Shown here: in pieces, positions 1 through 64,000 of the stretch
Layout: each line of letters begins with the position of its first letter
Numbering within the stretch: position 1 is the stretch's first letter
Assembly (NCBI GenBank): GCA_028866895.1
Contig: JAGWHF010000001.1
Coordinates: 124,001-188,000 of the forward strand
DNA length: 64,000 nucleotides
DNA from: Nitrososphaerota archaeon
GTDB lineage: Archaea; Thermoproteota; Nitrososphaeria; Nitrososphaerales; Nitrosopumilaceae
Direction: 5' to 3'
Program-made: the position numbers and the translations under genes
The notes under the pieces: generated by a model
Seen by the model: the letters and a program-made list of their open reading frames with translations, nothing else
Told to the model about the DNA's origin: nothing
The model's database searches: none

Positions 1-2
1 AA

Positions 3-398
3 AAATTCCTGCACAGGAGCATAGGAATGGCAATCAGGGCCGGAATCCACAAAAACCGGATCACCGTAGATCCTGCGATAGGATTCTTCAGGAAGGAAGC
101 CAGCGGAGTCTTTTACACCAAAATTTATTCGGACTGGTGCAGCAGGGATATCACCACTATAAAAAATCTAAAATCGATCAGCCTGGGGCGTCCTCTCCTT
201 GTCTCTATTTCGAGAAAGTCGTTCATCGGAAGAATCCTGAACCAAAGCGATCCAGAGAAAAGACTTGCCGGTTCACTCGCGGCAGAAACAATAGCAGTAC
301 TAAACGGTGCCGACATTATCAGGACTCATAATGTCCGGGAAACCAGTGACGCCGTACAAGTAGCGCAACAGCTGGGAAAATTCAGGAAAGGCTTATAA
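3..398 (+). CDS. folP: dihydropteroate synthase, C-terminal part (5' end outside window)
   Basis: The reading frame is open from the window edge, so this is the C-terminal half of a gene that begins upstream; the internal ATG at 27 is not the start. It resembles the TIM-barrel dihydropteroate synthase, which joins a pterin pyrophosphate to p-aminobenzoate (or an archaeal equivalent) in folate/pterin synthesis. Visible family motifs are VDPAIGF, the SRKSFIG loop that contacts the phosphate and aminobenzoate sites, and the closing GADIIRTHNV strand carrying the final Arg-x-His. It lies 30 bp upstream of guaB on the same strand. Which pterin cofactor it serves in this organism cannot be told from sequence. 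Confidence 0.88.
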   Translation, partial: KFLHRSIGMAIRAGIHKNRITVDPAIGFFRKEASGVFYTKIYSDWCSRDITTIKNLKSISLGRPLLVSISRKSFIGRILNQSDPEKRLAGSLAAETIAVLNGADIIRTHNVRETSDAVQVAQQLGKFRKGL

Positions 399-428
399 CA
401 GAATCCGGATCTAATCAAGAAGGTTTCA

Positions 429-1868
429 TTGGATATCAGGGAAGGGCTAACTTTCGACGACGTACTCCTTGTTCCCAAACGCTCAAGCATAGTTACGCGA
501 TCCCAAACTAATCTTCAAACAAAACTCACGCGAAACATATCGCTTAACATTCCAATCATCAGTGCAAATATGGACACCGTCACAGAGTCTGCGATGGCAG
601 TAGCCATGGCACGGGAGGGCGGGATTGGCATCATTCACAGATTCCTCACGATAGCCGAACAGGTCAATGAGGTCCTCAAGGTAAAGCGATCGGGAAGTGT
701 CATTATTGAAAATCCGTATACCATAAATCCGACGCAGACAATCCGCGAGGCAACGGAAAGCATGAGGGAGAAGGGAGTCTCGGGCCTTTTGGTCACCGAT
801 CCCTCGGGCAAGCTGGTGGGGATACTTACGAGGCGGGACATCGTTATGCTGGAATCCTCGGACGAGAAGAAACTGGTAAGCGAGGTAATGACAAGCGACG
901 TTATCACCGCCAGGGCGGGTGTGAGCATACAGGAAGCGCGCGATCTGATACGCAAGAACTGCATCGAAAAACTTCCTCTTCTGGATGAACGGGGTAACGT
1001 AAAGGGCCTGATAACAAGCAAGGACATCATAAATGCAGGCAACTTTCCGCACGCCTCAAAGGACAAGAAGGGAAGGCCGCTGGTAGGAGCGGCAGTAGGC
1101 GTAAAGGGGGATTTTATGGAGAGGGCCGAAGCACTGCTTGAGGGAGGCGCTGATGTGATCGTGGTCGACATTGCGCACGGACACAGCGATAATGCGATTA
1201 ATACGGTGAGATTGATAAAAAAGGCCTTTCCCAACTGCGACCTGATTGCGGGAAATGTAGCAACCGCGCAGGGGGCGGAGGACCTGATAAAGGCGGGAGT
1301 GGATGCGGTCAAGGTGGGCGTGGGCTCCGGCTCTATTTGCATAACAAGGGTGATTACGGGCTCGGGGGTGCCACAACTTACGGCCGTAATGGACTGTGCG
1401 GAGGTGGGCAAGAAGCACGGTGTCCCTGTAATTTCTGACGGCGGTGTCAGGAACTCGGGTGACGCAACAAAGGCACTTGCAGCGGGGGCATCAACGGTAA
1501 TGGTGGGAAGCCTGCTTGGCGGAACGGACGAGAGCCCAGGCTCGTTTGTGATGAAAAACGGCAAAAGGTTCAAGATCTACAGGGGCATGGCATCATTTTA
1601 TGCTGCCCTCGGAAGGAAGTCAAAGGAAACGGGGTCGGTAGAGATGAGCGAAGACCTAAACGACTATGTGGCTGAAGGGGTGGAGGCGATGGTGCCATAC
1701 AAGGGATCCGTGGTCGACATTGTAAAGCAGCTTACGGGAGGAATACGCTCGGGCCTCAGCTATTGCGGTGCTGACACTATATCACAAATGCAGCAGAACG
1801 CGGAATTCATCAAGATGTCGACCGCAGGATATGCCGAAAGCCAGCCCCACGATGTCGAGCTCATGTGA
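429..1868 (+). CDS. guaB: inosine-5'-monophosphate dehydrogenase
   Basis: Oxidises IMP to XMP with NAD, the committed step to GTP. The 479-residue protein has the family order: barrel N-terminus (EGLTFDDVLLVP), a pair of CBS domains at about residues 93-205 inserted in the barrel, then the rest of the barrel. The catalytic loop GSGSICITR places the nucleophile at Cys304. SDGGVRNSGD and GSLLGGTDESPG, which hold the IMP phosphate, are intact, as is the flap region near YRGMASF. Start is TTG at 429, matching the usual N-terminus. Length is normal and nothing appears missing. The gene probably follows folP in one transcript. Confidence 0.97.
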   Translation: MDIREGLTFDDVLLVPKRSSIVTRSQTNLQTKLTRNISLNIPIISANMDTVTESAMAVAMAREGGIGIIHRFLTIAEQVNEVLKVKRSGSVIIENPYTINPTQTIREATESMREKGVSGLLVTDPSGKLVGILTRRDIVMLESSDEKKLVSEVMTSDVITARAGVSIQEARDLIRKNCIEKLPLLDERGNVKGLITSKDIINAGNFPHASKDKKGRPLVGAAVGVKGDFMERAEALLEGGADVIVVDIAHGHSDNAINTVRLIKKAFPNCDLIAGNVATAQGAEDLIKAGVDAVKVGVGSGSICITRVITGSGVPQLTAVMDCAEVGKKHGVPVISDGGVRNSGDATKALAAGASTVMVGSLLGGTDESPGSFVMKNGKRFKIYRGMASFYAALGRKSKETGSVEMSEDLNDYVAEGVEAMVPYKGSVVDIVKQLTGGIRSGLSYCGADTISQMQQNAEFIKMSTAGYAESQPHDVELM

Positions 1869-1905
1869 TTCACTTTTAAATATGGTCTTTATCTAGCTCG
1901 GGTTA

Positions 1906-2370
1906 GTGCTTACAAAAAAGACCGCGGTTGGCATTGGTATAGGCGCACTGGTGATAGGCCTCGGGTCTTTTTTTCTGGTACAGTCCCTGCTGTCAAACGT
2001 CAACTTGGTAAATGATACTGTGGGTGCCGGCAAGAGCGACGTGTTCCAGTTCGAGGCGCAGCAGCATTTTCATGAGGCTCTTAATGTGACCGGCAGTTCG
2101 TTCCACGTTCTCCTGAAAACGCCGTCCCACGGGTTGCAGGTGGACAAGGATTTTCAAAAAAGGGTCTCTTTTGATTGGGTCAGCCTTTCTGACGGCGAGC
2201 ATTTCATCAACATAACGAACACCGGAAATTCTACGCTGCACGTGACGGCAAAGCTTGAAGCCGTCCAGAATGACATGATTTTTGCCCAGCACATAATTGT
2301 CATCTCCTCCGGGATTCTGATAATAGGATTTAGCGCCGCCTTTTCCATAAGGAAGCCGCGAGGTTTTTAG
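1906..2370 (+). CDS. small two-TM membrane protein with extracellular beta domain
   Basis: Function not recognised. The 154-residue protein has an N-terminal hydrophobic helix (about residues 8-29), a roughly 100-residue polar domain rich in beta-prone and NxT/S segments, and a C-terminal helix (about 124-146) followed by a short basic tail. Both helices would span the membrane with the middle outside. Start is GTG at 1906; a TTTTAAATAT box centred near 1879 is 27 nt upstream, as expected for a leaderless message. Size and layout match the protein at 56247-56726, including an FNHSGEY / ITNTGNS-type strand before the last helix, so the two may be paralogues. It overlaps pheA tail-to-tail by 4 bp. 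Confidence 0.75.
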   Translation: MLTKKTAVGIGIGALVIGLGSFFLVQSLLSNVNLVNDTVGAGKSDVFQFEAQQHFHEALNVTGSSFHVLLKTPSHGLQVDKDFQKRVSFDWVSLSDGEHFINITNTGNSTLHVTAKLEAVQNDMIFAQHIIVISSGILIIGFSAAFSIRKPRGF

Positions 2371-3182
2371 CCAATCTCAGCCCTCGGGTAGGAGCCAAGA
2401 ATCTTGAGGAAGATCGTGTTAGGCTTTATCATGTCCAGGGCATCCTTGATATTTTTGTCGCCCTGGTTTCCCTCAAGATCTACGTAAAAGTTGTATTCCC
2501 ACGGCGTTGTCTTTGTCGGCCTGGACTCTATCTTGGTGAGATTTATCCTATTGGCGTGGAACTTGTCAAGCACATTATAGAGGGCGCCGGGTACGTGCTT
2601 GATGGAAAAGATCATGGAGGTCTTGTCCCGAGAGGTGGCAAACGCCCTGCCTTTTGAGAGTACTAGGAACCTCGTGAAGTTGTTTACATTGTCCTCTATT
2701 CCCTCCATGATTACGGGGACATTGTATATTTCGGCAGCCCTCCTGCTTGCAATGCAGGCCACGTTGTCCTTCTTCAGCTCAAGGAGCATCCTGACGCTTC
2801 CTGCCGTATCATAGGTCGGTACCGCCTTGAGATGGTGGGTCTGGATGAAGTTTCTGCACTGGCCTAGGGCCTGGGGGTGTGAATAAACCGTATCGATTTT
2901 TCCCAATCCGTCAAAACCTATCAGGCAGTGCCTAATCCTGTGGTATATCTCGGCCGTAACGTTGAGATTCGTGGTAAGGAGAAGGTCGTAGCTCTCCCCG
3001 ACGCTGCCTTCAAGAGAGTTCTCGACTGGCAGTACGGCAAAGTCGGTCTTCCCGCTTTCTGTCGATTCCAAAACCTCGTGGAATGTGGGAAAAGGGACGG
3101 TTTCTACGCCTTCCTTGAAGTAGGAAAGGGCGGCAGCCTCGCTGTAGGCCCCGCGTTCTCCTTGGAATGCCACTTTTAGCAT
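2367..3182 (-). CDS. pheA: prephenate dehydratase with ACT domain
   Basis: Converts prephenate to phenylpyruvate in phenylalanine synthesis. The 271-residue protein begins with the family signature VAFQGERGAYSEAA. The catalytic Thr lies in NNFTRFLVL, and the C-terminal ACT domain (about residues 190-268) contains FSIKHVPGALYNVL and the ESRP motif that binds phenylalanine for feedback inhibition. Length equals stand-alone archaeal and bacterial P-proteins without a chorismate mutase domain. Start is ATG at 3182. It lies 4 bp downstream of csl4, so the two are probably co-transcribed. Confidence 0.96.
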   Translation of the reverse strand: MLKVAFQGERGAYSEAAALSYFKEGVETVPFPTFHEVLESTESGKTDFAVLPVENSLEGSVGESYDLLLTTNLNVTAEIYHRIRHCLIGFDGLGKIDTVYSHPQALGQCRNFIQTHHLKAVPTYDTAGSVRMLLELKKDNVACIASRRAAEIYNVPVIMEGIEDNVNNFTRFLVLSKGRAFATSRDKTSMIFSIKHVPGALYNVLDKFHANRINLTKIESRPTKTTPWEYNFYVDLEGNQGDKNIKDALDMIKPNTIFLKILGSYPRAEIG

Positions 3183-3186
3183 GTTG

Positions 3187-3744
3187 TTAATTGGAACCTA
3201 ATTTTATAAAATCGCTGTTACCGAATTTGGAGGAAATCTTCCTTTCTTCGATATATCCGCAATCCGCGCATTTCACGCTGCTCCCCATGGATATGACCTT
3301 CCCGGCGCACTTGTTGCATTTGGTGAACAAGACGCCAAGCTCCGGCTCGCTGATGATTGCGTGTATCACCCCGTTTAGCAGGTTGATTACCTTTGCGGCC
3401 ACGACATCCCCCACCCTGACAAGGATTCTTTTCTTTGCTCCCCTTGCCTGACAGATGACCTCGAGGCCCGAATGTGTGGGCTTGCCGTCTATATAGAGGA
3501 CACTTATCGCAAACATGTTGTTCATCAATGCCGAGACTATCCCTATCACGGAGTTGCCTGTCTTCGGAACGGAGGGCCTTTTAATTTCCTTTATGTTTGC
3601 AATCCTGTTTGTCTTGTCAAACTCGGACAGGCCAACCACGAGGGATCTGATGGACTGCCCGTCGTCAAAGGTGTTCTGGCCCGTCTCGAACTCCTCTATG
3701 ATGGCTATCTTGTCTCCCGGCAGGGTCTCTTTGCTTGACAACAC
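3187..3744 (-). CDS. csl4: exosome complex RNA-binding subunit Csl4
   Basis: Cap subunit of the archaeal RNA-degrading exosome, which recruits RNA and DnaG to the Rrp41/Rrp42 ring. It has an N-terminal beta domain (LPGDKIAIIEEFETGQ), a central S1 fold (about residues 70-145, including VRVGDVVAAKVI) and a C-terminal zinc ribbon with CNKC and CADC pairs. The open frame extends to a TTG at 3762, but a TTATAAT box centred near 3769 fits GTG 3744 (25 nt) and nearly abuts TTG 3762. I chose GTG, giving 185 residues. Downstream pheA begins 4 bp after the stop. Confidence 0.92.
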   Translation of the reverse strand: MLSSKETLPGDKIAIIEEFETGQNTFDDGQSIRSLVVGLSEFDKTNRIANIKEIKRPSVPKTGNSVIGIVSALMNNMFAISVLYIDGKPTHSGLEVICQARGAKKRILVRVGDVVAAKVINLLNGVIHAIISEPELGVLFTKCNKCAGKVISMGSSVKCADCGYIEERKISSKFGNSDFIKLGSN

Positions 3745-3799
3745 GTGACCTGAGGTACTCAAGATTATAATTGTTTATGAGGCTTCATGCTGTCGCCCG

Positions 3800-4795
3800 T
3801 CACAACCAATGCGGGATCTGAAAAACATTCTCGACGCTTTCCTTCCTTAGCAGCCTGACCAGAGCCTTTGCCTGCGGGGTTGAAAGGACGGGCTTGTGGA
3901 AGTGGTTGTCGGTTGATATTCTGGGGCAGGCCACCTGGATGAAAGCATCTATTCCCTTAAGGTTCCGGAGCTTGTCGTCGGTAATTTCGGTGAGGGCAAA
4001 AAGCTGAACTTTCTTGCCAAGGTCCTCCAATTCCTTCTTGAACCTGAGCGCCGCTGTCTTTGAGAACTGGCCCTCCTTCAGTCCTACTATGACCCCAAAC
4101 GATTCGCACTCGGCAGCCTTGTAGACTGCAAGGATGGATTTTTTCTGGAGGGTCTGGGCAAACTCTGTCACCTCCCTTATCTCGTTGAAGTACGGGTCAA
4201 GGACGTACGTCGGCCTGTTTGTAGACAGAGCAACTCCCGCTGCGTGAAAATTGCTCTGGCCAAGGAAGACGTTGGCGTCTGCAAGCCCGGCCGTCTCCAT
4301 TGCGGGATAGAACTCGCAACCAAAGACCTGGCCGTCGTTTAGCTGGCCTTTTCCCCTGCCCACCAGCACCTCGACGCCTCCCTCCTCCAGTATGCCTCTG
4401 ACCTTTTCAACCTCGTGAAGATGCTGGCTGTCCGTCACAAGGGAGACGGTTTTCCCCCTGAACTCCTCCGCACACCTTCTTGCAATTCCGTCAAATGAGA
4501 CGTTGTCAAAGGCATCCACCAGGACTATGTTGTCCCCAAAGCTTGTGGAATTTATGGAATGTCCTATGTGGAAGAGTATCTCGGCACCGAGCACCTTTGC
4601 ACCATTTGTGTTCATGTCGCAGGTACCAAAGCAGCTGTCGGCAAGCACGTATGCGGGGATTCCGTAAATTTCCATTATTCTTGATGCGGTCTCCTGTATC
4701 TTTGGGAGGATTCCGTCAGGACCGTTCAGTGCTACGGAAACTGGCCTTTTTTTCTCAATCTCGCCAAATATTGTTTTTTCATCAATTACTATCAA
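3800..4795 (-). CDS. dph2: diphthamide synthase Dph2 (radical 3-amino-3-carboxypropyl transferase)
   Basis: Transfers the 3-amino-3-carboxypropyl group of S-adenosylmethionine to a histidine of elongation factor 2, the first step of diphthamide formation, using a non-canonical 4Fe-4S radical mechanism. The 331-residue length is typical of the archaeal homodimeric enzyme. The three cluster cysteines of the family can be placed at ADSCFGTC (Cys55, with Cys59 nearby), VFGCEFYP and QVACPRIS. Start is TTG at 4795, with an AT-rich box centred 26 nt upstream (about 4821) indicating leaderless transcription. It is divergent from the AsnC-domain gene at 4875. Confidence 0.93.
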   Translation of the reverse strand: MIVIDEKTIFGEIEKKRPVSVALNGPDGILPKIQETASRIMEIYGIPAYVLADSCFGTCDMNTNGAKVLGAEILFHIGHSINSTSFGDNIVLVDAFDNVSFDGIARRCAEEFRGKTVSLVTDSQHLHEVEKVRGILEEGGVEVLVGRGKGQLNDGQVFGCEFYPAMETAGLADANVFLGQSNFHAAGVALSTNRPTYVLDPYFNEIREVTEFAQTLQKKSILAVYKAAECESFGVIVGLKEGQFSKTAALRFKKELEDLGKKVQLFALTEITDDKLRNLKGIDAFIQVACPRISTDNHFHKPVLSTPQAKALVRLLRKESVENVFQIPHWL

Positions 4796-4874
4796 ACGAT
4801 ATCTGGGATTAGTTTTTTAATTTAAACCAAACGGACGCCGCACAATATTTAATATCACAGCGATTCAAAACCAG

Positions 4875-5108
4875 ATGATGCCAATAGCTTTCGTGCTGCT
4901 AAACGCGGAGCTTGGAAGAGAAAACGAGCTGCTAAGCGAGGTAAAGGCAATCGAGAATGTCAAGTATGTTTACGTTCTTTACGGTGCATATGATCTGGTG
5001 GTAAAGATAGAGGCTCCTGATAATGAAACTCTGAAAAAGACCATATCGAGCAGGATACGGCAACTCAAAAATGTGCGGTCCACCCTTACAATGACGGTAA
5101 TAGAATGA
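4875..5108 (+). CDS. stand-alone Lrp/AsnC ligand-binding (RAM) domain protein
   Basis: A 77-residue protein consisting only of the alpha-beta RAM/SAM-type effector domain of Lrp/AsnC regulators. It has the typical AFVLLNAELGRENELLSEV start, the YVLYGAYDLVVKIEA core and the closing TLTMTV strand. There is no helix-turn-helix, so it cannot bind DNA alone. Stand-alone copies are common in archaea and form amino-acid-sensing oligomers or bind full-length Lrp proteins. A TATA-like ATATTTAATAT centred near 4849 sits 26 nt before ATG 4875; an ATG at 4878 is also possible. The stop overlaps the ATG of tiaS by 4 bp, so the two are translationally linked. Confidence 0.9.
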   Translation: MMPIAFVLLNAELGRENELLSEVKAIENVKYVYVLYGAYDLVVKIEAPDNETLKKTISSRIRQLKNVRSTLTMTVIE

Positions 5109-6451
5109 GAGAAAGGGTTTTACACATAGGTTTTGACGATACCGATTCCACAAAGGGAATGTGCACAACCTTCCTTGCCTACAAGATTGTCCAACATCTG
5201 CGCGGGAGGAATGTGGAATTTATGGACTACCCATACCTGATAAGGTTCAATCCCAACATACCTTGGAAGACTCGGGGAAATGGGGCAGTGGCAATAAAAA
5301 TACGGACGGTGAATCCGGCCGCGGTCAAGGGGAAAATCATTGAATTTGTGAAAAGGTATTCCGCCACGGACGAGGGTGCAAATCCCGGCCTTGCATTCTA
5401 CGAGAGCGACGAGATCCCGGCCCATTTTTCGGAGTTTGGCAGGATGGCTCTGAGCACACTTGTCAGCCGGAGTACGGCAAGGAAATTTGCAGAAAAAAAC
5501 AGGATAGAAACGTTCCACATGGGAAACGGACAGGGACTGGTGGGGGCCATAGGTGCTTTGGGTTACGGTTTTGACGATCACACCTATGAGCTGATCTCGT
5601 ACAGGCACAGATCAAATTTTGGTAAAAAGAGAATTATATCCAAGGAGAGCGTCAGGAAGATGCAGGAGATCACCGCCCCTAAGACGTTTAACAGCTATGA
5701 CGACATCAAGGGCAGGGTCCTAATTGCGCCTCATGGCCCAGACCCGGTATTTTTTGGGGTACGGGGTGAGGACGTCGATTCGGTCGTAAAGGGGGCATCG
5801 CTTGTCAAATCGGACGAAAAGTTATCAGGCTATATGGTCTTCCGCTCAAATCAGGGCACTGGAGACCATCTCCGGTCGGAGCTTGACCTTGAAAACATGA
5901 GGCCCTACTCGTCGGGCTTTGTACTGGGCAAGGTTGCTACCGCGCCTAGGACAGTGGTTGGAGGACATGTGATGTTTACAATAACAAAATCCGGCAAGAG
6001 CATCGGCTGTGCAGTGTACAAGCCGACCGGGCTTGCGAAGATCGCGGCCGGCTTGATCAGGGGGGACACTGTCAAATTAGGCGGAGGGATAAGGAGAGCC
6101 TCAAAAAGATACGGCAGAACGTTAAACATCGAGTTCATCGATGTCATAAAGGCGGCAAGAAGGATGGAAGTAGTAAATCCCATGTGCACGCGGTGTGCAA
6201 GACGCATGAAATCGAAGGGAAGGGGGCAGGGCTTCAGGTGCGAAAGGTGCGGCCAGGTTTCACAGAGCAAAGTTTTGGAGGAAGTTCCGAGGAGCTTGGT
6301 AAAGGGTCTTTATCTGCCCGTTCCGTCCGCCCACAGGCATCTGACGAGGCCGCTTCAGAGAGTCTCTAAATTCAACACGGGGAATGAATTTGATAACTCG
6401 AAGAAATGGTTCTCCATCTCGATGAAATCTAGGGGCGGAAAGTCAAGGTAA
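5105..6451 (+). CDS. tiaS: tRNA(Ile2) 2-agmatinylcytidine synthetase TiaS
   Basis: Attaches agmatine to C34 of the CAU anticodon of tRNA-Ile2, so that it reads AUA. This is the archaeal counterpart of bacterial TilS/lysidine. The 448-residue length fits the family. Domains in order are the ATP-binding TCKD region beginning HIGFDDTDSTKGMCT, a ferredoxin-like domain, an OB-fold (about residues 270-345) and a zinc ribbon CTRC...CERC (about 359-382). After the ribbon there is a basic tail. It is co-transcribed with the AsnC-domain protein through an ATGA overlap. Confidence 0.94.
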   Translation: MRERVLHIGFDDTDSTKGMCTTFLAYKIVQHLRGRNVEFMDYPYLIRFNPNIPWKTRGNGAVAIKIRTVNPAAVKGKIIEFVKRYSATDEGANPGLAFYESDEIPAHFSEFGRMALSTLVSRSTARKFAEKNRIETFHMGNGQGLVGAIGALGYGFDDHTYELISYRHRSNFGKKRIISKESVRKMQEITAPKTFNSYDDIKGRVLIAPHGPDPVFFGVRGEDVDSVVKGASLVKSDEKLSGYMVFRSNQGTGDHLRSELDLENMRPYSSGFVLGKVATAPRTVVGGHVMFTITKSGKSIGCAVYKPTGLAKIAAGLIRGDTVKLGGGIRRASKRYGRTLNIEFIDVIKAARRMEVVNPMCTRCARRMKSKGRGQGFRCERCGQVSQSKVLEEVPRSLVKGLYLPVPSAHRHLTRPLQRVSKFNTGNEFDNSKKWFSISMKSRGGKSR

Positions 6452-6819
6452 ACTCGCGCGGCCAGAGCCCCTTATTTCGTCAGTATCCTCTGATGTCCAG
6501 GATTTTGGGCCATAAGGCTCAGGTTGCCTTTGCACCTCCAAGTCACTTTTTCAGGATATTGCGGACAGGATGGTTCTTGCTGCTGTTTTGCAGGTTGTGT
6601 GAAACAAGGATAGCGGGGAGTAGATTTTCCGGAACTTTAAGCTCCTTTTGAACTACTGACTTGCGGGTTTCTCATCTGGATTGATTATGAGCCCGCCGGG
6701 ATGACCTAGCCCCGATAGTCTGGCTTCCCCACCCCGCTAAGTGGAAAGTGGTTTCGGGGTGATATATACTCTTTATCCCGCTCAGAAATAATTAATAGGA
6801 TTTCAAGGTTCCAAAATCC
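6452..6819 (+). other. intergenic region; only a promoter for the downstream gene is visible
   Basis: No convincing coding or RNA gene was found in these 368 bases on either strand. I looked for tRNA T-loop and RNase P core sequences and saw none. An AATAATTAAT box near 6785-6797 stands about 28 nt before the GTG start at 6820 and is the likely promoter. A second TATA-like run (GATATATAC) near 6760-6769 may be an alternative promoter. Confidence 0.5.
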
Positions 6820-7914
6820 GTGAACAAAAAAACTAGGATCATAGCAATAGCTGCCGCAGTGGCAGCCTCCATACTCATTATTACCTCGCCGTCCCATCCG
6901 ATCATATTTCCAAAACCAAATGCCAGATCTGCTGGGACGGAGGCGGTTCAGGTCGTAGCTGAAGACCTTCAGAAGCCGTGGGCCATGGGTTTTGGCGGCA
7001 ACAAGATATTCTTCACGGAAAAGGGGGGGAACCTGATGGCAGTTGACAACGGAACTCTTGTCAAGGAACCAGTGGCTCATCTCAAGGTCGCCGATGTCAC
7101 GGACGCGGGCCTTCTTGGGATTGCTGTGGACCCGGATTTCGGGAAAAACCACTTCATATACGTGTATTATACATACGGGGAGGGAAACCACCTCTGGAAC
7201 CGGGTGTCGAGGATTACCGTGGAGGGCAACAAGATGGCCGCCTCAAGTGTAATACTGGACAAAATACCTGGGGCGGAGTTTGATGACGGCGGCGTGATCA
7301 AGTTCGGACCAGACGGCAAGCTTTACGTCGGCACCGGGGACGCCTCCAACCAGAGCTCGTCCCAGGATTTGAATTCACTGGCAGGAAAAATCCTCAGGAT
7401 AAACGGTGACGGGTCAATACCACGGGACAACCCATTTCCAAATTCCCCCGTTTACTCATACGGGATGAGGGATCCCCAGGGACTGACCTGGGACGGCAAG
7501 GGGCTGTTGTATGAGGCGGAGGATGGGCCCACGCGGAACGATGAGATAAACCTCATACAGCCTGGCCAGAACTATGGCTGGCCTGCAACGGAATGCGCCG
7601 GATCAAGGCAATATAGGGCCTCACTTGACTGTTTTAATCCAAGCATCGGCCCGGCAGGGCTGGATTATTATGCGGAGGGTAAACTTGACATGAAAAACAG
7701 CCTCCTGATGGCCACGTTGCTTGGGCACGGTATCTACAAGATGATATTGCAGAACGGTACCATAACAGGACAAAACATCATATTTGATGGGGTGGGAAGG
7801 ATCCGGGATGTCGACGAGGGGCCGGACGGATACCTGTATGTTCTCACCTCGAATACTGATGGGATGGGATTTCCCGCATCACACGATGACAAGCTATTGA
7901 GGATTGTAAGATAA
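6820..7914 (+). CDS. exported PQQ-dependent sugar (glucose/sorbosone) dehydrogenase-like protein
   Basis: A 364-residue six-bladed beta-propeller of the soluble quinoprotein glucose dehydrogenase/sorbosone dehydrogenase family (GSDH). Family landmarks are LQKPWAMGF, GLLGIAVDPDF, VYYTYGEG, DDGGVIKFGPDGKLYVGTGD, AGKILRINGDGS, GMRDPQGLTWD and GQNYGWP. An N-terminal hydrophobic segment (about residues 7-23) indicates export with or without a lipid or helix anchor. Known members oxidise aldoses outside the membrane with PQQ, but related proteins lacking full cofactor residues exist, so quinone use is unproven. No PQQ biosynthesis genes are in the window. Start is GTG at 6820, behind a TATA-like box. 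hmgA begins 1 nt after its stop. Confidence 0.85.
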   Translation: MNKKTRIIAIAAAVAASILIITSPSHPIIFPKPNARSAGTEAVQVVAEDLQKPWAMGFGGNKIFFTEKGGNLMAVDNGTLVKEPVAHLKVADVTDAGLLGIAVDPDFGKNHFIYVYYTYGEGNHLWNRVSRITVEGNKMAASSVILDKIPGAEFDDGGVIKFGPDGKLYVGTGDASNQSSSQDLNSLAGKILRINGDGSIPRDNPFPNSPVYSYGMRDPQGLTWDGKGLLYEAEDGPTRNDEINLIQPGQNYGWPATECAGSRQYRASLDCFNPSIGPAGLDYYAEGKLDMKNSLLMATLLGHGIYKMILQNGTITGQNIIFDGVGRIRDVDEGPDGYLYVLTSNTDGMGFPASHDDKLLRIVR

Positions 7915-7915
7915 A

Positions 7916-9169
7916 TTGAGCGCGCACAACGAGAAGAAATTTTATGAAAAAAGCAGGGAAGAGAGGATCGACACGGTGAGATCCCTTGCCGGCCTCTCCC
8001 AAGAGGATGTTGAGGTCCTCAAGGGTAGCGGGGGGATAACGTTTGATGAGGCGGACCGCATGGTGGAGAACGTAATTGGTACATTCTCTTTCCCCCTTGG
8101 GATAGCCACCAACTTCAAGGTTAACGGGAAAGACTATCTCATTCCGATGGTGATTGAGGAGTCCTCGGTGATAGCTGCCTCGTCCAAGGCTGCCAAGATG
8201 GCAAGAAAGCATGGCGGTTTTACCATGAAATCTGACGAGTCCTACAGCATAGGTCAAGTCCAGGTGGTTGATGTGGATACGCGGACAGCCGTGCGGAAGG
8301 TCCTCAAAGCATCCTCCCGGATAATCAAGCTTGCCAACTCCAAAAGCAAAACGCTGTCAGCCATGAACAAGGGCGCAAAGAAGGTAACCTGCAGGAAAAT
8401 AACCTCCAGGTCTGCACCCATGCTGATAGTGGAACTACTTATAGATGCAGGGGATGCGATGGGGGCAAACGTAACAAACACCATGTGTGAGGCGGTGGCG
8501 CCGCTGATAGAGGAGATTACGGGGGGCAGGACGATCCTGAAAATCCTCTCGAACTACTCTACAAAAAGGCTCGTCAGGGGGAGTGCAGTCTTCGACAAGG
8601 ATGAGGTGGGAGGCAAAAAAATAGTGGACGACATCATACATGCATACCAGTTTGCGGCAAACGATCCCTATCGTGCAGTCACCCATAACAAGGGGATAAT
8701 GAACGGCATCATCGCAGTTGCAAACTCGACTGGGCAAGACACGAGGGCAATGGAGGCCGCATCACACGCTTATGCTTCAAAGGATGGCAGGTATACCTCG
8801 CTTACACGGTGGAGGAAAGACAGGAAGGGCAACTTGGTGGGTGAGATAGAGATACCAATGCCCGTAGGGACGGTTGGGGGCATAATTGGCGTTCATCCTA
8901 TGATAGGCGTGTGCCTCAAGATTCTCGGAGTAAAGTCAGCCAGGGAGCTTGGGTGCGTTATTGGGGCGGTGGGACTTGCCCAGAACTTTAGCGCCATGAG
9001 GGCACTGGCCTCCGAGGGGATACAGAAGGGCCATATGAGACTCCATGCAAAGAATATAGCTGCAAGCGCGGGGGTGCCGAAAAACAGGATAGATGAGGTT
9101 GTAGCACGGATGGTCGAGGAAAACAACGTATCGCTCAGCAGGGCCAGGGAAATATTCCAGAACCTCTAG
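7916..9169 (+). CDS. hmgA: 3-hydroxy-3-methylglutaryl-CoA reductase, class II-like
   Basis: Reduces HMG-CoA to mevalonate, the key step to archaeal isoprenoid lipids. The 417-residue sequence follows the class II pattern known from Pseudomonas mevalonii: MVENVIGTFSFPLG near residue 43, VIEESSVIAASS, the DAMGANVTNT cofactor loop, RAVTHNKGIMNG, and LVGEIEIPMPVGTVGG. The late HMRLHAKN segment contains the catalytic His. It lacks the longer N-terminus of class I enzymes. Start is TTG at 7916, immediately after the sugar dehydrogenase stop, so the two share a transcript. Class II enzymes in archaea are usually explained by transfer from bacteria. Confidence 0.92.
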   Translation: MSAHNEKKFYEKSREERIDTVRSLAGLSQEDVEVLKGSGGITFDEADRMVENVIGTFSFPLGIATNFKVNGKDYLIPMVIEESSVIAASSKAAKMARKHGGFTMKSDESYSIGQVQVVDVDTRTAVRKVLKASSRIIKLANSKSKTLSAMNKGAKKVTCRKITSRSAPMLIVELLIDAGDAMGANVTNTMCEAVAPLIEEITGGRTILKILSNYSTKRLVRGSAVFDKDEVGGKKIVDDIIHAYQFAANDPYRAVTHNKGIMNGIIAVANSTGQDTRAMEAASHAYASKDGRYTSLTRWRKDRKGNLVGEIEIPMPVGTVGGIIGVHPMIGVCLKILGVKSARELGCVIGAVGLAQNFSAMRALASEGIQKGHMRLHAKNIAASAGVPKNRIDEVVARMVEENNVSLSRAREIFQNL

Positions 9170-9173
9170 CGAC

Positions 9174-9186
9174 TAGATATATATCC
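9174..9186 (+). promoter_or_regulatory. TATA box of the histidine operon
   Basis: A TAGATATATATCC box lies just after the hmgA stop and is centred about 29 nt before TTG 9209. This spacing supports 9209 rather than TTG 9194 as the hisG start and marks an operon promoter independent of hmgA. Confidence 0.65.
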
Positions 9187-9208
9187 AAAAGGCTTGGTAG
9201 GGGCTACG

Positions 9209-10186
9209 TTGGGCAAGGTTAGATTCGCCGTTCCAAAAGGGAGCATCGAGGAGGCGACTTTCAAGATATTGGAAAAATCCTGGACCAGGGTGGTCAGAAG
9301 GGAGCGGACCTACAGGGTCATGCTCGACGACCCGGAAATTCTGGTCAAGATGCTGAGGCCCCAGGAGATCCCCAATCTGGTCAGTGACGGGTTGTACGAT
9401 GTGGGAATAACCGGAAGGGACTGGGTAGGGGAGACAAAATCGGACGTTGAGATCCTCCTTGACCTTGAATACGGAAGGATAAAACTCGTGATAGCAATTC
9501 CAGATTCGTACCACTACAAATCACTGGACGAGATGATTATGGATTATGGAAGGAGGAAGAAAATCCTGAGGATTTCGTCAGAATATCTTACTACTGCAGC
9601 AAGGTTTATCACACAATGTAAGAGCTACAAGAAACTTTACGGCTCAAAACAGCCGGTTATCGTAACTCCGTGGCTCAGACTCGGTTCAAACAAGAATGTT
9701 CAGATATTCCTGTCCTTCGGGGCAACCGAGGCAAAGCCCCCGGAGGACGTAGACGCGATAATGGATGTGACCGAGACAGGTACGACTCTGACACAGAACC
9801 AACTAAAAATAATCGATACCGTTATGGAGTCGACCGCAGTACTAATTGCAAACAAGGCATCCCTCAAGGACAAGTCAAAGCGTGAAAAGATTTACGATAT
9901 CGTAACGATGCTGCACGGGGCGGTAGAAGGAAAGAAGCACCTGCACCTCTTCCTAAATGTCAAACAGGAAAACCTTTCCAAGCTTCTTAAGGGGCTGCCC
10001 TCACTTAAGCGCCCGACAGTCAGCCCGTTAAGCGAGAAAGGCTGGTATGGAATTAACACGGTCATTCCAAAGTCGGAATTTCACAAGATGATACCGCAAC
10101 TGCGGAAGGTGGCCCAGGGCTTGGTTGTGCACGAACCCAAGCAGATTCTTGCACTTGAGGAGATTAAGCGTGACGAGGAAAGTTGA
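9209..10186 (+). CDS. hisG: ATP phosphoribosyltransferase, long form
   Basis: Condenses ATP and PRPP, the first step of histidine synthesis. The protein opens GKVRFAVPKGSIEEAT and has DVGITGRDWV and the PRPP-binding DVTETGTTLT loop. Residues from about 225 on form the C-terminal histidine-sensing ACT-like domain (LFLNVKQENL, RPTVSPL, INTVIPKSEF), so this is the long, feedback-regulated HisG needing no HisZ. TTG 9209 is chosen over TTG 9194 because it gives a standard N-terminus and sits a leaderless distance from the TATA box. It is the first gene of the his operon; its stop overlaps the hisD ATG by one base. Confidence 0.95.
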   Translation: MGKVRFAVPKGSIEEATFKILEKSWTRVVRRERTYRVMLDDPEILVKMLRPQEIPNLVSDGLYDVGITGRDWVGETKSDVEILLDLEYGRIKLVIAIPDSYHYKSLDEMIMDYGRRKKILRISSEYLTTAARFITQCKSYKKLYGSKQPVIVTPWLRLGSNKNVQIFLSFGATEAKPPEDVDAIMDVTETGTTLTQNQLKIIDTVMESTAVLIANKASLKDKSKREKIYDIVTMLHGAVEGKKHLHLFLNVKQENLSKLLKGLPSLKRPTVSPLSEKGWYGINTVIPKSEFHKMIPQLRKVAQGLVVHEPKQILALEEIKRDEES

Positions 10187-11454
10187 TGAGAACCATAAAC
10201 GTCAAAGACATAGATTCTGTCATAGAATCTCTGAGACCCAAGGTTGATGACAAACTTAGGGGCAGGGTCGCGTCAATCATATCGGACGTTCGCAGGAGGA
10301 AGGATGCAGCCCTGCGGGAGTATGAAAAAAAGTTTGGCAACGCAAGAGTAGGATCATTCAAAGTTGCCGCGGACGAGATCAGAGCAGCCTACAGACAGGT
10401 TTCAAAGGAACAGGTTGGAGCAATAAGGCTTGCAAAGAAAAGGCTAGAAAGAAGCGAGAATCTTATCAAGCGGCAGCTTGGGAATACATCGCTCATAATT
10501 GACGGCATAAGGATGACGAAGAAATTTTCACCCCTTGACAGCGTTGGATGCTACATTCCGGGAGGGAGGGCTAGGTATCCAAGCACGGTCGTGATGTCGG
10601 TCGTGCCAGCGAAGGTTGCAGGTGTAAAAAGGATAGTGGCGGTGTCGCCGGCAGGGGAGAAAGGGGAGGTTGACCCTCTCACCTTGGTGGCGGGAGATAT
10701 CTGCGGCGTCAATGAGTTTTACAAGATCGGAGGGGCGCAGGCTATAGCGGCCCTTGCTTATGGCACGCAGTCAGTCAAAAGGGTGGACAAGATAGTGGGA
10801 CCGGGGGGCGTGTTTGTAACGGTTGCAAAATCCATCTTAAGCGACGTGGTAGCGATTGATATGATTGCGGGGCCGACGGAGCTTGCCATCATCGCTGATT
10901 CGTCTGCAGACCCTGACCTTGTGGCAGTAGATCTCATCTCGCAGGCGGAGCACAGCGGGGATACCATGTGCTGCCTCATCACAAATTCGAACCTGGTAAA
11001 GGAGGGCGTACTTGAGTCGATCAGGAAGAGGACCGGTCTCATAAAGAGGTCCGAAATCGTAAAGGAAAGTTTCAGGAAAAACGGGCTTATCGCGGTATGC
11101 AAGACAGAGTCACAAATGTCCGACCTTGCAAACAGGCTTGCCCCGGAGCACTTGGAGATAATTACAAGGAATCCCCGTAAGATTGCAGCAGGCATAAGAT
11201 CAGCCGGACTTGTTCTTGTGGGTCCGAATACGCCCTCCTCTGCAAGCGACTATCTTCTTGGATCAAACCACGTACTGCCTACAAGCGGGTTTGGTAGGAC
11301 GAGGGGATCCCTTGGAGTGTTGGATTTCCTCAAACTTCACACTACAATAGAGGCATCCAGGGGCTCCCTTGAGATGATCTCGCCGTACATGAAGGCGCTT
11401 GCCAATGCGGAGGGGCTTCCCAACCACTACGAGGCGGTGAGGAGCAGGATATGA
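10186..11454 (+). CDS. hisD: histidinol dehydrogenase
   Basis: Zinc enzyme that oxidises L-histidinol to histidine in two NAD-dependent steps, the last of the pathway. The 422-residue protein shows CYIPGGRARYPS, VAGVKRI, IGGAQAIAALAYGT, the metal/substrate segment SQAEHS and the catalytic APEHLEI motif, followed by GPNTPSSASDY. ATG 10186 is used; the upstream in-frame TTG at 10183 falls inside hisG. It overlaps hisG by 1 bp and hisC by 4 bp (ATGA). Confidence 0.97.
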   Translation: MRTINVKDIDSVIESLRPKVDDKLRGRVASIISDVRRRKDAALREYEKKFGNARVGSFKVAADEIRAAYRQVSKEQVGAIRLAKKRLERSENLIKRQLGNTSLIIDGIRMTKKFSPLDSVGCYIPGGRARYPSTVVMSVVPAKVAGVKRIVAVSPAGEKGEVDPLTLVAGDICGVNEFYKIGGAQAIAALAYGTQSVKRVDKIVGPGGVFVTVAKSILSDVVAIDMIAGPTELAIIADSSADPDLVAVDLISQAEHSGDTMCCLITNSNLVKEGVLESIRKRTGLIKRSEIVKESFRKNGLIAVCKTESQMSDLANRLAPEHLEIITRNPRKIAAGIRSAGLVLVGPNTPSSASDYLLGSNHVLPTSGFGRTRGSLGVLDFLKLHTTIEASRGSLEMISPYMKALANAEGLPNHYEAVRSRI

Positions 11455-12521
11455 AGGAAACCTGGTTTGAAAAAAAGGTCGATAAAATTTCAAAACTGGA
11501 CGGCTACAAGAAGCCGGACAGGCACTCAAACGCAATCAAACTTGATTCAAACGAAAACTATGCGGTGGATCCTTCCCTGTTCGGGGATCTGATAGACGAG
11601 GTAAAAAAAAGCGTCGATGTAAGGGAATACCCGCTGGGGGGAGTCGAAAGAATCGTCAGGTCCCTTGCAAGCTACATAAAAATGCCGGAGGAAATGGTTG
11701 GAATTGGGAATGGATCCGACCAGATAATCGACCTCATACTGGGAAATCTGGCATCAAAGGAGACCCGGGTCCTGACATCCGAGCCCACCTTTGGCTTTTT
11801 TGAAGAGAGGTGCAAGCTGTACTCCCTACCGACGACAAAGATACGGTTTGACGGAGAGATGAAGCTGGACTTTGAGGATTTTACTTCCAAGTCGAAGAAG
11901 GCGGACATGCTCTACCTTGACTCTCCAAACAATCCTACAGGATTCCAGTTCCCACGAGAGCAGCTAGAAAGGCTCATCCAATCATTCGAGGGACTGGTGA
12001 TAATTGACGAGGCATATGTCGAGTTTGCAGATTATAGCATCATTGAAGCCACAAAGGAGATGAAAAACCTCATCGTGTTACGGACGCTCTCAAAGTCATT
12101 TGGGATGGCGGGGCTCAGGGTAGGTTACTTTGTGGCTGACAAGAAGTTTGCAGACGCATTCTCCCGGGTTATCCAGTATCCGTATCCTCTTAACACCCTG
12201 GGAATAGAGGCCGGAATTCTCGCGCTCGAGAGATCAAAGTATTTTGCGGAAGTGGCCGGGCTCGTAAAAAGGGAGCGGGGACGGATAACTGAGAAGCTCA
12301 GGGAGATGAGCGTGTTCAAGGTGTTCGACTCCAAGGCAAACTTTGTGCTGTTTGCTGCAGGCGGATCGAGCAGGCGTATACACAAGGCACTCATAGAGCA
12401 GGGAATCATAATAAAAAATTTAGGTAAAGTTGGACCGCATGACGGCTGCCTCAGGGTTACAGTCGGCACACCGGAGATGAATTCCAAGTTCCTGACTGCC
12501 ATACGTGATCTTTTGAATTGA
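11451..12521 (+). CDS. hisC: histidinol-phosphate aminotransferase
   Basis: PLP enzyme converting imidazole acetol phosphate to histidinol phosphate with glutamate. The 356-residue fold-type I aminotransferase begins near KLDSNENYAVDP, the substrate-binding signature of HisC. It contains LDSPNNPTGF, IIDEAYVEFA and the Schiff-base Lys in LSKSFGMAGLRVGY. It lies in the his operon with 4-bp overlaps on both sides. Confidence 0.95.
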   Translation: MKETWFEKKVDKISKLDGYKKPDRHSNAIKLDSNENYAVDPSLFGDLIDEVKKSVDVREYPLGGVERIVRSLASYIKMPEEMVGIGNGSDQIIDLILGNLASKETRVLTSEPTFGFFEERCKLYSLPTTKIRFDGEMKLDFEDFTSKSKKADMLYLDSPNNPTGFQFPREQLERLIQSFEGLVIIDEAYVEFADYSIIEATKEMKNLIVLRTLSKSFGMAGLRVGYFVADKKFADAFSRVIQYPYPLNTLGIEAGILALERSKYFAEVAGLVKRERGRITEKLREMSVFKVFDSKANFVLFAAGGSSRRIHKALIEQGIIIKNLGKVGPHDGCLRVTVGTPEMNSKFLTAIRDLLN

Positions 12522-13501
12522 CTCTCCAAAGGGTGGCCGAGGGCATATACCTGGACATGGGAAGGAGCCGGGAGGTGAGGGATCTGGACTCGGTAGTTTT
12601 CGATTGCGACGGGGTGCTCATTGATGTCTCAAGATCGTACGATCTTGCTATAAAAAGGACTGTGGAGTTTGTGACGGAAAAACTTGGGGGGTTCAGGGTC
12701 CAGCCTGTTACGACGGAAATGATTGACAGCTTCAAGAGAACGGGAGGATTCAACGACGAGGTAGACGTTACCTACGCCTTGATAATCGCAGCCGCAGCCT
12801 CACAGAAGATGGGCGGAGTTTTTCAAGAAATGGTAAACGAGTTTGCATCAAACGCCGATGAGACTGGAATAAGATCGGTTGACAGGCATCTTGAGACTCT
12901 GACGCTTGATCTTTCGGGGATAAAGGAGAAGATGTCATATCCTGCAAGGAGGTTCGAGAGCCCTCTGTCCTCGGTATTTGACGAGCTCTTCTACGGGCAG
13001 GAACTATACGAGAAGCTCTACAAAAAGTCGCCAAAGTACTTTTGGGGAAAAGGGCTGATTGAAAACGACCTCGTGCTTGTAACGAGGGAGTTCTTGGAGG
13101 CAATGCACCAAAGGTTTGGCGCAAAAATTGCGATTGTTTCTGGGAGGGGTGCAGTATCCGCAAGCTATTCTCTAAAGGAGCTGTTCCACGAGTTCGACCT
13201 TGAACACTCGAGATTCCTTGAGGACGAGCCGCGCGAGATGGCCAAGCCCAATCCCGTGCCCCTCCTTTCTGCCATCAGGGGAATGGGGGCAACCTGCTCC
13301 CTCTATGTTGGCGACTCCATGGAGGACCTGATGATGGCGCGAAAGGCAAGGCAGTCAGGGTCCAATGCCATCTTCTGTGGTATATATGGTACCAGCAAGG
13401 ACCACCAATCAAAGCTTGCCTTCTTTGAGCGGGAGGGAGCTGACATCGTGCTGGAGTCGGTAGGCCTGCTTCCGAAGACATTAAATCTAGTCGGGGCATA
13501 A
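12518..13501 (+). CDS. HAD-superfamily phosphatase, candidate histidinol-phosphatase
   Basis: A 327-residue HAD hydrolase with motif [10 protein letters not shown] (nucleophile Asp near residue 30), motif II in IAIVSGRGA, the motif III Lys near MAKPNP, and motif [15 protein letters not shown] long helical insert lies between motifs I and II. Its start (TTG) overlaps the hisC stop, so it sits inside the his operon at the step after HisC, where histidinol phosphate must lose phosphate. No PHP-type or HisB-N phosphatase occurs in the cluster, so I infer it fills this role. The sequence alone does not prove specificity; an alternative is a general sugar-phosphate phosphatase. Confidence 0.75.
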
Positions 13502-13524
13502 GGCACTTCTCTCTAGGTGATTTC

Positions 13525-14112
13525 ATGAAATCCAGGATAGGAAATTTAGTTAGAAAGACCAAGGAGACGGAGGTATCAGTAAACATAAACTTGGATGGTA
13601 GCGGGCGGGTCAATGCAAAAACAGGCCTGCCATTTCTAGACCACTTGGTCGTCTCATTTGCAAAGCACGCGATGTTTGACCTCAAGCTCAATGCGGTCTC
13701 GAGGGACGGAATCGACCACCATCTGGTCGAAGATACCGCGATTGCACTGGGCAACGCTGTTGATGAATCGCTTGGGAGCAGGACCGGAATAACGAGGTTT
13801 GGCTATTCGTCGGTTCCGATGGACGAGGCCCTTGCGGACGCCTCACTCGACCTGGTAAAACGGCAATATCACATGATAGGATTGGGACTGAAAAGGGACA
13901 AGGTGGAAGGCATATCAAGGGAGGATTTGGAGCACTTCTTCAGATCTCTGGCCCAGAGCATGAACGTATGCGTCCACATATCTGTAAAGTACGGAGATAA
14001 TGATCACCACAAGATAGAGGCTGCAATAAAGGCCCTAGCAGTGGCGTTACGGGTTGCGGCAAGTGCAGATAAGAGGCAGAAGGGTCCGCCAAGTACAAAA
14101 GGTGTCATGTGA
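13525..14112 (+). CDS. hisB: imidazoleglycerol-phosphate dehydratase
   Basis: Manganese enzyme that dehydrates imidazole glycerol phosphate. The 195-residue monofunctional form has the metal-binding motifs [38 protein letters not shown]-like [11 protein letters not shown], and FFRSLAQSM. There is no fused phosphatase domain, consistent with a separate HAD phosphatase upstream. The stop is directly followed by the hisH ATG with no gap. Confidence 0.97.
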
Positions 14113-14718
14113 ATGGTCAAGGTCGCTATATTTGACTATGGGGCAGGCAACATATTCAGCCTAAAGTCGTCCCTTGAGAAGAACAGCGCGGAGGTTGATG
14201 TAATAACCAATCTGGACAGGATGGAAGGCTATTCGGGGCTCCTGCTGCCAGGTGTTGGAAACTTTGATCCTGCGATAAAAAGCCTCAGCACCTCCAAGGT
14301 AGCCTTCCAAGATCTTGCAAAAAACCAACTGCCAGTGCTTGGGATCTGCCTTGGGATGGAGATGTTCTTTGAGAGGAGCGAGGAGGGAAAACTGCACGGG
14401 CTTGGGGTGCTGGAAGGAGAGGTCGTCCTGCTGCCAAACAAGTTCAAAATTCCCCACATGGGATGGAATGACCTGCGGATGAAAAAGCCAAGCGTACTTC
14501 TGGAAGGCGTAAAGGAGGGATCGTGGGTATATTTTGTCCACTCTTACAGGGCCAAACCAAAGAATGAGGACGTCGTGAAGGCTGATTCCGATTATGGGAT
14601 AAACGTGCCGGCCGTAATAGAGAACGGTACGCTTTTTGGAACGCAGTTCCACCCAGAGAAATCGGGCAAGGTAGGCGCCGAGATGATCAAAAACTTTTTG
14701 CGGGCGTGCAGAAGGTGA
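14113..14718 (+). CDS. hisH: imidazole glycerol phosphate synthase, glutaminase subunit
   Basis: Class I glutamine amidotransferase that supplies ammonia to HisF. The 201-residue protein has the oxyanion strand LLPGVGNFDPA, the nucleophile Cys in LGICLGMEMF, and the His-Glu pair in GTQFHPEKSG. It opens FDYGAGNIFSL as expected. It overlaps hisA by 13 bp. Confidence 0.97.
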   Translation: MVKVAIFDYGAGNIFSLKSSLEKNSAEVDVITNLDRMEGYSGLLLPGVGNFDPAIKSLSTSKVAFQDLAKNQLPVLGICLGMEMFFERSEEGKLHGLGVLEGEVVLLPNKFKIPHMGWNDLRMKKPSVLLEGVKEGSWVYFVHSYRAKPKNEDVVKADSDYGINVPAVIENGTLFGTQFHPEKSGKVGAEMIKNFLRACRR

Positions 14719-15422
14719 GGGTCATCCCTGCAATAGACATCATGGAAGGAAATGTGGTCCGGTTGGTGAGGGGAGACCCGAGAAACAAGACCGTGTATAG
14801 CGACGATCCCGTCGGTACTGCGAAGCGGTGGCAGGATGCCGGAGCGGACATGCTGCACGTCGTCGACCTTGACGCAGCGTTGGGGCTTGGCTCCAACTTG
14901 GAGACGATAAGGAGGGTGGTTGAGGGGGTCTCGATACCTGTGGAGGTTGCAGGGGGTCTTAGGGATGAAAAAATGGTAGAGGGAGTCCTGGGTTTTGCCC
15001 CAAGGGTGGTACTGGGCACGATCGCATTCAAGAACAGAGAAACCCTGAAAAAAATTTCAGAAAAGTTTGGAAGCAACAGAATAGTAATCTCGGCCGACCA
15101 GCAGGGCGGTAGGATAATGGTGAGCGGGTGGAGGGAAGACACCGGCATAGGCCTCATGGCAGGGGTCAAGGAGTACGTCGGACTCGGCTTTGGTGAATTT
15201 TTGATTACAAGCGTGGACCGCGACGGCACCCTGAAGGGGCCGGACCTTGATTCTCTTAAGAAGGCATGCGGCATAAGCGGGGCAAAAATAATTGCAAGCG
15301 GGGGAATTTCCAAGCTACAGGACACGGTAGACGTCAAGTGTGCGGGAGCCTGGGGGGTGATCCTTGGCAAGGCGCTGTACGACGGCAAGATTACAGTGGA
15401 GGAGGTAAAAAAAATAGCATGA
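14706..15422 (+). CDS. hisA: ProFAR isomerase
   Basis: TIM-barrel isomerase converting ProFAR to PRFAR. The catalytic Asp pair is visible in IPAIDIMEG near residue 10 and in LITSVDRDGTLKGPD. The phosphate loops VAGGLRD and IIASGGISKL are present. GTG 14706 is used, inside the end of hisH; ATG 14740 would cut off the first strand and its catalytic Asp. The protein has 238 residues, a normal length. Its stop overlaps the hisF ATG by 4 bp. The paralogous HisF follows directly. Confidence 0.95.
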   Translation: MQKVRVIPAIDIMEGNVVRLVRGDPRNKTVYSDDPVGTAKRWQDAGADMLHVVDLDAALGLGSNLETIRRVVEGVSIPVEVAGGLRDEKMVEGVLGFAPRVVLGTIAFKNRETLKKISEKFGSNRIVISADQQGGRIMVSGWREDTGIGLMAGVKEYVGLGFGEFLITSVDRDGTLKGPDLDSLKKACGISGAKIIASGGISKLQDTVDVKCAGAWGVILGKALYDGKITVEEVKKIA

Positions 15423-16222
15423 CCCTCACCAAGCGAGTAATACCGTGCCTTGACGTAGATAACGGCAGGGTTGTCAAGGGCATGCACTTTAAATCAATAA
15501 AAGATGCGGGAGACCCAGTTCTTCTCGCGGAAAAATACAGCAGGGAAGGGGCGGATGAGTTGGTATTTCTCGATATTACTGCATCAGAACAGCAGAGGGA
15601 GACCATTAAGAGCCTGGTAAAGAAGGTAGCCCAGGTGATAGACATACCATTTACCGTGGGGGGCGGCGTCAAGACCCTCCAAGATGCAAGGGATATACTT
15701 CTTAGCGGCGCCGACAAGGTGGCGATCAATACGGGCGCGGTAAAAAATCCGGAAATAATAACAAAGCTTATGGAAATCTTTGGCAAGCAGTGCGTCGTGA
15801 TAGCCATGGATGTTAAGCGCAACTATGATGTAAAAGAGGGCAAACACGTCTTTACCATGGACTCTAAGAAGTTCTGGTTTGAGGTATACATATACGGCGG
15901 AAAAACTCCGACTGGGCTTGATGCCATACAGTGGGCAAAAGAGGTCGAAAGGCTCGGTGCTGGCGAGATTCTGCTTACAAGCATCGACATGGACGGGACC
16001 AAGGAGGGCTACGATATACAGCTTACAAAGGAGATCGTCAATTCGGTAAACATCCCGGTTATAGCTTCAGGGGGGGCCGGCAAACCAAAGCACATGCTGG
16101 ATGTATTCCTGCAGACGAACGTGGATGCGGCGCTTGCTGCCTCCATATTCCACTACAAAACGCACTCGGTCGACCGGGTGAAAGAATACCTTAAAGAAAA
16201 CGGCGTTCCAGTAAGGATATAG
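15419..16222 (+). CDS. hisF: imidazole glycerol phosphate synthase, cyclase subunit
   Basis: TIM-barrel lyase that closes the imidazole ring using ammonia channelled from HisH. The 267-residue protein starts [20 protein letters not shown], with the first catalytic Asp in CLDVD and the second in [13 protein letters not shown]. Phosphate-binding GGGVKTL and IASGGAGKP are present. A longer in-frame opening exists back to 15266 but lies within hisA; ATG 15419, overlapping the hisA stop as ATGA, is clearly right. Confidence 0.97.
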
Positions 16223-16233
16223 GGGCAGGGAAG

Positions 16234-16563
16234 ATGAAAATCAAGATTTCTGACATAGATTTTGCCAAGGGAGACGGGCTGGTTCCTGTAGTAGTTCAGG
16301 ACGCAAACACGAAGGAGGTGCTGACCCTTGCATACACAAACAAGGAGTCGCTTGAACTGACGCAGAAAACCGGCAACTCCTGGTTTTGGAGCAGGTCAAG
16401 GAACAAGTTGTGGATGAAGGGTGAAGAGTCAGGTAACGTGCAAAAGGTAAAGGAGATCCTCGTTGACTGTGATTCCGACGCAATAATCTACCTTGTAGAG
16501 CCCTCGGGACCTGCATGCCATACGGGCGAGAGGGTGTGCTTCCACCACCAGCTGGGAAAATAG
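16234..16563 (+). CDS. hisI: phosphoribosyl-AMP cyclohydrolase
   Basis: Opens the purine ring of phosphoribosyl-AMP. The 109-residue stand-alone form has WSRSRNKLWMKGE, the metal site VDCDSDAI and the closing ACHTGERVCFHH, whose cysteines and histidine bind zinc. It is the last gene of the his operon. The fused or separate HisE pyrophosphohydrolase that should act one step earlier is not here; the next gene is on the opposite strand. Confidence 0.95.
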   Translation: MKIKISDIDFAKGDGLVPVVVQDANTKEVLTLAYTNKESLELTQKTGNSWFWSRSRNKLWMKGEESGNVQKVKEILVDCDSDAIIYLVEPSGPACHTGERVCFHHQLGK

Positions 16564-16564
16564 G

Positions 16565-17053
16565 TCAACAGGGGGGAGGAACTGGCTGCAGGTCTTGTTC
16601 GGCTTGGCCGCCAGGTATCCATTGATCTAGTACCCTAAAATGCAATGCCTTGTAGGAGGTTCCCTGGAAAACTATGGTCCAGTTGCCAACTATGTCTTTG
16701 GCGCTGCAGAGTTTCTCTGACTTGAGCGTGATGGGCTTGAAAAAGTAATTGAATTCGGACTTCATGGTCCCATTGAATGGCACGTGTGAAAACAGCCCGC
16801 CATGTGGATCATAAATCAGGATGTCTCCAACATCTGTAGGCTTCAAGCCTGTAACAACCATAAACACGTTTTCACCCAGCCTGTACGTCGAGTTGGTAAG
16901 CGAAAAGGGCCCCGAAGTTATCCACGAGGCAGTGTTGTCCTCCGTCCTGTGCTGGTTGAAAAAATACGCGATGCCTGCTGATATCGCAGTTACTATGATT
17001 ACCGCAATTATGGCAGAAGCTTTCCGTTTTCTTACACTTCTTGGTTTTTTCAA
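16565..17053 (-). CDS. membrane-anchored secreted protein of unknown function
   Basis: Function not recognised. The 162-residue protein has a basic N-terminus (KKPRSVRKRK), one hydrophobic helix at about residues 12-30, and then a beta-rich domain with NST/NHS-type glycosylation-like sites and a single internal Cys near LCSAKD. It ends in a proline-rich PVPPPC tail. It would be anchored by the N-terminal helix with the rest outside. Start is TTG at 17053; an in-frame stop lies 27 nt upstream. The 234-bp gap to divergent thrC carries both promoters. Confidence 0.65.
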   Translation of the reverse strand: MKKPRSVRKRKASAIIAVIIVTAISAGIAYFFNQHRTEDNTASWITSGPFSLTNSTYRLGENVFMVVTGLKPTDVGDILIYDPHGGLFSHVPFNGTMKSEFNYFFKPITLKSEKLCSAKDIVGNWTIVFQGTSYKALHFRVLDQWIPGGQAEQDLQPVPPPC

Positions 17054-17221
17054 TTTTCGTTTTATCGTTTTGTTGCATCATTAATATGTCTTTTATTTAT
17101 AAAAAATTCATAAAATTTCACGATCACAACAATTTTCGGAAAACGCTTCTGGCATCGAAGCGATCTTTTGTATGTTATTGCACATAATTACATTAATTTT
17201 TACTGAATTCGTGGTCCCTTG

Positions 17222-17242
17222 AATTTAAGTATAACTTAAATT
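17222..17242. promoter_or_regulatory. 21-bp perfect palindrome, candidate operator of thrC
   Basis: AATTTAAGT and ACTTAAATT form perfect 9-base arms around ATA, ending about 10 bp upstream of the TTTTTTATCT TATA-like box (17253-17262) of thrC. The position suits an activator or a repressor. The site lies in the shared region between thrC and the divergent membrane-protein gene. Which regulator binds is unknown. Confidence 0.6.
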
Positions 17243-17287
17243 AATATTAGGATTTTTTATCTATCAATTTACAAAGTCAGAGTTATC

Positions 17288-18505
17288 TTGGCAAAGATCA
17301 AGTCGTTACAATGCAGGGAGTGCAAAAAAGAGTACGAACCTACATTTAGGTACATATGCGAGGAATGTTTCGGCCCCCTTGACGTAACCTATGATTTTGC
17401 CCCCCTGCGCAGGGAGACCTTTGCAAACCGGGAACACACGTACTGGCGTTATCATGAGTTGTTACCTATAGAATCAAGCTCAAACATAGTAAGCATAGGA
17501 GCCGGCCTTACGCCCCTCATCAAGGCAGACAAGCTGGGCGAGAAGCTCGGCCTGAACAATCTATACATAAAAAATGATTCCGTAAACCCCACATTCTCAT
17601 TCAAGGACAGACCGGCAGGTGTAGCGGTCTCAAAGGCAAAAGAGTTTGGGCTTTCTGCGGTGGGATGTGCCTCTACTGGGAACTTGGCATCGGCCACGGC
17701 GGCACATGCCGCGAAAGGGGGCTTTCCATGCTACATCTTTGCGCCAAGTGACATAGAGCATGCAAAGATCACGCAGGCACTTTCCTACGGGGCTGAATTC
17801 ATAGCTGTCGACGGGACATACGACGATGCAAACAGGATTGCCGCACAGATAGGGGACAGCAGGGGAATCGGGATAGTGAACATAAACATGCGTTCTTACT
17901 ATGTTGAGGGATCAAAGACGCTGGCGTTTGAGGTTGCAGAACAGATGGGATGGAAAGTCCCAGACCAGTTGATCGTGCCGGTGGGGAGCGGGGCCATGCT
18001 CAATGCAATCTGCAAGGGATTTGAGGAGCTTGAGAGGCTCTCACTCGTAGGCAATGTTTCAGGCATGCACATGATTGCGGCACAACCACACGGGTGTGCA
18101 CCTGTCGTAGAGGCCTTCAAGAAAAACAGGAGTGAGGTCACGCCTGTTGAGAACCCTGATACCATAGCAAAGAGCTTGGCGATTGGGGACCCTGGTGACG
18201 GTCAATATGTGCTAAGACGCTTAAAGCAATACAACGGCTTTGCCGAAGAATCATCAAACAGGGAGATTCTTGACGCTATACTGTTGCTTGCAAGAACGGA
18301 AGGAATCTTCACGGAGCCGGCTGGCGGTGTATCCGTGTCCGTCCTAAAGAAGATGGTGGAAGCGGGAAGGATCGACAAGAATGACTCTGTCGTATGCTAT
18401 GTAACAGGAAACGGCCTGAAGACTACAGAGGTAATGATGGAGGTACTCCCAAAACCCAGGACCATGCAGGCGGATGTAAACAAGATATCCGCGCTGGTGA
18501 GATAG
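17288..18505 (+). CDS. thrC: threonine synthase
   Basis: PLP enzyme converting O-phosphohomoserine to threonine. The 405-residue protein begins with a small zinc-ribbon-like CRECKKEYEPTFRYICEEC segment, as in archaeal threonine synthases. GAGLTPLIKADKL follows, and the Schiff-base Lys lies in NPTFSFKDRPAG; then come CASTGNLASATAAHA and the phosphate loop PVGSGAMLNAI. Start is TTG at 17288 with a TATA-like box about 28 nt upstream. The next gene, the beta-grasp/E1 fusion, begins 1 nt after its stop, so the pair is co-transcribed. Confidence 0.95.
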   Translation: MAKIKSLQCRECKKEYEPTFRYICEECFGPLDVTYDFAPLRRETFANREHTYWRYHELLPIESSSNIVSIGAGLTPLIKADKLGEKLGLNNLYIKNDSVNPTFSFKDRPAGVAVSKAKEFGLSAVGCASTGNLASATAAHAAKGGFPCYIFAPSDIEHAKITQALSYGAEFIAVDGTYDDANRIAAQIGDSRGIGIVNINMRSYYVEGSKTLAFEVAEQMGWKVPDQLIVPVGSGAMLNAICKGFEELERLSLVGNVSGMHMIAAQPHGCAPVVEAFKKNRSEVTPVENPDTIAKSLAIGDPGDGQYVLRRLKQYNGFAEESSNREILDAILLLARTEGIFTEPAGGVSVSVLKKMVEAGRIDKNDSVVCYVTGNGLKTTEVMMEVLPKPRTMQADVNKISALVR

Positions 18506-18506
18506 G

Positions 18507-19823
18507 ATGGCAGAGATAAAGTTCACGATACCATCGGTGCTCAACAAGGGCGGGGGGGAAAGGAAGGTCGATATTTCGGCAGCCAGCCTGAGCGAGGCAT
18601 TCAACAAGATCTCGGAGCAGATGGGTGAGGATTTCAAGAGGAGGGTGCTCAATCCTGACGGCACCCCGCGTTCGTTGATAAACATATACGTAAACGGCAA
18701 AAACATGAGGTTTTCGGGCGGGATGGAGACCGCCCTGAAGGACGGTGACGAGATCTATATACTTCCAGCGGTTGCGGGAGGCTCCGAGCTTTCCAGCAAG
18801 GAACTCGAGAGGTATTCCAGGCAGGTAATGCTTGAAGAGATCGGTTACGAGGGACAGCTGAGGCTCCGCAGCAAGAAGGCATGCGTTGTAGGCGTCGGCG
18901 GGCTTGGCAATCCCATCGCCAGCAGGCTTGTAGCTATGGGTGTGGGCAGGATAAGGATAGTGGACAGGGACGTAGTTGAGCTGTCAAACCTGCACAGGCA
19001 GACCATGTTTGACGAATCTGACGTGGGACAGGTGAAGGTGGAGGCGGCCGAGAGGAAGTTGAAAAAAATGAATTCTGGTGTTGTAATAGAGGCGCTGCCA
19101 GTATCGGTAAACGACTACACCGCCCTTGACATCGTGGAGGGATGCGATGTGGTAATTGATGCGCTTGACAGTGTAAACGCAAGATATTCGCTCAACAAGG
19201 CATGCGTGAAAAAGAACATCCCGTTTGTAACGGGGGCTGCGGTGGGGGTCTCGGGGCAGGTATTCACAATACTTCCTAACACCACCGCCTGCTACCATTG
19301 TGTCTTCCCCTCGCTTGATGAGAACTCCATGCCCACGTGCAGCACGGAGGGCGTTCATCCGTCAATCCTGTCAGTTGTCGGCGGGATCGAGGTTGCGGAG
19401 GCAGTAAAGGTGCTGATAGGTCGACCCCCGACACTTGCAAACAAGCTTCTTTACATTGATTTGGATAACCTGGATTTCGGCACGACCGAATTCAAGAAGG
19501 TCGAAGAGTGTCCGGTATGCGGGAGAGGACAGAGGGAGGAATTGCCAAGACAAGAATTGATAATTGAGGAGCTTTGCGGCCGCAACAGGGGCAAGCGAAC
19601 ATTTTCAATCACCCCAACGAAGATGTTCGAGATCAACGTACCAAAAATAACCAACGCGGCCTCTACAAAGGGATTCAAGGTCCAAAACCAAGGGGAACTT
19701 GGACTGTCCATGTCCACCAACGACATCTATGTCAGCTTCCTCAAGAGGGGCTCCGCAGTAATAGTTGGTGAGAAGGACGAGGACTCTGCAATAGCACTCT
19801 ACAAGACACTTGTGAATGCATGA
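18507..19823 (+). CDS. ThiS/MoaD-like beta-grasp domain fused to an E1-like (ThiF/MoeB/UbaA) adenylyltransferase
   Basis: A 438-residue fusion. Residues 1-92 are a ubiquitin-like sulfur-carrier domain ending in LPAVAGG, with the glycine pair at 91-92. Residues about 98-340 are an E1-type domain: RYSRQVMLEEIG, nucleotide loop GVGGLGNP, zinc pairs CYHC and CPVC, and the catalytic Cys278 in CSTEGVHPS. About 95 further residues form a C-terminal domain. E1 enzymes adenylate the terminal glycine of a carrier for sulfur transfer or protein conjugation. Here the carrier is joined to its own enzyme, so its glycine is not free. It is co-transcribed with thrC. Possible roles are molybdopterin, thiamine or tRNA sulfuration, or SAMP-type modification. 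Confidence 0.9.
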   Translation: MAEIKFTIPSVLNKGGGERKVDISAASLSEAFNKISEQMGEDFKRRVLNPDGTPRSLINIYVNGKNMRFSGGMETALKDGDEIYILPAVAGGSELSSKELERYSRQVMLEEIGYEGQLRLRSKKACVVGVGGLGNPIASRLVAMGVGRIRIVDRDVVELSNLHRQTMFDESDVGQVKVEAAERKLKKMNSGVVIEALPVSVNDYTALDIVEGCDVVIDALDSVNARYSLNKACVKKNIPFVTGAAVGVSGQVFTILPNTTACYHCVFPSLDENSMPTCSTEGVHPSILSVVGGIEVAEAVKVLIGRPPTLANKLLYIDLDNLDFGTTEFKKVEECPVCGRGQREELPRQELIIEELCGRNRGKRTFSITPTKMFEINVPKITNAASTKGFKVQNQGELGLSMSTNDIYVSFLKRGSAVIVGEKDEDSAIALYKTLVNA

Positions 19824-19829
19824 GCACCG

Positions 19830-20855
19830 TTAAAGATCCCTGATAGCAGAGAGCAGCCGCCTGTAGGGATCCTCCATGGAATCCAGGATCCTTGCCGCCT
19901 TCTTCCTGCTGTCAGATCCTTTCCCAAGCATCCTCTCGGCGAGCCTGGCCATGTTTTTTGGACTGGTCACCCTCCTTGCGAGGCCGGTCCTCACCAGGTA
20001 TTTTTCGATATGGTTAGGTATTGCGTCGTATGATATGGTCGGGATGCCCATCAAGGCAGCCTCGGCAGTCATCGTGCCGCCGGATCCTATGAAGAGGTCG
20101 GTAACGGACAGCAGGGACTTTCCGTCGACCACCTTGTCCATGACGGTGACTTGCCTTCCAAACTCTCTTCTCACCGCTTCAATCTGGGGCCTGTATCTCC
20201 CTAGAACTATGATGTTGTATCTTTCCCCTTTCTTTGCAAACTCTGCGATTATGTCGCTGCTTGTGCTCTTCTTTCCAAGTGCATAGGCAGCCGCGGTCTC
20301 CTCGAGCCTTATGACTATCGTCTTCTTGTCCCGGTTCACGGCCGGGGGCGTGGATGCAGACCTCTCCCTTACGATAACTGCCGCATCAACCGCCCTGTAC
20401 TGGATTATGTCATTTTTTGAGATTCCATACCGGACAAACTCGCTTTTGGGTATCACCCACGGAATGAGCAGTTTCTGGGCAAAAGGCAGGGAAAGCCTCA
20501 TCACGGCCTCCGCATGGGGGGAATCCGAAAAGACTATGTGCTTTATACCCAGGCCGAAAGCAATCCTTGAAGCCTCTGGAGAGCAGAAGCTGACTGTCAG
20601 GTCGGGGGAGAACCTGGCAACAATGTCGGTCAGGGCCCCTATCCGTCGGGTACTTGCGATTAGCTTGTCCTTCTTACCTGAACCGCCGTGCCTGCCCACT
20701 ATGACTAGATTGACACGTTTTATCCTGGCCAGGTCTACCACCTGCCCATAATTTCGCGAAGTGCACATGATTTTGTGATTTTTACCTAGTTTTCTTACCA
20801 TAGGGCCAAAAAATAGCAGCTGTTTTGGAGTAAGTATGTCAAACCAAATCTTCAA
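19830..20855 (-). CDS. DUF354 family protein, glycosyltransferase-like
   Basis: A protein of about 341 residues resembling the archaeal DUF354 family, distantly related to GT-B glycosyltransferases such as UDP-GlcNAc 2-epimerase and MurG. It opens KIWFDILTPKQLLFFGPMV, has a first Rossmann half with CTSRNYGQ, and a second half with GSGGTMTAEAALMGIPTISYD, a typical donor-sugar-nucleotide binding loop. TTG 20855 gives the normal N-terminus; the frame is open to 20933 but that would run into the divergent gene. It converges with the beta-grasp/E1 gene with 6 bp between. The substrate is unknown. Confidence 0.78.
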   Translation of the reverse strand: MKIWFDILTPKQLLFFGPMVRKLGKNHKIMCTSRNYGQVVDLARIKRVNLVIVGRHGGSGKKDKLIASTRRIGALTDIVARFSPDLTVSFCSPEASRIAFGLGIKHIVFSDSPHAEAVMRLSLPFAQKLLIPWVIPKSEFVRYGISKNDIIQYRAVDAAVIVRERSASTPPAVNRDKKTIVIRLEETAAAYALGKKSTSSDIIAEFAKKGERYNIIVLGRYRPQIEAVRREFGRQVTVMDKVVDGKSLLSVTDLFIGSGGTMTAEAALMGIPTISYDAIPNHIEKYLVRTGLARRVTSPKNMARLAERMLGKGSDSRKKAARILDSMEDPYRRLLSAIRDL

Positions 20856-20920
20856 ACGTTTTGAATAGTATCCAAGGGTGGAAAAAGTTTTTGTTAGCCA
20901 GCACTCATAGTTCGCTAGAT

Positions 20921-22054
20921 TTGGCTGCCGCAAAAGTTGTTGTTTATGGTCTTAGCACTGAGGGATATTCAATCGCATGCCAAATGGCAATAAAAGGCGC
21001 CGATGTTTTCATCGTGGACGAGTCGGCACACATGGCAATTTCTCTCAAGGCGGAAATAGCCAAGACTTATCCCAACGTCACCTCACTAAAGGAGGACGAG
21101 CCCCTGCTCGGGGTGGAGCCTATCGATGTGGCGATATCCCATGCCGAGTACCTCTTTTTTGCACCCAGAATCCGGAAGACCGGACAGGAGGCAAAGATGG
21201 AAATCCACTCGAAATTCAAGGATGCAACATCGCCCATGAAGAAGGGCGGGTCTGTCATTTACAACCTGCCCACCGGCATTGGGGGCAACAACGAGACAAT
21301 CTCCCTTTTGGAGCACGTAACAGGGCTTGAAATGGGAAAAGGAATATCGTATTTCTACTATCCGCTCTCCAAAGGACATTCTCCGGAGATAATCGGATCC
21401 TTCAACGGCAAGGCCGATGAGAAGCTTGGGAAGCTCTTGGAAGCCGAAAAAAAGACCAAAAAATTCGTGTCAATGTCTTCAGCCGAGATTATTCACGCAA
21501 TCAGCATCCTTGCCCAATTTTCCGGGCTTGCAAGCATACTTGAGGTCTGCAAATTTGCCCAGGATCCGTCGACAAGGAATGATCTGGTCTTTACAGACTA
21601 CAAGGACCTCTTTCTGGATGACATGACAAACGGCTTGTATGATCTGAGGTCCCTTGGAACCTCGGTGGAGGGGGCAGGCACAATGATGTACCTTGTCAAT
21701 GGCAGCATTAAGGGGATCGAGGGGTACGTCAAGAGACTCATAGATGAGATTAGGTCCACCCTGAAGAAGAACGATCTGAAGGCAAGCAGGACGAAGGTAG
21801 TATTGGTCTGGACCCAGGACTCGTACGAGATGAGGGGAGACAAGGTTGACATGCTGGGATCCCTTGTTACGAAACTGCGAGACTATATTGGGGATGTAGA
21901 GGTCTCGCAGGGGGAGGGCCTTGACCTTTTCCACAGTGACAAGACGACCATAATTGTGGCATGCTCCAAATTGGATTTTGAAAAGACATCTAAGAACGGC
22001 AAGGACTCTGATGTAATAATAATAAAGACCAACCCGTTATGTGAGATATTGTAA
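20921..22054 (+). CDS. nucleotide-sugar dehydrogenase-like Rossmann protein of unknown function
   Basis: The protein starts AAKVVVYGLSTEGYSIA, an NAD-binding loop, followed by a helical middle (about residues 180-280) like the dimerisation domain of UDP-sugar dehydrogenases. No GGxC catalytic motif is visible, so dehydrogenase activity is doubtful. TTG 20921 is chosen as start; TTG 20861 and 20891 are alternatives and the choice is weak. The gene lies 20 bp upstream of grpE and probably shares its transcript, linking it by position, not by known function, to the Hsp70 system. It is divergent from the DUF354 gene. Confidence 0.6.
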   Translation: MAAAKVVVYGLSTEGYSIACQMAIKGADVFIVDESAHMAISLKAEIAKTYPNVTSLKEDEPLLGVEPIDVAISHAEYLFFAPRIRKTGQEAKMEIHSKFKDATSPMKKGGSVIYNLPTGIGGNNETISLLEHVTGLEMGKGISYFYYPLSKGHSPEIIGSFNGKADEKLGKLLEAEKKTKKFVSMSSAEIIHAISILAQFSGLASILEVCKFAQDPSTRNDLVFTDYKDLFLDDMTNGLYDLRSLGTSVEGAGTMMYLVNGSIKGIEGYVKRLIDEIRSTLKKNDLKASRTKVVLVWTQDSYEMRGDKVDMLGSLVTKLRDYIGDVEVSQGEGLDLFHSDKTTIIVACSKLDFEKTSKNGKDSDVIIIKTNPLCEIL

Positions 22055-22074
22055 TAAGATGATGATGGGAGGGT

Positions 22075-22635
22075 ATGGTGGATTTGTCTGAAAACGAGAA
22101 CGGGGCAGAGGAGGAAGGAAAGAGCGTCCAGAAGGAGGACCTTGGCAGCTTGGAGGAAATAATCAGCGAACTTAGGAAGGATCTTGAAACCGAGAAGGCA
22201 AAGTCAAGCGCGCAGGAAAAAAAAATCCAGTACCTGCTGGCAGATTTTGAAAATCTAAAGAAGAGGGCGGAGCTTGACGTTCAGGGCAGGGTGGACTCTA
22301 TAACGGATGGGATGATTCTGAAGTTCCTGTCCCTCTATGACGACTTTGCCCGAGCAAGGGACGCCCTTTCCAAACAAAATGTAAATACCGATGGACTTGA
22401 CGCAATCCTGAAGAACATGGACTCGTTCCTGACCGAGTACGGGGTGAGGCCGATAGACGCACTGGGGGAGGTCTTTGATCCGACAAGGCATGAGGCTATC
22501 TCCGTTAGGGCAGACCCAGCACTTGATGACGATACGATTACCGCCGAACTTCGTAAAGGATATATTTTAAAAGACAGAATTATTAGACCCAGTCTAGTGG
22601 AGATATCTAAAAAACAAATCGAGGAAATGAATTAG
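22075..22635 (+). CDS. grpE: GrpE nucleotide-exchange factor
   Basis: Releases ADP from DnaK. The 186-residue protein has an acidic N-terminal tail, a long coiled coil (about residues 22-75) with [15 protein letters not shown], and the C-terminal beta-wing with [20 protein letters not shown], the DnaK contact region. ATG 22075 is the start. dnaK begins 1 nt after its stop. The archaeal Hsp70 system is generally thought to have come from bacteria by transfer. Confidence 0.95.
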
Positions 22636-22636
22636 A

Positions 22637-24487
22637 ATGGCAAAAATTATAGGAATTGATCTGGGGACTAGCAACTCTGCCGCAGCCGTCATGATGGGTG
22701 GAAAACCGTCACTCATCCCGGCAGCCGAGGGCACGACCATAGGGGGTAAGGCTTTTCCTTCCGTAGTGGCCCTTACCAAGGACGGACAGCTTCTGGTGGG
22801 GGAGCCTGCACGAAGACAGGCGGTGACAAACCCGTCTGGTACCGTAGTTGCTGCCAAGAGGAAGATGGGTACAGACCATTCCTTCAAGATTTATGACAAG
22901 GACTACAAACCGCAGCAGATTTCTGCCTTCATCCTGCAAAAAATAAAGAAGGACGCAGAGGCGTTCATTGGAGAGAAGATTGAAAAGGCAGTGATAACAG
23001 TACCTGCCTACTTTAACGACAACCAGCGGCAGGCGACCAAAGATGCGGGACAGATTGCCGGGCTCGAGGTGGTCAGGATAATAAACGAGCCTACTGCGGC
23101 GGCACTTGCTTTCGGGCTTGACAAGGCAAAGCAGGACATGAAGATAATGGTCTTCGACCTGGGAGGGGGCACTCTTGACGTTACAATCATGGAGATGGGC
23201 GGCGGCGTCTTTGAGGTGATGAGCACGTCAGGGGACACGCAGCTTGGAGGTACTGATATGGACAAGGTAATGATTGACTACATTGTAGACAATTTCAGAA
23301 GGTCAAGCGGGATTGATATCTCAAAAGATGGTGCGGCAATGGTGAGGGTAAGGGAGGCGGCAGAGAAGGCAAAGATAGAGCTCTCCTCCGTTTTTGAAAC
23401 CGACATCAATCTCCCTTTTATCTCGTACGACCCCTCTGCAGGACCCAAGAATCTTGAGCTAAAGATCACGCGAGCAAAGTTTGAGGAGCTGATAAACCCG
23501 ATAGTCGAGAGGTGCAAGCCATCCATGACAAAGGCCCTGGAGGATGCCAAACTGTCTCCTGCGGACGTAAGCAAGATCATACTGGTGGGCGGGCCCACAA
23601 GGATACCGCTTGTCAGAAAATTCGTGGCAGGAGTAATGGGTAAGGAACCAGAGGCCGGGGTAGACCCCATGGAGGCAGTTGCCCTTGGCGCAGCCATCCA
23701 GGCAGGCATCATAGCAGGTGAGGTGACAAGCGATATTGTGCTCTTGGATGTCACGCCGCTGACCCTGGGGGTAGAGGTGCTGGGCGGATTGCGTGAGCCA
23801 ATAATTGACAGGAATACCACAATCCCAACCTCCAAAAGCAAGACGTTCACAACCGCGGCAGACAACCAGACTGCGGTCACAATACACATAGTACAGGGGG
23901 AAAGATCCATGGCATCAGACAATGTCTCCCTTGGGAGCTTCAACCTTTCCGGCATCCCGCCAGCGCCAAGGGGAATTCCGCAGATAGAGGTGAAGTTTGA
24001 TATTGACGCAAACGGCATACTGAACGTAACGGCAAAAGATCTTGCGACGCAGAAGGAGGCCAAAATCACAATCTCGGCAAGCACCAAGCTCTCAAAGGAT
24101 GACATAGAGAAGATGAAGAAGGATGCCGAAACATTCTCGGAGCAGGACAAGAAGAAGAAGGAAGAGGTTGAGGTAAAGAACGAGGCGGAACAGTACATCT
24201 ATACCACGGAAAAGCTGGTTAGCCAGGATCTGAAGGACAAGATCACGCAGGATCAGGGAATAAAGGTAACCAACGCAATAAAGGATCTCAAGGATGTCGT
24301 CAACAAGGGGCCCGAGGAGATCAGGCCCAAGCTTGAGGCCCTAAAGAAGATAGTAAATGACATCACCACGGAGCTTTACAAGAACGTGACCCCGCCTCCG
24401 GGTGCTGGACCCCAGGGTGCATCAGGACCGGGCCAGCAGGAATCTGCCGGGACGTCGGAACAGTCTGCTGGTGGAGCAACCAACTGA
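22637..24487 (+). CDS. dnaK: chaperone DnaK (Hsp70)
   Basis: A 616-residue ATP-driven chaperone. The ATPase domain (to about residue 360) shows [43 protein letters not shown] and [12 protein letters not shown], then [10 protein letters not shown]. The substrate domain follows with [12 protein letters not shown] and NTTIPTSKS, and then a helical lid and a flexible Gly/Ser/Gln-rich C-terminal tail ([12 protein letters not shown]). The short loop in the N-terminal lobe resembles the Gram-positive/archaeal type rather than the proteobacterial one. It is expressed in order grpE-dnaK-dnaJ. Confidence 0.98.
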
Positions 24488-24520
24488 TGCGGTGCTTTAT
24501 GTTAGAAGACATTTGCCACT

Positions 24521-25624
24521 ATGAGCGCTAAACGCGACTATTATGAGGTCCTGGGAATACAGAAGAATGCCTCCCCGGATGAGATAAAATCCCAATACAG
24601 GAAGCTTGCCCTCAAATTCCATCCTGACAGGAACAAGTCGCCAGAGGCGGCCGAACACTTCAAGGAGATATCCGAGGCCTATGCTGTATTGTCAGATGCG
24701 GAAAAGCGCAAGGTATACGATGCGTACGGGCACGCGGGTGTTGACGGAAAGTACAGCACGGAGGACATTTTCCAGGGTTCGAAAGTAAACTTTGAGGACA
24801 TCTTTGGTTCTGGATTTGATTCAATATTTGCAAACCTGTTTGGAGGTGGAGGCGGAGGCTTTAGGTTCGGGGGGTTTGGGTCAGGCTTTGGGATGGAAAG
24901 GGGCGCGGATTTGGTATACGATACTGAAATAACACTTGACGATGTCCTGAAGGGAAAGCAGGAAGAGGTCGAGCTTCCAAGCGAGAACGCCTGCATGGAA
25001 TGCAAGGGAACTGGCGCAACACCGGGGACCTCGATGAGGACCTGCACCGTTTGCAACGGCCAGGGGCAGGTAAGGACGTCGCGCAGCAGCGGGTTCTCCA
25101 CCTTTGTCACCGTACATCCGTGCAACACGTGCAGGGGGCAGGGAAAGATAATAGAGAGGCCATGCTCCAAGTGCAGGGGATCGGGCAGGCAGAAGGGCAC
25201 AAGGCGCTTCTCGTTTGAAATTCCGCCGGGAGTTGAGAATGGTGAGTACCGGATCAAGGGCGAGGGGGAGCAGGTTGCCCGCGGAATAAACGGAGATCTC
25301 GTCGTCAGAATAAAGGTAAGGCCGCATGACAAGTTCAAGAGGGATGGGGCAGACCTATTTTATGATGAGGAGATCTCCATGGCGGATGCCGCGCTGGGGA
25401 AGAAGGCAGTCGTCCCCACCCTGGAGGATACGGAGAGGATTGAGGTCGAACCTGGCAGCCAGCCAAATACGATAATAAAGCTGAGGGGTAAGGGCCTGCC
25501 GCACCATGGTTCCAGGGGAAGGGGCGACCTGTATGTGAGACTTGTCGTAAACATCCCGAAAAAATTGGATAAGCAACAGAAAAAACTGCTTGAGGAACTG
25601 CGCGATACCCTGGAAGAAGGATGA
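24521..25624 (+). CDS. dnaJ: chaperone DnaJ (Hsp40)
   Basis: J-domain co-chaperone stimulating DnaK ATPase. The 367-residue class A protein carries the HPD loop in KFHPDRNKS (about residues 30-38) and a Gly/Phe-rich linker ([13 protein letters not shown]). Four zinc-binding CxxCxGxG repeats follow: [24 protein letters not shown] and CSKCRGSG. The C-terminal substrate domain contains [15 protein letters not shown]. It lies 33 bp after dnaK. Its stop overlaps the ATG of the following HAD-like gene by 4 bp. Confidence 0.97.
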
Positions 25625-26172
25625 ACCTGAGAATCGGACTCGACGTGGACGGCGTGCTTGCAGACGTTATCCAGTCCTGGCTTTTGTACAATAACAACGT
25701 GAGGACAAACATACTCAAATCGGATATCTTGGAATGGGATTTTTGGAAGAGGTATGGCATAGACAAGTTTGATTTCTATACGGAACTCTCCATGTGCTGG
25801 AAGTCCTGGGATAAAATCCCGCCCACGGAGGCCGGGATTTCCCAAGCCTCCAAGGATCTTTCCAAGATTGGGACCGTAGACATAGTGACTGCCAGGGAGG
25901 ACTCCACCCATGAGGACGTGAAGAAATGGCTCAAAATGCACGACGTGGTTTTTAAAAACTACGTGGGCGTTTCGGAGGGGATTGAGAAGGCCATGCTTGA
26001 CTACGATGTGTTCATAGACGATTCGCCAATCAACGCGAAAAGCATGCTGGCAAGGCAGAAATCTGTAATTCTTTACAGCCAGCCATGGAATATGCATTTT
26101 GACGATCCCAGGGCAAAAAGGATAAGCGAACTTGGGATGGCAGTTGACATCATAGGAAAATTGAGACTGTAA
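25621..26172 (+). CDS. 5'-nucleotidase (NT5C)-like HAD protein
   Basis: A 183-residue HAD-fold protein with motif [12 protein letters not shown] near the N-terminus, motif II in DIVTAREDS, and motif IV in [11 protein letters not shown]. It resembles the deoxyribonucleotidase (NT5C) family, which dephosphorylates nucleoside monophosphates, but substrate cannot be set from sequence. It starts in an ATGA overlap with dnaJ and so is the last gene of the Hsp70 operon, a functional link that is not obvious. Confidence 0.78.
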
Positions 26173-26277
26173 GGAAAGGTACCTGCTTTTTTCAAGCGTG
26201 TCTTGGGAGTGCGGGAGGTGATTGGTCCATAGATGCCATAATAAAGACACTTATTCTGGCTTTTTGATTTCCACGTT

Positions 26278-26362
26278 GCGGGGGTCGCCTAGCCTGGTCA
26301 ACGGCGTAAGGCTCAGAACCTTATCTCTTAGGAGTTCGTGGGTTCAAATCCCACCTCCCGCA
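26278..26362 (+). tRNA. tRNA-Leu (anticodon CAG)
   Basis: A type II tRNA of 85 nt. The acceptor stem GCGGGGG pairs with CTCCCGC (one G-T pair) and the discriminator is A. The D-arm is GCC...GGC. The anticodon stem is TAAGG/CCTTA around loop CTCAGAA, giving CAG, which reads CUG. A long variable arm follows, and then the T-arm GTGGG-TTCAAAT-CCCAC. No intron is present and CCA is not encoded. Confidence 0.95.
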
Positions 26363-26517
26363 TTTCAAATTTTTACATAATGCTTGCTTTACTGGCCGAC
26401 TGCGGAAACCGTTATTTTCCACCATGTTTTGATAGATTTTCATTCCTTTGTACCTAACAAGACCTTCATGTTCGTACCAAAATTTCGAGCTGGTCGACAA
26501 ACCGCATAATACTGAAA

Positions 26518-26528
26518 AATTTATAATC
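26518..26528 (+). promoter_or_regulatory. TATA box of the PII gene
   Basis: The AATTTATAATC box is centred about 26 nt before ATG 26549, supporting a leaderless transcript for the PII-protein gene. The 186 bp between tRNA-Leu and this gene hold nothing else that I can recognise. Confidence 0.6.
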
Positions 26529-26548
26529 TATTACACGATTGGTGGGTC

Positions 26549-26890
26549 ATGAAAAGGGTCGAAGCTGTCGTATCGCCCGACAAGCTTGATGCTGTAGTAG
26601 AAGCTGTAAAAAAGGTGGGCGTGGGCGGCATTACCATCTTCGAGGCAAAGGGTTGGGGAAAGGCAACCAGAATGGCAAGGGATGCGGAAAAATCAGCAAG
26701 CACCCCAAAGGGATTCAACCTGAAAAGCTACGTACTGACCGTGGTTGACGACTCTATAGTGGACAAAGTGGTAACAGCAATCCTCGAGGCTGCCAGCACG
26801 GGTTCTGTGGGAGACGGCAAGATCTTCATAGACAACCTTGACACCGCGGTAGACATTGGAAGCGGCCAGAAGGGAGTAATGGCAATCTGA
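26549..26890 (+). CDS. PII-family nitrogen regulatory protein
   Basis: A 113-residue trimeric signal protein that senses ATP/ADP and 2-oxoglutarate and controls ammonium uptake or assimilation. It has the core KLDAVVEAVKKVGVGGIT, the B-loop region SVGDGKIFI and the closing VDIGSGQKG. The T-loop (about residues 37-58) is divergent and has no tyrosine, so uridylylation at the usual Tyr51 is impossible. No ammonium transporter (amtB) neighbours it, so its partner is not indicated. It is leaderless from its own promoter and converges with gatE with 2 bp between. Confidence 0.92.
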   Translation: MKRVEAVVSPDKLDAVVEAVKKVGVGGITIFEAKGWGKATRMARDAEKSASTPKGFNLKSYVLTVVDDSIVDKVVTAILEAASTGSVGDGKIFIDNLDTAVDIGSGQKGVMAI

Positions 26891-26892
26891 GC

Positions 26893-28806
26893 CTATTCAG
26901 GCTTGCCCATGCCGATTTTTGACTTTATCTTGGCCTCTAGCATCTTGTTTAATCTCTGGCCGTCCACCTTGCCCCTGAGGTCTTTCATTGCGATGCCCAT
27001 GAGCGCACCAATCGATCTCTCCTTCTGCTGATCTACCATGTCTGCATTAGCGGTAACCAGATCCTCCAGGATTCGCCCAAGCTCATCGTCGCCCATTACT
27101 CCAAGCTCGCTCTTCCTTATGGCCTCCTCTACGGAGCCTGCCTTTCCGCCCATGATGCTCCCAAAGATTATCTCAAGCGATTCCTTGGCAATCCTCCCAT
27201 CCGCCAAAAATTCAAATGCCTTTGCTATCTCTGAATTCTTCAGGAGCCTGGAATCCAGGCCCTGCCTCTCAAGGTTGGTAATCGTTCCACAGAGGACGGA
27301 CGATGCAAAATTTGGTGAGATCCTACCGTCATTGCATACAGATTCGAACAGGTCAAGGTACTCGGAATCAAATATCTGGAGTGCAAGCTGCGGATTCAGC
27401 TCGTACTGCTTCTGAAGGTCAAGAAGGCTTTCCTCCCATGACTTGGGAATCATTCTTCTTGCCCCGTCCATGTCCTCCTTTGTTATGATGATGGGCGGTA
27501 TGTCTGTTTCAGGATACATTCTTGATGCGCCCGGCCTTGGCCTGAGGTAGACTGTCTCGCCCGTAAGCGTGGCAACCCTCGTCTCTGCAGGGACCCCTGC
27601 CTTTGCCTCCTCGATCCTTTTGATGAGTGAGTCTATTACTACATCCAGATTGCGCGGTTCCCCTGCAAGGACCAGAAAGCCGTCATTTTCTCCGGCCTCC
27701 AGGATCTCCCTTACCCTAATAATCTCGCCATCAGTGATACCGTAGTTTGGCAGCTCGTCTGAATGGAAGACCCCGCCAAGGCCGAAGAATCTCACCAGCT
27801 CGCCCAGCTGCTTTCCAAGCCTGATGCCGGGATACGGCTCAAAGCCGAACATGCCTGCAAAGTTTACAACCCTCACGCCCCTTACGGACGAGCCGCCGGC
27901 AAGCGCCTTCTGTATCGTCTTTGACTTGCAATCCCTGAACGCCTCGGTAACATCCCTTACGTCCCGCTCCTTTGCGACCCTCTCAGTCCCTAGTTTTTGC
28001 AGTCTCTCTTGGATGATCTTCAGGCCGTGCTGCCTTTTGGCCTCGTATTCTATCACTTTTTCAAGCTGGTCAAGCTTCTGCACCCCCTTTACCTCCACGA
28101 CGCCGCCCCCCTCTATTGAGACGTTGACATCCTGCCTGATGGATCCAAGACCTCTTTGTACCCGCTTTGTAGCGCGCAGAAGGCGGCCTATTGCAAGCGC
28201 AATCTTCTTGATCTCCTGCGGCGTGCCGCTGACAGGTTCCAATGCAATCTCAATCAGCGGGATCCCAAGCCTGTCCAGAGTGTACTCCCTGATGTCCCCC
28301 GAGTCATTGAGAAGTTTTGCCGCGTCCTCCTCCAGGCAGATGCTCTGCACGCCTACGCTTTTTCCTTCCACCTCGAGGCTTCCGCCAAGCCCCAGGAGCA
28401 TGGTCCTCTGGAATCCTGAGGTGTTTGAACCGTCTATGACCAGTTTCCTCATCACGTACACCTCGCTGAAGATGTTCGTGTTCAGCGCGGAAGCTATGAT
28501 GAGGGATGTCTCCTTTGCCTCGCCGCTCAGATCATGGGGGGGCTCCTCGTCCTGCTCTACCAGGCAGCTGCTCTCGGGATTGGCATAATAAAGGATCGTT
28601 TTTTGCTTTGTAGTCTCAAACAAGGCGCTTGGGTCAAGCTCCCCAAGCTCACTCCTTGCCATCCTGAGTCTGCGAGTGAATTTTATCGGGTAATCGGTTG
28701 ACTCTATTGAAGCGCAATTGCAGAAAAGTTTCCTGCCTGTCCCAAGCTGCTGGTGAATCTCTAGCCCTACCTTCAGGCCAATTCTCTCTATCTCTACCTC
28801 GGACAC
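26893..28806 (-). CDS. gatE: Glu-tRNA(Gln) amidotransferase subunit E
   Basis: With GatD it converts Glu-tRNA(Gln) to Gln-tRNA(Gln), the archaeal route to glutaminyl-tRNA. The 637-residue protein has the cradle domain KVGLEIHQQLGTGRKLFCNC, an inserted AspRS-like domain (about residues 280-410) and the helical/YqeY-like tail that grips tRNA. Start is GTG at 28806. A GATTTAAAGC box is centred 28 nt upstream, inside the last bases of gatD, so gatE may have its own promoter besides read-through from gatD. Confidence 0.97.
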   Translation of the reverse strand: MSEVEIERIGLKVGLEIHQQLGTGRKLFCNCASIESTDYPIKFTRRLRMARSELGELDPSALFETTKQKTILYYANPESSCLVEQDEEPPHDLSGEAKETSLIIASALNTNIFSEVYVMRKLVIDGSNTSGFQRTMLLGLGGSLEVEGKSVGVQSICLEEDAAKLLNDSGDIREYTLDRLGIPLIEIALEPVSGTPQEIKKIALAIGRLLRATKRVQRGLGSIRQDVNVSIEGGGVVEVKGVQKLDQLEKVIEYEAKRQHGLKIIQERLQKLGTERVAKERDVRDVTEAFRDCKSKTIQKALAGGSSVRGVRVVNFAGMFGFEPYPGIRLGKQLGELVRFFGLGGVFHSDELPNYGITDGEIIRVREILEAGENDGFLVLAGEPRNLDVVIDSLIKRIEEAKAGVPAETRVATLTGETVYLRPRPGASRMYPETDIPPIIITKEDMDGARRMIPKSWEESLLDLQKQYELNPQLALQIFDSEYLDLFESVCNDGRISPNFASSVLCGTITNLERQGLDSRLLKNSEIAKAFEFLADGRIAKESLEIIFGSIMGGKAGSVEEAIRKSELGVMGDDELGRILEDLVTANADMVDQQKERSIGALMGIAMKDLRGKVDGQRLNKMLEAKIKSKIGMGKPE

Positions 28807-28838
28807 TTCTGTTCCTATCCTCGGACTCGCTTTAAATC

Positions 28839-30122
28839 TTAGTTTGAAATTTCAAACGACAGGTTTTCCCTCATCAACCGTTCCATCTCTCCTGCATCCT
28901 TTGCATTCCCAAGTGCCCACATGGCCTTGACGAGCGCCGTTTCAGGGATCATGTCTGCCAGGGGCACTACGCCCAAGCTCAGCAGGTCCCTGCCGCTGTC
29001 ATATACTGTCATCCGTACGGATCCGTCTATGCATTGCGAGGTCATGCCCACAAAAAGGCCCTTTCTTTTTGCCGCCTTGATGGGCTCATACATGGACTTG
29101 CCCACGTGCCCAAGCCCCGTGCCCTCAAGAATTATGGCCCTGCAGCCGGAAGCAACAGCACGGCTCATTACCTCCGGGTCAAGACCTGGAAAGTATTTCA
29201 GCAGTAGCACTCTTTCATTGAAACTGATCCTTGGCGCAAACTCCCTTTTTGGCGTGCAAAAAAGCGCGTTCTTTTCAATCGTATCGTTTTTTATTATGAA
29301 GGCAGGGGAGCCACCCACCGTCTGAAACGCATTCCTCTTGCTTGTGTGGTTCTTGCGAACCCGCGTCCCCCAGTGACAGGCAACCTCGTCATCGCTTGAC
29401 GAATTGTGCATTACGACGAAAAAGCCGGTGGCGTCAGTGCTTACAAGGAATCGGGCAGCCGATATGAGGTTTGTAGCCGCATCAGAGGACGGCCTGTCAG
29501 ACGATCTCTGCGAGCCCACAAGCGCGACCGGCTTTGGAAATCCAAGCAGGGAGAACGAGAGGGCAGCCGCCGTGTACTGCATGGTGTCGGTTCCATGGGC
29601 CACTATGATTCCCTTGTAATCCGATCTGGCGCAGGAGTTGAGTCTTTCTGCGATCCTTGCCCAGTGTTCTGGCATCAGATTCTCAGAATATTCCGAGAAT
29701 AGGACCTCGGTGTCTATGTTGGCTATCTGGGACAGCTCGGGGACGCTGGCATTCAGTTCTGCGGCAGTCAGTGCGGGCGTGACCCCTCCTGTCCTGTAAT
29801 CTATCCTGCTTGCAATGGTCCCTCCTGTTGACAGCAGGAGGATCTTCGGAAGCGAGGTATCGGCATGGGGATGCTCAGGACTCTCCTTCCTTGCGGGGGG
29901 GCTGGGCTCTACTTCAATCTGCGATATCTTCTCGATCTCAAGGCCTACGTTGTAGCCGTTTTTTAGCTTGAGTACTATGTGGGTGTCATCGCTGTGCTCG
30001 TACCTTGGCATCACGATTCCATGGTATGACGGCTCTGCCTGGACCCTGACGAGTCTTCCAACCTCTACGTTGTTTTTCTTGAGGAATTCCAGGCATCTTC
30101 CCCAGTAGCCGGAGTATGACAT
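28839..30122 (-). CDS. gatD: Glu-tRNA(Gln) amidotransferase subunit D (asparaginase-like)
   Basis: Supplies ammonia to GatE by hydrolysing glutamine. After an N-terminal beta domain (to about residue 85) the L-asparaginase fold shows ILLLSTGGTIASRID with the catalytic Thr, VAHGTDTMQYTAAAL with the second Thr-Asp pair, and SSDRPSSDAATN. The frame is open to ATG 30140, but the TATA-like TAATAAAATA (30141-30150) lies against that codon. ATG 30122 stands about 24 nt downstream and is used, giving 427 residues. gatE follows after 32 bp. Confidence 0.95.
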   Translation of the reverse strand: MSYSGYWGRCLEFLKKNNVEVGRLVRVQAEPSYHGIVMPRYEHSDDTHIVLKLKNGYNVGLEIEKISQIEVEPSPPARKESPEHPHADTSLPKILLLSTGGTIASRIDYRTGGVTPALTAAELNASVPELSQIANIDTEVLFSEYSENLMPEHWARIAERLNSCARSDYKGIIVAHGTDTMQYTAAALSFSLLGFPKPVALVGSQRSSDRPSSDAATNLISAARFLVSTDATGFFVVMHNSSSDDEVACHWGTRVRKNHTSKRNAFQTVGGSPAFIIKNDTIEKNALFCTPKREFAPRISFNERVLLLKYFPGLDPEVMSRAVASGCRAIILEGTGLGHVGKSMYEPIKAAKRKGLFVGMTSQCIDGSVRMTVYDSGRDLLSLGVVPLADMIPETALVKAMWALGNAKDAGEMERLMRENLSFEISN

Positions 30123-30140
30123 TGCTAGGTCTAGGATCAT

Positions 30141-30150
30141 TATTTTATTA
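30141..30150 (-). promoter_or_regulatory. TATA box of gatD
   Basis: A TAATAAAATA box on the minus strand, centred about 24 nt before ATG 30122. Its position rules against the upstream ATG at 30140 as the gatD start, which it directly abuts. Confidence 0.55.
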
Positions 30151-30165
30151 AAACTAACTCTGATG

Positions 30166-31743
30166 TCACTCGGTAGCCACCTTTATCAGCTCGGAAATCT
30201 GTTTTCCTTTTCCCTCTGAGAGTGCTGATATGCCGCCGGTCAGGCTCTCGGTGGAGATGCCCTTGTCTGCAAGTACTTTGACTGCGTTCAGGGACGTAAA
30301 TCCTGCCATGCAGACAAGCAGCGACTTGTGGGATCCCTCCAGGGCCTTGTCCAGCCCCTCGGGAATCTGTTGGGTGGAAAGCAGGCGTTCCACATCCCTT
30401 GCCTTTGGTACGACTACCTTGCTCTTGTCAACGCCAAGCGTCTTTGCGATAAGCTCTATTCCCTCCTCGCGGGGCGTGTACTGTGGATGAACCCAGATTA
30501 TCTTGTCGTACTCACCTATGCTTGATGCCGCCTCCTGCATGGATACCTGGATGCGGCTCTGCCTCCTGCCTCCTGCCTCGAGATTCTTTCTGTACTTTTG
30601 GATCCCATCTGCTATGATTACTACAAACTTGCTCCCCAGACTTGCAAAGTTTGCCATCTGCATTACAGAATAAAGGGCAAGGGCACTGCTCTCGCCCATG
30701 TCGTGTCCCTTGTCAACAAAGAACCTGAGCAGCCGCTTTGCCTCGCCAAAATCCACCTCGTGCTGTCCTCCGTATCTCTCCGGCTCGTAGAACCTCAGCC
30801 CTGATGCCTTGCCCTTTGTCCTAATGCCTGCCACGTCCTGGCTGCTGAGCGGGAATACCACGTGGAGTGACTTTTTTCCGTATTTTTCCGAGAGGTATCT
30901 GCAGAGCCCTCCTGACGTTCCGCCTGTGCCGAAGGTGCATACAATCCTGAAATCGTCAAGCGACAGGCCCTTCTCGTGCAACTGCTGGTCTATCTCCGGA
31001 CCGGTAACGGTTCTGTGCACTTCGATGTTAAGCTGGTTGTCGTACTGCTCGGGGCAGAAGCATCCGTATATCCTTGCCAGTATTTTTGCAAGGCCTATGA
31101 TGTCCTGCGCGGCAAGAACTGACTGGACCTCGGAGCTTGCGCGGTCGAAAACCTCGGGGTCAAATCCAAGGTCTGACAGCTGTGAGCGTATGTTGGCCGC
31201 AGTAGCCCTTGCTGCCAGGACATTGGGACTTTCCTTCATGCCAGGTGCGGGACAGATGTCCATATCCAGATTTATGATCCTTATCCTCTCGTTTCTTAAT
31301 TCCTCAAATACCCCCTCCTGCAGTTTTCTGGAGACAAGTGCTACCACGTTGAGTCCTAGCTTGGAGAGTAGTCCCAGTGCTATTCCAAAGTTTCCAGAAG
31401 TTGCCTCGATTACCGTCTGTCCGGTTCCAATCCTGCCTGACATTATGGCGTCATGAATTATGTTTATTGCAGGCCTTGCCTTTATTGAGCCACCGAGCAG
31501 CTTTGAGTCATACTTTCCAAAAACCCTGAGGTCCAGGCCGTCAAGGTTCAGCCCGAACTCCTTTCGTGCGCATTCCCTCAGGTCATCGGTGATGTCGATG
31601 AGGGGGGTGGCGTTGGCCACGGCTCCGCCCCCTTCCATGTGGGGAGCCTTGTTCCATATCTCTTTTTTAAAATTTTCAAGCAATGCGGCATCCACTCCGC
31701 CTTTATCTCCATTCAATTTAATCTCGACAGGCTGTTGTAGCAT
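30166..31743 (-). CDS. cysteine synthase-like PLP enzyme fused to a rhodanese-like domain
   Basis: A 525-residue fusion. Residues about 40-410 are a fold-type II PLP enzyme of the cysteine synthase/cystathionine beta-synthase group: the Schiff-base Lys88 in GGSIKARPA, ATSGNFGIALG, and the phosphate loop TFGTGGTSGGL. Residues about 425-525 look like a rhodanese domain, with its loop Cys478 in LLVCMAGFTS and LTGGISALS in place of the usual GG-x-x-x-W. Together they suggest a sulfur-handling enzyme, for example cysteine synthesis with persulfide transfer, but the substrate is not determined. It lies upstream of gatD-gatE on the same strand. Start is ATG 31743; a TTATAAAATATA box lies only 10-20 nt upstream, so the exact start is less sure. 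Confidence 0.85.
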   Translation of the reverse strand: MLQQPVEIKLNGDKGGVDAALLENFKKEIWNKAPHMEGGGAVANATPLIDITDDLRECARKEFGLNLDGLDLRVFGKYDSKLLGGSIKARPAINIIHDAIMSGRIGTGQTVIEATSGNFGIALGLLSKLGLNVVALVSRKLQEGVFEELRNERIRIINLDMDICPAPGMKESPNVLAARATAANIRSQLSDLGFDPEVFDRASSEVQSVLAAQDIIGLAKILARIYGCFCPEQYDNQLNIEVHRTVTGPEIDQQLHEKGLSLDDFRIVCTFGTGGTSGGLCRYLSEKYGKKSLHVVFPLSSQDVAGIRTKGKASGLRFYEPERYGGQHEVDFGEAKRLLRFFVDKGHDMGESSALALYSVMQMANFASLGSKFVVIIADGIQKYRKNLEAGGRRQSRIQVSMQEAASSIGEYDKIIWVHPQYTPREEGIELIAKTLGVDKSKVVVPKARDVERLLSTQQIPEGLDKALEGSHKSLLVCMAGFTSLNAVKVLADKGISTESLTGGISALSEGKGKQISELIKVATE

Positions 31744-31819
31744 GGGATGATCTTATAAAATATACTCTGGATCGGCGATGGTGGAAAAATCGCTGCAGTC
31801 GAATTTCTTGCTTGCCTGA

Positions 31820-34024
<2,205 letters not shown>

Positions 34025-34064
34025 TTAAACACCCTCAAACTAATTTTTATACCTTTGTTGTCTT

Positions 34065-34085
34065 TGATCCTGAACTGAAGGATCA
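34065..34085. promoter_or_regulatory. inverted repeat between the cdc48 and rpl2 promoters
   Basis: TGATCCT and AGGATCA, perfect 7-base arms around a 7-base spacer, lie between the two divergent TATA boxes (about 34047 for cdc48 and about 34096 for rpl2). It could be an operator shared by both genes; chance occurrence is not excluded. Confidence 0.4.
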
Positions 34086-34123
34086 GAAGATTAAAATTTA
34101 CAAGAAAGGCCACCTTCGGTGCT

Positions 34124-34855
34124 TTGGGTAAAAGACCACTGGTGAGAAGGCGGGGCAGGGGTGGAATGCAGTTCCGTGCAGCTGCTACTGGAAAGTTGGC
34201 TCCGGCCAAGTACCCGAGATTTACCCTGTCTGAACAGCACGAAGGCGAAGTTATCGATCTGGTTCATGAGACTGGACGCGATGCTCCTCTTGCCAGGGTC
34301 AGGTTCAAGGATGGGAACATGTCACTAGTTCCTTCTGTCCTGGGTACCAGGATCGGTTCCAAGCTCCAGTTTGGGCTCAAGTCAGAGATTACTAACGGTA
34401 ATGTTATCAGTATACAGAATATTCCCGATGGTACCATAGTATGCAATGTAGAGAGGCATTTTGGCGATGGGGGATCTCTTGTAAAATCCGCAGGCTCGTA
34501 CGCAACTGTTTTCTCGCACAGCAACGAGGGAGTTACGCTAAAACTTCCGTCCGGCAAGTTTACCACACTTCATCCCCAGAACAGGGCCATGATTGGCGTC
34601 CTGGCAGGCGGTGGATCTGGGGACAGGCCGTTCATGCGGGCCGGTAATGCATGGCGCAGGAAGCGTTCCAAGGGCCACAAGTATCCGATAGTCAGAGGTG
34701 TCGCACAGGCTGTCTATGTCCATCCGCACGGAGGTGGAAGACACCAGCACGTGGGCAGGAGCTCGACAGTTTCAAGAAACGCACCACCTGGACGCAAGGT
34801 CGGCAGCATAGCTGCCCGCAAGACCGGAAGGGCCAGAATCAAAGAGCGCAAGTAA
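34124..34855 (+). CDS. rpl2: 50S ribosomal protein L2
   Basis: Binds 23S rRNA at the peptidyl-transferase centre and is needed for subunit joining. The 243-residue archaeal form begins GKRPLVRRRGRGG, has ATGKLAPAKYPRF and the conserved MNPVDHPHGGG-equivalent VYVHPHGGGRHQHVG, whose His is close to the peptidyl-transferase centre. Start is TTG 34124, with an AGATTAAAATTT box centred 28 nt upstream. It is not flanked by rpl3, rpl4, rpl23 or rps19, which usually surround it, so it has left the S10 cluster or stands apart from it. Confidence 0.97.
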   Translation: MGKRPLVRRRGRGGMQFRAAATGKLAPAKYPRFTLSEQHEGEVIDLVHETGRDAPLARVRFKDGNMSLVPSVLGTRIGSKLQFGLKSEITNGNVISIQNIPDGTIVCNVERHFGDGGSLVKSAGSYATVFSHSNEGVTLKLPSGKFTTLHPQNRAMIGVLAGGGSGDRPFMRAGNAWRRKRSKGHKYPIVRGVAQAVYVHPHGGGRHQHVGRSSTVSRNAPPGRKVGSIAARKTGRARIKERK

Positions 34856-34895
34856 TGCGCCAAGGCTAATTAATGGTAAGGCCTAATCAGAACCG

Positions 34896-35174
34896 TTGGC
34901 TCTAAAGCGTGTACGCCTGTTTGTAAGTGGTAAGGTACAGGGAGTGTATTTTCGCCAAGGCATAAAGGAAACTGCGGAGAAAAACAATGTGCAGGGCTGG
35001 GTCAGGAATCTTCCAGACAGGAGGGTGGAGGCAGTCCTTGAGGGGGAGGAGTCTAACGTGGACGCCGTGATAGACTGGAGCAACTTTGGCCCGCCCGGAG
35101 CTGTAGTGGAAGGCTTGCAAGTCTTGCCCGAGGACGGCTCGGAGGCTCTTCCGGATTTTGAAATACGGGTCTAA
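34896..35174 (+). CDS. acyP: acylphosphatase
   Basis: Small 92-residue enzyme hydrolysing carboxyl-phosphate bonds. The catalytic Arg lies in VQGVYFRQGIKETAE and the Asn in VQGWVRNLPDRRVEAVLEG. Start is TTG 34896; a CTAATTAATGG box lies about 25 nt before it. It overlaps the convergent gene at 35171 by 4 bp. Physiological substrate unknown, as for most family members. Confidence 0.95.
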   Translation: MALKRVRLFVSGKVQGVYFRQGIKETAEKNNVQGWVRNLPDRRVEAVLEGEESNVDAVIDWSNFGPPGAVVEGLQVLPEDGSEALPDFEIRV

Positions 35175-35500
35175 CGAATGTTAGAGTAGGCATCCCGCAG
35201 CGCGTTCTTGAGCTCACCCATGTCTTCTCCAGGTCTTATCTCGATCTTTCTGACCGGCTCCTTTCTGTCTCTGGTTATCTTGGCAATCACAAAGTCCCTT
35301 TGCGGTTCAATGTCTGCAAAGGCCCTGAATGTCAGGGACTTGCAAAATACGATACGATGCATCCTTACATCCTCTAGGACGTTGCTGCCAAGCGAAAAGC
35401 AGTAATTGCGGATCTCCCCGAAAAGCGGTTCCACCTGCGGCATGATCTGTTTCTTGAGATCTTCATAAGTTCTCCTGCGGCCCGAAACTAGCCCGTCCAT
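35171..35500 (-). CDS. DUF5655-like small protein
   Basis: A protein of about 109 residues without a clear assigned function. The middle (EPLFGEIRNYCFSLG, FCKSLTFRAFADIEPQRDF) resembles the DUF5655 domain found in predicted transporters and nuclease-associated proteins; this match is from memory. The frame runs up to TTG 35563, but that region belongs to the SRP RNA. ATG 35500 is used because the TTAAAATATC box (about 35520-35529) is centred about 25 nt before it. Confidence 0.65.
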   Translation of the reverse strand: MDGLVSGRRRTYEDLKKQIMPQVEPLFGEIRNYCFSLGSNVLEDVRMHRIVFCKSLTFRAFADIEPQRDFVIAKITRDRKEPVRKIEIRPGEDMGELKNALRDAYSNIR

Positions 35501-35527
35501 GTCTTCCCATCCTGTTGTGTGATATTT

Positions 35528-35852
35528 TAATGGTAGTAGCCCTGCCAGTTCCGGTCTAGGCAAATGACCTCATCTCAAGTCATGCAAGATCCGCCACGTT
35601 GACGACGCAGCGTGGATGCTCTACCTTAGGATTGCTCCCTCCCGGACCTCATCCCTTTCGGCAGTTAGAACTTGGGGACCTTCCCTTCGGACGGCTCCAG
35701 TCCTGCATCCACCCGCTTCGGCGTGATTTCATTTCCGCAAGTCAGGCGAGTATCATCCATCTAGAGATTTACCCAGCAGTTACCGATCTCTGCATATAGC
35801 CGGTTTCAGAGGCAGGGCACGGCTAGCGCCCCGATCTTCCCTACTACCATAA
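35528..35852 (-). ncRNA. signal recognition particle (7S) RNA, archaeal type
   Basis: Read on the minus strand, the SRP54-binding helix 8 core AGGTCCGGGAGGGAGCAATC lies at about 35630-35649 and is followed by CTAAGG (35624-35629); it closely matches bacterial 4.5S and archaeal 7S RNAs. GTGGATGC and GCATCCAC flank it as the distal part of helix 5. A GGAC-TGGAGCC-GTCC hairpin with the GGAG loop fits helix 6, the SRP19 site. The 5' domain shows two hairpins (TAGCCG..CGGCTA and AGAGAT..ATCTCT) whose loops contain complementary GCCC and GGGT. The termini pair perfectly: ATGGTAGTAG (35850-35841) with CTACTACCAT (35539-35530), the helix 1 typical of archaeal SRP RNA. Ends are set to just outside that helix; exact ends may differ by a few bases. 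Confidence 0.9.
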
Positions 35853-35880
35853 TGCCATTATCCTAGGGTACTTATGTGCA

Positions 35881-36795
35881 TTAGGGTCTCTCCATGCCCA
35901 AATTTAATAGCGTATTGCATACGGCGCACACATTGCCGGTACATTCCTGTCCACAGGTGGAGCAAAGCCTCCATTTCTTGCCTGCCTTGTCCTGCATGGC
36001 GGCGGAAACCCTGAGGATTGACTTGTACATGTTGTTCTTGATTCCTGAGTGGTTCTTCTCCAGGGAATTGAGGAAATTTCGTATCTCAGTTCTTATTCCC
36101 TCGTTCATGTGGGGGCACTCCTCCGACTGGAAGGGCAGGCCGTTGGTAAAGGCATAGAAGACGATCTCATTCTCGTAAATCTCGCAAAATGGCTTTATCC
36201 TCCTTGTTCCCTTGTCAGCAGGCTCGGGATCCATCCATCCTATCCTGCCTGTATCTCCCGAAAGAAGGTTGATGATGAACGTCTGCACAAAGTCATCCAT
36301 GTTGTGCCCCGTAGCTATGACGTCCGCGCCTACGTCCTTTGCGCCTGAGTCCATCGCCCTTCTCCGCAGGATTCCGCAAATGGAGCATGACGACATGCTC
36401 TCGTCGTTGCGCAGCTCAAGCGACTGTTCAAGCGTCGTGCCGAAGAGGCCCTGGTAGGAATAGACGCTGTGTTCCACGCCCATCTCTTTGCAGAATCCAC
36501 GGACTATCTCAAGGGCCTCGTCCCTGTACCCTGGAATCCCTTCGTCGATGGTGATGGCGTGGATGGAAAAACTGTGGTTTAAAGAAATCTGCCGCAACAC
36601 GTGCAACAAGGCAAGGGAGTCCTTTCCCCCGGAAACGGCGACGGCTACCCTGTCGTGCGGCCGAATCATCTTGTATTTTGATATTGTCTTGGCAGTCTTC
36701 CGCACTATTGAATTTGAGAAGCAGCGCGCACAAAGGCCCTCGCCTGAATACCTTCTCGAGTACACCACCGCATCATTACAATAGCTGCACTTCAT
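35881..36795 (-). CDS. tRNA 2-thiolation protein, TtuA/Ncs6 (CTU1) family
   Basis: ATP-dependent thiolase that adds sulfur to uridine in tRNA, at U34 or U54 depending on subfamily. The 304-residue protein has an N-terminal zinc ribbon (CSYC, CARC), the PP-loop AVSGGKDSLA (about residues 53-62), and SSCSICGILRRRA and SEECPHMNEG holding the cysteines for a 4Fe-4S cluster. A C-terminal zinc ribbon (CSTC...CAVC) ends the protein. It needs a ubiquitin-like sulfur carrier; the beta-grasp/E1 fusion at 18507 is a possible partner in the same genome. The choice between U34 and U54 cannot be made here. Confidence 0.92.
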   Translation of the reverse strand: MKCSYCNDAVVYSRRYSGEGLCARCFSNSIVRKTAKTISKYKMIRPHDRVAVAVSGGKDSLALLHVLRQISLNHSFSIHAITIDEGIPGYRDEALEIVRGFCKEMGVEHSVYSYQGLFGTTLEQSLELRNDESMSSCSICGILRRRAMDSGAKDVGADVIATGHNMDDFVQTFIINLLSGDTGRIGWMDPEPADKGTRRIKPFCEIYENEIVFYAFTNGLPFQSEECPHMNEGIRTEIRNFLNSLEKNHSGIKNNMYKSILRVSAAMQDKAGKKWRLCSTCGQECTGNVCAVCNTLLNLGMERP

Positions 36796-36843
36796 GGATG
36801 GAATTTACCCTTTCCTTAATTTAGCCTTATTTTATCGGGCGAC

Positions 36844-38046
36844 TCAGATGGTGATAAAGCCGGACTTGAGTGCTGAGAGGGCTATGTTGAGGCCGAAAAG
36901 GATGAACGTGAATGCATACAGGCCTATCATTGTTCCCTTTAGTGCACGCTCGGAAATCTTTTTCTCGATTATGCTATGGACGAATTTGCCCCCGTCAAGG
37001 ATTGGGAGGGGAAGCATGTTGAAGATGCCTATGAAGAACGAAAGCATCCACAGCCACAGCAGGAACATGAAAGCCTCGGGGCTCCAGTGGATATAATACG
37101 GTACAACGGGCTGATAGGACGGAAGGGCGGCCCTCATGATTCCAAGCATGCCAACCTTGGGATTTTCCGTGGCCGGTGTCGTGACGACGGGGATCTGGAG
37201 CGTCTGCCCTGATCTTGTCACGGTAACCATGGCAGTCTCTCCGGGCTTGAGTTTGACCTTGGCAAAGTCCTGTGGCAGCGCAATGTGAATTCCGTTGATT
37301 TCTGTGATGATGTCGCTCTTCTGCAGTCCAGCCTTCTCGGCCCCGGATCCGGGCAGGACGGAGATTATCGGGACTCCAAGGGGCTCGGAGTAGAGCAGGT
37401 TCCTTATGCCGTCCGGCATTATCAAGGCAAAGGAGGGATTGAAGAGAAGGAGGCCTGCTATTACGAAAGAGAAGATTACGTTCGAGGTGGCACCTGCTCC
37501 GATTACGCGCAACCTCGATATTTTTTTTGCCTTTGCAAACTCCTCCTCATCCGGTTCTACAAATCCTGCAAATAACGCTATGAATACAGCAAAACCGCCG
37601 GTTTTTATCTTGATTTTCTCCAGTGTTGCAACTATCCCGTGCGCACCCTCGTGCATTATGAGGACTATCGGTACTGCCAGAAGGAAGTATGCGATGTTCG
37701 CACTTGACTGTATGGTGACGCCGGGGATGAGGACTGTCATTTCTGCAAAGGATGACGGCTTTACAAAAAAGTTTGAAAGGTTGGATATGAGGTACCAGAA
37801 ACCAGCACCCATCATGACGAATCCGAGTATGACGCTCGCATTTGAGAACACCCTCGTTGCGCGTTCGGTCCTGCCGAGTATCCTCGTCAGGAGCATCTGG
37901 ACGTTGCGGTTTTTGTAGGTCAGGCTGTACGGCTTTATCTCGAAACCGCGCTTGTCAAGCTTGGAGATTTTTGCTATTCCAAAGATGATAAACCACGCAA
38001 TCAATACGTAAATGATGGAATCGTGCTGAAAAAATTCAAATGCCAA
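36844..38046 (-). CDS. site-2 protease-like membrane metalloprotease (M50) with PDZ domain
   Basis: A 400-residue intramembrane zinc protease. The active-site HEGAH lies at residues 132-136 in a transmembrane helix, and the third zinc ligand in NMLPLPILDGGK near the C-terminus. Between them sits a PDZ domain (about residues 225-310, SVLPGSGAEKAGLQKSDIITEING). Several further hydrophobic helices are visible, including one at the N-terminus. Such proteases release membrane-bound regulators or clear signal peptides. Its substrate is unknown. Start is TTG 38046, 45 bp from the divergent cutA start. Confidence 0.9.
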   Translation of the reverse strand: MAFEFFQHDSIIYVLIAWFIIFGIAKISKLDKRGFEIKPYSLTYKNRNVQMLLTRILGRTERATRVFSNASVILGFVMMGAGFWYLISNLSNFFVKPSSFAEMTVLIPGVTIQSSANIAYFLLAVPIVLIMHEGAHGIVATLEKIKIKTGGFAVFIALFAGFVEPDEEEFAKAKKISRLRVIGAGATSNVIFSFVIAGLLLFNPSFALIMPDGIRNLLYSEPLGVPIISVLPGSGAEKAGLQKSDIITEINGIHIALPQDFAKVKLKPGETAMVTVTRSGQTLQIPVVTTPATENPKVGMLGIMRAALPSYQPVVPYYIHWSPEAFMFLLWLWMLSFFIGIFNMLPLPILDGGKFVHSIIEKKISERALKGTMIGLYAFTFILFGLNIALSALKSGFITI

Positions 38047-38090
38047 ATTAATTGATATTCTTTTTTAGTGGGGCAAATTTATCAGTTGCT

Positions 38091-38438
38091 ATGGGAATTG
38101 TGATAATCTCGACATATCCTGACAAAAGATCTTTGGCAAAAATTGCAAACAATGTGGTGGGCAGGGGGCTGGCGGCCTGCGTTAACTACACTAAAATCAA
38201 TTCGGTTTACACCTGGAAAGGAAAGCTCGAAAACACGGAGGAATTTGTGGCGCTCTTCAAGACTAGCGGGAAGGCAAAAGGACTGCTCAAGAAGGAGATT
38301 GCAAAAACCCACCCATATGAGGTGCCTGAGATCGTGGAACTAACGGTGGATTCAGTGAATGTGGCATATCAGAAGTGGCTTGTGGATTCAACCAGTAAGG
38401 GAAAATCGAAGAAGGGATACAATGCCTCCAAGCGATGA
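38091..38438 (+). CDS. cutA: CutA family protein
   Basis: A 115-residue trimeric protein of the CutA1 family, named for divalent cation tolerance but of uncertain function. It starts GIVIISTYPDKRSL and has GRGLAACVNY, SVYTWKGKLE, TSGKAKGLL and HPYEVPEIVEL, the family signatures. ATG 38091 is the start; the frame is open to 38052, but those codons lie in the promoter region. The last 51 bp overlap the 3' end of pelA on the opposite strand. Confidence 0.93.
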   Translation: MGIVIISTYPDKRSLAKIANNVVGRGLAACVNYTKINSVYTWKGKLENTEEFVALFKTSGKAKGLLKKEIAKTHPYEVPEIVELTVDSVNVAYQKWLVDSTSKGKSKKGYNASKR

Positions 38439-39437
38439 GACCCTCAGGCCCGCGTCGGTTGTAGAGTCCACCGCGTAGACTTCAGCTCCCTGCTCCTCGG
38501 CATGGTTCAGGAACGAGATCACCGCGTCCTCGCCATGTTTCTCGAAAACCTTGTCGGAAAATACAAGGGACTGGACTGCACCCGCTTCGCTTGCCCTTGA
38601 GGTCTCTTCAAATCCCATGCTGAACTTGTTGATTTTTTTGTTGACCATCTTCATTATCTCGTCAAGGATGGAGGAAACCTTTGCAATCTTGCTGTTGGCC
38701 AGTGACTGCCTCATCGTGTCGGATTTGATAAATGTGTAGATTCCGTCCTCCCCTGCGGAATCGATCCCGTCTACTACCATCATCGGATGGTCCTTGGAAG
38801 GGGTCGCTGCGAGAAAATTCATCAGCCTCCTTTTTGTCTCACCAGGCCCGAAAATTATGATCTGGTCCTCCTCCCGAATGACCGACGAGATTGCGCTCTG
38901 GACGTCCTTGAAAAAATCCTCGATGTTGAACTTTGTTTTGTATCTTTTTCCGCTTGCTCCGGAATATAGGTTTGGGATTAGCTTGAGGTGCGTGCCTGTC
39001 AGCCTACCTATCCCGCAGTCTGTCGTGTCAATGCTGACGAGGAGAAAACTTCCAGTCTCCTTTTTGCCAAAGACGAGCTTCTTTTCTATCTCCCTCCAAT
39101 TTTTCTTGTATAGCGTTATGGGTTCCCCCAACTTCACCGTAAGCGAATGGTGTGATCCCTTGCTTACAGATTGGTTGTCCGACTCTGCAATGACTCCTTG
39201 GACCTTAAGCCTGTCGACCACATCGTCAATTGAAACCTTTTCAGCATCGAGTGCGATGCGAATCTTGACCCTCTCTCCCTTGTCGGGCCTTGAAAAATCC
39301 TTTTCCTGCTTTATCACGCGTGTAGTGTCCCCCACTATTCTATCCCCCTTCTGAATGACCCTCCGGAGGGTGAAAAGATCGTCTGATTCCTCCGGTATGA
39401 GGGCAACCGAGCTGTCGTCAATCTTCTTTGTAATCAA
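38388..39437 (-). CDS. pelA: Pelota (archaeal Dom34)
   Basis: Ribosome-rescue factor that, with aIF/aEF-like GTPase partner and ABCE1, splits stalled ribosomes. The 349-residue protein has the Sm-like N-terminal domain (VALIPEESDDLFTLRRVI, GDTTRVIKQEKDF), a central domain (LLVSIDTTDCGIGRL) and the eRF1-like C-terminal domain (EDAVISFLNHAEEQGAEVYAVDSTTDAG). It lacks the GGQ motif of release factors, as expected. Start is TTG 39437; an AT-rich box lies about 27 nt upstream. It overlaps cutA tail-to-tail by 51 bp. Confidence 0.95.
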   Translation of the reverse strand: MITKKIDDSSVALIPEESDDLFTLRRVIQKGDRIVGDTTRVIKQEKDFSRPDKGERVKIRIALDAEKVSIDDVVDRLKVQGVIAESDNQSVSKGSHHSLTVKLGEPITLYKKNWREIEKKLVFGKKETGSFLLVSIDTTDCGIGRLTGTHLKLIPNLYSGASGKRYKTKFNIEDFFKDVQSAISSVIREEDQIIIFGPGETKRRLMNFLAATPSKDHPMMVVDGIDSAGEDGIYTFIKSDTMRQSLANSKIAKVSSILDEIMKMVNKKINKFSMGFEETSRASEAGAVQSLVFSDKVFEKHGEDAVISFLNHAEEQGAEVYAVDSTTDAGLRVSSLGGIVSLLRFSLTG

Positions 39438-39485
39438 CCTGCATACTTCCCTGAAGACAATAATAAAAAAGAGCGGTCCCGCTTC

Positions 39486-39899
39486 TTATCTTGTAGCCTT
39501 TACCTGCTTCTCTTCGGCCTTTTTTCTCAAATAGTTCTGGACCCATTCCTGCGTTAGTACGCCAGCCTCCGTCAGGTTAACCAGCGTGTTGGTGGATGCT
39601 TCTCCGGTTACCTTTCCCATTGCGCGCCTTACCTGCCTCCACTTTAGGTTCGTGTTGCCGCTTTTGGAGGAGTAGATGATGCCAAGTACCTCCTTTGCAT
39701 TCACGAATGCCATGTCTCGGATTTTCTTGAGGGTGACCTTGTCTGCGGCTTCAACGTAAATCAGGCCGGGCGTGGTCTCGCGCTCGGGAAATATCTCGTA
39801 ATCTTCAAAGTAGCTTTCGGGAATGAATGAATTGCAGGTACTTAGGATTACGAATTTCCGGAAACTCTCAAGGGAACAAGTGGCATCAATTGTTACCAT
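39486..39899 (-). CDS. conserved-looking protein of unknown function
   Basis: Not recognised. A soluble 137-residue protein with no membrane segment. The N-terminal half contains CSLESFRKFVILSTCNSF and a beta-strand region (PGLIYVEAADKVTLKKI). The C-terminal half is helical and basic (WRQVRRAMGKV, LRKKAEEKQVKATR). A nucleic-acid role is conceivable from the charge, but this is a guess. Start ATG 39899 lies about 26 nt from a TTCATAAAAGG box, so it has its own leaderless promoter; pelA follows 48 bp downstream. Confidence 0.65.
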   Translation of the reverse strand: MVTIDATCSLESFRKFVILSTCNSFIPESYFEDYEIFPERETTPGLIYVEAADKVTLKKIRDMAFVNAKEVLGIIYSSKSGNTNLKWRQVRRAMGKVTGEASTNTLVNLTEAGVLTQEWVQNYLRKKAEEKQVKATR

Positions 39900-40234
39900 T
39901 ATTCTGGATCTTGTATCCGCCTTTTATGAAGATTTGGCAAGATGGCCCACGATTCATTCGGGGGTTGAATCGTGATGGTTCTTGGAATTCGTCGCAAAGT
40001 ACCTTGGGAAATGTGGGAATTGTCTCCTGCAGGGTCACAGCAGGTTGTTGAGGAGGTGGGTAGTGCTGGGCTTGTCCGGTAGGGGGTCTGCCATTCTTCT
40101 TGAAAGACTCATTTAGGAACGAGAAAAACTAACTATTGCAGGCGTTGATGACCAATTCCCTTTGATTTGATGAGAAGGATCTTGAGTTCTGAGCCTGCAG
40201 TTGATTTTTATGAAAAGACTCATCCCATAGTGTT
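39900..40234. other. intergenic region with a 9-bp inverted repeat
   Basis: No gene is supported in these 335 bases. CACGATTCA (39948-39956) and TGAATCGTG (39966-39974) form a perfect 9-bp stem with a 9-base loop, upstream of the minus-strand gene at 39899. A TTTTTATGAA box at about 40205-40212 serves the downstream UPF0047 gene. A degenerate GAAA(A)GACTCAT repeat occurs near 40105 and 40212. Confidence 0.5.
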
Positions 40235-40654
40235 GTGAAATTCCTAACAGAATACCTGACCTTCAACGTCCCCTCGCGGCGCGGGTTTGTGAACATAACT
40301 CCAGAAGTCAGAAAATTGGTCGAGAGGAGCGGCATCAAGGAGGGACTATGCCTTGTCAATGCGATGCACATAACGGCAAGCGTGTTTATCAACGACAACG
40401 AGAGCGGCCTTCATCAGGACTACGAAAGATGGCTTGAGGAGATTGCACCGCACGAACCAGTCTCAAGGTATGAGCACAACAGGACGGGCGAGGACAACGC
40501 GGACGCACACCTCAAGAGGCAGGTAATGGGGCGCGAGGTGGTAGTGGCGGTGACGGGAGGACGTCTTGACTTTGGCCCGTGGGAGCAGGTATTCTATGGT
40601 GAATTTGATGGGATGAGGCCCAAAAGGGTGCTTGTAAAGATCATTGGCGAGTGA
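40235..40654 (+). CDS. UPF0047/YjbQ family protein
   Basis: A 139-residue protein of the YjbQ/UPF0047 family, some members of which show weak thiamine-phosphate synthase activity; the true role is unsettled. Signatures are [62 protein letters not shown] and [16 protein letters not shown]; the conserved histidines cluster at a presumed metal site. Start is GTG 40235, about 27 nt behind a TATA-like box. Its stop abuts the stop of the small gene on the opposite strand. Confidence 0.92.
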
Positions 40655-40810
40655 CTAATTGAGGGACCCGCGCTTTTGACTTCCCTCTGTAATGGGCTTG
40701 ATCTTGAAACTCTCCTCGTGGTTCTGTGGGCCATGGTGGCACTTGACGCAACCTACCTTGAAGCCATTGGTGTCCTTTACGTAAGTCTCGCAGCCGCAGA
40801 AACATGTCAT
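40655..40810 (-). CDS. 51-residue cysteine-rich zinc-finger-like protein
   Basis: A short gene below the usual length cut-off. The translation opens MTCFCGCETYVKD and continues with a VGCVKCHHGPQNHEES segment. Five cysteines and three histidines in 35 residues form CxCxC and CxxCHH groups that would bind zinc or iron. The C-terminus is basic. It fills the space between the UPF0047 and DtxR-type genes exactly, with the stop base next to the UPF0047 stop. ATG 40810 is the start. The pattern of cysteines makes chance unlikely, but expression is unproven. Confidence 0.7.
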   Translation of the reverse strand: MTCFCGCETYVKDTNGFKVGCVKCHHGPQNHEESFKIKPITEGSQKRGSLN

Positions 40811-40849
40811 ACCAGTGGCAGCGCTTACCGGTGATATAACTTTTCGACA

Positions 40850-41290
40850 TTATGCCTTGCAACATTTTCCGCGGGGGATGTCGTGGCCATGGGGGCACTT
40901 TCTTGGGTGCTTTAGCATGGTGCAGAGAGCATCAGTAAACTGCTCGTTCATGTGGTGTTCTATCCCGCAGACCATCTCCTCGTCAATATCGACCTTGAGC
41001 GCGCTGTCCATGAGGACCTCCAGCAACCTGCTGTTCCTCATCATGTTGGAGCCTATCTGCTCACCGTTCTTTGTGAGGGATACGCCTCCCTTGTTGTAGT
41101 TTACGAGCTTGGTATCGTTTAATTTCTTTAGCATCTGGACCACGCTTGGCTGCCTGACGTTGAGCATCTTTGCTATGGTGCTTATCTTTACAGGATCCCC
41201 GCCCTCCTTTATGTGCCATATCGCCTTGAGGTACATCTCTACGTGCTCGGCTTCTGCCGTTCCAACAAAGAGGATCTCCTGATCTTTCAT
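40850..41290 (-). CDS. DtxR/MntR-type metal-dependent repressor
   Basis: A protein of about 146 residues with an N-terminal winged helix-turn-helix (about residues 15-70: EMYLKAIWHIKEGG, ISTIAKMLNVRQPSVVQMLKKL) and a C-terminal dimerisation/metal domain (EEMVCGIEHHMNEQF, KHPRKCPHGHDIP, ending GKCCKA). The His/Cys residues match DtxR/IdeR metal ligands, so iron- or manganese-controlled repression is expected. There is no SH3-like third domain. ATG 41290 is used; GTG 41305 is an alternative start. TrmB-type gene lies just upstream on the same strand. Confidence 0.9.
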   Translation of the reverse strand: MKDQEILFVGTAEAEHVEMYLKAIWHIKEGGDPVKISTIAKMLNVRQPSVVQMLKKLNDTKLVNYNKGGVSLTKNGEQIGSNMMRNSRLLEVLMDSALKVDIDEEMVCGIEHHMNEQFTDALCTMLKHPRKCPHGHDIPRGKCCKA

Positions 41291-41309
41291 GCCAACCTCA
41301 TCCACGACC

Positions 41310-42080
41310 TTACTTTACGTCTTTTGATTCCCGTAACAGGTATTCAAAGTATTCGCGCGCAAAACCTGCAAGACCGGAGTGATCAGCCCATATGGCTACG
41401 GCCTCTTTTGAGGAGGAGTTTCCAAGCTCTTCTCCAAGGAGCAGCACGACGTACCGTTTGTCCGAGATGATCCCTCCACCGAACAGTCCCTTTTTCAGTT
41501 TTACCCGGCAGATGCGCGAGAGTGACTTGAGGGTCTCGCTGTCGACATCCTCGGAAACAAGGATGGTTATATCCACGCCCCTGTCATGCAGCAGCCTGAG
41601 CTTGGGCAGCGCCTCCTTTGCCAGTGATTCCGCGACCTTTGGAATTGCGATCATAACCTCGTTCCTGCACGAGTCTACCATCTCGAGAATCTTGGTTGCA
41701 ATGTTCATGACGCCTGAGATTATCCATATGTCTGGCCTCTCGCTTGTGCCGCTCTGTTCATAAAGCGGGGTAAGTTCCTTCAGTATGACGCTCTCGTTGT
41801 TGCCAAACTCCATCTCAAACTGCTGCCTCGAGGTCTGCATGGCGGTGGCTGGCGATCTCGCGAAATACTGCGTGGGGCGGGAATCGTCGGAGCCTATCCA
41901 TCCCTTCTCCTCAAGGGTGCCTAAAACCTCGTAGATCTTCGAGTATGGGACTCCTGACTTTTGGCTGAGATCTGAGGCGGTGATGGGCCCGGTCTTGAGG
42001 AGGGAGGCGTACGTCTTTATCTCATAACTGGTAAGGCCCACCTTTTCCAAGGCCTTGCGCGTCTTGTCCGACAGGCTCAT
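41310..42080 (-). CDS. TrmB-family transcriptional regulator
   Basis: A 256-residue regulator with an N-terminal winged helix (about residues 10-75; GLTSYEIKTYASLLKTGPITASDLSQKSGVPYSKIYEVL split over helices), a coiled linker and a C-terminal phospholipase-D-like sensor domain (IWIISGVMNI, LRLLHDRGVDITILVSEDV). TrmB proteins usually sense sugars, but other ligands occur. Start ATG 42080 lies about 26 nt from an ATATATACC box. It diverges from the Tes-like gene and is upstream of the DtxR-type gene. Confidence 0.9.
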   Translation of the reverse strand: MSLSDKTRKALEKVGLTSYEIKTYASLLKTGPITASDLSQKSGVPYSKIYEVLGTLEEKGWIGSDDSRPTQYFARSPATAMQTSRQQFEMEFGNNESVILKELTPLYEQSGTSERPDIWIISGVMNIATKILEMVDSCRNEVMIAIPKVAESLAKEALPKLRLLHDRGVDITILVSEDVDSETLKSLSRICRVKLKKGLFGGGIISDKRYVVLLLGEELGNSSSKEAVAIWADHSGLAGFAREYFEYLLRESKDVK

Positions 42081-42203
42081 GTCATATCAATCGAGAATCT
42101 AAGGTATATATGTCTAGGATGCACGGTGCGTGGCTCAGGAAGGATGTCCTACCATTTCATCTGGTGTCTTGTTGGAAAGTGATTATATACCAATTCCTAA
42201 GAT

Positions 42204-43883
42204 ATGCCAATGACGGGAATGGAACTAATACAGATATCCAATTTGAAGACTCCCTCCTTGGGAAAGAGATCGACTATAAGGTTTACCCAGAGTATATGCC
42301 CTGACTGTAACATGATCCTTGATGCTGAGGTATTTGAGAGAGACGGCAAGGTTTTCATGACAAAGACCTGTCCCACTCACGGCGAATGCGAGGAGCTCTA
42401 CTTTGGTTCATACGAGATGTACAGGAAGTTCAGCACCTACTGGATGGATGGAAAGGGAGCGCATGCCCCCAACGTGATGATTGAGAAATGCTCCTGCCCG
42501 AACAACTGCGGATTATGTTCTAACCACCTATCACATAGCGGCCTTGCAAACATGATAGTCACCAACAGGTGCGATCTGACTTGCTGGTACTGCTTCTTCT
42601 ACGTGAAAAAGGGGCTGGAGGGTGCGTACATGTACGAGCCTACTCAGGACCAGGTAAGGGCTATGATGAAGACCCTCAAGGCAGAGAGGCCTATTCCTGG
42701 GAACTCCATCCAGATCACCGGAGGGGAACCGATGCTGAGGGAGGATATCGCGGATGTTATCAAGATAATGAAGGAGGAAGGAGTAGATCATGTGCAGATG
42801 AACACAAATGGCATCAGGTTTGCGCTGGATCCGGAGGCAATGCGCGAAGTAAGGCTTGCAGGTGTCAATAATCTTTATCTAAGCTTTGACGGGGTAACTC
42901 CTAGGACCAACCCGAAGAACCATTGGGAGATTCCTTATGCGCTTGAGAGCGCAAGAAAGACGGGCACCACTGTCGTCTTTGTGCCTACTGTAATCAAGTC
43001 AATCAATGATCATGAGCTGGGCGGCATCATAAGATATGCCCAGAAAAACCTTGACGTTGTGCATGCGGTAAACTTCCAGCCCGTCTCGCTGACGGGACGA
43101 ATGGGCAAGAAGGAGAGGGAAAAGTACAGGATAACGATACCTGACTGCATACAACGGATTGAGGAACAGACTGGCGCAGAGGTGACCGTAGATGACTGGT
43201 TCCCGGTTCCAAGTTGCATGCCGCTTACAAACGTAATCGAGGCGTTTTCAAGCAAGCCAAAGTATGAGCTCTCCATCCACTTTGCGTGCGGTGCTGGAAC
43301 GTATATCTTCGAGGATCAGGAGACCAAGAAGTTCGTTCCATTGACGAAATTTGCAGATATCCAGGGAATGCTGGAGCTCTTTGAGGACAAGGCAGAGGAG
43401 ATTAGGTCTGGCAAGAACAAGTACTTTACAATGCTTGAGGTGGTAAGGAAGCTATCCAGCTTTGTTGACAAGAAGAAGCAGCCGGCAGGCCTTGATCTGG
43501 CAAAGATGTTTGGCAATATACTCATGAAAAGGTCCTTTGATGCGGTAGGATCTTGGCATGTGAAGGGGCTCTTCTTGGGCATGATGCATTTCCAGGACAA
43601 GTATAACGAGGATCTGGAAAGACTCCAGAGGTGCGATATCCATTACCTGACACCAGACCTTAGAATAATTCCGTTCTGCGCGTTCAACGTAATTCCAGAG
43701 TGGTACAGGGACAGAATCCAGAAAAAGTATTCTACAAGCGTGGAGGAATGGGAGCAGCGCGTAGGTGCAAAACTGGAGGACGGGTTGTACCGGGGAATCA
43801 TGAGAAGGGGAGCGGGAGACGAGCTTGCTGCAGGGTGCGCAAAGAGCGAGATGTTCCACCAGGCATCTCAGGCTTTGATGTAA
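42204..43883 (+). CDS. radical SAM protein of the tetraether lipid synthase (Tes/GDGT-MAS) family
   Basis: A 559-residue radical SAM protein resembling MJ0619/Tes, which joins the phytanyl ends of archaeol lipids to make membrane-spanning tetraethers. An N-terminal CPDC...CPTHGEC segment and CSCPNNCGLC (C96, C98, C102, C105) supply extra metal sites. The radical SAM motif is C123-x3-C127-x2-C130 in CDLTCWYC, followed by TGGEP, the SAM-binding strand MNTNG and YLSFDGV. The long C-terminal part with further cysteines is also typical. A TTATATAC box at 42183-42190 suggests the true start may be ATG 42210 or 42219 rather than 42204. It is divergent from the TrmB-type gene. Confidence 0.85.
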   Translation: MPMTGMELIQISNLKTPSLGKRSTIRFTQSICPDCNMILDAEVFERDGKVFMTKTCPTHGECEELYFGSYEMYRKFSTYWMDGKGAHAPNVMIEKCSCPNNCGLCSNHLSHSGLANMIVTNRCDLTCWYCFFYVKKGLEGAYMYEPTQDQVRAMMKTLKAERPIPGNSIQITGGEPMLREDIADVIKIMKEEGVDHVQMNTNGIRFALDPEAMREVRLAGVNNLYLSFDGVTPRTNPKNHWEIPYALESARKTGTTVVFVPTVIKSINDHELGGIIRYAQKNLDVVHAVNFQPVSLTGRMGKKEREKYRITIPDCIQRIEEQTGAEVTVDDWFPVPSCMPLTNVIEAFSSKPKYELSIHFACGAGTYIFEDQETKKFVPLTKFADIQGMLELFEDKAEEIRSGKNKYFTMLEVVRKLSSFVDKKKQPAGLDLAKMFGNILMKRSFDAVGSWHVKGLFLGMMHFQDKYNEDLERLQRCDIHYLTPDLRIIPFCAFNVIPEWYRDRIQKKYSTSVEEWEQRVGAKLEDGLYRGIMRRGAGDELAAGCAKSEMFHQASQALM

Positions 43884-43941
43884 GTAGGTCCAACCAGAAA
43901 TTCTAAGGATTAATTGTGAGTAGATCTCAACACAGTCGTAA

Positions 43942-45012
43942 TTGAAGATCGGGATCATTCATGGTTTTGTGGGAGGCGGTGGCGGCACCGAGCCCACGCT
44001 TCTTGCGCTCATAGAAGCCTTGAAGGAGCATGGCCATGCCATACATCTGTACACAGTTTCAAGGCCCACAATCCAGCTTCCAAAGATCAAGATAACATCC
44101 GTCTTCCCTTTTCGCCTTCCTGCCTTTGGACTATACCAGAGATTTCTTGAATCAGAACTGACCAAGAAAGCGAGGGACGACGACCTGATAATCCAGGTAT
44201 CTGGCGGGATCGCACTCCCGCAAAGGAAGGACCAGAAGATCATCATTTACTGCCACCATGACTTCAGAAATGAGACGGAAAAGGATGTGACAAAATACAA
44301 GGGGATGTGGTCCGCGTATTACCGGCCGTATTATCTTCTTAGTCAAAAGTTTGTAAGCAGGATGGGGGATGAGAACATCATACTTGCTGCAAACTCGAGG
44401 TTCATACGTGATTCCATCAAGGAAAGGTTTGGAAAGGACTCGGTTGTGATTTATCCGCCCGTTGACACCGGGATGTTTAAGGACGGCACGGCAAAGGAGG
44501 CCCGCATAGTTACCGTCTCGAGGTACTCTCAGGAAAAGAACCTGGAGTTTGCGATGGAGGCGGCTGGTGGGATAGGCATGTCATACGATATCATTGGAAA
44601 TACAAAGACCAGGATAAATGAGGTTTATTATGAAAATCTGGAAAAATTGCGCCGGCAGAAATCACTTGACAACGTAAATCTCCTAAAGAACATCGAACGG
44701 CCACGATTGATCGAAACCCTCAAGGTGGCAAAGGTGTATTTTCATGCGTCCCCTGAAACCTTCGGCATTTCCGTTGTGGAGGGGATAGCCGCAGGATGCG
44801 TGCCGGTTGTTCCAGATAATTCTGCACATAAGGAGACTGTTCCCTTTGACCGGTTACGCTACGAGCCGAACAACAAGCAGGATGCGCAGGAAAAATTACG
44901 CAAGGCGCTCTCGGGAGAATATGACGATATGCTGGGCATGCTTGGGGAGACAGTCAGCAATTACAGCAAGGATTCCTTCAAAAAGGCGATGGTAAATCTG
45001 GTGGAAATGTAG
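43942..45012 (+). CDS. glycosyltransferase family 4
   Basis: A 356-residue GT-B glycosyltransferase (group 1). The N-terminal half has GIIHGFVGGGGGTEPTLLAL, the acceptor-side loop. The C-terminal half has VSRYSQEKNLE and SPETFGISVVEGIAAGCVPVV, the E-x7-E donor-binding motif. Start is TTG 43942. It is closely related in layout to the glycosyltransferase at 49431-50504 on the other strand. It is the first gene of the glycan locus; the sugar added is unknown. Confidence 0.92.
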   Translation: MKIGIIHGFVGGGGGTEPTLLALIEALKEHGHAIHLYTVSRPTIQLPKIKITSVFPFRLPAFGLYQRFLESELTKKARDDDLIIQVSGGIALPQRKDQKIIIYCHHDFRNETEKDVTKYKGMWSAYYRPYYLLSQKFVSRMGDENIILAANSRFIRDSIKERFGKDSVVIYPPVDTGMFKDGTAKEARIVTVSRYSQEKNLEFAMEAAGGIGMSYDIIGNTKTRINEVYYENLEKLRRQKSLDNVNLLKNIERPRLIETLKVAKVYFHASPETFGISVVEGIAAGCVPVVPDNSAHKETVPFDRLRYEPNNKQDAQEKLRKALSGEYDDMLGMLGETVSNYSKDSFKKAMVNLVEM

Positions 45013-45024
45013 GATCTTCTTTTC

Positions 45025-45747
45025 TTAGGGGTCAGAGATGTGGTACTTCTTCCACCTCTCCGTGTCAAGAGACATGTCCATTGTGAGCTTTGGCCCGTTG
45101 TACTCCTTGATTGTCATGGGCTGCACGTCGGAAGTGGTCATCTTTGCAAGCTCAAATATCGACATCTTCTTGTCTCCTACAATGTGGACGAATCCGTGGA
45201 GGTTTGCCTTCTGCACATCGCTTATCCCTTCCGCGACGCCGTCTGCAAAAAGGTATGTCCCGAACCTGTCCGTGAAGGCTTTGGGGTACGGCCATTTTTT
45301 CTTTGCCACGAAATTGGTCCTGATTATGAGGTATTCGGGAAGCTTGTTAACCTCGTGCTCGCCTAGTAGCTTCGTAAGCGCATAGAAATTCTCCGGATAT
45401 GGAATCGAGCTTTCCTTGTACATGCCGGAATGACCGTCAAAAACGCATGCGGTGCTGACATAGATGAACTGGACTGGCCTTTTTGAGGAAATCGATGCTT
45501 CCACGAGGTTTCTTGTCCCGCCGACGTTTGTATCCCATGCAAGCTGCTTGTTTTCTTCGCATGGCCTGATTCCAGTCAGCGCGCCGGCGTGGATTACAAT
45601 GTCGATATCGTTTTTCTTGAAGAATTCGTCAACTGCCTTCTTGTCTGCAATTTCCAGCTCCTTGTGGGTGGGTGCGATTGGATCCTTGAATTTTTTCTTG
45701 AGTTCAGTTCCGAGAGCGCCGGAGCCTCCGGTAATTAGAGTGGCCAT
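45025..45747 (-). CDS. RmlD-like sugar-nucleotide reductase (SDR)
   Basis: A 240-residue extended SDR with the nucleotide loop LITGGSGALGTEL and the catalytic Ser/Tyr-x3-Lys in STACVFDG and FYALTKLLGE. It resembles dTDP-4-dehydrorhamnose reductase and the reductase half of CapF-type enzymes. It is shorter than RmlD (about 290). It follows the epimerase at 45751 by 3 bp, in the operon cupin-epimerase-reductase. Substrate is inferred only as a keto-sugar nucleotide. Confidence 0.85.
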   Translation of the reverse strand: MATLITGGSGALGTELKKKFKDPIAPTHKELEIADKKAVDEFFKKNDIDIVIHAGALTGIRPCEENKQLAWDTNVGGTRNLVEASISSKRPVQFIYVSTACVFDGHSGMYKESSIPYPENFYALTKLLGEHEVNKLPEYLIIRTNFVAKKKWPYPKAFTDRFGTYLFADGVAEGISDVQKANLHGFVHIVGDKKMSIFELAKMTTSDVQPMTIKEYNGPKLTMDMSLDTERWKKYHISDP

Positions 45748-45750
45748 CCC

Positions 45751-46743
45751 TTATTTTTTGAAGATTGGGCCTTGCGTGTAAACCTTTCTTTGTATGTCAG
45801 TCGAGTTAAAAAACGACTTGTAATTGCTATATTTTTCCTGCTTGTAGTTTTTCACGTCCTCGGAAATCTTTGTCTTGAACTCGTTTGCTGCATATTTGAT
45901 ATCCTTTGTTGCCTTGTATCCGAATTTCTCAAGCTTTGCCCCGGTTACCCTGTAATCTCTCTTGTCTACGATGTCTTTTGATATTTTTATCCCTGTTGGG
46001 ATTAGTTTCTTGACCTCTCTTGCCATCTGCTCAATCGTGATGTTCTTCCATATGGTATTGTATATTCCCTCCATGTTGTTCTCTACCACGAAACTGAAGG
46101 CCTCGGCAGCATCGTCTACATGCAAAAACGGTCTCCACTGGTTGCCGCCGAAGACAGTAATATCCTCCTTGTTAAGCGCCTGCGCAAGAAAGAGGTTTAT
46201 CGCAAGGTCAAACCGCATCCTATAGGATGCTCCAAACAGAGTGCCAAGCCTGAGGATTGTTGGATAATCGTAGGCCTGAAGTATGGCTCTCTCGGACTGG
46301 AATTTTGACTGGCCGTACGAGTCAAGAGGATTCACCTCGGAATTCTCGGAAATGAAGTTGTTGGGCTGGGCGCCGTACACTGAACACGTGCTTGCAAACA
46401 CGAACTGCTTGATCTTGTAAAGCTTGCAGAGGTCTGCAATGTTCCTTGTTGCCAGATAGTTGATCTCGATGGATGTTTTGGGATCAAGCTCTGAAGACTG
46501 GGTTCCAACTATGGACGCTAGATGGATTACTACGTCGACGTCCTTGAGGGACTTGCTTACTGCAGCCAGATCCCTAACATCCCCATCTATCAATTCGAGA
46601 TCCTTGTTCTTTATCACATCCGTGAGAGGATGTTTTCCAAAAAGAAAGTTGTCGAGGATTCTTACCCTGAAACCCTTCTTCAAAAGTTTTCTGGTAAGTA
46701 TTGATCCTAGGTACCCTGAACCTCCGGTGAGTAGTATTTTCAT
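45751..46743 (-). CDS. NAD-dependent sugar-nucleotide epimerase/dehydratase
   Basis: An extended SDR of 330 residues. It starts KILLTGGSGYLGSILTRKL and has DVVIHLASIVG, the catalytic segment STCSVYGAQP and Y-x3-K in YGQSKFQSE, and the substrate loop RWRPF-type QWRPFLHVDDAAEAF. ATG 46743 overlaps the stop of the cupin gene (ATGA); the frame extends to 46761 but those codons are within the cupin gene. Whether it epimerises or dehydrates cannot be told. Confidence 0.88.
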   Translation of the reverse strand: MKILLTGGSGYLGSILTRKLLKKGFRVRILDNFLFGKHPLTDVIKNKDLELIDGDVRDLAAVSKSLKDVDVVIHLASIVGTQSSELDPKTSIEINYLATRNIADLCKLYKIKQFVFASTCSVYGAQPNNFISENSEVNPLDSYGQSKFQSERAILQAYDYPTILRLGTLFGASYRMRFDLAINLFLAQALNKEDITVFGGNQWRPFLHVDDAAEAFSFVVENNMEGIYNTIWKNITIEQMAREVKKLIPTGIKISKDIVDKRDYRVTGAKLEKFGYKATKDIKYAANEFKTKISEDVKNYKQEKYSNYKSFFNSTDIQRKVYTQGPIFKK

Positions 46744-47186
46744 CTGTCCTTTACCTTCCACACGTCGCCATAAAAGTGGGGGTCAAGCCTTTCGTCATCG
46801 GGATTGTCTTTGTCGAAAACTTCGCTTGATATTCCTATTACAACTGTGTTGTCCTGAAGTGACATCCATCCGGTATACACGCCTATAGGTACGGTCAATA
46901 CAGACGGATTGAGCTGAGACAAGATGAAGGTGTTGATCTCTTTGTATGTCTTGCTTTCCTTGCGGTCATCGACAGCTACAAACTTTGCAACTCCTGATGG
47001 GACGAAGAAGGCCTTCCTTTCCCGTTTGTGTTTGTGGAACCCGCGTATTATGCCCTTTGAGAAATTGCCTGTGGAGTAGAGCCTTTTTATCTGGAAGGCA
47101 TCGTCGCCCTCCGGAAGAATCTGGCAGAGAAATCCTCTTTCGTCAATGAATGATTTAACGGAAGTATTCTTGACCCCTTCAATCAA
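46740..47186 (-). CDS. sugar-nucleotide cupin (RmlC/CapF-C-like)
   Basis: A 148-residue single cupin. The barrel shows FIDERGFLCQILPEG, RGFHKHKRERKAFFVPSGVAKF (metal/active His in HKH) and the late VPIGVYTGWMSLQD. It resembles dTDP-4-keto-6-deoxyhexose 3,5-epimerase and the cupin half of CapF. Start is TTG 47186, with a TTAATAATAC box about 27 nt upstream, so it heads the minus-strand operon. It lies next to the WecB-type epimerase, 50 bp upstream on the same strand. Confidence 0.82.
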   Translation of the reverse strand: MIEGVKNTSVKSFIDERGFLCQILPEGDDAFQIKRLYSTGNFSKGIIRGFHKHKRERKAFFVPSGVAKFVAVDDRKESKTYKEINTFILSQLNPSVLTVPIGVYTGWMSLQDNTVVIGISSEVFDKDNPDDERLDPHFYGDVWKVKDR

Positions 47187-47236
47187 TTTACATGAATTCC
47201 TAGATATGTATTATTAACCTTATCTGAGTTTTGATT

Positions 47237-48442
47237 CTAATCGAAAGTGCAGTCTGGCATCAGCGGATTTTTCCAGCGTCCTACGTAGGAGCTTATCGAA
47301 TAGCTTCTCTTGATTCTGGGGGAATCCCACCACACCTTGGGGGATCTGATTTCCGTAGCTCTCTTTTCTAGAGCGCCAACAATCTTTTCCGCTGAATTGG
47401 GCTGTCCGTAGGGGTGTTTCCAGATGGGCTTTCTGTTTACCATCTTGTCGACCGCCTCCATGATGTGTTTCTTGTTCAAACCGGCAACAATGTTGGACCC
47501 GACCTCGACTGTCTCCGATCTCTCTGTGCTTATCCTCATGGTAACACAAGGCGTTCTAAATATGCACGAGTCCTCCTGGACTGTTCCAGAGTCGGTAATG
47601 CAACAAAAGGCGTTCTTCTCAAGCTTTGAAAATTCTAGGAATCCTAGCGGATCCATGAGCGTAATTCCTGGAGGCACCTTGAGTTTAAACTTTTTTATGC
47701 TGGCCCTGCTTCTTGGATGAATTGGAAAGATTACACGTTTTCCATATTTTTTGCGGATCTCTCCCAATGCTTCCATGATGTTCCTAAGAGGGGTAATGGT
47801 TCCCACATTTTCGGGTCTGTGGGCTGTTACAAGGAAGTAGTCCTTTCGTTCTATACTGAGTTTTTCCATGATCTCATTTCTGTCAATCTCGTGCCTGAAC
47901 TCGTAAAGGACGTCCCAGATCAGCTTGCCTACTTGGAATATGCGGTGGGGAGGTATCCCTTCGTCAAGAAGGTTCTTTCTAGTTGTTGCAGTGGGTGCAA
48001 ACAGGTAATCTGCGATGCTGTCCATTAGCCGCCGGTTCTTCTCTTCGGGCATTCTCCAGTCATAGCTACGCATTCCAGCCTCGAGATGGGCTACCTTGAT
48101 TCCCATCTTTGAAGCGACTATCCCTGAGAGGGATGGGTTTGCGTCGGAAAAGGAAAAGACGAGGTTGGGCTTCTCCTTAAGAAGGACTCTCTCAAACCTC
48201 TCTACAAGAAGGGCAAGTTGTTGGGCTTGTGTGCCGGAACCAACCTTTAGGTGGTAGTCAGGCTTGGGGAAATTCAACTGCTCAAAAAAAAGCCTGTCAA
48301 AAAAATATGAGTAGTGTTGTCCTGTGTGGACAACGGTAAAATCACACTTTCTCCTCTGGAGCTCCCGTACAAGAGGATGAAGATTTATGATATCGGGCCT
48401 GATGCCCAAAACAACCATGTATTTTAATGACACAAATTTCAT
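47237..48442 (-). CDS. wecB: UDP-N-acetylglucosamine 2-epimerase (WecB/CapG-like)
   Basis: A 401-residue non-hydrolysing 2-epimerase. Family marks are LGIRPDIINLHPL, VVHTGQHYSYFFDRLFFEQ, AHLEAGMRSYDWRMPEEKNR, VTAHRPENVGT and ITDSGTVQEDS. The details (GQHYSYF, RMPEE) are nearer to the CapG/WbjD group than to E. coli WecB. It interconverts UDP-GlcNAc and UDP-ManNAc, or a deoxy-sugar analogue. With the SDR, cupin and reductase genes it fits a UDP-amino-sugar pathway. Start ATG 48442 has a GGTTATATTGG box about 23 nt upstream. Confidence 0.92.
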   Translation of the reverse strand: MKFVSLKYMVVLGIRPDIINLHPLVRELQRRKCDFTVVHTGQHYSYFFDRLFFEQLNFPKPDYHLKVGSGTQAQQLALLVERFERVLLKEKPNLVFSFSDANPSLSGIVASKMGIKVAHLEAGMRSYDWRMPEEKNRRLMDSIADYLFAPTATTRKNLLDEGIPPHRIFQVGKLIWDVLYEFRHEIDRNEIMEKLSIERKDYFLVTAHRPENVGTITPLRNIMEALGEIRKKYGKRVIFPIHPRSRASIKKFKLKVPPGITLMDPLGFLEFSKLEKNAFCCITDSGTVQEDSCIFRTPCVTMRISTERSETVEVGSNIVAGLNKKHIMEAVDKMVNRKPIWKHPYGQPNSAEKIVGALEKRATEIRSPKVWWDSPRIKRSYSISSYVGRWKNPLMPDCTFD

Positions 48443-48559
48443 CCAATTCCAACCCCAATATAACCTTCCTCCAAGATGATGGTGTCTTGAGAGACTTGGT
48501 TCTTGCAGGAACGGATAATCTATAATAAGTATCAGAATATACCCATAAAATCAACAACC

Positions 48560-49438
48560 ATGAAAGTCTCGATAGTTATTCCGGTTTACAATGCCTCAAA
48601 ATACATAGATGAGTGCGTACTGTCCGCACTGGGGCAGACATACAAGGACATAGAGATAATTGCGGTAGACGATGGCTCAAAGGATGACTCGCTTGAGAGG
48701 TTGGGAAAGTATGAAGACAAGATAAAAATAATATCTAAAAAAAATGGAGGAACGCCGACAGCGCTGAATGCAGCCATAAGGGTCATGACGGGAGAATGGT
48801 TCAAGTGGTTGAGTGCCGACGATCTGTTGGAAAGGAATGCGATTGAGGTCTTGGTAGGAGAGGTGGAAAAGCTGGGAGACAAGTCAAGCTCTCATATTCT
48901 GTATTCGAACTACAGCCTAATTGACAAGGATGGAAAGATGGTAGGAGAGTTCGTCGAGCCGGATTATAACGGATTGGATGAATTTGAAAGGAATGTGGTA
49001 CTGCTGGATCATTACTATGGAAATGGAACCACCAGCCTGATACCCAAGTCCATCTTCGATAGGTTCGGCCTCTTTGATGAGGGAATAGGATTTCAAGAAG
49101 ACTATGAGTTCTGGCTTCGGTGTTGTATTTTTCACGACTGCAGGCTCCATCTGGTGCCCCAGAAGCTTGCAAGGTACCGAATCCACGAGGGTCAGTTGAC
49201 CAAGACCAAGATCAATGAAGCTCTGGAACATGCCTCGTCCATACGATCTCTCATCTTGAACAGGCTTCCTGAAGACAAGAGGAAACTATACGTGACTGCC
49301 TTAAAGAGGTATCAGAGAAACAAGCCGGTTGCAACAAGGCTTAGGCGGCAGATAAGGGATATAATGATTCACGTACTGCCAAAAAGTGTATCAAGTTCGA
49401 TTATCAAGTCCTATGTGAATAGGAAAAGAGTCAGTTGA
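48560..49438 (+). CDS. glycosyltransferase family 2
   Basis: A 292-residue GT-A enzyme. It opens KVSIVIPVYNASKYIDE with the nucleotide site DDGSKDDSLE and the metal-binding SADD (DxD-type). EDYEFWLRC is the acceptor segment. ATG 48560 is used; the frame is open to 48503 but those residues are not family-like. It overlaps the convergent glycosyltransferase by 8 bp. Donor and acceptor are unknown. Confidence 0.92.
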   Translation: MKVSIVIPVYNASKYIDECVLSALGQTYKDIEIIAVDDGSKDDSLERLGKYEDKIKIISKKNGGTPTALNAAIRVMTGEWFKWLSADDLLERNAIEVLVGEVEKLGDKSSSHILYSNYSLIDKDGKMVGEFVEPDYNGLDEFERNVVLLDHYYGNGTTSLIPKSIFDRFGLFDEGIGFQEDYEFWLRCCIFHDCRLHLVPQKLARYRIHEGQLTKTKINEALEHASSIRSLILNRLPEDKRKLYVTALKRYQRNKPVATRLRRQIRDIMIHVLPKSVSSSIIKSYVNRKRVS

Positions 49439-50504
49439 TGGACTCGATCTCTTTTAGCATGTTGCTTTGAAAATTTTCAACAGAAAACTTTTCTATGTGG
49501 AGTTTCAGCATCTGTCTGAGATGATCATACTTTCCCTCGAGCGCGTCCTTTATCTTAAGGGCCGCTTCCTCACTCCCCTTGAATCTCAACTGTTCAAAGG
49601 GTACTGTTTCAAGGAAGGCAAAGGCATCTGGTACTATGGGGATACATCCGGCGGAGATTGCCTCGACTACTGAGATCCCAAAGGTCTCCTTGGAGGGGTG
49701 GAAGTAGACCTTGGAGCAACCTAGAAACTTTTCGATATCGGAACTTGGCAGGTTTGGCAGGATGGAAATATTCGAGCTTTCTGCCTCGCGCCTTAGTTCG
49801 TTGTAGAGGTTGAGTTGCGATTCGAACTTGGCGCTTCCAATCAGTGTGTATTTGAATTTCCCGATCTTGGCTACCTCTATCGCAAACTTGAGATTTTTTT
49901 CCGGAGAAAATCTGGAAAGGGTGACTACGCTGCTGTCTTTGCTGGAATCAAACCACCCTGAAAATTTCCTGATATCTACCGGAGGGTAGATGACCAGGGA
50001 GTCCTTTCCAGTGATATCCATTATGACTTTTCTCGTAAAGTTGGAATTGGAAACCAGCTTCACCGAAGGATCGCGCAACCTTTCAAATGAGGCACTGAGG
50101 TTATTTTGGATCATCCTGTAATAAGCACCTTTGATGCTAGGAAATTTCTTCTTCAAAAACTCATGCTCTGCCTCGAAGGTGGAATGACAATAAAGGATTA
50201 TTCTCTTGACTGGGGTCTTCTCGAGGATGAGGTTGCCGCTGCCTATGACCAGAACGTCCTCGCCAGAGGCATCACTAAAAAGCTTCCGCACCTCCTTCAT
50301 CCTCTGGTACCTCCAAAGTGAGGGTAGATTCCCTCGCTTGATCTTGTGAACCTTGAGGTTCTGTGATTCCTCGATGGCGGGCGGCTCGACCGTGTAAAGA
50401 GTAGTGGCATGGCTTGTCCTCCTTAAGGCCTCGAGTATGCATGTTGACGTGATCTCGGCTCCACCGGGAACCTTAAATGAGGGATGGATAAGGCCGACTT
50501 TCAA
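49431..50504 (-). CDS. glycosyltransferase family 4
   Basis: A 357-residue GT-B enzyme starting KVGLIHPSFKVPGGAEI with LSRFSPEKNLKF and SKETFGISVVEAISAGCIPIV (E-x7-E). It resembles the gene at 43942 along its whole length and the two probably arose by duplication. Start is TTG 50504, with a TTATATC box about 28 nt upstream. Confidence 0.92.
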   Translation of the reverse strand: MKVGLIHPSFKVPGGAEITSTCILEALRRTSHATTLYTVEPPAIEESQNLKVHKIKRGNLPSLWRYQRMKEVRKLFSDASGEDVLVIGSGNLILEKTPVKRIILYCHSTFEAEHEFLKKKFPSIKGAYYRMIQNNLSASFERLRDPSVKLVSNSNFTRKVIMDITGKDSLVIYPPVDIRKFSGWFDSSKDSSVVTLSRFSPEKNLKFAIEVAKIGKFKYTLIGSAKFESQLNLYNELRREAESSNISILPNLPSSDIEKFLGCSKVYFHPSKETFGISVVEAISAGCIPIVPDAFAFLETVPFEQLRFKGSEEAALKIKDALEGKYDHLRQMLKLHIEKFSVENFQSNMLKEIESIN

Positions 50505-50678
50505 CTATGGACGGGATCTGGCGGCTTGATATAATTCTGTTTGAGAAAAAAGATCTTGTCATAGGCGCTGGAGGTGGGACCGATAGACGCCTAGGGGCAG
50601 CATGAACTAAAATCCTGACGGGTTAGCTCGGTTGTTGACTTCATTAATCGATATATATGGTGTCAAAGTAGCATAACC

Positions 50679-50810
50679 GTGGAAGTAATTTCTATGCCTT
50701 TGTTTCAGGATTATACTGTCTCGGATAAGGTTCTTAGCTGGTATGCTAGATCGTGTCAATACCTGTTGCTTCAAAGCAGGTTATCAGATTTGGAAAGCTA
50801 TGAAACTTAA
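50679..50810 (+). CDS. possible 43-residue leader ORF overlapping the next gene
   Basis: A GTG-initiated ORF (VEVISMPLFQDYTVSDKV at its start) that ends TAA at 50808-50810, inside the first codons of the membrane-protein gene at 50800. The strong CGATATATATGG box (50649-50660) is centred 25 nt before the GTG, so this is where a leaderless transcript would begin. It may be a real short protein, or a coupled leader for the downstream gene. No homology is recognised. Confidence 0.45.
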   Translation: MEVISMPLFQDYTVSDKVLSWYARSCQYLLLQSRLSDLESYET

Positions 50811-51258
50811 ACGAGTAAACCCGTTCAGGCTATGGTATTACGTCAGGCAGGGTTATTCAACATACCTGGTCTTTGTTGTTGCGGTGACAAACTTGATGAT
50901 TACTTCCTACTATCTTGCTATAAAGGATATTCCGGTATTGCATACGATCTTCCCAGCTTTTGGATGGTTCGCGCTCTTCATGGTGGGTGGAGGACTTCCA
51001 CTCAGCCTCTCACTCGGATACTGGCACTATAAAAAAAGCAAGGCACAACACCATCAACTGGAAATAGAGGTTGAGGCCAGCCCCCTTACGCCAGTCTATC
51101 TGCAGATGTACCTGATATTACAGAAAATGATCAAGGATGAAAAGCTGACAGAGGAAGATTTGTACCGCATGAAGGTCATCAACGAGGAGGTCGAAAAATA
51201 CTTTAAGCGAATCAGGATGTCCGACAAGTACGCTTGGAAGGAACCTGAAAAAAAATGA
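50800..51258 (+). CDS. two-TM membrane protein of unknown function
   Basis: Not recognised. A protein of 152 residues with two hydrophobic helices (about residues 20-40 and 48-72), a basic loop (YKKSKAQHH) and a helical, charged cytoplasmic tail (LQKMIKDEKLTEEDLYRMKVI). ATG 50800 is the likely start; ATG 50743 is in frame too. The position inside the glycan locus suggests a role there, but nothing in the sequence shows one. Confidence 0.7.
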   Translation: MKLKRVNPFRLWYYVRQGYSTYLVFVVAVTNLMITSYYLAIKDIPVLHTIFPAFGWFALFMVGGGLPLSLSLGYWHYKKSKAQHHQLEIEVEASPLTPVYLQMYLILQKMIKDEKLTEEDLYRMKVINEEVEKYFKRIRMSDKYAWKEPEKK

Positions 51259-51504
51259 TCCAGTATTCCGGCCGGTTTTAGATTTTAGGTTTTTAGTGAG
51301 ACGGTTACTATCCTGTAACCTATGAAATCTCAACATGGGTTCCTATATCTGGGGAGTTTTTTGAAAATTGCACAATCCGTTATGGTATTCTTGCCTGACG
51401 GCTACTGGAAACGAAAAAGATGTCTGCACAAATCACCATGACTTAAGACAGTGCAGGCGTTTGAACTAAAACCTATTATTTGTCCTAGAATTCATCCCTA
51501 GCGT

Positions 51505-53424
51505 TTGGTTTTAAAGAAAGACGTAGTTTGCGGTCTTGGGGAGATTGGGATGCCAATCCTCAAATTAATCTCGAGGGGAATCGTGGCAGTCGGTTATGAT
51601 ACTAATCCAGATCTTGTGGACCAATCTAAATTGGAGAGACTTGGCAGGCTACCTACCGAGCTGTTACATGTGGCCATACCGTATAATGCGAAATTTCACG
51701 ATAATGTGAAAAGCCTTATCTCCATGTTCAAGCCGGAATGTGTGGTCATACACAGCACGATAAGCCCAGGTGCCACGGAGAAACTTCAAAAAAAGATAAG
51801 GATTCCGGTAATTTACAGCGCGACCCGCGGGGTGCACAAGAGGATGCTAAAAGACCTTAGGAGGTATACAAAGTTCTACTCGGTATACAGCTGGGCGCCG
51901 AAGTCGGAATGGGCACGAAAGGTCTACGAGAATCGCATGAGGAAGGCGCACGTCAAAACTAGGAGCATGTCGAGCCCCCTTGCCCTCGAACTGGCAAAGA
52001 TCGTAGTCGATACGTCATACTATGGGTGGCTCATCAACTATGCACAGCTTAGCAACATGATTGCGATAAAGCACAAGGTAGATTATGATGAGATGTGGTC
52101 GTTTGCTGATGAAATTCAAAAGTATCTTGGCAACAGGCCCAAGATGTTCCCTGGGTTCATTGGAGGCCACTGTCTTGATGCAAATGAGATAATATTCATC
52201 AGAACCGAATTGGGCATGAAGCCGGTTTCTATCAAGGAATATGTGGAAAAGGAATACACAAACGACTTGTTGTCTTATGACACAAAAACCATGCAGCCTT
52301 TTTTTGACAAGGTTACAGCAAAGTGGAAGCGAGTATTCCGTGGTACCATGGTTACCCTGACATCGAGGACAAATCGCTCTATCACGACCACTGATGAGCA
52401 TCTTATGTTGGTAACAGACAATCTTTCAGAAAGATTCGCAAAAGAGATCAACGTAAATGACCATATCCCATTTGTTGCACAGTTGCCGGGTTGTGATGTG
52501 AAACAATCTTTTGACTTTGAATCAAAAAATTGGAGGCATGAATATAACATGCCACGGTCAATAATACTTACTGGGGATTTTTGCAGGCTGCTGGGATATT
52601 ATGTGGCGGAAGGTTCGGTAAGCAACTATGGCAGGGGATACGCCATCAGGTTCTCCTTTAATAAAAATGAAACAAGATACATTAAAGACGTTTGTAGCAT
52701 CCTCGCATCAATAAAAATTAACTATTATGTAACAACATCAGGCAATGTAACCCACGTGGTGGCAAAATCAACATCTCTGTCACTATTTGTTTCTGACACG
52801 CTTGGCTGCGGAAGAAATTCCACCACCAAGGGCCTGCCAGAGTTTATCTATTTTGCGTCAAGGAAAATGAAGGACGAGTTCCTCTCTGGATATCTAAGGG
52901 GAGACGGGTCATTTTCTCCGGATATCGGTCTTGTTCAAGCGGGCACGTCTTCTAAGATGCTTGCTGCGGGTCTTGACATCTTGCTACTTTCACTGGGATG
53001 TGTAATGACCCTGATTGAGGGGACTCATAGTCCCAACATGATGGAAGGCAGGATTGTTCAGGAGGGCAGGATTTATTCGCTTCTTTCAAAGAAACAAGTT
53101 CAAAACAACCGCCTTGCGAATGTTGCAGGCATGAGAGGATCACAGATTGCAAGTATAAACGAAAAGGAGCTATGGCATACATTAAACAATAATCTGTACA
53201 TGATTCGGACTACGAAAACACTGCACCAAGAATCAGAACAGGAAGTGTATTCTGTGGATACCAAGAATCATTTGTTTGTATCCACGGGAGGACGTCTCAT
53301 CCATAATTGCGTGATCCCGAACCTTGACTTGCTAGAAGACAAGACCCTTAATCTTATCAAAGAGATTAATTCTGATTATGCCAAAGTCCTGAGGAAAAGA
53401 AAGTCATTAGGCAAGAAATACTAA
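51505..53424 (+). CDS. short nucleotide-sugar dehydrogenase (GGHC type) interrupted by an intein
   Basis: A 639-codon gene whose host part is residues 1-222 plus 602-639, giving a 260-residue protein after splicing. The N-extein has an NAD loop VVCGLGEIGMP, IHSTISPGAT and the dimerisation helices (ALELAKIVVDTSYYGWL). It ends FPGFIGGH; the C-extein begins CVIPNLDLLED, restoring the catalytic GGHC of UDP-ManNAc-type dehydrogenases. The C-terminal UDP-binding domain of the usual 400-plus-residue enzymes is missing. It could oxidise a UDP-sugar alone, or with another subunit. Start is TTG 51505 about 28 nt behind a TATTATTTG box. It lies next to WecB, glycosyltransferases and SDRs. Confidence 0.88.
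   Translation: MVLKKDVVCGLGEIGMPILKLISRGIVAVGYDTNPDLVDQSKLERLGRLPTELLHVAIPYNAKFHDNVKSLISMFKPECVVIHSTISPGATEKLQKKIRIPVIYSATRGVHKRMLKDLRRYTKFYSVYSWAPKSEWARKVYENRMRKAHVKTRSMSSPLALELAKIVVDTSYYGWLINYAQLSNMIAIKHKVDYDEMWSFADEIQKYLGNRPKMFPGFIGGHCLDANEIIFIRTELGMKPVSIKEYVEKEYTNDLLSYDTKTMQPFFDKVTAKWKRVFRGTMVTLTSRTNRSITTTDEHLMLVTDNLSERFAKEINVNDHIPFVAQLPGCDVKQSFDFESKNWRHEYNMPRSIILTGDFCRLLGYYVAEGSVSNYGRGYAIRFSFNKNETRYIKDVCSILASIKINYYVTTSGNVTHVVAKSTSLSLFVSDTLGCGRNSTTKGLPEFIYFASRKMKDEFLSGYLRGDGSFSPDIGLVQAGTSSKMLAAGLDILLLSLGCVMTLIEGTHSPNMMEGRIVQEGRIYSLLSKKQVQNNRLANVAGMRGSQIASINEKELWHTLNNNLYMIRTTKTLHQESEQEVYSVDTKNHLFVSTGGRLIHNCVIPNLDLLEDKTLNLIKEINSDYAKVLRKRKSLGKKY
52171..53307 (+). mobile_element. intein with LAGLIDADG homing endonuclease, 379 residues
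   Basis: In-frame insert from Cys223 to Asn601 of the host gene. The N-terminal splice residue is Cys223 (CLDANEIIF). Block B is TTTDEHLML with His299. The two LAGLIDADG helices are LLGYYVAEGS (catalytic Glu369) and LSGYLRGDGS (Asp467), spaced about 98 residues apart, typical of a DOD endonuclease. The C-terminal splice end is VYSVDTKNHLFV and GGRLIHN (His600-Asn601), followed by Cys602 of the host. All residues needed for standard splicing are present and the frame is intact, so it looks active. The junction falls directly before the host catalytic Cys. Confidence 0.92.
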
Positions 53425-53528
53425 AGGGCTTTGACCTTACAACCCGAGTTCATCTTCCACCATGACTTCAAACCCGGGATTGCACGTAACAACTAATGGT
53501 ATATAGTACAGTCGGGGCGACCAAAATT

Positions 53529-54584
53529 ATGGAAACCAGAATTCATCCGAGCCTCAGAACGGTGGAATGGAAAGATAACACCGTCGTCATGGTTGACCAG
53601 ACAAAGCTTCCAAACGAGCTGGTTTATGTAAAATACACTGATTACAAAGATGTTGCAGAGGCAATCCGCAATCTTGTCGTGCGTGGAGCACCGGCAATAG
53701 GAGTATCGGGAGCCTTTGGGCTTGCACTCGCCGCACTCGGGAGCAAGGCGTCAGGCATGGAGGATTTTCTAAAGGACATGGAGCAGGCAAGAAAGATCCT
53801 ATTTGAAACGAGGCCGACTGCTGTCAACCTTGCATGGGGGCTTGAAAGGATAATGAATGTGGCAAGGATGGGAAAAGACCCTGTAGAGACAAGGAAAAAA
53901 GTCATTGAGGAGGCAAAGAAGATGGCAGAGGAGGACATCGAAATAAACATGCGAATGGGCAAAAATGGCTCTCAGCTGTTCTCTGATAATGATACGATAA
54001 TGACGCACTGCAACGCGGGGGCCCTTGCTACTGTCGCATACGGCACCGCTCTTGGCGTGATAAGGGCAACAAAGGAGAGCGGGAAAAAGATTCGCGTCAT
54101 TGCTACTGAGACAAGGCCCGTGATGCAGGGCTCGAGACTCACGGCATTTGAGCTCAAACATGACGGCATAGACGTGAGCCTTATCCCGGACACCGCAGTA
54201 GGCTACTCGATGGCAAACGGGCTTGTGTCAAAGGTAATCGTGGGGGCGGACAGGATCCTGCGGACCGGCCATGTGTACAACAAGATCGGGACATACCAGG
54301 TGGCATTGATGGCAAAACAGCACGGGATACCGTTCTACGTTGCTGCCCCGCTTTCGACCTTTGACATGAAAAGCACTCCAAAGGACGTCGTCATTGAACA
54401 GAGGAAGGCAAGCGAGGTGACCGGGGTGGCTGGCAGGAAGACCGCGCCTGACGATATCAATGTGATAAATCCTGCCTTTGACATGACTCCCCCTGAACTG
54501 ATAGCGGGTATAATAACCGAGGCCGGAGTGGCAAGGCCGCCTTTTGAGGAGTCAATAAAAAAATTGTTCGGCCAAGGGCCTTAA
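53529..54584 (+). CDS. mtnA: S-methyl-5-thioribose-1-phosphate isomerase (aIF2B-like)
   Basis: Isomerises methylthioribose-1-phosphate in methionine salvage, or ribose-1,5-bisphosphate in related archaeal enzymes. The 351-residue protein has VRGAPAIGVSGAFG, the catalytic Cys in MTHCNAGALAT, TETRPVMQGSRL and the Asp in VGADRI. ATG 53529 (ETRIHPSLRTVEW) is chosen: a GGTATATAGTAC box is centred about 29 nt before it, while the longer frame from 53496 contains this box. Confidence 0.92.
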   Translation: METRIHPSLRTVEWKDNTVVMVDQTKLPNELVYVKYTDYKDVAEAIRNLVVRGAPAIGVSGAFGLALAALGSKASGMEDFLKDMEQARKILFETRPTAVNLAWGLERIMNVARMGKDPVETRKKVIEEAKKMAEEDIEINMRMGKNGSQLFSDNDTIMTHCNAGALATVAYGTALGVIRATKESGKKIRVIATETRPVMQGSRLTAFELKHDGIDVSLIPDTAVGYSMANGLVSKVIVGADRILRTGHVYNKIGTYQVALMAKQHGIPFYVAAPLSTFDMKSTPKDVVIEQRKASEVTGVAGRKTAPDDINVINPAFDMTPPELIAGIITEAGVARPPFEESIKKLFGQGP

Positions 54585-54617
54585 AGTATTTATTCCATAT
54601 GTGAATCAAGTCAGTCC

Positions 54618-55247
54618 ATGCCCACCGTGACCGCAGCACAAGTACTGGAATCCCTCAAGCAGTGCATGGACCCGGAGATTCCGATCAGCGTGGTAGACAT
54701 GGGCCTAATCTATGGCGTCAATATTTCTGATGATAACAAGGTGGACATCAAGATGACGATGACCACGAGGGGTTGCCCTCTTCATGACACGCTTGTAAGC
54801 GACGTGAAAAGATACGTGAACAAGGTGCCGGGAGTGTCGGGTACCGACGTGGAGATAGTGTGGGATCCCCCCTGGACGCCGGAAAAAATGTCTGAAGAGG
54901 CAAAAAAGCTCATCAACTACGGCAGGGAGAAGAAAGTGGCTCCGATAAACTACGAGGTAGCGATGCCGCAGGGGATAGGATCCGTGGTAAAACAGGAGGA
55001 CGGATCTCTTCTCCTTGTAAATGAAAACCAGCAGGGTTTCATGGTAAACCAGGCGATAGTTGACTTTTGGCATCTCTGCAACGGCAAGAGGAAGATAACA
55101 GAGCTGGTGGATAACTTTGCACAGAAAATGGGGTTGCAGAGGGGCCAGGTTGAAAGGGAAGTCTTGCAGCTTGTACAGCAGTTGAGGGATGGAGGGCTTG
55201 TCACGATAAACGAGCCTGAGGTCTCAAACGTCCAGTTTAAAAAGTAA
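54618..55247 (+). CDS. DUF59 (MIP18/PaaD) domain fused to a PqqD-like domain
   Basis: A 209-residue fusion. Residues 1-95 are a DUF59 domain: ESLKQCMDPEIPISVVDMGLIYGV and the conserved Cys53 in TTRGCPLHDTLV; such proteins help load Fe-S clusters. Residues about 118-205 have the PqqD fold pattern (QGFMVNQAIVDFWHLCNGKR, then a winged-helix core ending DGGLVTI), a peptide-binding (RRE-like) domain. This domain pair is unusual. No radical SAM peptide-modifying gene lies beside it. It follows mtnA by 33 bp, probably in one transcript. Confidence 0.85.
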   Translation: MPTVTAAQVLESLKQCMDPEIPISVVDMGLIYGVNISDDNKVDIKMTMTTRGCPLHDTLVSDVKRYVNKVPGVSGTDVEIVWDPPWTPEKMSEEAKKLINYGREKKVAPINYEVAMPQGIGSVVKQEDGSLLLVNENQQGFMVNQAIVDFWHLCNGKRKITELVDNFAQKMGLQRGQVEREVLQLVQQLRDGGLVTINEPEVSNVQFKK

Positions 55248-55248
55248 C

Positions 55249-55488
55249 CTAGATTTCCGTAATCTCGGATATGGTTCCCTGGACAGAATCCATCTTTACT
55301 ATTGCCCGCTTGTCGGAAAACCCCAGGGCCACATACCAGTCACCGCCGTCATCATCGTACTTGGTCTCAAGTACCTTGACATCTTCTGCCTTTACTGCGT
55401 ACTTTTGGATTATGCCTGAAACTGCAACGGGGATTGCCTCCTTCTCTGTGGGAAGCCTTCTCTTCATCAGTCCGATTCCCGGGCTCAC
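55249..55488 (-). CDS. small conserved-looking protein of unknown function
   Basis: Not recognised. A 79-residue protein starting with GTG 55488, basic at the N-terminus (MKRRLPTEK), with an alpha-beta core: helix IPVAVSGIIQKY, strand VKVLETKYDDDGGDWYVALGF, then VKMDSVQGTISEI. No membrane segment. It lies one base beyond the DUF59-PqqD stop on the opposite strand. Confidence 0.6.
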   Translation of the reverse strand: MSPGIGLMKRRLPTEKEAIPVAVSGIIQKYAVKAEDVKVLETKYDDDGGDWYVALGFSDKRAIVKMDSVQGTISEITEI

Positions 55489-55647
55489 ATGCTGTCTAAA
55501 GCGGTGAGGTATAATAATTTAGCCGTAAAGATTTTTCTTGAATTCAAAATTTGAAAACTGACGGAGCCAATTGAAAGTGGATAAAACCGCGACTACTGGA
55601 TCGCGGTCTTGGGGCCTCATGATGGGCGGGATGGTCACAGGACAAAA

Positions 55648-55658
55648 TTCTATATATC
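55648..55658 (+). promoter_or_regulatory. TATA box of the membrane protein at 55681
   Basis: TTCTATATATC is centred about 28 nt before GTG 55681. It lies inside the longest open frame (which reaches TTG 55609), so it supports the shorter protein. Confidence 0.6.
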
Positions 55659-55680
55659 ATGGCTGGAGGTATTCTTCATC

Positions 55681-56271
55681 GTGTATCTGTTGAGCAGATT
55701 CTCATCGTCCTTTCTTGCGAGGGTGGACAGGACGGTTGAAGCCTCATCGTTTCTTGCCACTACGGGTACCATGATGATGCTTCTGGGAGGGGTCTGGGAT
55801 TCCATATCGCACGAGCTTAGAATTCCTGACACCTTTTGGACAATACAGCACGAGACAATCTATTCAGGCGCGATGCTCGTGGCGTGTTCTGCCGTAGGGG
55901 CATGCCTGGTACAGAAAAGGGTCAAGAACAGGGTGATGAGGAGGGGAATGGCGATGATAATTGTCGGGGCAGTCCTTCAGCTGGGAGGGGGATATGCGGA
56001 TTACAACTTTCATGAAGTTTACGGCATAGACGGCCTTGTAACTCCGTCGCATCTGACGGTGGAAACAGGCCTGCTCCTCAGCGCTGTCGGGAGTTTTCTG
56101 ACGATCTCAAAATCCGAGAAATGGGTGCTGCGGAGGATGGCACCAATCTCGATGCTGGCCATACTCTTGGCTGCGGCTTGGATCGGATTCAATCTGGTCC
56201 TGCTTGCAGGCTCGGTCGTGCTTTGTGTGCCCGTGTTCCAGCTCTTCTATTCGGGCTGCGCCGTGATGTAG
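55681..56271 (+). CDS. multi-pass membrane protein of unknown function
   Basis: Not recognised. A 196-residue protein with about five hydrophobic helices, for example ATTGTMMMLLGGVW, GAMLVACSAVGACLV, MAMIIVGAVLQLGGG and AILLAAAWIGFNLVLLAGSVV. Conserved-looking histidines occur between helices (WDSISHELR, QHETIYSG, YNFHEVYG, PSHLTVETG), which would sit near one membrane face and could bind metal or heme; this is an inference. GTG 55681 is chosen over TTG 55609 because of the TATA box between them. The 3' end overlaps the convergent gene by 25 bp. Confidence 0.72.
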   Translation: MYLLSRFSSSFLARVDRTVEASSFLATTGTMMMLLGGVWDSISHELRIPDTFWTIQHETIYSGAMLVACSAVGACLVQKRVKNRVMRRGMAMIIVGAVLQLGGGYADYNFHEVYGIDGLVTPSHLTVETGLLLSAVGSFLTISKSEKWVLRRMAPISMLAILLAAAWIGFNLVLLAGSVVLCVPVFQLFYSGCAVM

Positions 56272-56726
56272 CGGCGAAGACGCAGGTAACCAGCAAGGAC
56301 GAGCAGGAAAGCGCCCAGGAAGACAACAGAGAGTGATATGATAAAACCCTCATACTTGGTATCGCCAAACTCGACCGTGAGGGATACCGGCTTTTTGGAC
56401 AGGTTTGTCAGCTCAAGGGCGTACTCACCGCTGTGGTTAAACGTAAAGTAATTGACTGTCTCCTTGTTTGTTATAGTCTTGATTGCAAGGAAGTTCCCCT
56501 GAGGGTCGAGTACCTTGACAAGGACAGAGTTGTCAAAACTTCCGGACGAGATCTCGTAAAAGCCAATCCCCTTGCCTTTTAGCATGACAGACATGCTTTG
56601 GCCGGTCATCCTGTCAAGGCTGAAGGTTTCGGACTGCTTGATCGAGGAAGCAAAGACGGCTCCGGTCCAGATGGCGCCGATTGCTATCATGATTAGTCCT
56701 ATTCTGAATATGGGAAGCCTTTTCAA
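56247..56726 (-). CDS. small two-TM membrane protein, likely paralogue of the 1906-2370 protein
   Basis: Function unknown. A 159-residue protein with an N-terminal helix (FRIGLIMIAIGAIWTGAVF), a beta-rich external domain (including LVKVLDPQGNFLAI and YFTFNHSGEYALELTN) and a C-terminal helix (FIISLSVVFLGAFLLVLAGYL) followed by an Arg-rich tail. The middle resembles a small jelly-roll/GOLD-like domain that presents a carbohydrate- or peptide-binding face. TTG 56726 is used: an AGATACCTTAA box lies about 26 nt upstream. The frame is open to 56885, but that part looks non-coding. Confidence 0.7.
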   Translation of the reverse strand: MKRLPIFRIGLIMIAIGAIWTGAVFASSIKQSETFSLDRMTGQSMSVMLKGKGIGFYEISSGSFDNSVLVKVLDPQGNFLAIKTITNKETVNYFTFNHSGEYALELTNLSKKPVSLTVEFGDTKYEGFIISLSVVFLGAFLLVLAGYLRLRRYITAQPE

Positions 56727-56904
56727 CACTACGTGTTGACTGCGCTTAAGGTATCTATCTATTTCTGAGGATGGGAGTAATGTCGTGCCAGTATGCTGGC
56801 AGACCAAGGCGATTAGAGGATGGGGGGAATAAGACAGAACAGCCCTACCACCTGACATGGGGACAAGGGTCTGATAGGGGAACATGAACTCGAATCATGG
56901 GATT

Positions 56905-57111
56905 TTATTTTTCCTGTTTGAAAACGCGTCTGGAATTGGATCCTGAACGCTGTCGTTTTTTGGGTCTTTTTTCATACCTGTCAAGCAGCATATCTACAAA
57001 CCTGCTAGTATACATGGTGCGGTCATTGACCTTGGCCCTTCGTACCGCCTTTAGTATTCGTTCGTAAGTCTCACTTCGCAGGGTAAGCGTACTATATTCT
57101 CCACGGGGCAA
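56905..57111 (-). CDS. small ribbon-helix-helix-like DNA-binding protein
   Basis: A 68-residue basic protein. EYSTLTLRSETYERILKAVRR could be the beta-strand and first helix of an RHH (MetJ/Arc) fold, and TMYTSRFVDMLLDRYEK the second helix. The tail is very basic (KRPKKRQRSGSNSRR). Start is TTG 57111. Such proteins are small repressors; target unknown. Confidence 0.62.
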   Translation of the reverse strand: MPRGEYSTLTLRSETYERILKAVRRAKVNDRTMYTSRFVDMLLDRYEKRPKKRQRSGSNSRRVFKQEK

Positions 57112-57457
57112 TAAAGAACGATTTAGGGTACGGCTGATAAGCTGTTGGTATGTTTGTTCCGGAAATATGTTACATATTTTTCTACTGGATGGGAACGCCG
57201 CAAATTCAGCAACCCTTGATAGGATAGTCCGGTAATCTAGGTGTATCAGGGATTCCCCCCCGAGTCCAAAGCTCTTGAATTTGCAACTTGGGATGAGGAA
57301 GGCGGGATCATGGCCTTTCTAAAAATCGTGACGATATGCCATCATTTTAGACACTGCTTGTTGCCTGTGCAGACGACCTTTGAAATCTTGTCACAAACAG
57401 GATCTCTGTGCATCATTGGAAGACAACCATGTGGCACCGCATCCCGTCCTTCATACC
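57112..57457. other. intergenic region; no supported gene except one short Cys-rich frame
   Basis: No long coding frame looks real here; the plus-strand frame 57241-57561 runs into the TPR gene and has an atypical composition. On the minus strand, ATG 57416 opens a 24-residue frame ending at 57342 with three cysteines (DPVCDKISKVVCTGNKQC), which could extend upstream to GTG 57437 with a fourth. It lies just downstream of the TPR gene. It may be a small protein or chance. Confidence 0.4.
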
Positions 57458-57709
57458 TTACCTTGTCAAAGCCTTCTCATAGCAGCGTACTGCTTCGTCC
57501 TTGCGCAGGAGCCTCTGCAGGGCAAGCCCCTTCCAGACAAGCGCCACCTTGGAGGGGCTGATCTCGATTATCTGGTCGTAACACTTTATCGCATCCTCAT
57601 ACCTTTCTGCAAGGTAGAGAAAAAGCCCCTCGTCATAGAGCTGGTCCATCTCCTCGTCTCTGAAACCTTCGTTTTCACTTTGCAATATTCTTTCCTGCAT
57701 GGCAACCAA
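57458..57709 (-). CDS. small TPR protein
   Basis: An 83-residue protein with a tetratricopeptide pair: ERYEDAIKCYDQIIEISPSK, then a second helix pair VWKGLALQRLLRKDEAVRCYEKAL. It is truncated relative to longer TPR proteins, as many archaeal ones are. A TTATAAAAGG box on the minus strand (about 57728-57737) is about 24 nt before TTG 57709 and about 33 nt before ATG 57700; either could be the start. Protein-binding role; partner unknown. Confidence 0.72.
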   Translation of the reverse strand: MVAMQERILQSENEGFRDEEMDQLYDEGLFLYLAERYEDAIKCYDQIIEISPSKVALVWKGLALQRLLRKDEAVRCYEKALTR

Positions 57710-57817
57710 GATATCGTCGACGATCCTTTTATAACGGCCTCAAATTTTTTCTTAAAGATTACTCACTAAATTTTTACCAGGGTTTTGAGAATCTAGGAGT
57801 CATACTTACAGTTAGTA

Positions 57818-57892
57818 AGGGCCCGGAGGGATTCGAACCCTCGACCTGGTGGTCCGAAGCCACCCGCACTATCCTGGCTATGCAACGGGTCC
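57818..57892 (-). tRNA. tRNA-Arg (anticodon TCG)
   Basis: A 75-nt tRNA on the minus strand. The anticodon stem GGTGG/CCACC surrounds loop CTTCGGA, giving TCG for CGA. T-arm GAGGG-TTCGAAT-CCCTC and D-arm GCAT..GTGC are regular. The acceptor stem is GGACCCG with CGGGCCC: pair 3-70 is A-C, a mismatch, and the discriminator is T. CCA is not encoded. No intron. Confidence 0.92.
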
Positions 57893-57910
57893 AATCAAGT
57901 TAGAATTTCA

Positions 57911-57994
57911 GGGGCTAAATATCTGTCTGGATCGGGGAAGCGTGAAAACTCGCCCGTTTGAAAGTATTATACGGGGCTAGGTATCTGTCTAGAT
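57911..57994. repeat. 22-bp imperfect direct repeat between tRNA-Arg and the aminotransferase gene
   Basis: GGGGCTAAATATCTGTCTGGAT (57911-57932) recurs as GGGGCTAGGTATCTGTCTAGAT (57973-57994), 3 mismatches, 62 bp apart. The first copy holds the tRNA-Arg TATA region on the minus strand; the second lies just before the aminotransferase start at 57997, over its expected transcription start, so it could be an operator. Confidence 0.6.
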
Positions 57995-57996
57995 AA

Positions 57997-59169
57997 TTGA
58001 AAATTTCACAGAGGGTGGCGGGAGTTGAGTACGCCATACGAGACATTGCGCTTGAAGCACGCAAGCTTCAGAGGCAGGGAAGGGAGGTCACCTACCTTAA
58101 CATCGGGGATCCAATACAGTACGGCTTCCAGCCTCCAGAGAACGTAAAGGAGGCACTAGTAAAGGCCGTGAGGGAGGGGCAGAACTATTATGCTGTTTCA
58201 GAGGGCCTGCCGGAGCTGCGCGAAGAAATAGCACGAAAGGAGAAGAGAAAGGGTCTGGATGTTACAAGCGACGACGTCCTAGTTACAAATGGCGTCTCTG
58301 AGGCGCTCGAAATGATTACAGCCTCAATCGTGGAGCCGGGTGACGAGGTGCTGATACCGGGTCCGTACTACCCTCCCTATGCGTCGTACGTCAGGCTGTT
58401 TGGCGGTACGCCAGTCGAATTCTCGGTAGACCTGCACAACTCTACGCCAGACCTGGAGGACATACGCAAAAAGATCACGCCCAAGACTGTCGCAATATGC
58501 CTCATCAGCCCAAATAATCCTACCGGTGCAGTCTTTAGCGAAAAATCGCTAAAGGACCTGGTTGATATTGCAAACGAGCACGATCTTTACATCATCTGCG
58601 ATGAGATTTACGACCAGATAATCTTTGACGAAAAATTCGTGGGGATCGGAAAGGTTTCCGGAGATTCTCCGGTCATACTACTCAACGGGTTCTCAAAAGT
58701 CCACCTCATGTCGGGATGGAGAATTGGCTACATCTCATTTAACCAGTCAAGTAAGCTGGAACTGCTAAGGGAAAACGTGCCCAAGCTTGCAAGGGTGCGG
58801 ATTGCCACGAACTTGCCCGTGCAGTATGCCGCATTGGAATCTCTCAAGGGGCCGCAAAACTATGTCGGAAAGTTCGTGTCCGACCTGAGGCGGAGGAGGG
58901 ACTATACCATCAAGAGACTTAACGGTATGGCCGGACTGAGTTGTTCAAACCCAAAGGGGGCCTTCTACGCCTTCCCGAAAATCGAGAACAACAGATTTGG
59001 TTCCGACAAGGAGTTTGTCCTCGAGCTGCTCAAATCAACCGGCGTCCTCGCCGTACACGGGTCTGGATTCGGGACCCAGTACGGCAGCGGTCATTTCAGG
59101 ATAGTGTTCCTGCCTGACATACCTGTGCTGGAAGGAGCCTTGGACAGGATTGAAAAGTTCATGGGCTAG
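57997..59169 (+). CDS. class I/II aminotransferase, alanine/aspartate type
   Basis: A 390-residue fold-type I PLP aminotransferase. It contains YLNIGDPIQYGFQPP (substrate side), ISPNNPTGAV, CDEIYDQIIFDE, the Schiff-base Lys in NGFSKVHLMSGWRIGY, and FRIVFLPD with the substrate-binding Arg. It is related to archaeal alanine/aspartate aminotransferases (AlaA-like); exact substrate not settled. Start is TTG 57997 behind an AAGTATTATA box and a 22-bp repeat. It converges with the PPOX-family gene, overlapping by 4 bp. Confidence 0.92.
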   Translation: MKISQRVAGVEYAIRDIALEARKLQRQGREVTYLNIGDPIQYGFQPPENVKEALVKAVREGQNYYAVSEGLPELREEIARKEKRKGLDVTSDDVLVTNGVSEALEMITASIVEPGDEVLIPGPYYPPYASYVRLFGGTPVEFSVDLHNSTPDLEDIRKKITPKTVAICLISPNNPTGAVFSEKSLKDLVDIANEHDLYIICDEIYDQIIFDEKFVGIGKVSGDSPVILLNGFSKVHLMSGWRIGYISFNQSSKLELLRENVPKLARVRIATNLPVQYAALESLKGPQNYVGKFVSDLRRRRDYTIKRLNGMAGLSCSNPKGAFYAFPKIENNRFGSDKEFVLELLKSTGVLAVHGSGFGTQYGSGHFRIVFLPDIPVLEGALDRIEKFMG

Positions 59170-59564
59170 TATTTCCAGCTTGCTGTCTTCTCTGGCACTA
59201 TCTCGATGATGCAGTCGGTGTCCTTCAGCAGCTCTTGCGCGGACTTGTTTTTCAGGCTCTTGAAATACCTGAGGAGTATTTTTTTGGAGATTTCCCCTAC
59301 TCGGACTTTATCCCGGATGAGCTTGGCCCTGCCAGTTCCAGCCACGCCAAAAATTTCGGGCGAATTTATTCCTACGTCGACGCAGAAGGAAACCCTCGAA
59401 TTGAGCATGATGTTTCTTGCCTTTGCCGTCCTGGTGTTTGTACCAACATAAAATTTCTTTGCGGTGTAGAGATACCATACAGGTACTATGTGGGGGGTAC
59501 CGGCGGGGTCAACCGTGGCAATCCTCAAAATTTTCTGTGACCGGATGAATTCCTCATCCTTCAT
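59166..59564 (-). CDS. pyridoxamine 5'-phosphate oxidase-fold (PPOX) protein
   Basis: A 132-residue split-barrel flavin-binding protein. RIATVDPAGTPHIVPVWYLY is the typical PPOX opening and VGTNTRTAKARNI the phosphate-binding loop; both FMN and F420-dependent families share them. Its start (ATG 59564) overlaps the small membrane-protein gene by 11 bp, so the two are co-transcribed. The physiological cofactor and substrate are not clear. Confidence 0.85.
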   Translation of the reverse strand: MKDEEFIRSQKILRIATVDPAGTPHIVPVWYLYTAKKFYVGTNTRTAKARNIMLNSRVSFCVDVGINSPEIFGVAGTGRAKLIRDKVRVGEISKKILLRYFKSLKNKSAQELLKDTDCIIEIVPEKTASWKY

Positions 59565-59778
59565 AACGGCCTTCCCTCAGACCGAGTATTATGAGGAACC
59601 CTCCGAATCCGATTACTGCCATGGATATCTTCTCCGTCGTCAGCTCGTGGGAGGTGAAAAAGTCCGACACGAAACCCGGACCGAAGATCAGCAGGTCCCT
59701 TATGATGGGAATTACCGCGACAACAATAAAGAGGATACCCATTGCCGTAAACCAGTTCTTTTTAGGGCTGTGAGCCAT
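59554..59778 (-). CDS. small two-helix membrane protein
   Basis: Not recognised. A 74-residue protein with two hydrophobic helices (AMGILFIVVAVIPIIRDLLI and AVIGFGGFLIILGL) joined by a hydrophilic loop, and a basic/acidic tail. ATG 59778 lies about 25 nt from a GATAATTTAAT box, so it heads the two-gene unit with the PPOX protein. Confidence 0.72.
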   Translation of the reverse strand: MAHSPKKNWFTAMGILFIVVAVIPIIRDLLIFGPGFVSDFFTSHELTTEKISMAVIGFGGFLIILGLREGRYEG

Positions 59779-59800
59779 TCCTATCTGTTGTAACTGCCGA

Positions 59801-60472
59801 TTAAATTATCTTTATCCCCGGATTTTTCATCTTGTTTCTTATCATCGCATTGATGAGGATTGGGGTGGCGCTCTCTGCAAGATATGATAGGGATCCGGGC
59901 CCGAGCTGTATGGGGCGCAGGTTCTTTATCTCCCGTATAAGGCCGTTTACCGTCTCCATCGGTTTTTCGCCATCGCCGCAGACAAATATGTCCGAATCGA
60001 GGACGAGTTTTGTATCTATCAGCTTCTTCTCTGATATTGTATGGAATGCAGAGACAAGATTGGTCTTTATCTTCATGTACTTTTGTACAAGTTCAAACGC
60101 GGAGGGTTTCCCTTCCCTGAAGGAGATCAGCTCAAAGCCGGCGCTGGTCTTCGTCAGAGGAACTATGGGACAAATCACAATGCAGCTCTCTTTGACATAT
60201 GGGAGCAGCTGGGAGCATATCGAGTCTATGTTCTCGTATGGAATCGAGAGAACAAGGACGTCGCTATCTTTTGCAGCGGAAAGGTTGTCAACGCCCGTTA
60301 TCTTTCCTTTGGCAGGCAAATGCTCGCTTTCTGCACTTGAAATGTATTCTAAAGCCGCCTCTCTGGCTTTTTGGGCGTCCCTTGAACCTATCAGGATGTC
60401 GTGGTTGGCGCACCACCTGAGGGCAAATCCCTTTCCCATGCCACCTGTCCCGCCTATGATGCCGATCTTCAT
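59801..60472 (-). CDS. F420H2:NADP oxidoreductase-like protein
   Basis: Exchanges hydride between coenzyme F420 and NADP. The 223-residue protein begins KIGIIGGTGGMGKGFALRW, with the NADP loop and GSRDAQKA phosphate-binding segment, then DVLVLSIPYENI, and SAFHTISEKKL, which contacts the deazaflavin in this family. ATG 60472 is used: the AGATAATAATAAG box is centred about 27 nt upstream, while 60490 lies too close to it. It shares this AT-rich region with the divergent gene at 60534. Confidence 0.88.
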   Translation of the reverse strand: MKIGIIGGTGGMGKGFALRWCANHDILIGSRDAQKAREAALEYISSAESEHLPAKGKITGVDNLSAAKDSDVLVLSIPYENIDSICSQLLPYVKESCIVICPIVPLTKTSAGFELISFREGKPSAFELVQKYMKIKTNLVSAFHTISEKKLIDTKLVLDSDIFVCGDGEKPMETVNGLIREIKNLRPIQLGPGSLSYLAESATPILINAMIRNKMKNPGIKII

Positions 60473-60533
60473 GATGTTGTGCTCGGACAATCTTATTATT
60501 ATCTTTACTCAACAAGTGGTTTCAGAATAGACA

Positions 60534-61148
60534 TTGTTTCTTTTTTTGCGGCACGGGCAGGCAAGAAATAATGTGGAAAGGATTCTTGCAGGCCGTGCAA
60601 AGGGATACCCACTCACTGACCTGGGTGTGTCACAGGCCGAAAGGATTGCCGGCTTTCTGGAGCCGTTCCGCCTGTCTGCGATATACTCGAGTCCTGTCGA
60701 GAGGGCGGAGCAAACTGCCTGCATAGTGGCACGGAGGCTGGGAATCAAGTATGAAATTGACGAGAGGCTGACTGAGATCGACATGGGCTCGCTATCCGGA
60801 ATGCCATACGAGGAGATGTTTGCAAGGCATGGCAATATCTTCCTCAAGTTCTACGAAGGGCATCCGGTTATAGAACAGAACGGGATAGAGACGTTTGAAA
60901 GCATAAAGAGAAGGGTCATGGATTTGGTGGAACAGTCACTACGCCGGCATGGCGGGGAGGACGTCCTGTTTGTAACCCACATGGATCCCATCAAATCTCT
61001 ACTTTCCACCGTTATGCAACTGGGCCCGGAGCCGCTCTACGAGCTTGTGATTAGGAACGCATCCCTCACAATGTTCAAAAAGGATCAGGGAAACCTCTCC
61101 GTGCTGTCAATCAACTCGATGACCCCAGACCGTTATCTGCAAGAATGA
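60534..61148 (+). CDS. histidine phosphatase superfamily protein
   Basis: A 204-residue phosphatase/mutase of the phosphoglycerate-mutase-like group. The catalytic His lies in FLRHGQARNN, and the second His in VLFVTHMDPIK. AIYSSPVERAEQTA and the acid near ERLTEIDMGSLSG are conserved. Such proteins dephosphorylate sugars, nucleotides or cobalamin precursors. Start is TTG 60534. Confidence 0.9.
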   Translation: MFLFLRHGQARNNVERILAGRAKGYPLTDLGVSQAERIAGFLEPFRLSAIYSSPVERAEQTACIVARRLGIKYEIDERLTEIDMGSLSGMPYEEMFARHGNIFLKFYEGHPVIEQNGIETFESIKRRVMDLVEQSLRRHGGEDVLFVTHMDPIKSLLSTVMQLGPEPLYELVIRNASLTMFKKDQGNLSVLSINSMTPDRYLQE

Positions 61149-61198
61149 ATGTGCAATAATTATTTTTCACGCCGTAAAAATCGTCCCGTTTTACCAAT

Positions 61199-62257
61199 GT
61201 GGATGGATTTGTGCAGCAGAACCAATATCTATGGGGACGAATCAACACGAATGGATTGAAATTATTTGCGGCCGGCCTCGTGCTTTTTGTCATGGCGGGA
61301 AGTTTTTTCTCGCAGGCACACGCGCTAACATTCCCTCTCCAGTTGTTTACCGACTCGCAGGTGTATTCGGAGGGACAGCCTCTTCTTGTTTATGGCAAGA
61401 CTGCATCTGCAAACGAAACGGTAATCCTCAGACTTTTTGCCCCTGACGGGACAATCAAGCAGTTCAACCAAATCCAGTCCGACAGTCAGGGAAACTTTGA
61501 CCAGATATTGATAAGGTGGCCAAATGCGACAACGAATTACCCCTACGGAACCTATTCCGTGGAGGGAATTCTTCCAAAGGAGTCCGGATATTCCCAGAAG
61601 GTTGACATAGAATTTGCCGCCTCATCATCGATAACTCAGGTGAAAATTCAGAGGAACCTGGTGGTATCGGTGTACGCGCCGCAAACGGCTGCAATCAACC
61701 AGACATTCAGGCTGTTCGTGCAAGTCACAAGCGATGGTCTGCTTGTGCCGGGGGATCCTACAAAGCTACTTGCCAATTCCTATGTGCACGAGCCTGACGG
61801 CAAAAACGTAATCCTAACAAACTCCTTTAGCACGCTCAATCAGGGACTTTACTACGTAGATTTCACCCCAAAGCAGGAAGGCACATACATCTTTGTCATA
61901 ATAGCGCTAAGCCAGGGGACAGAGGCCAATGGGTCGGTGGCCACCCTGGTGCAAAAGCAGAGCATAGAGGGAATCTCCAACCAAATCTTGCGGTTGAACA
62001 ACGTGCTTGAGACCACGTCGAACGAGCTGGACAAGATGAAGGCCGAAGTACAGAACTTCGGGTACGTACTTAACACCAGCCAGCATTCCATACTGAATGC
62101 AAACGAGAACATGAATGCCACGGTCACGTCCATGTCCCAATCTGTGCAGAACCTCGAGTCCGCCTCGGGACAGATTAACTCGCTGTTCCTGCCCGTCGTC
62201 GCACTGATTGCCGTGATCATTGCACTGCAGATAACAATTCTTGCAAGGCGAAGATAA
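61199..62257 (+). CDS. exported membrane-anchored protein with beta-sandwich repeats
   Basis: Function unknown. The 352-residue protein has an N-terminal hydrophobic segment (about residues 20-42, ending SQAHA as a signal peptidase-like site), two tandem beta-sandwich regions (about 43-150 and 155-255), a heptad-rich coiled-coil-like stretch (about 262-325), and a C-terminal transmembrane helix with an Arg-rich end. This is a cell-surface protein, perhaps a stalk. Start is GTG 61199. The subtilase gene begins 5 bp later, so the two probably work together. Confidence 0.78.
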   Translation: MDGFVQQNQYLWGRINTNGLKLFAAGLVLFVMAGSFFSQAHALTFPLQLFTDSQVYSEGQPLLVYGKTASANETVILRLFAPDGTIKQFNQIQSDSQGNFDQILIRWPNATTNYPYGTYSVEGILPKESGYSQKVDIEFAASSSITQVKIQRNLVVSVYAPQTAAINQTFRLFVQVTSDGLLVPGDPTKLLANSYVHEPDGKNVILTNSFSTLNQGLYYVDFTPKQEGTYIFVIIALSQGTEANGSVATLVQKQSIEGISNQILRLNNVLETTSNELDKMKAEVQNFGYVLNTSQHSILNANENMNATVTSMSQSVQNLESASGQINSLFLPVVALIAVIIALQITILARRR

Positions 62258-62262
62258 CGATC

Positions 62263-64000
62263 ATGGTACTAACAGGGCCAAATACAACAAGGCAGTTATC
62301 GCTTTTCCTCATCTTGATCCTTGTCATGTCCGCAGTGCCAAAGCCCGCTGCGGCGTACTATGATGTCGACATTCCAAGGGCGGTGCAGGTCCCCATGCGA
62401 CAGGCAGCCTCTGGACTAATACACTTCCAGCCGGCGTACTATGAAAGTACCGTGAAAAGATACTTGGTTTTCGGCCCCGGTCCCGTTTCGGACATATCTT
62501 CGATGTCACACCACATGATCTACGGGATGGACTCGGGACATGGGTCCTTCGGGGTGGGCATGCTTGACCAAAGTGAGGTGACCGGCTTGAGGCTTGCGGG
62601 ATACAAGGTCATAGAGGATCTTCCTCTTCAGTTCGACTCGTATTCATCTGGGCCCACGCCAAATCCGCCGACAGATATTTCCAGAATCGATCACATACTG
62701 GGTTCAAGCAGGGTCATGGAGGAGTATCATTACGACGGAAAGGGGATCAGGATAGGGATTGTGGACACGGGGACGGATTTTTCCAACCCTGACGTGAAGG
62801 ATTCGGTTGCAAGAGACAATGCCAATGTACCGGTAATGATAGATGCGGACGGGCAGGGAATCGTGTTGACAAACGCGACCTTTGTTGCGCAGATAGGGAA
62901 CAACGGGGTCATCTCAAACTATACGCATCCATTACCAAAAAATGCCACCTCTACAGTCTACGTGAATTCCAAGGGTGTCTTCCTCGACCTAAGCAGGGGG
63001 GGCAAGGGTACCACCATCCCCGTTTACAACTCGCAATACCCAAAGGGGGGAACGCCGGTGATTAACGGTACAGTGTCCAACGACTACAAGATAGGGACGG
63101 ACGCAAGGCATTTCATAGTCTCAAAGAGCGGCATCTATCACTTTGGGATGTTGTATGAGAGTGTCTCCCGGGGAAAACTTTCGATCTTGCAGCTTGTTCC
63201 AGTCCTTGTGGTCGATTCAAAAAAGGCGGGTGTTTATGATACCATAATTCCCGACATGGATGATGCCTACAAGGATTTTATCAGGATTACAAGCCCTACG
63301 CCTCCGACTTATTCCTTTGACTTTACGAATGCTACGCCAATCAGGCTTGGGGATGGAAAGGAATCGCTAGTATATTACAACAGGAGCGGGCAGCCCATTT
63401 ACAGTGCAGGAATGGTGGGTGCCAGAGTCCTTGATGTCTACGGGGTGTTCTCGCATCCAGCCAAGATACAGAAGCAGGCGGGAGCTATAAACGGAACGCT
63501 TCTTCCTCCGCTCGATCCGCACGGCAACTTTTTTGGAGTGATGTATGACTATGAGGGGCACGGCACTGCGACTGCGGCCTCCATTACGTCGCAGGGCAGG
63601 CAGCAATACGACATTTATGGAAATTCTACCGATTATCTGATAAAGGGACTGGCGCCTGGCGCAAAGATAGTCCCAATAAAGGCACTTTGGCTTGGCGATG
63701 CCATATACGGATGGATGTGGGCTGCAGGCTTTGATCAGGAGGGTAACGGATGGAAGTATTCGGGCTCGACAAGGGTTGACATTCTCTCCAACAGCTGGGG
63801 GATCTCCAACTTTCCTGCACTGGGATCGGTTCCGGGGCTTGATGTGGGATCTCTCCTCATGAGCGCACTAAACGTGCCTGGATCGCTTGATCCGCGGTAT
63901 CCTGGAGTCCTGACGGTCAGCAGCTCCGGAAATGCGGGTCCGGGATATGGAACGATAGGCAGTCCGGACGGCGCGCCTTTCGGCCTTACGGTGGGCTCGG
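62263..64000 (+). CDS. exported subtilisin-like serine protease (S8), 3' end outside window
   Basis: Open to the window edge, so the C-terminal part is missing. A signal peptide (FLILILVMSAVPKPAAA) is followed by a propeptide-like region. The catalytic Asp is at about residue 168 in IGIVDTGTDFSNPD and the catalytic His at about 433 in GHGTATAAS; the oxyanion Asn is in SSSGNAGPG. The catalytic Ser must lie beyond 64000. The 265 residues between Asp and His contain a beta-rich insertion far longer than the usual 35-60. Start is ATG 62263, in an operon with the preceding surface protein. Confidence 0.9.
   Translation, partial: MVLTGPNTTRQLSLFLILILVMSAVPKPAAAYYDVDIPRAVQVPMRQAASGLIHFQPAYYESTVKRYLVFGPGPVSDISSMSHHMIYGMDSGHGSFGVGMLDQSEVTGLRLAGYKVIEDLPLQFDSYSSGPTPNPPTDISRIDHILGSSRVMEEYHYDGKGIRIGIVDTGTDFSNPDVKDSVARDNANVPVMIDADGQGIVLTNATFVAQIGNNGVISNYTHPLPKNATSTVYVNSKGVFLDLSRGGKGTTIPVYNSQYPKGGTPVINGTVSNDYKIGTDARHFIVSKSGIYHFGMLYESVSRGKLSILQLVPVLVVDSKKAGVYDTIIPDMDDAYKDFIRITSPTPPTYSFDFTNATPIRLGDGKESLVYYNRSGQPIYSAGMVGARVLDVYGVFSHPAKIQKQAGAINGTLLPPLDPHGNFFGVMYDYEGHGTATAASITSQGRQQYDIYGNSTDYLIKGLAPGAKIVPIKALWLGDAIYGWMWAAGFDQEGNGWKYSGSTRVDILSNSWGISNFPALGSVPGLDVGSLLMSALNVPGSLDPRYPGVLTVSSSGNAGPGYGTIGSPDGAPFGLTVGS

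Follow-up and report, generated by a model that had tools for sequence, protein, structure and literature searches.

Archaeal class 1 LAGLIDADG inteins, exemplified by PI-PkoII and the intein of V-ATPase subunit A, are placed before a Cys at a conserved functional site of their hosts and combine splicing residues in blocks A, B, F and G with two LAGLIDADG motifs. An intein is also carried by MJ1054, the UDP-glucose dehydrogenase of M. jannaschii, a full-length host. It is already established that inteins can occupy catalytic sites and that occupied sites coexist with empty ones (PMC5874633, PMC4071816, PMC10643990). In the haloarchaeal MCM/Cdc21 inteins, empty and occupied sites are likewise found and intein presence is discordant with the host phylogeny (PMC10643990, PMC4071816).

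The locus described here lies in a 64,000-nucleotide stretch of a Nitrosopumilaceae genome (hereafter the window, from genome G000). It contains what is read, with a probability of about 0.92, as a class 1 LAGLIDADG intein, complete and probably active, inserted at GGH/C of a short UDP-glucose-dehydrogenase-like protein. The element resembles the archaeal inteins above in its block A, B, F and G residues, its two LAGLIDADG motifs and its position before a Cys at a conserved functional site, whereas its host and insertion site differ and block F carries Ser where Asp is commonest. With MJ1054 it shares the host superfamily, but the MJ1054 host is full-length and the present one short. The haloarchaeal comparison differs in that MCM/Cdc21 is a replication helicase, whereas the host here is a probable metabolic enzyme of Nitrososphaerota.

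Architecture of the interrupted gene and predicted splicing

The frame at 51505–53424 on the plus strand is intact and encodes a 639-residue precursor from the TTG at 51505, the sole usable start; a TTG start is apparent in several relatives too. Three parts follow one another on this strand. The N-extein of 222 residues (51505–52170), assigned from sequence, homologues and fold prediction, is the Rossmann-type N-terminal part of the short host protein. It is followed by the 379-residue class 1 intein with its LAGLIDADG homing endonuclease domain (52171–53307), assigned from sequence, profiles and orthologues, and by a C-extein of 38 residues plus stop (53308–53424), defined by sequence and homologue alignment, which starts with Cys602, at once the +1 residue and the Cys that is invariant across the host family, and continues with VIPN. 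The predicted masses are 72.7 kDa for the precursor, 29.9 kDa for the spliced host and 42.9 kDa for the intein. Only one host copy, the interrupted one, was found in G000.

All splicing and endonuclease motifs were located on the plus strand. Block A (CLDANEIIFIRT, 52171–52206) opens with the nucleophile Cys1, where the TIGR01445 match also begins, and block B (TTTDEH, 52384–52401) supplies Thr74 and His77 of the intein, the latter being His299 of the precursor. The first LAGLIDADG motif, LLGYYVAEG (52588–52614), carries the acid Glu147 (precursor Glu369), and the second, LSGYLRGDG (52882–52908), which lies inside the Pfam LAGLIDADG_3 match, carries Asp245 (precursor Asp467). Block F (VYSVDTKNHLFV, 53245–53280; convention of PMC4031507) contains His367 and, in place of the commonest Asp, Ser361, a point counted against the preferred reading. 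Block G (GGRLIHN, 53287–53307) ends with the penultimate His378 and the terminal Asn379. Each of these residues (Cys1, Thr74, His77, Glu147, Asp245, Ser361, His367, His378 and Asn379) was invariant in the alignment of seven inteins from this site.

Profile searches gave the same picture. Pfam Intein_splicing (PF14890) matched at 3.6e-12 with 46.8 bits against a cut-off of 35.8, LAGLIDADG_3 (PF14528) matched above its cut-off at 1.1e-10, and the NCBIfam profile intein_Nterm (TIGR01445) scored 26 against 24.5, with its match beginning precisely at residue 223. The features that define class 1, namely Cys1, a terminal Asn and Cys+1, were present in 7/7 inteins, block B has the form Thr-x-x-His, the penultimate residue is His, and two LAGLIDADG motifs with catalytic acids, the mark of a homing intein of this kind, were found in 7/7. 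A sequence-only reading of the window had called an intein here; its coordinates, frame and residue numbers proved exact (Cys223 to Asn601 at 52171–53307, GGH|C, LIHN before Cys602), His299, Glu369 and Asp467 lie in the motifs where it had put them, and the full set of class 1 splicing residues, both LAGLIDADG acids and the open frame bear out the call itself. The best solved structure by sequence match to the intein was PI-PkoII (2cw7, 1.9e-8), and the AlphaFold2 model of the intein built from the seven sequences reached a pLDDT of 39, too low for use.

Class 1 splicing proceeds by way of Cys1, then Cys+1 and then Asn cyclisation (PMC4031507), and the residues found here predict that the precursor would splice by the same route. 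Cys1 would form the N-terminal thioester, the host Cys602 would receive the N-extein as the +1 nucleophile, and Asn601 would cyclise to leave an unscarred GGHCVIPN junction. Since the host itself supplies the +1 residue, in the form of its invariant Cys, excision would restore that Cys without a scar. The unspliced precursor is likely to be inactive because 379 residues split its GGHC loop. In addition, the endonuclease is predicted to cleave the conserved PGFIGGHCVIPNL stretch of alleles that lack the intein, whereupon recombination would copy the intein in.

A short host family with a dehydrogenase fold

The host is a protein of ~260 residues belonging to a Nitrososphaerota-specific family and ends ~38 residues beyond the Cys. 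An AlphaFold2 model of an intein-free homologue (pLDDT 88.9) consisted of a Rossmann domain and a long helix, and its best solved fold match was the UDP-glucose dehydrogenase 1dli (E 2.2e-10, TM 0.76 by query length), with hydroxyisobutyrate dehydrogenases ranking close after the UDP-glucose dehydrogenases. The host family profile found 4r16 at 4.9e-8, with the host GGhC aligned to the GGHC of 4r16. Fold model and profiles assign the first two domains of the UDP-glucose dehydrogenase fold to the host, its Cys falling at the catalytic position. Among the 33 intein-free homologues, Lys164 and Cys222 were invariant, and so was Asn226 at Cys+4, where the alignment leads one to expect the catalytic Asp. 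A swap of Asn and Asp with Asn208 of UDP-glucose dehydrogenase was considered and ruled out, the alignment being shifted by one residue and the invariant Thr169 standing at that position.

Compared with the UDP-glucose/GDP-mannose dehydrogenases (TIGR03026; 1dli, 4r16), the host shares the Rossmann domain, the long central helix with an invariant Lys and the GGxC motif, but it has ~260 rather than ~410–460 residues and Asn instead of Asp at Cys+4, and a C-terminal NDP-binding domain was not found in it by Pfam. Against the nucleotide-sugar dehydrogenase family TIGR03026 it scored 21–27 bits, far under the cut-off of 189.8. Related genomes, for example G035 and G006, hold canonical full-length enzymes besides, so the short host forms a family separate from the canonical NDP-sugar dehydrogenases. 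The name nucleotide-sugar dehydrogenase, proposed from the window sequence, is too specific for the protein, which is no canonical member of that group. The accompanying description of the interrupted residue as the catalytic cysteine is likely by homology, through its alignment with the catalytic Cys of NDP-sugar dehydrogenases (4r16); the invariant Cys is a probable catalytic residue, yet it may not act in the same way as in those enzymes, since the host has neither the catalytic Asp nor an NDP-binding domain.

The downstream neighbours, an IF-2B family gene followed by one for a FeS-assembly/PqqD-domain protein, were the same in many relatives. Upstream, the interval 47237–50504 of the window contains genes for a UDP-GlcNAc 2-epimerase-like protein and two glycosyltransferases. 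Such neighbours would be in keeping with a host function related to sugars, but relatives conserve the arrangement only in part.

Empty sites, occupied sites and movement between hosts

The host gene was found in 47 of the 151 relatives searched, 19 of them within the genus, and the named relatives that match the host protein were Nitrosotalea and Nitrosopumilaceae MAGs. The junction was gapless in all 33 full-length intein-free homologues, as the sequence-only reading had expected of an alignment with insert-free homologues, and the Cys was kept in 33/33; the junction residues were GGHC in 32 of them and GGRC in the remaining one (L016/L038, G072), which retains the Cys. In some relatives (G012, G056 and G077; L048, L049 and L052) the host gene is apparently broken by frameshifts or stops, which may reflect assembly errors or may mean that some members of the family can do without it.

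The insert was carried by 5 of the 19 host-bearing genomes of the genus. Six complete orthologous inteins besides that of the window occupied the identical site, four in the genus (G006, G015, G023 and G024) and two in other genera (G228 and G336), whose hosts belong to a divergent subfamily. All seven same-site inteins were 378–380 residues long and every frame was open. The insert is therefore not a chance feature, being intact at the identical site in six other genomes while insert-free homologues are gapless. When the intein profile was run against 400 genomes of the class, the same-site set was recovered at E 1e-212 or better; because the next matches dropped to ~1e-29 and sat in other genes, the seven inteins form one site-specific allele family. 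No intein at the same site was found among the matches listed for canonical NDP-sugar dehydrogenases in a search of 300 genomes of the phylum, all of which ran unbroken through the profile. A viral origin was considered and set aside, as viral contigs and phages yielded distant inteins alone, at ≤36% identity and none at this site.

Within the main host subfamily, pairwise identities were 64–82% for the intein and 64–74% for the host. Between this subfamily and that of G228 and G336, the inteins were still 65–73% identical although their hosts were only 44–47% identical, which shows that the intein has moved horizontally between host subfamilies, as homing inteins do. The branch dividing the subfamilies measured 0.26 changes per site for the inteins and ~2.7 for the hosts. 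On the 40-row host tree, intein presence required 7 changes, of which well-supported branches force at least 5, and nearly every interrupted gene had an uninterrupted nearest relative. A single clade of the five main-subfamily intein hosts was strongly rejected; given the long branches present, the weight for mobility was put on change counts and branch lengths rather than on this test. For the G336/G228 pair, the intein had a dS of 0.37 and the host one of 0.95; dS was near saturation for most pairs. GC3 in G000 was lower in the intein (0.446) than in the host (0.575), and in G006 and G228 it was higher in the intein than in the host. Identities, branch lengths, change counts, dS and GC3 agree with repeated horizontal entry.

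The DNA near the site varied mostly at third positions, with the first and second positions of the IGGHC and N codons nearly fixed, so that one endonuclease could plausibly recognise all these sites. The near invariance of the target peptide would explain how the intein moved between hosts that are only ~45% identical. A less favoured explanation, which we regard as unlikely, is that the intein still splices while its endonuclease is now inactive, the present spread being due to old homing and whole-host-gene transfer. Losses can indeed yield sporadic presence, and most within-genus branches are old, with dS near saturation. However, both catalytic acids are invariant in 7/7, and purifying selection acts on the endonuclease part as strongly as on the splicing part (dN/dS ~0.1 in both for the pairs compared); moreover, whole-gene transfer is unable to explain inteins of 65–73% identity in hosts of 44–47% identity.

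Several other inteins were observed in G000. One interrupts a 2-oxoacid:ferredoxin oxidoreductase beta-like protein at NDWCPG|C (C33:50160 region; L067, 595–2664, minus strand), its +1 residue being the second Cys of a CxxC motif, and related frames with this arrangement (L078, L079, L080, L082, L084 and L098) come from several genera of the class. Further inteins lie in MCM, an SNF2-family helicase (apparently two) and RtcB, at loci on C4 (L061), C22 (L062, L065 and L066) and C87 (L063). The total for the genome is at least six, many for the phylum by the 2023 table (PMC10643990).

Parasite or switch, and wider meaning

The presence of Cys as both nucleophiles, the second of them the probable active-site Cys of the host, raises the idea that the insertion has been retained as a redox switch. 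Insertion at the invariant Cys would leave the unspliced protein without its normal active site, and mycobacterial DnaB inteins are reported to splice conditionally. Most relatives in the same genus nevertheless do without the intein, which 5 of 19 carry, and its presence changes at least five times on the host tree; the distribution looks like that of a parasite rather than a conserved switch, and retention for this purpose seems improbable. A bolder form of the idea, in which an undescribed short dehydrogenase family with a catalytic Cys is gated by an intein that would release active enzyme when both Cys are reduced, is more doubtful still. That residues 223–601 arose as an artefact of assembly, or are ordinary host sequence in the form of an inserted domain, can practically be dismissed, as no point in support was found and the gapless homologues, the intein profiles above cut-off and the same insert in seven genomes all speak against it.

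The preferred reading, a complete and probably active homing intein, thus concerns an element of known kind, whose host and lineage seem under-sampled. In the 2023 survey table, 18 Thaumarchaeota genomes account for only one single-intein gene, with an undetectable endonuclease (PMC10643990), and endonuclease-bearing inteins therefore look under-reported in this group. At this one site, within one archaeal family, seven alleles with the intein and at least 33 without it make up a well-resolved natural series, suited to testing how the element homes and splices and what it costs to interrupt a probable active-site Cys.
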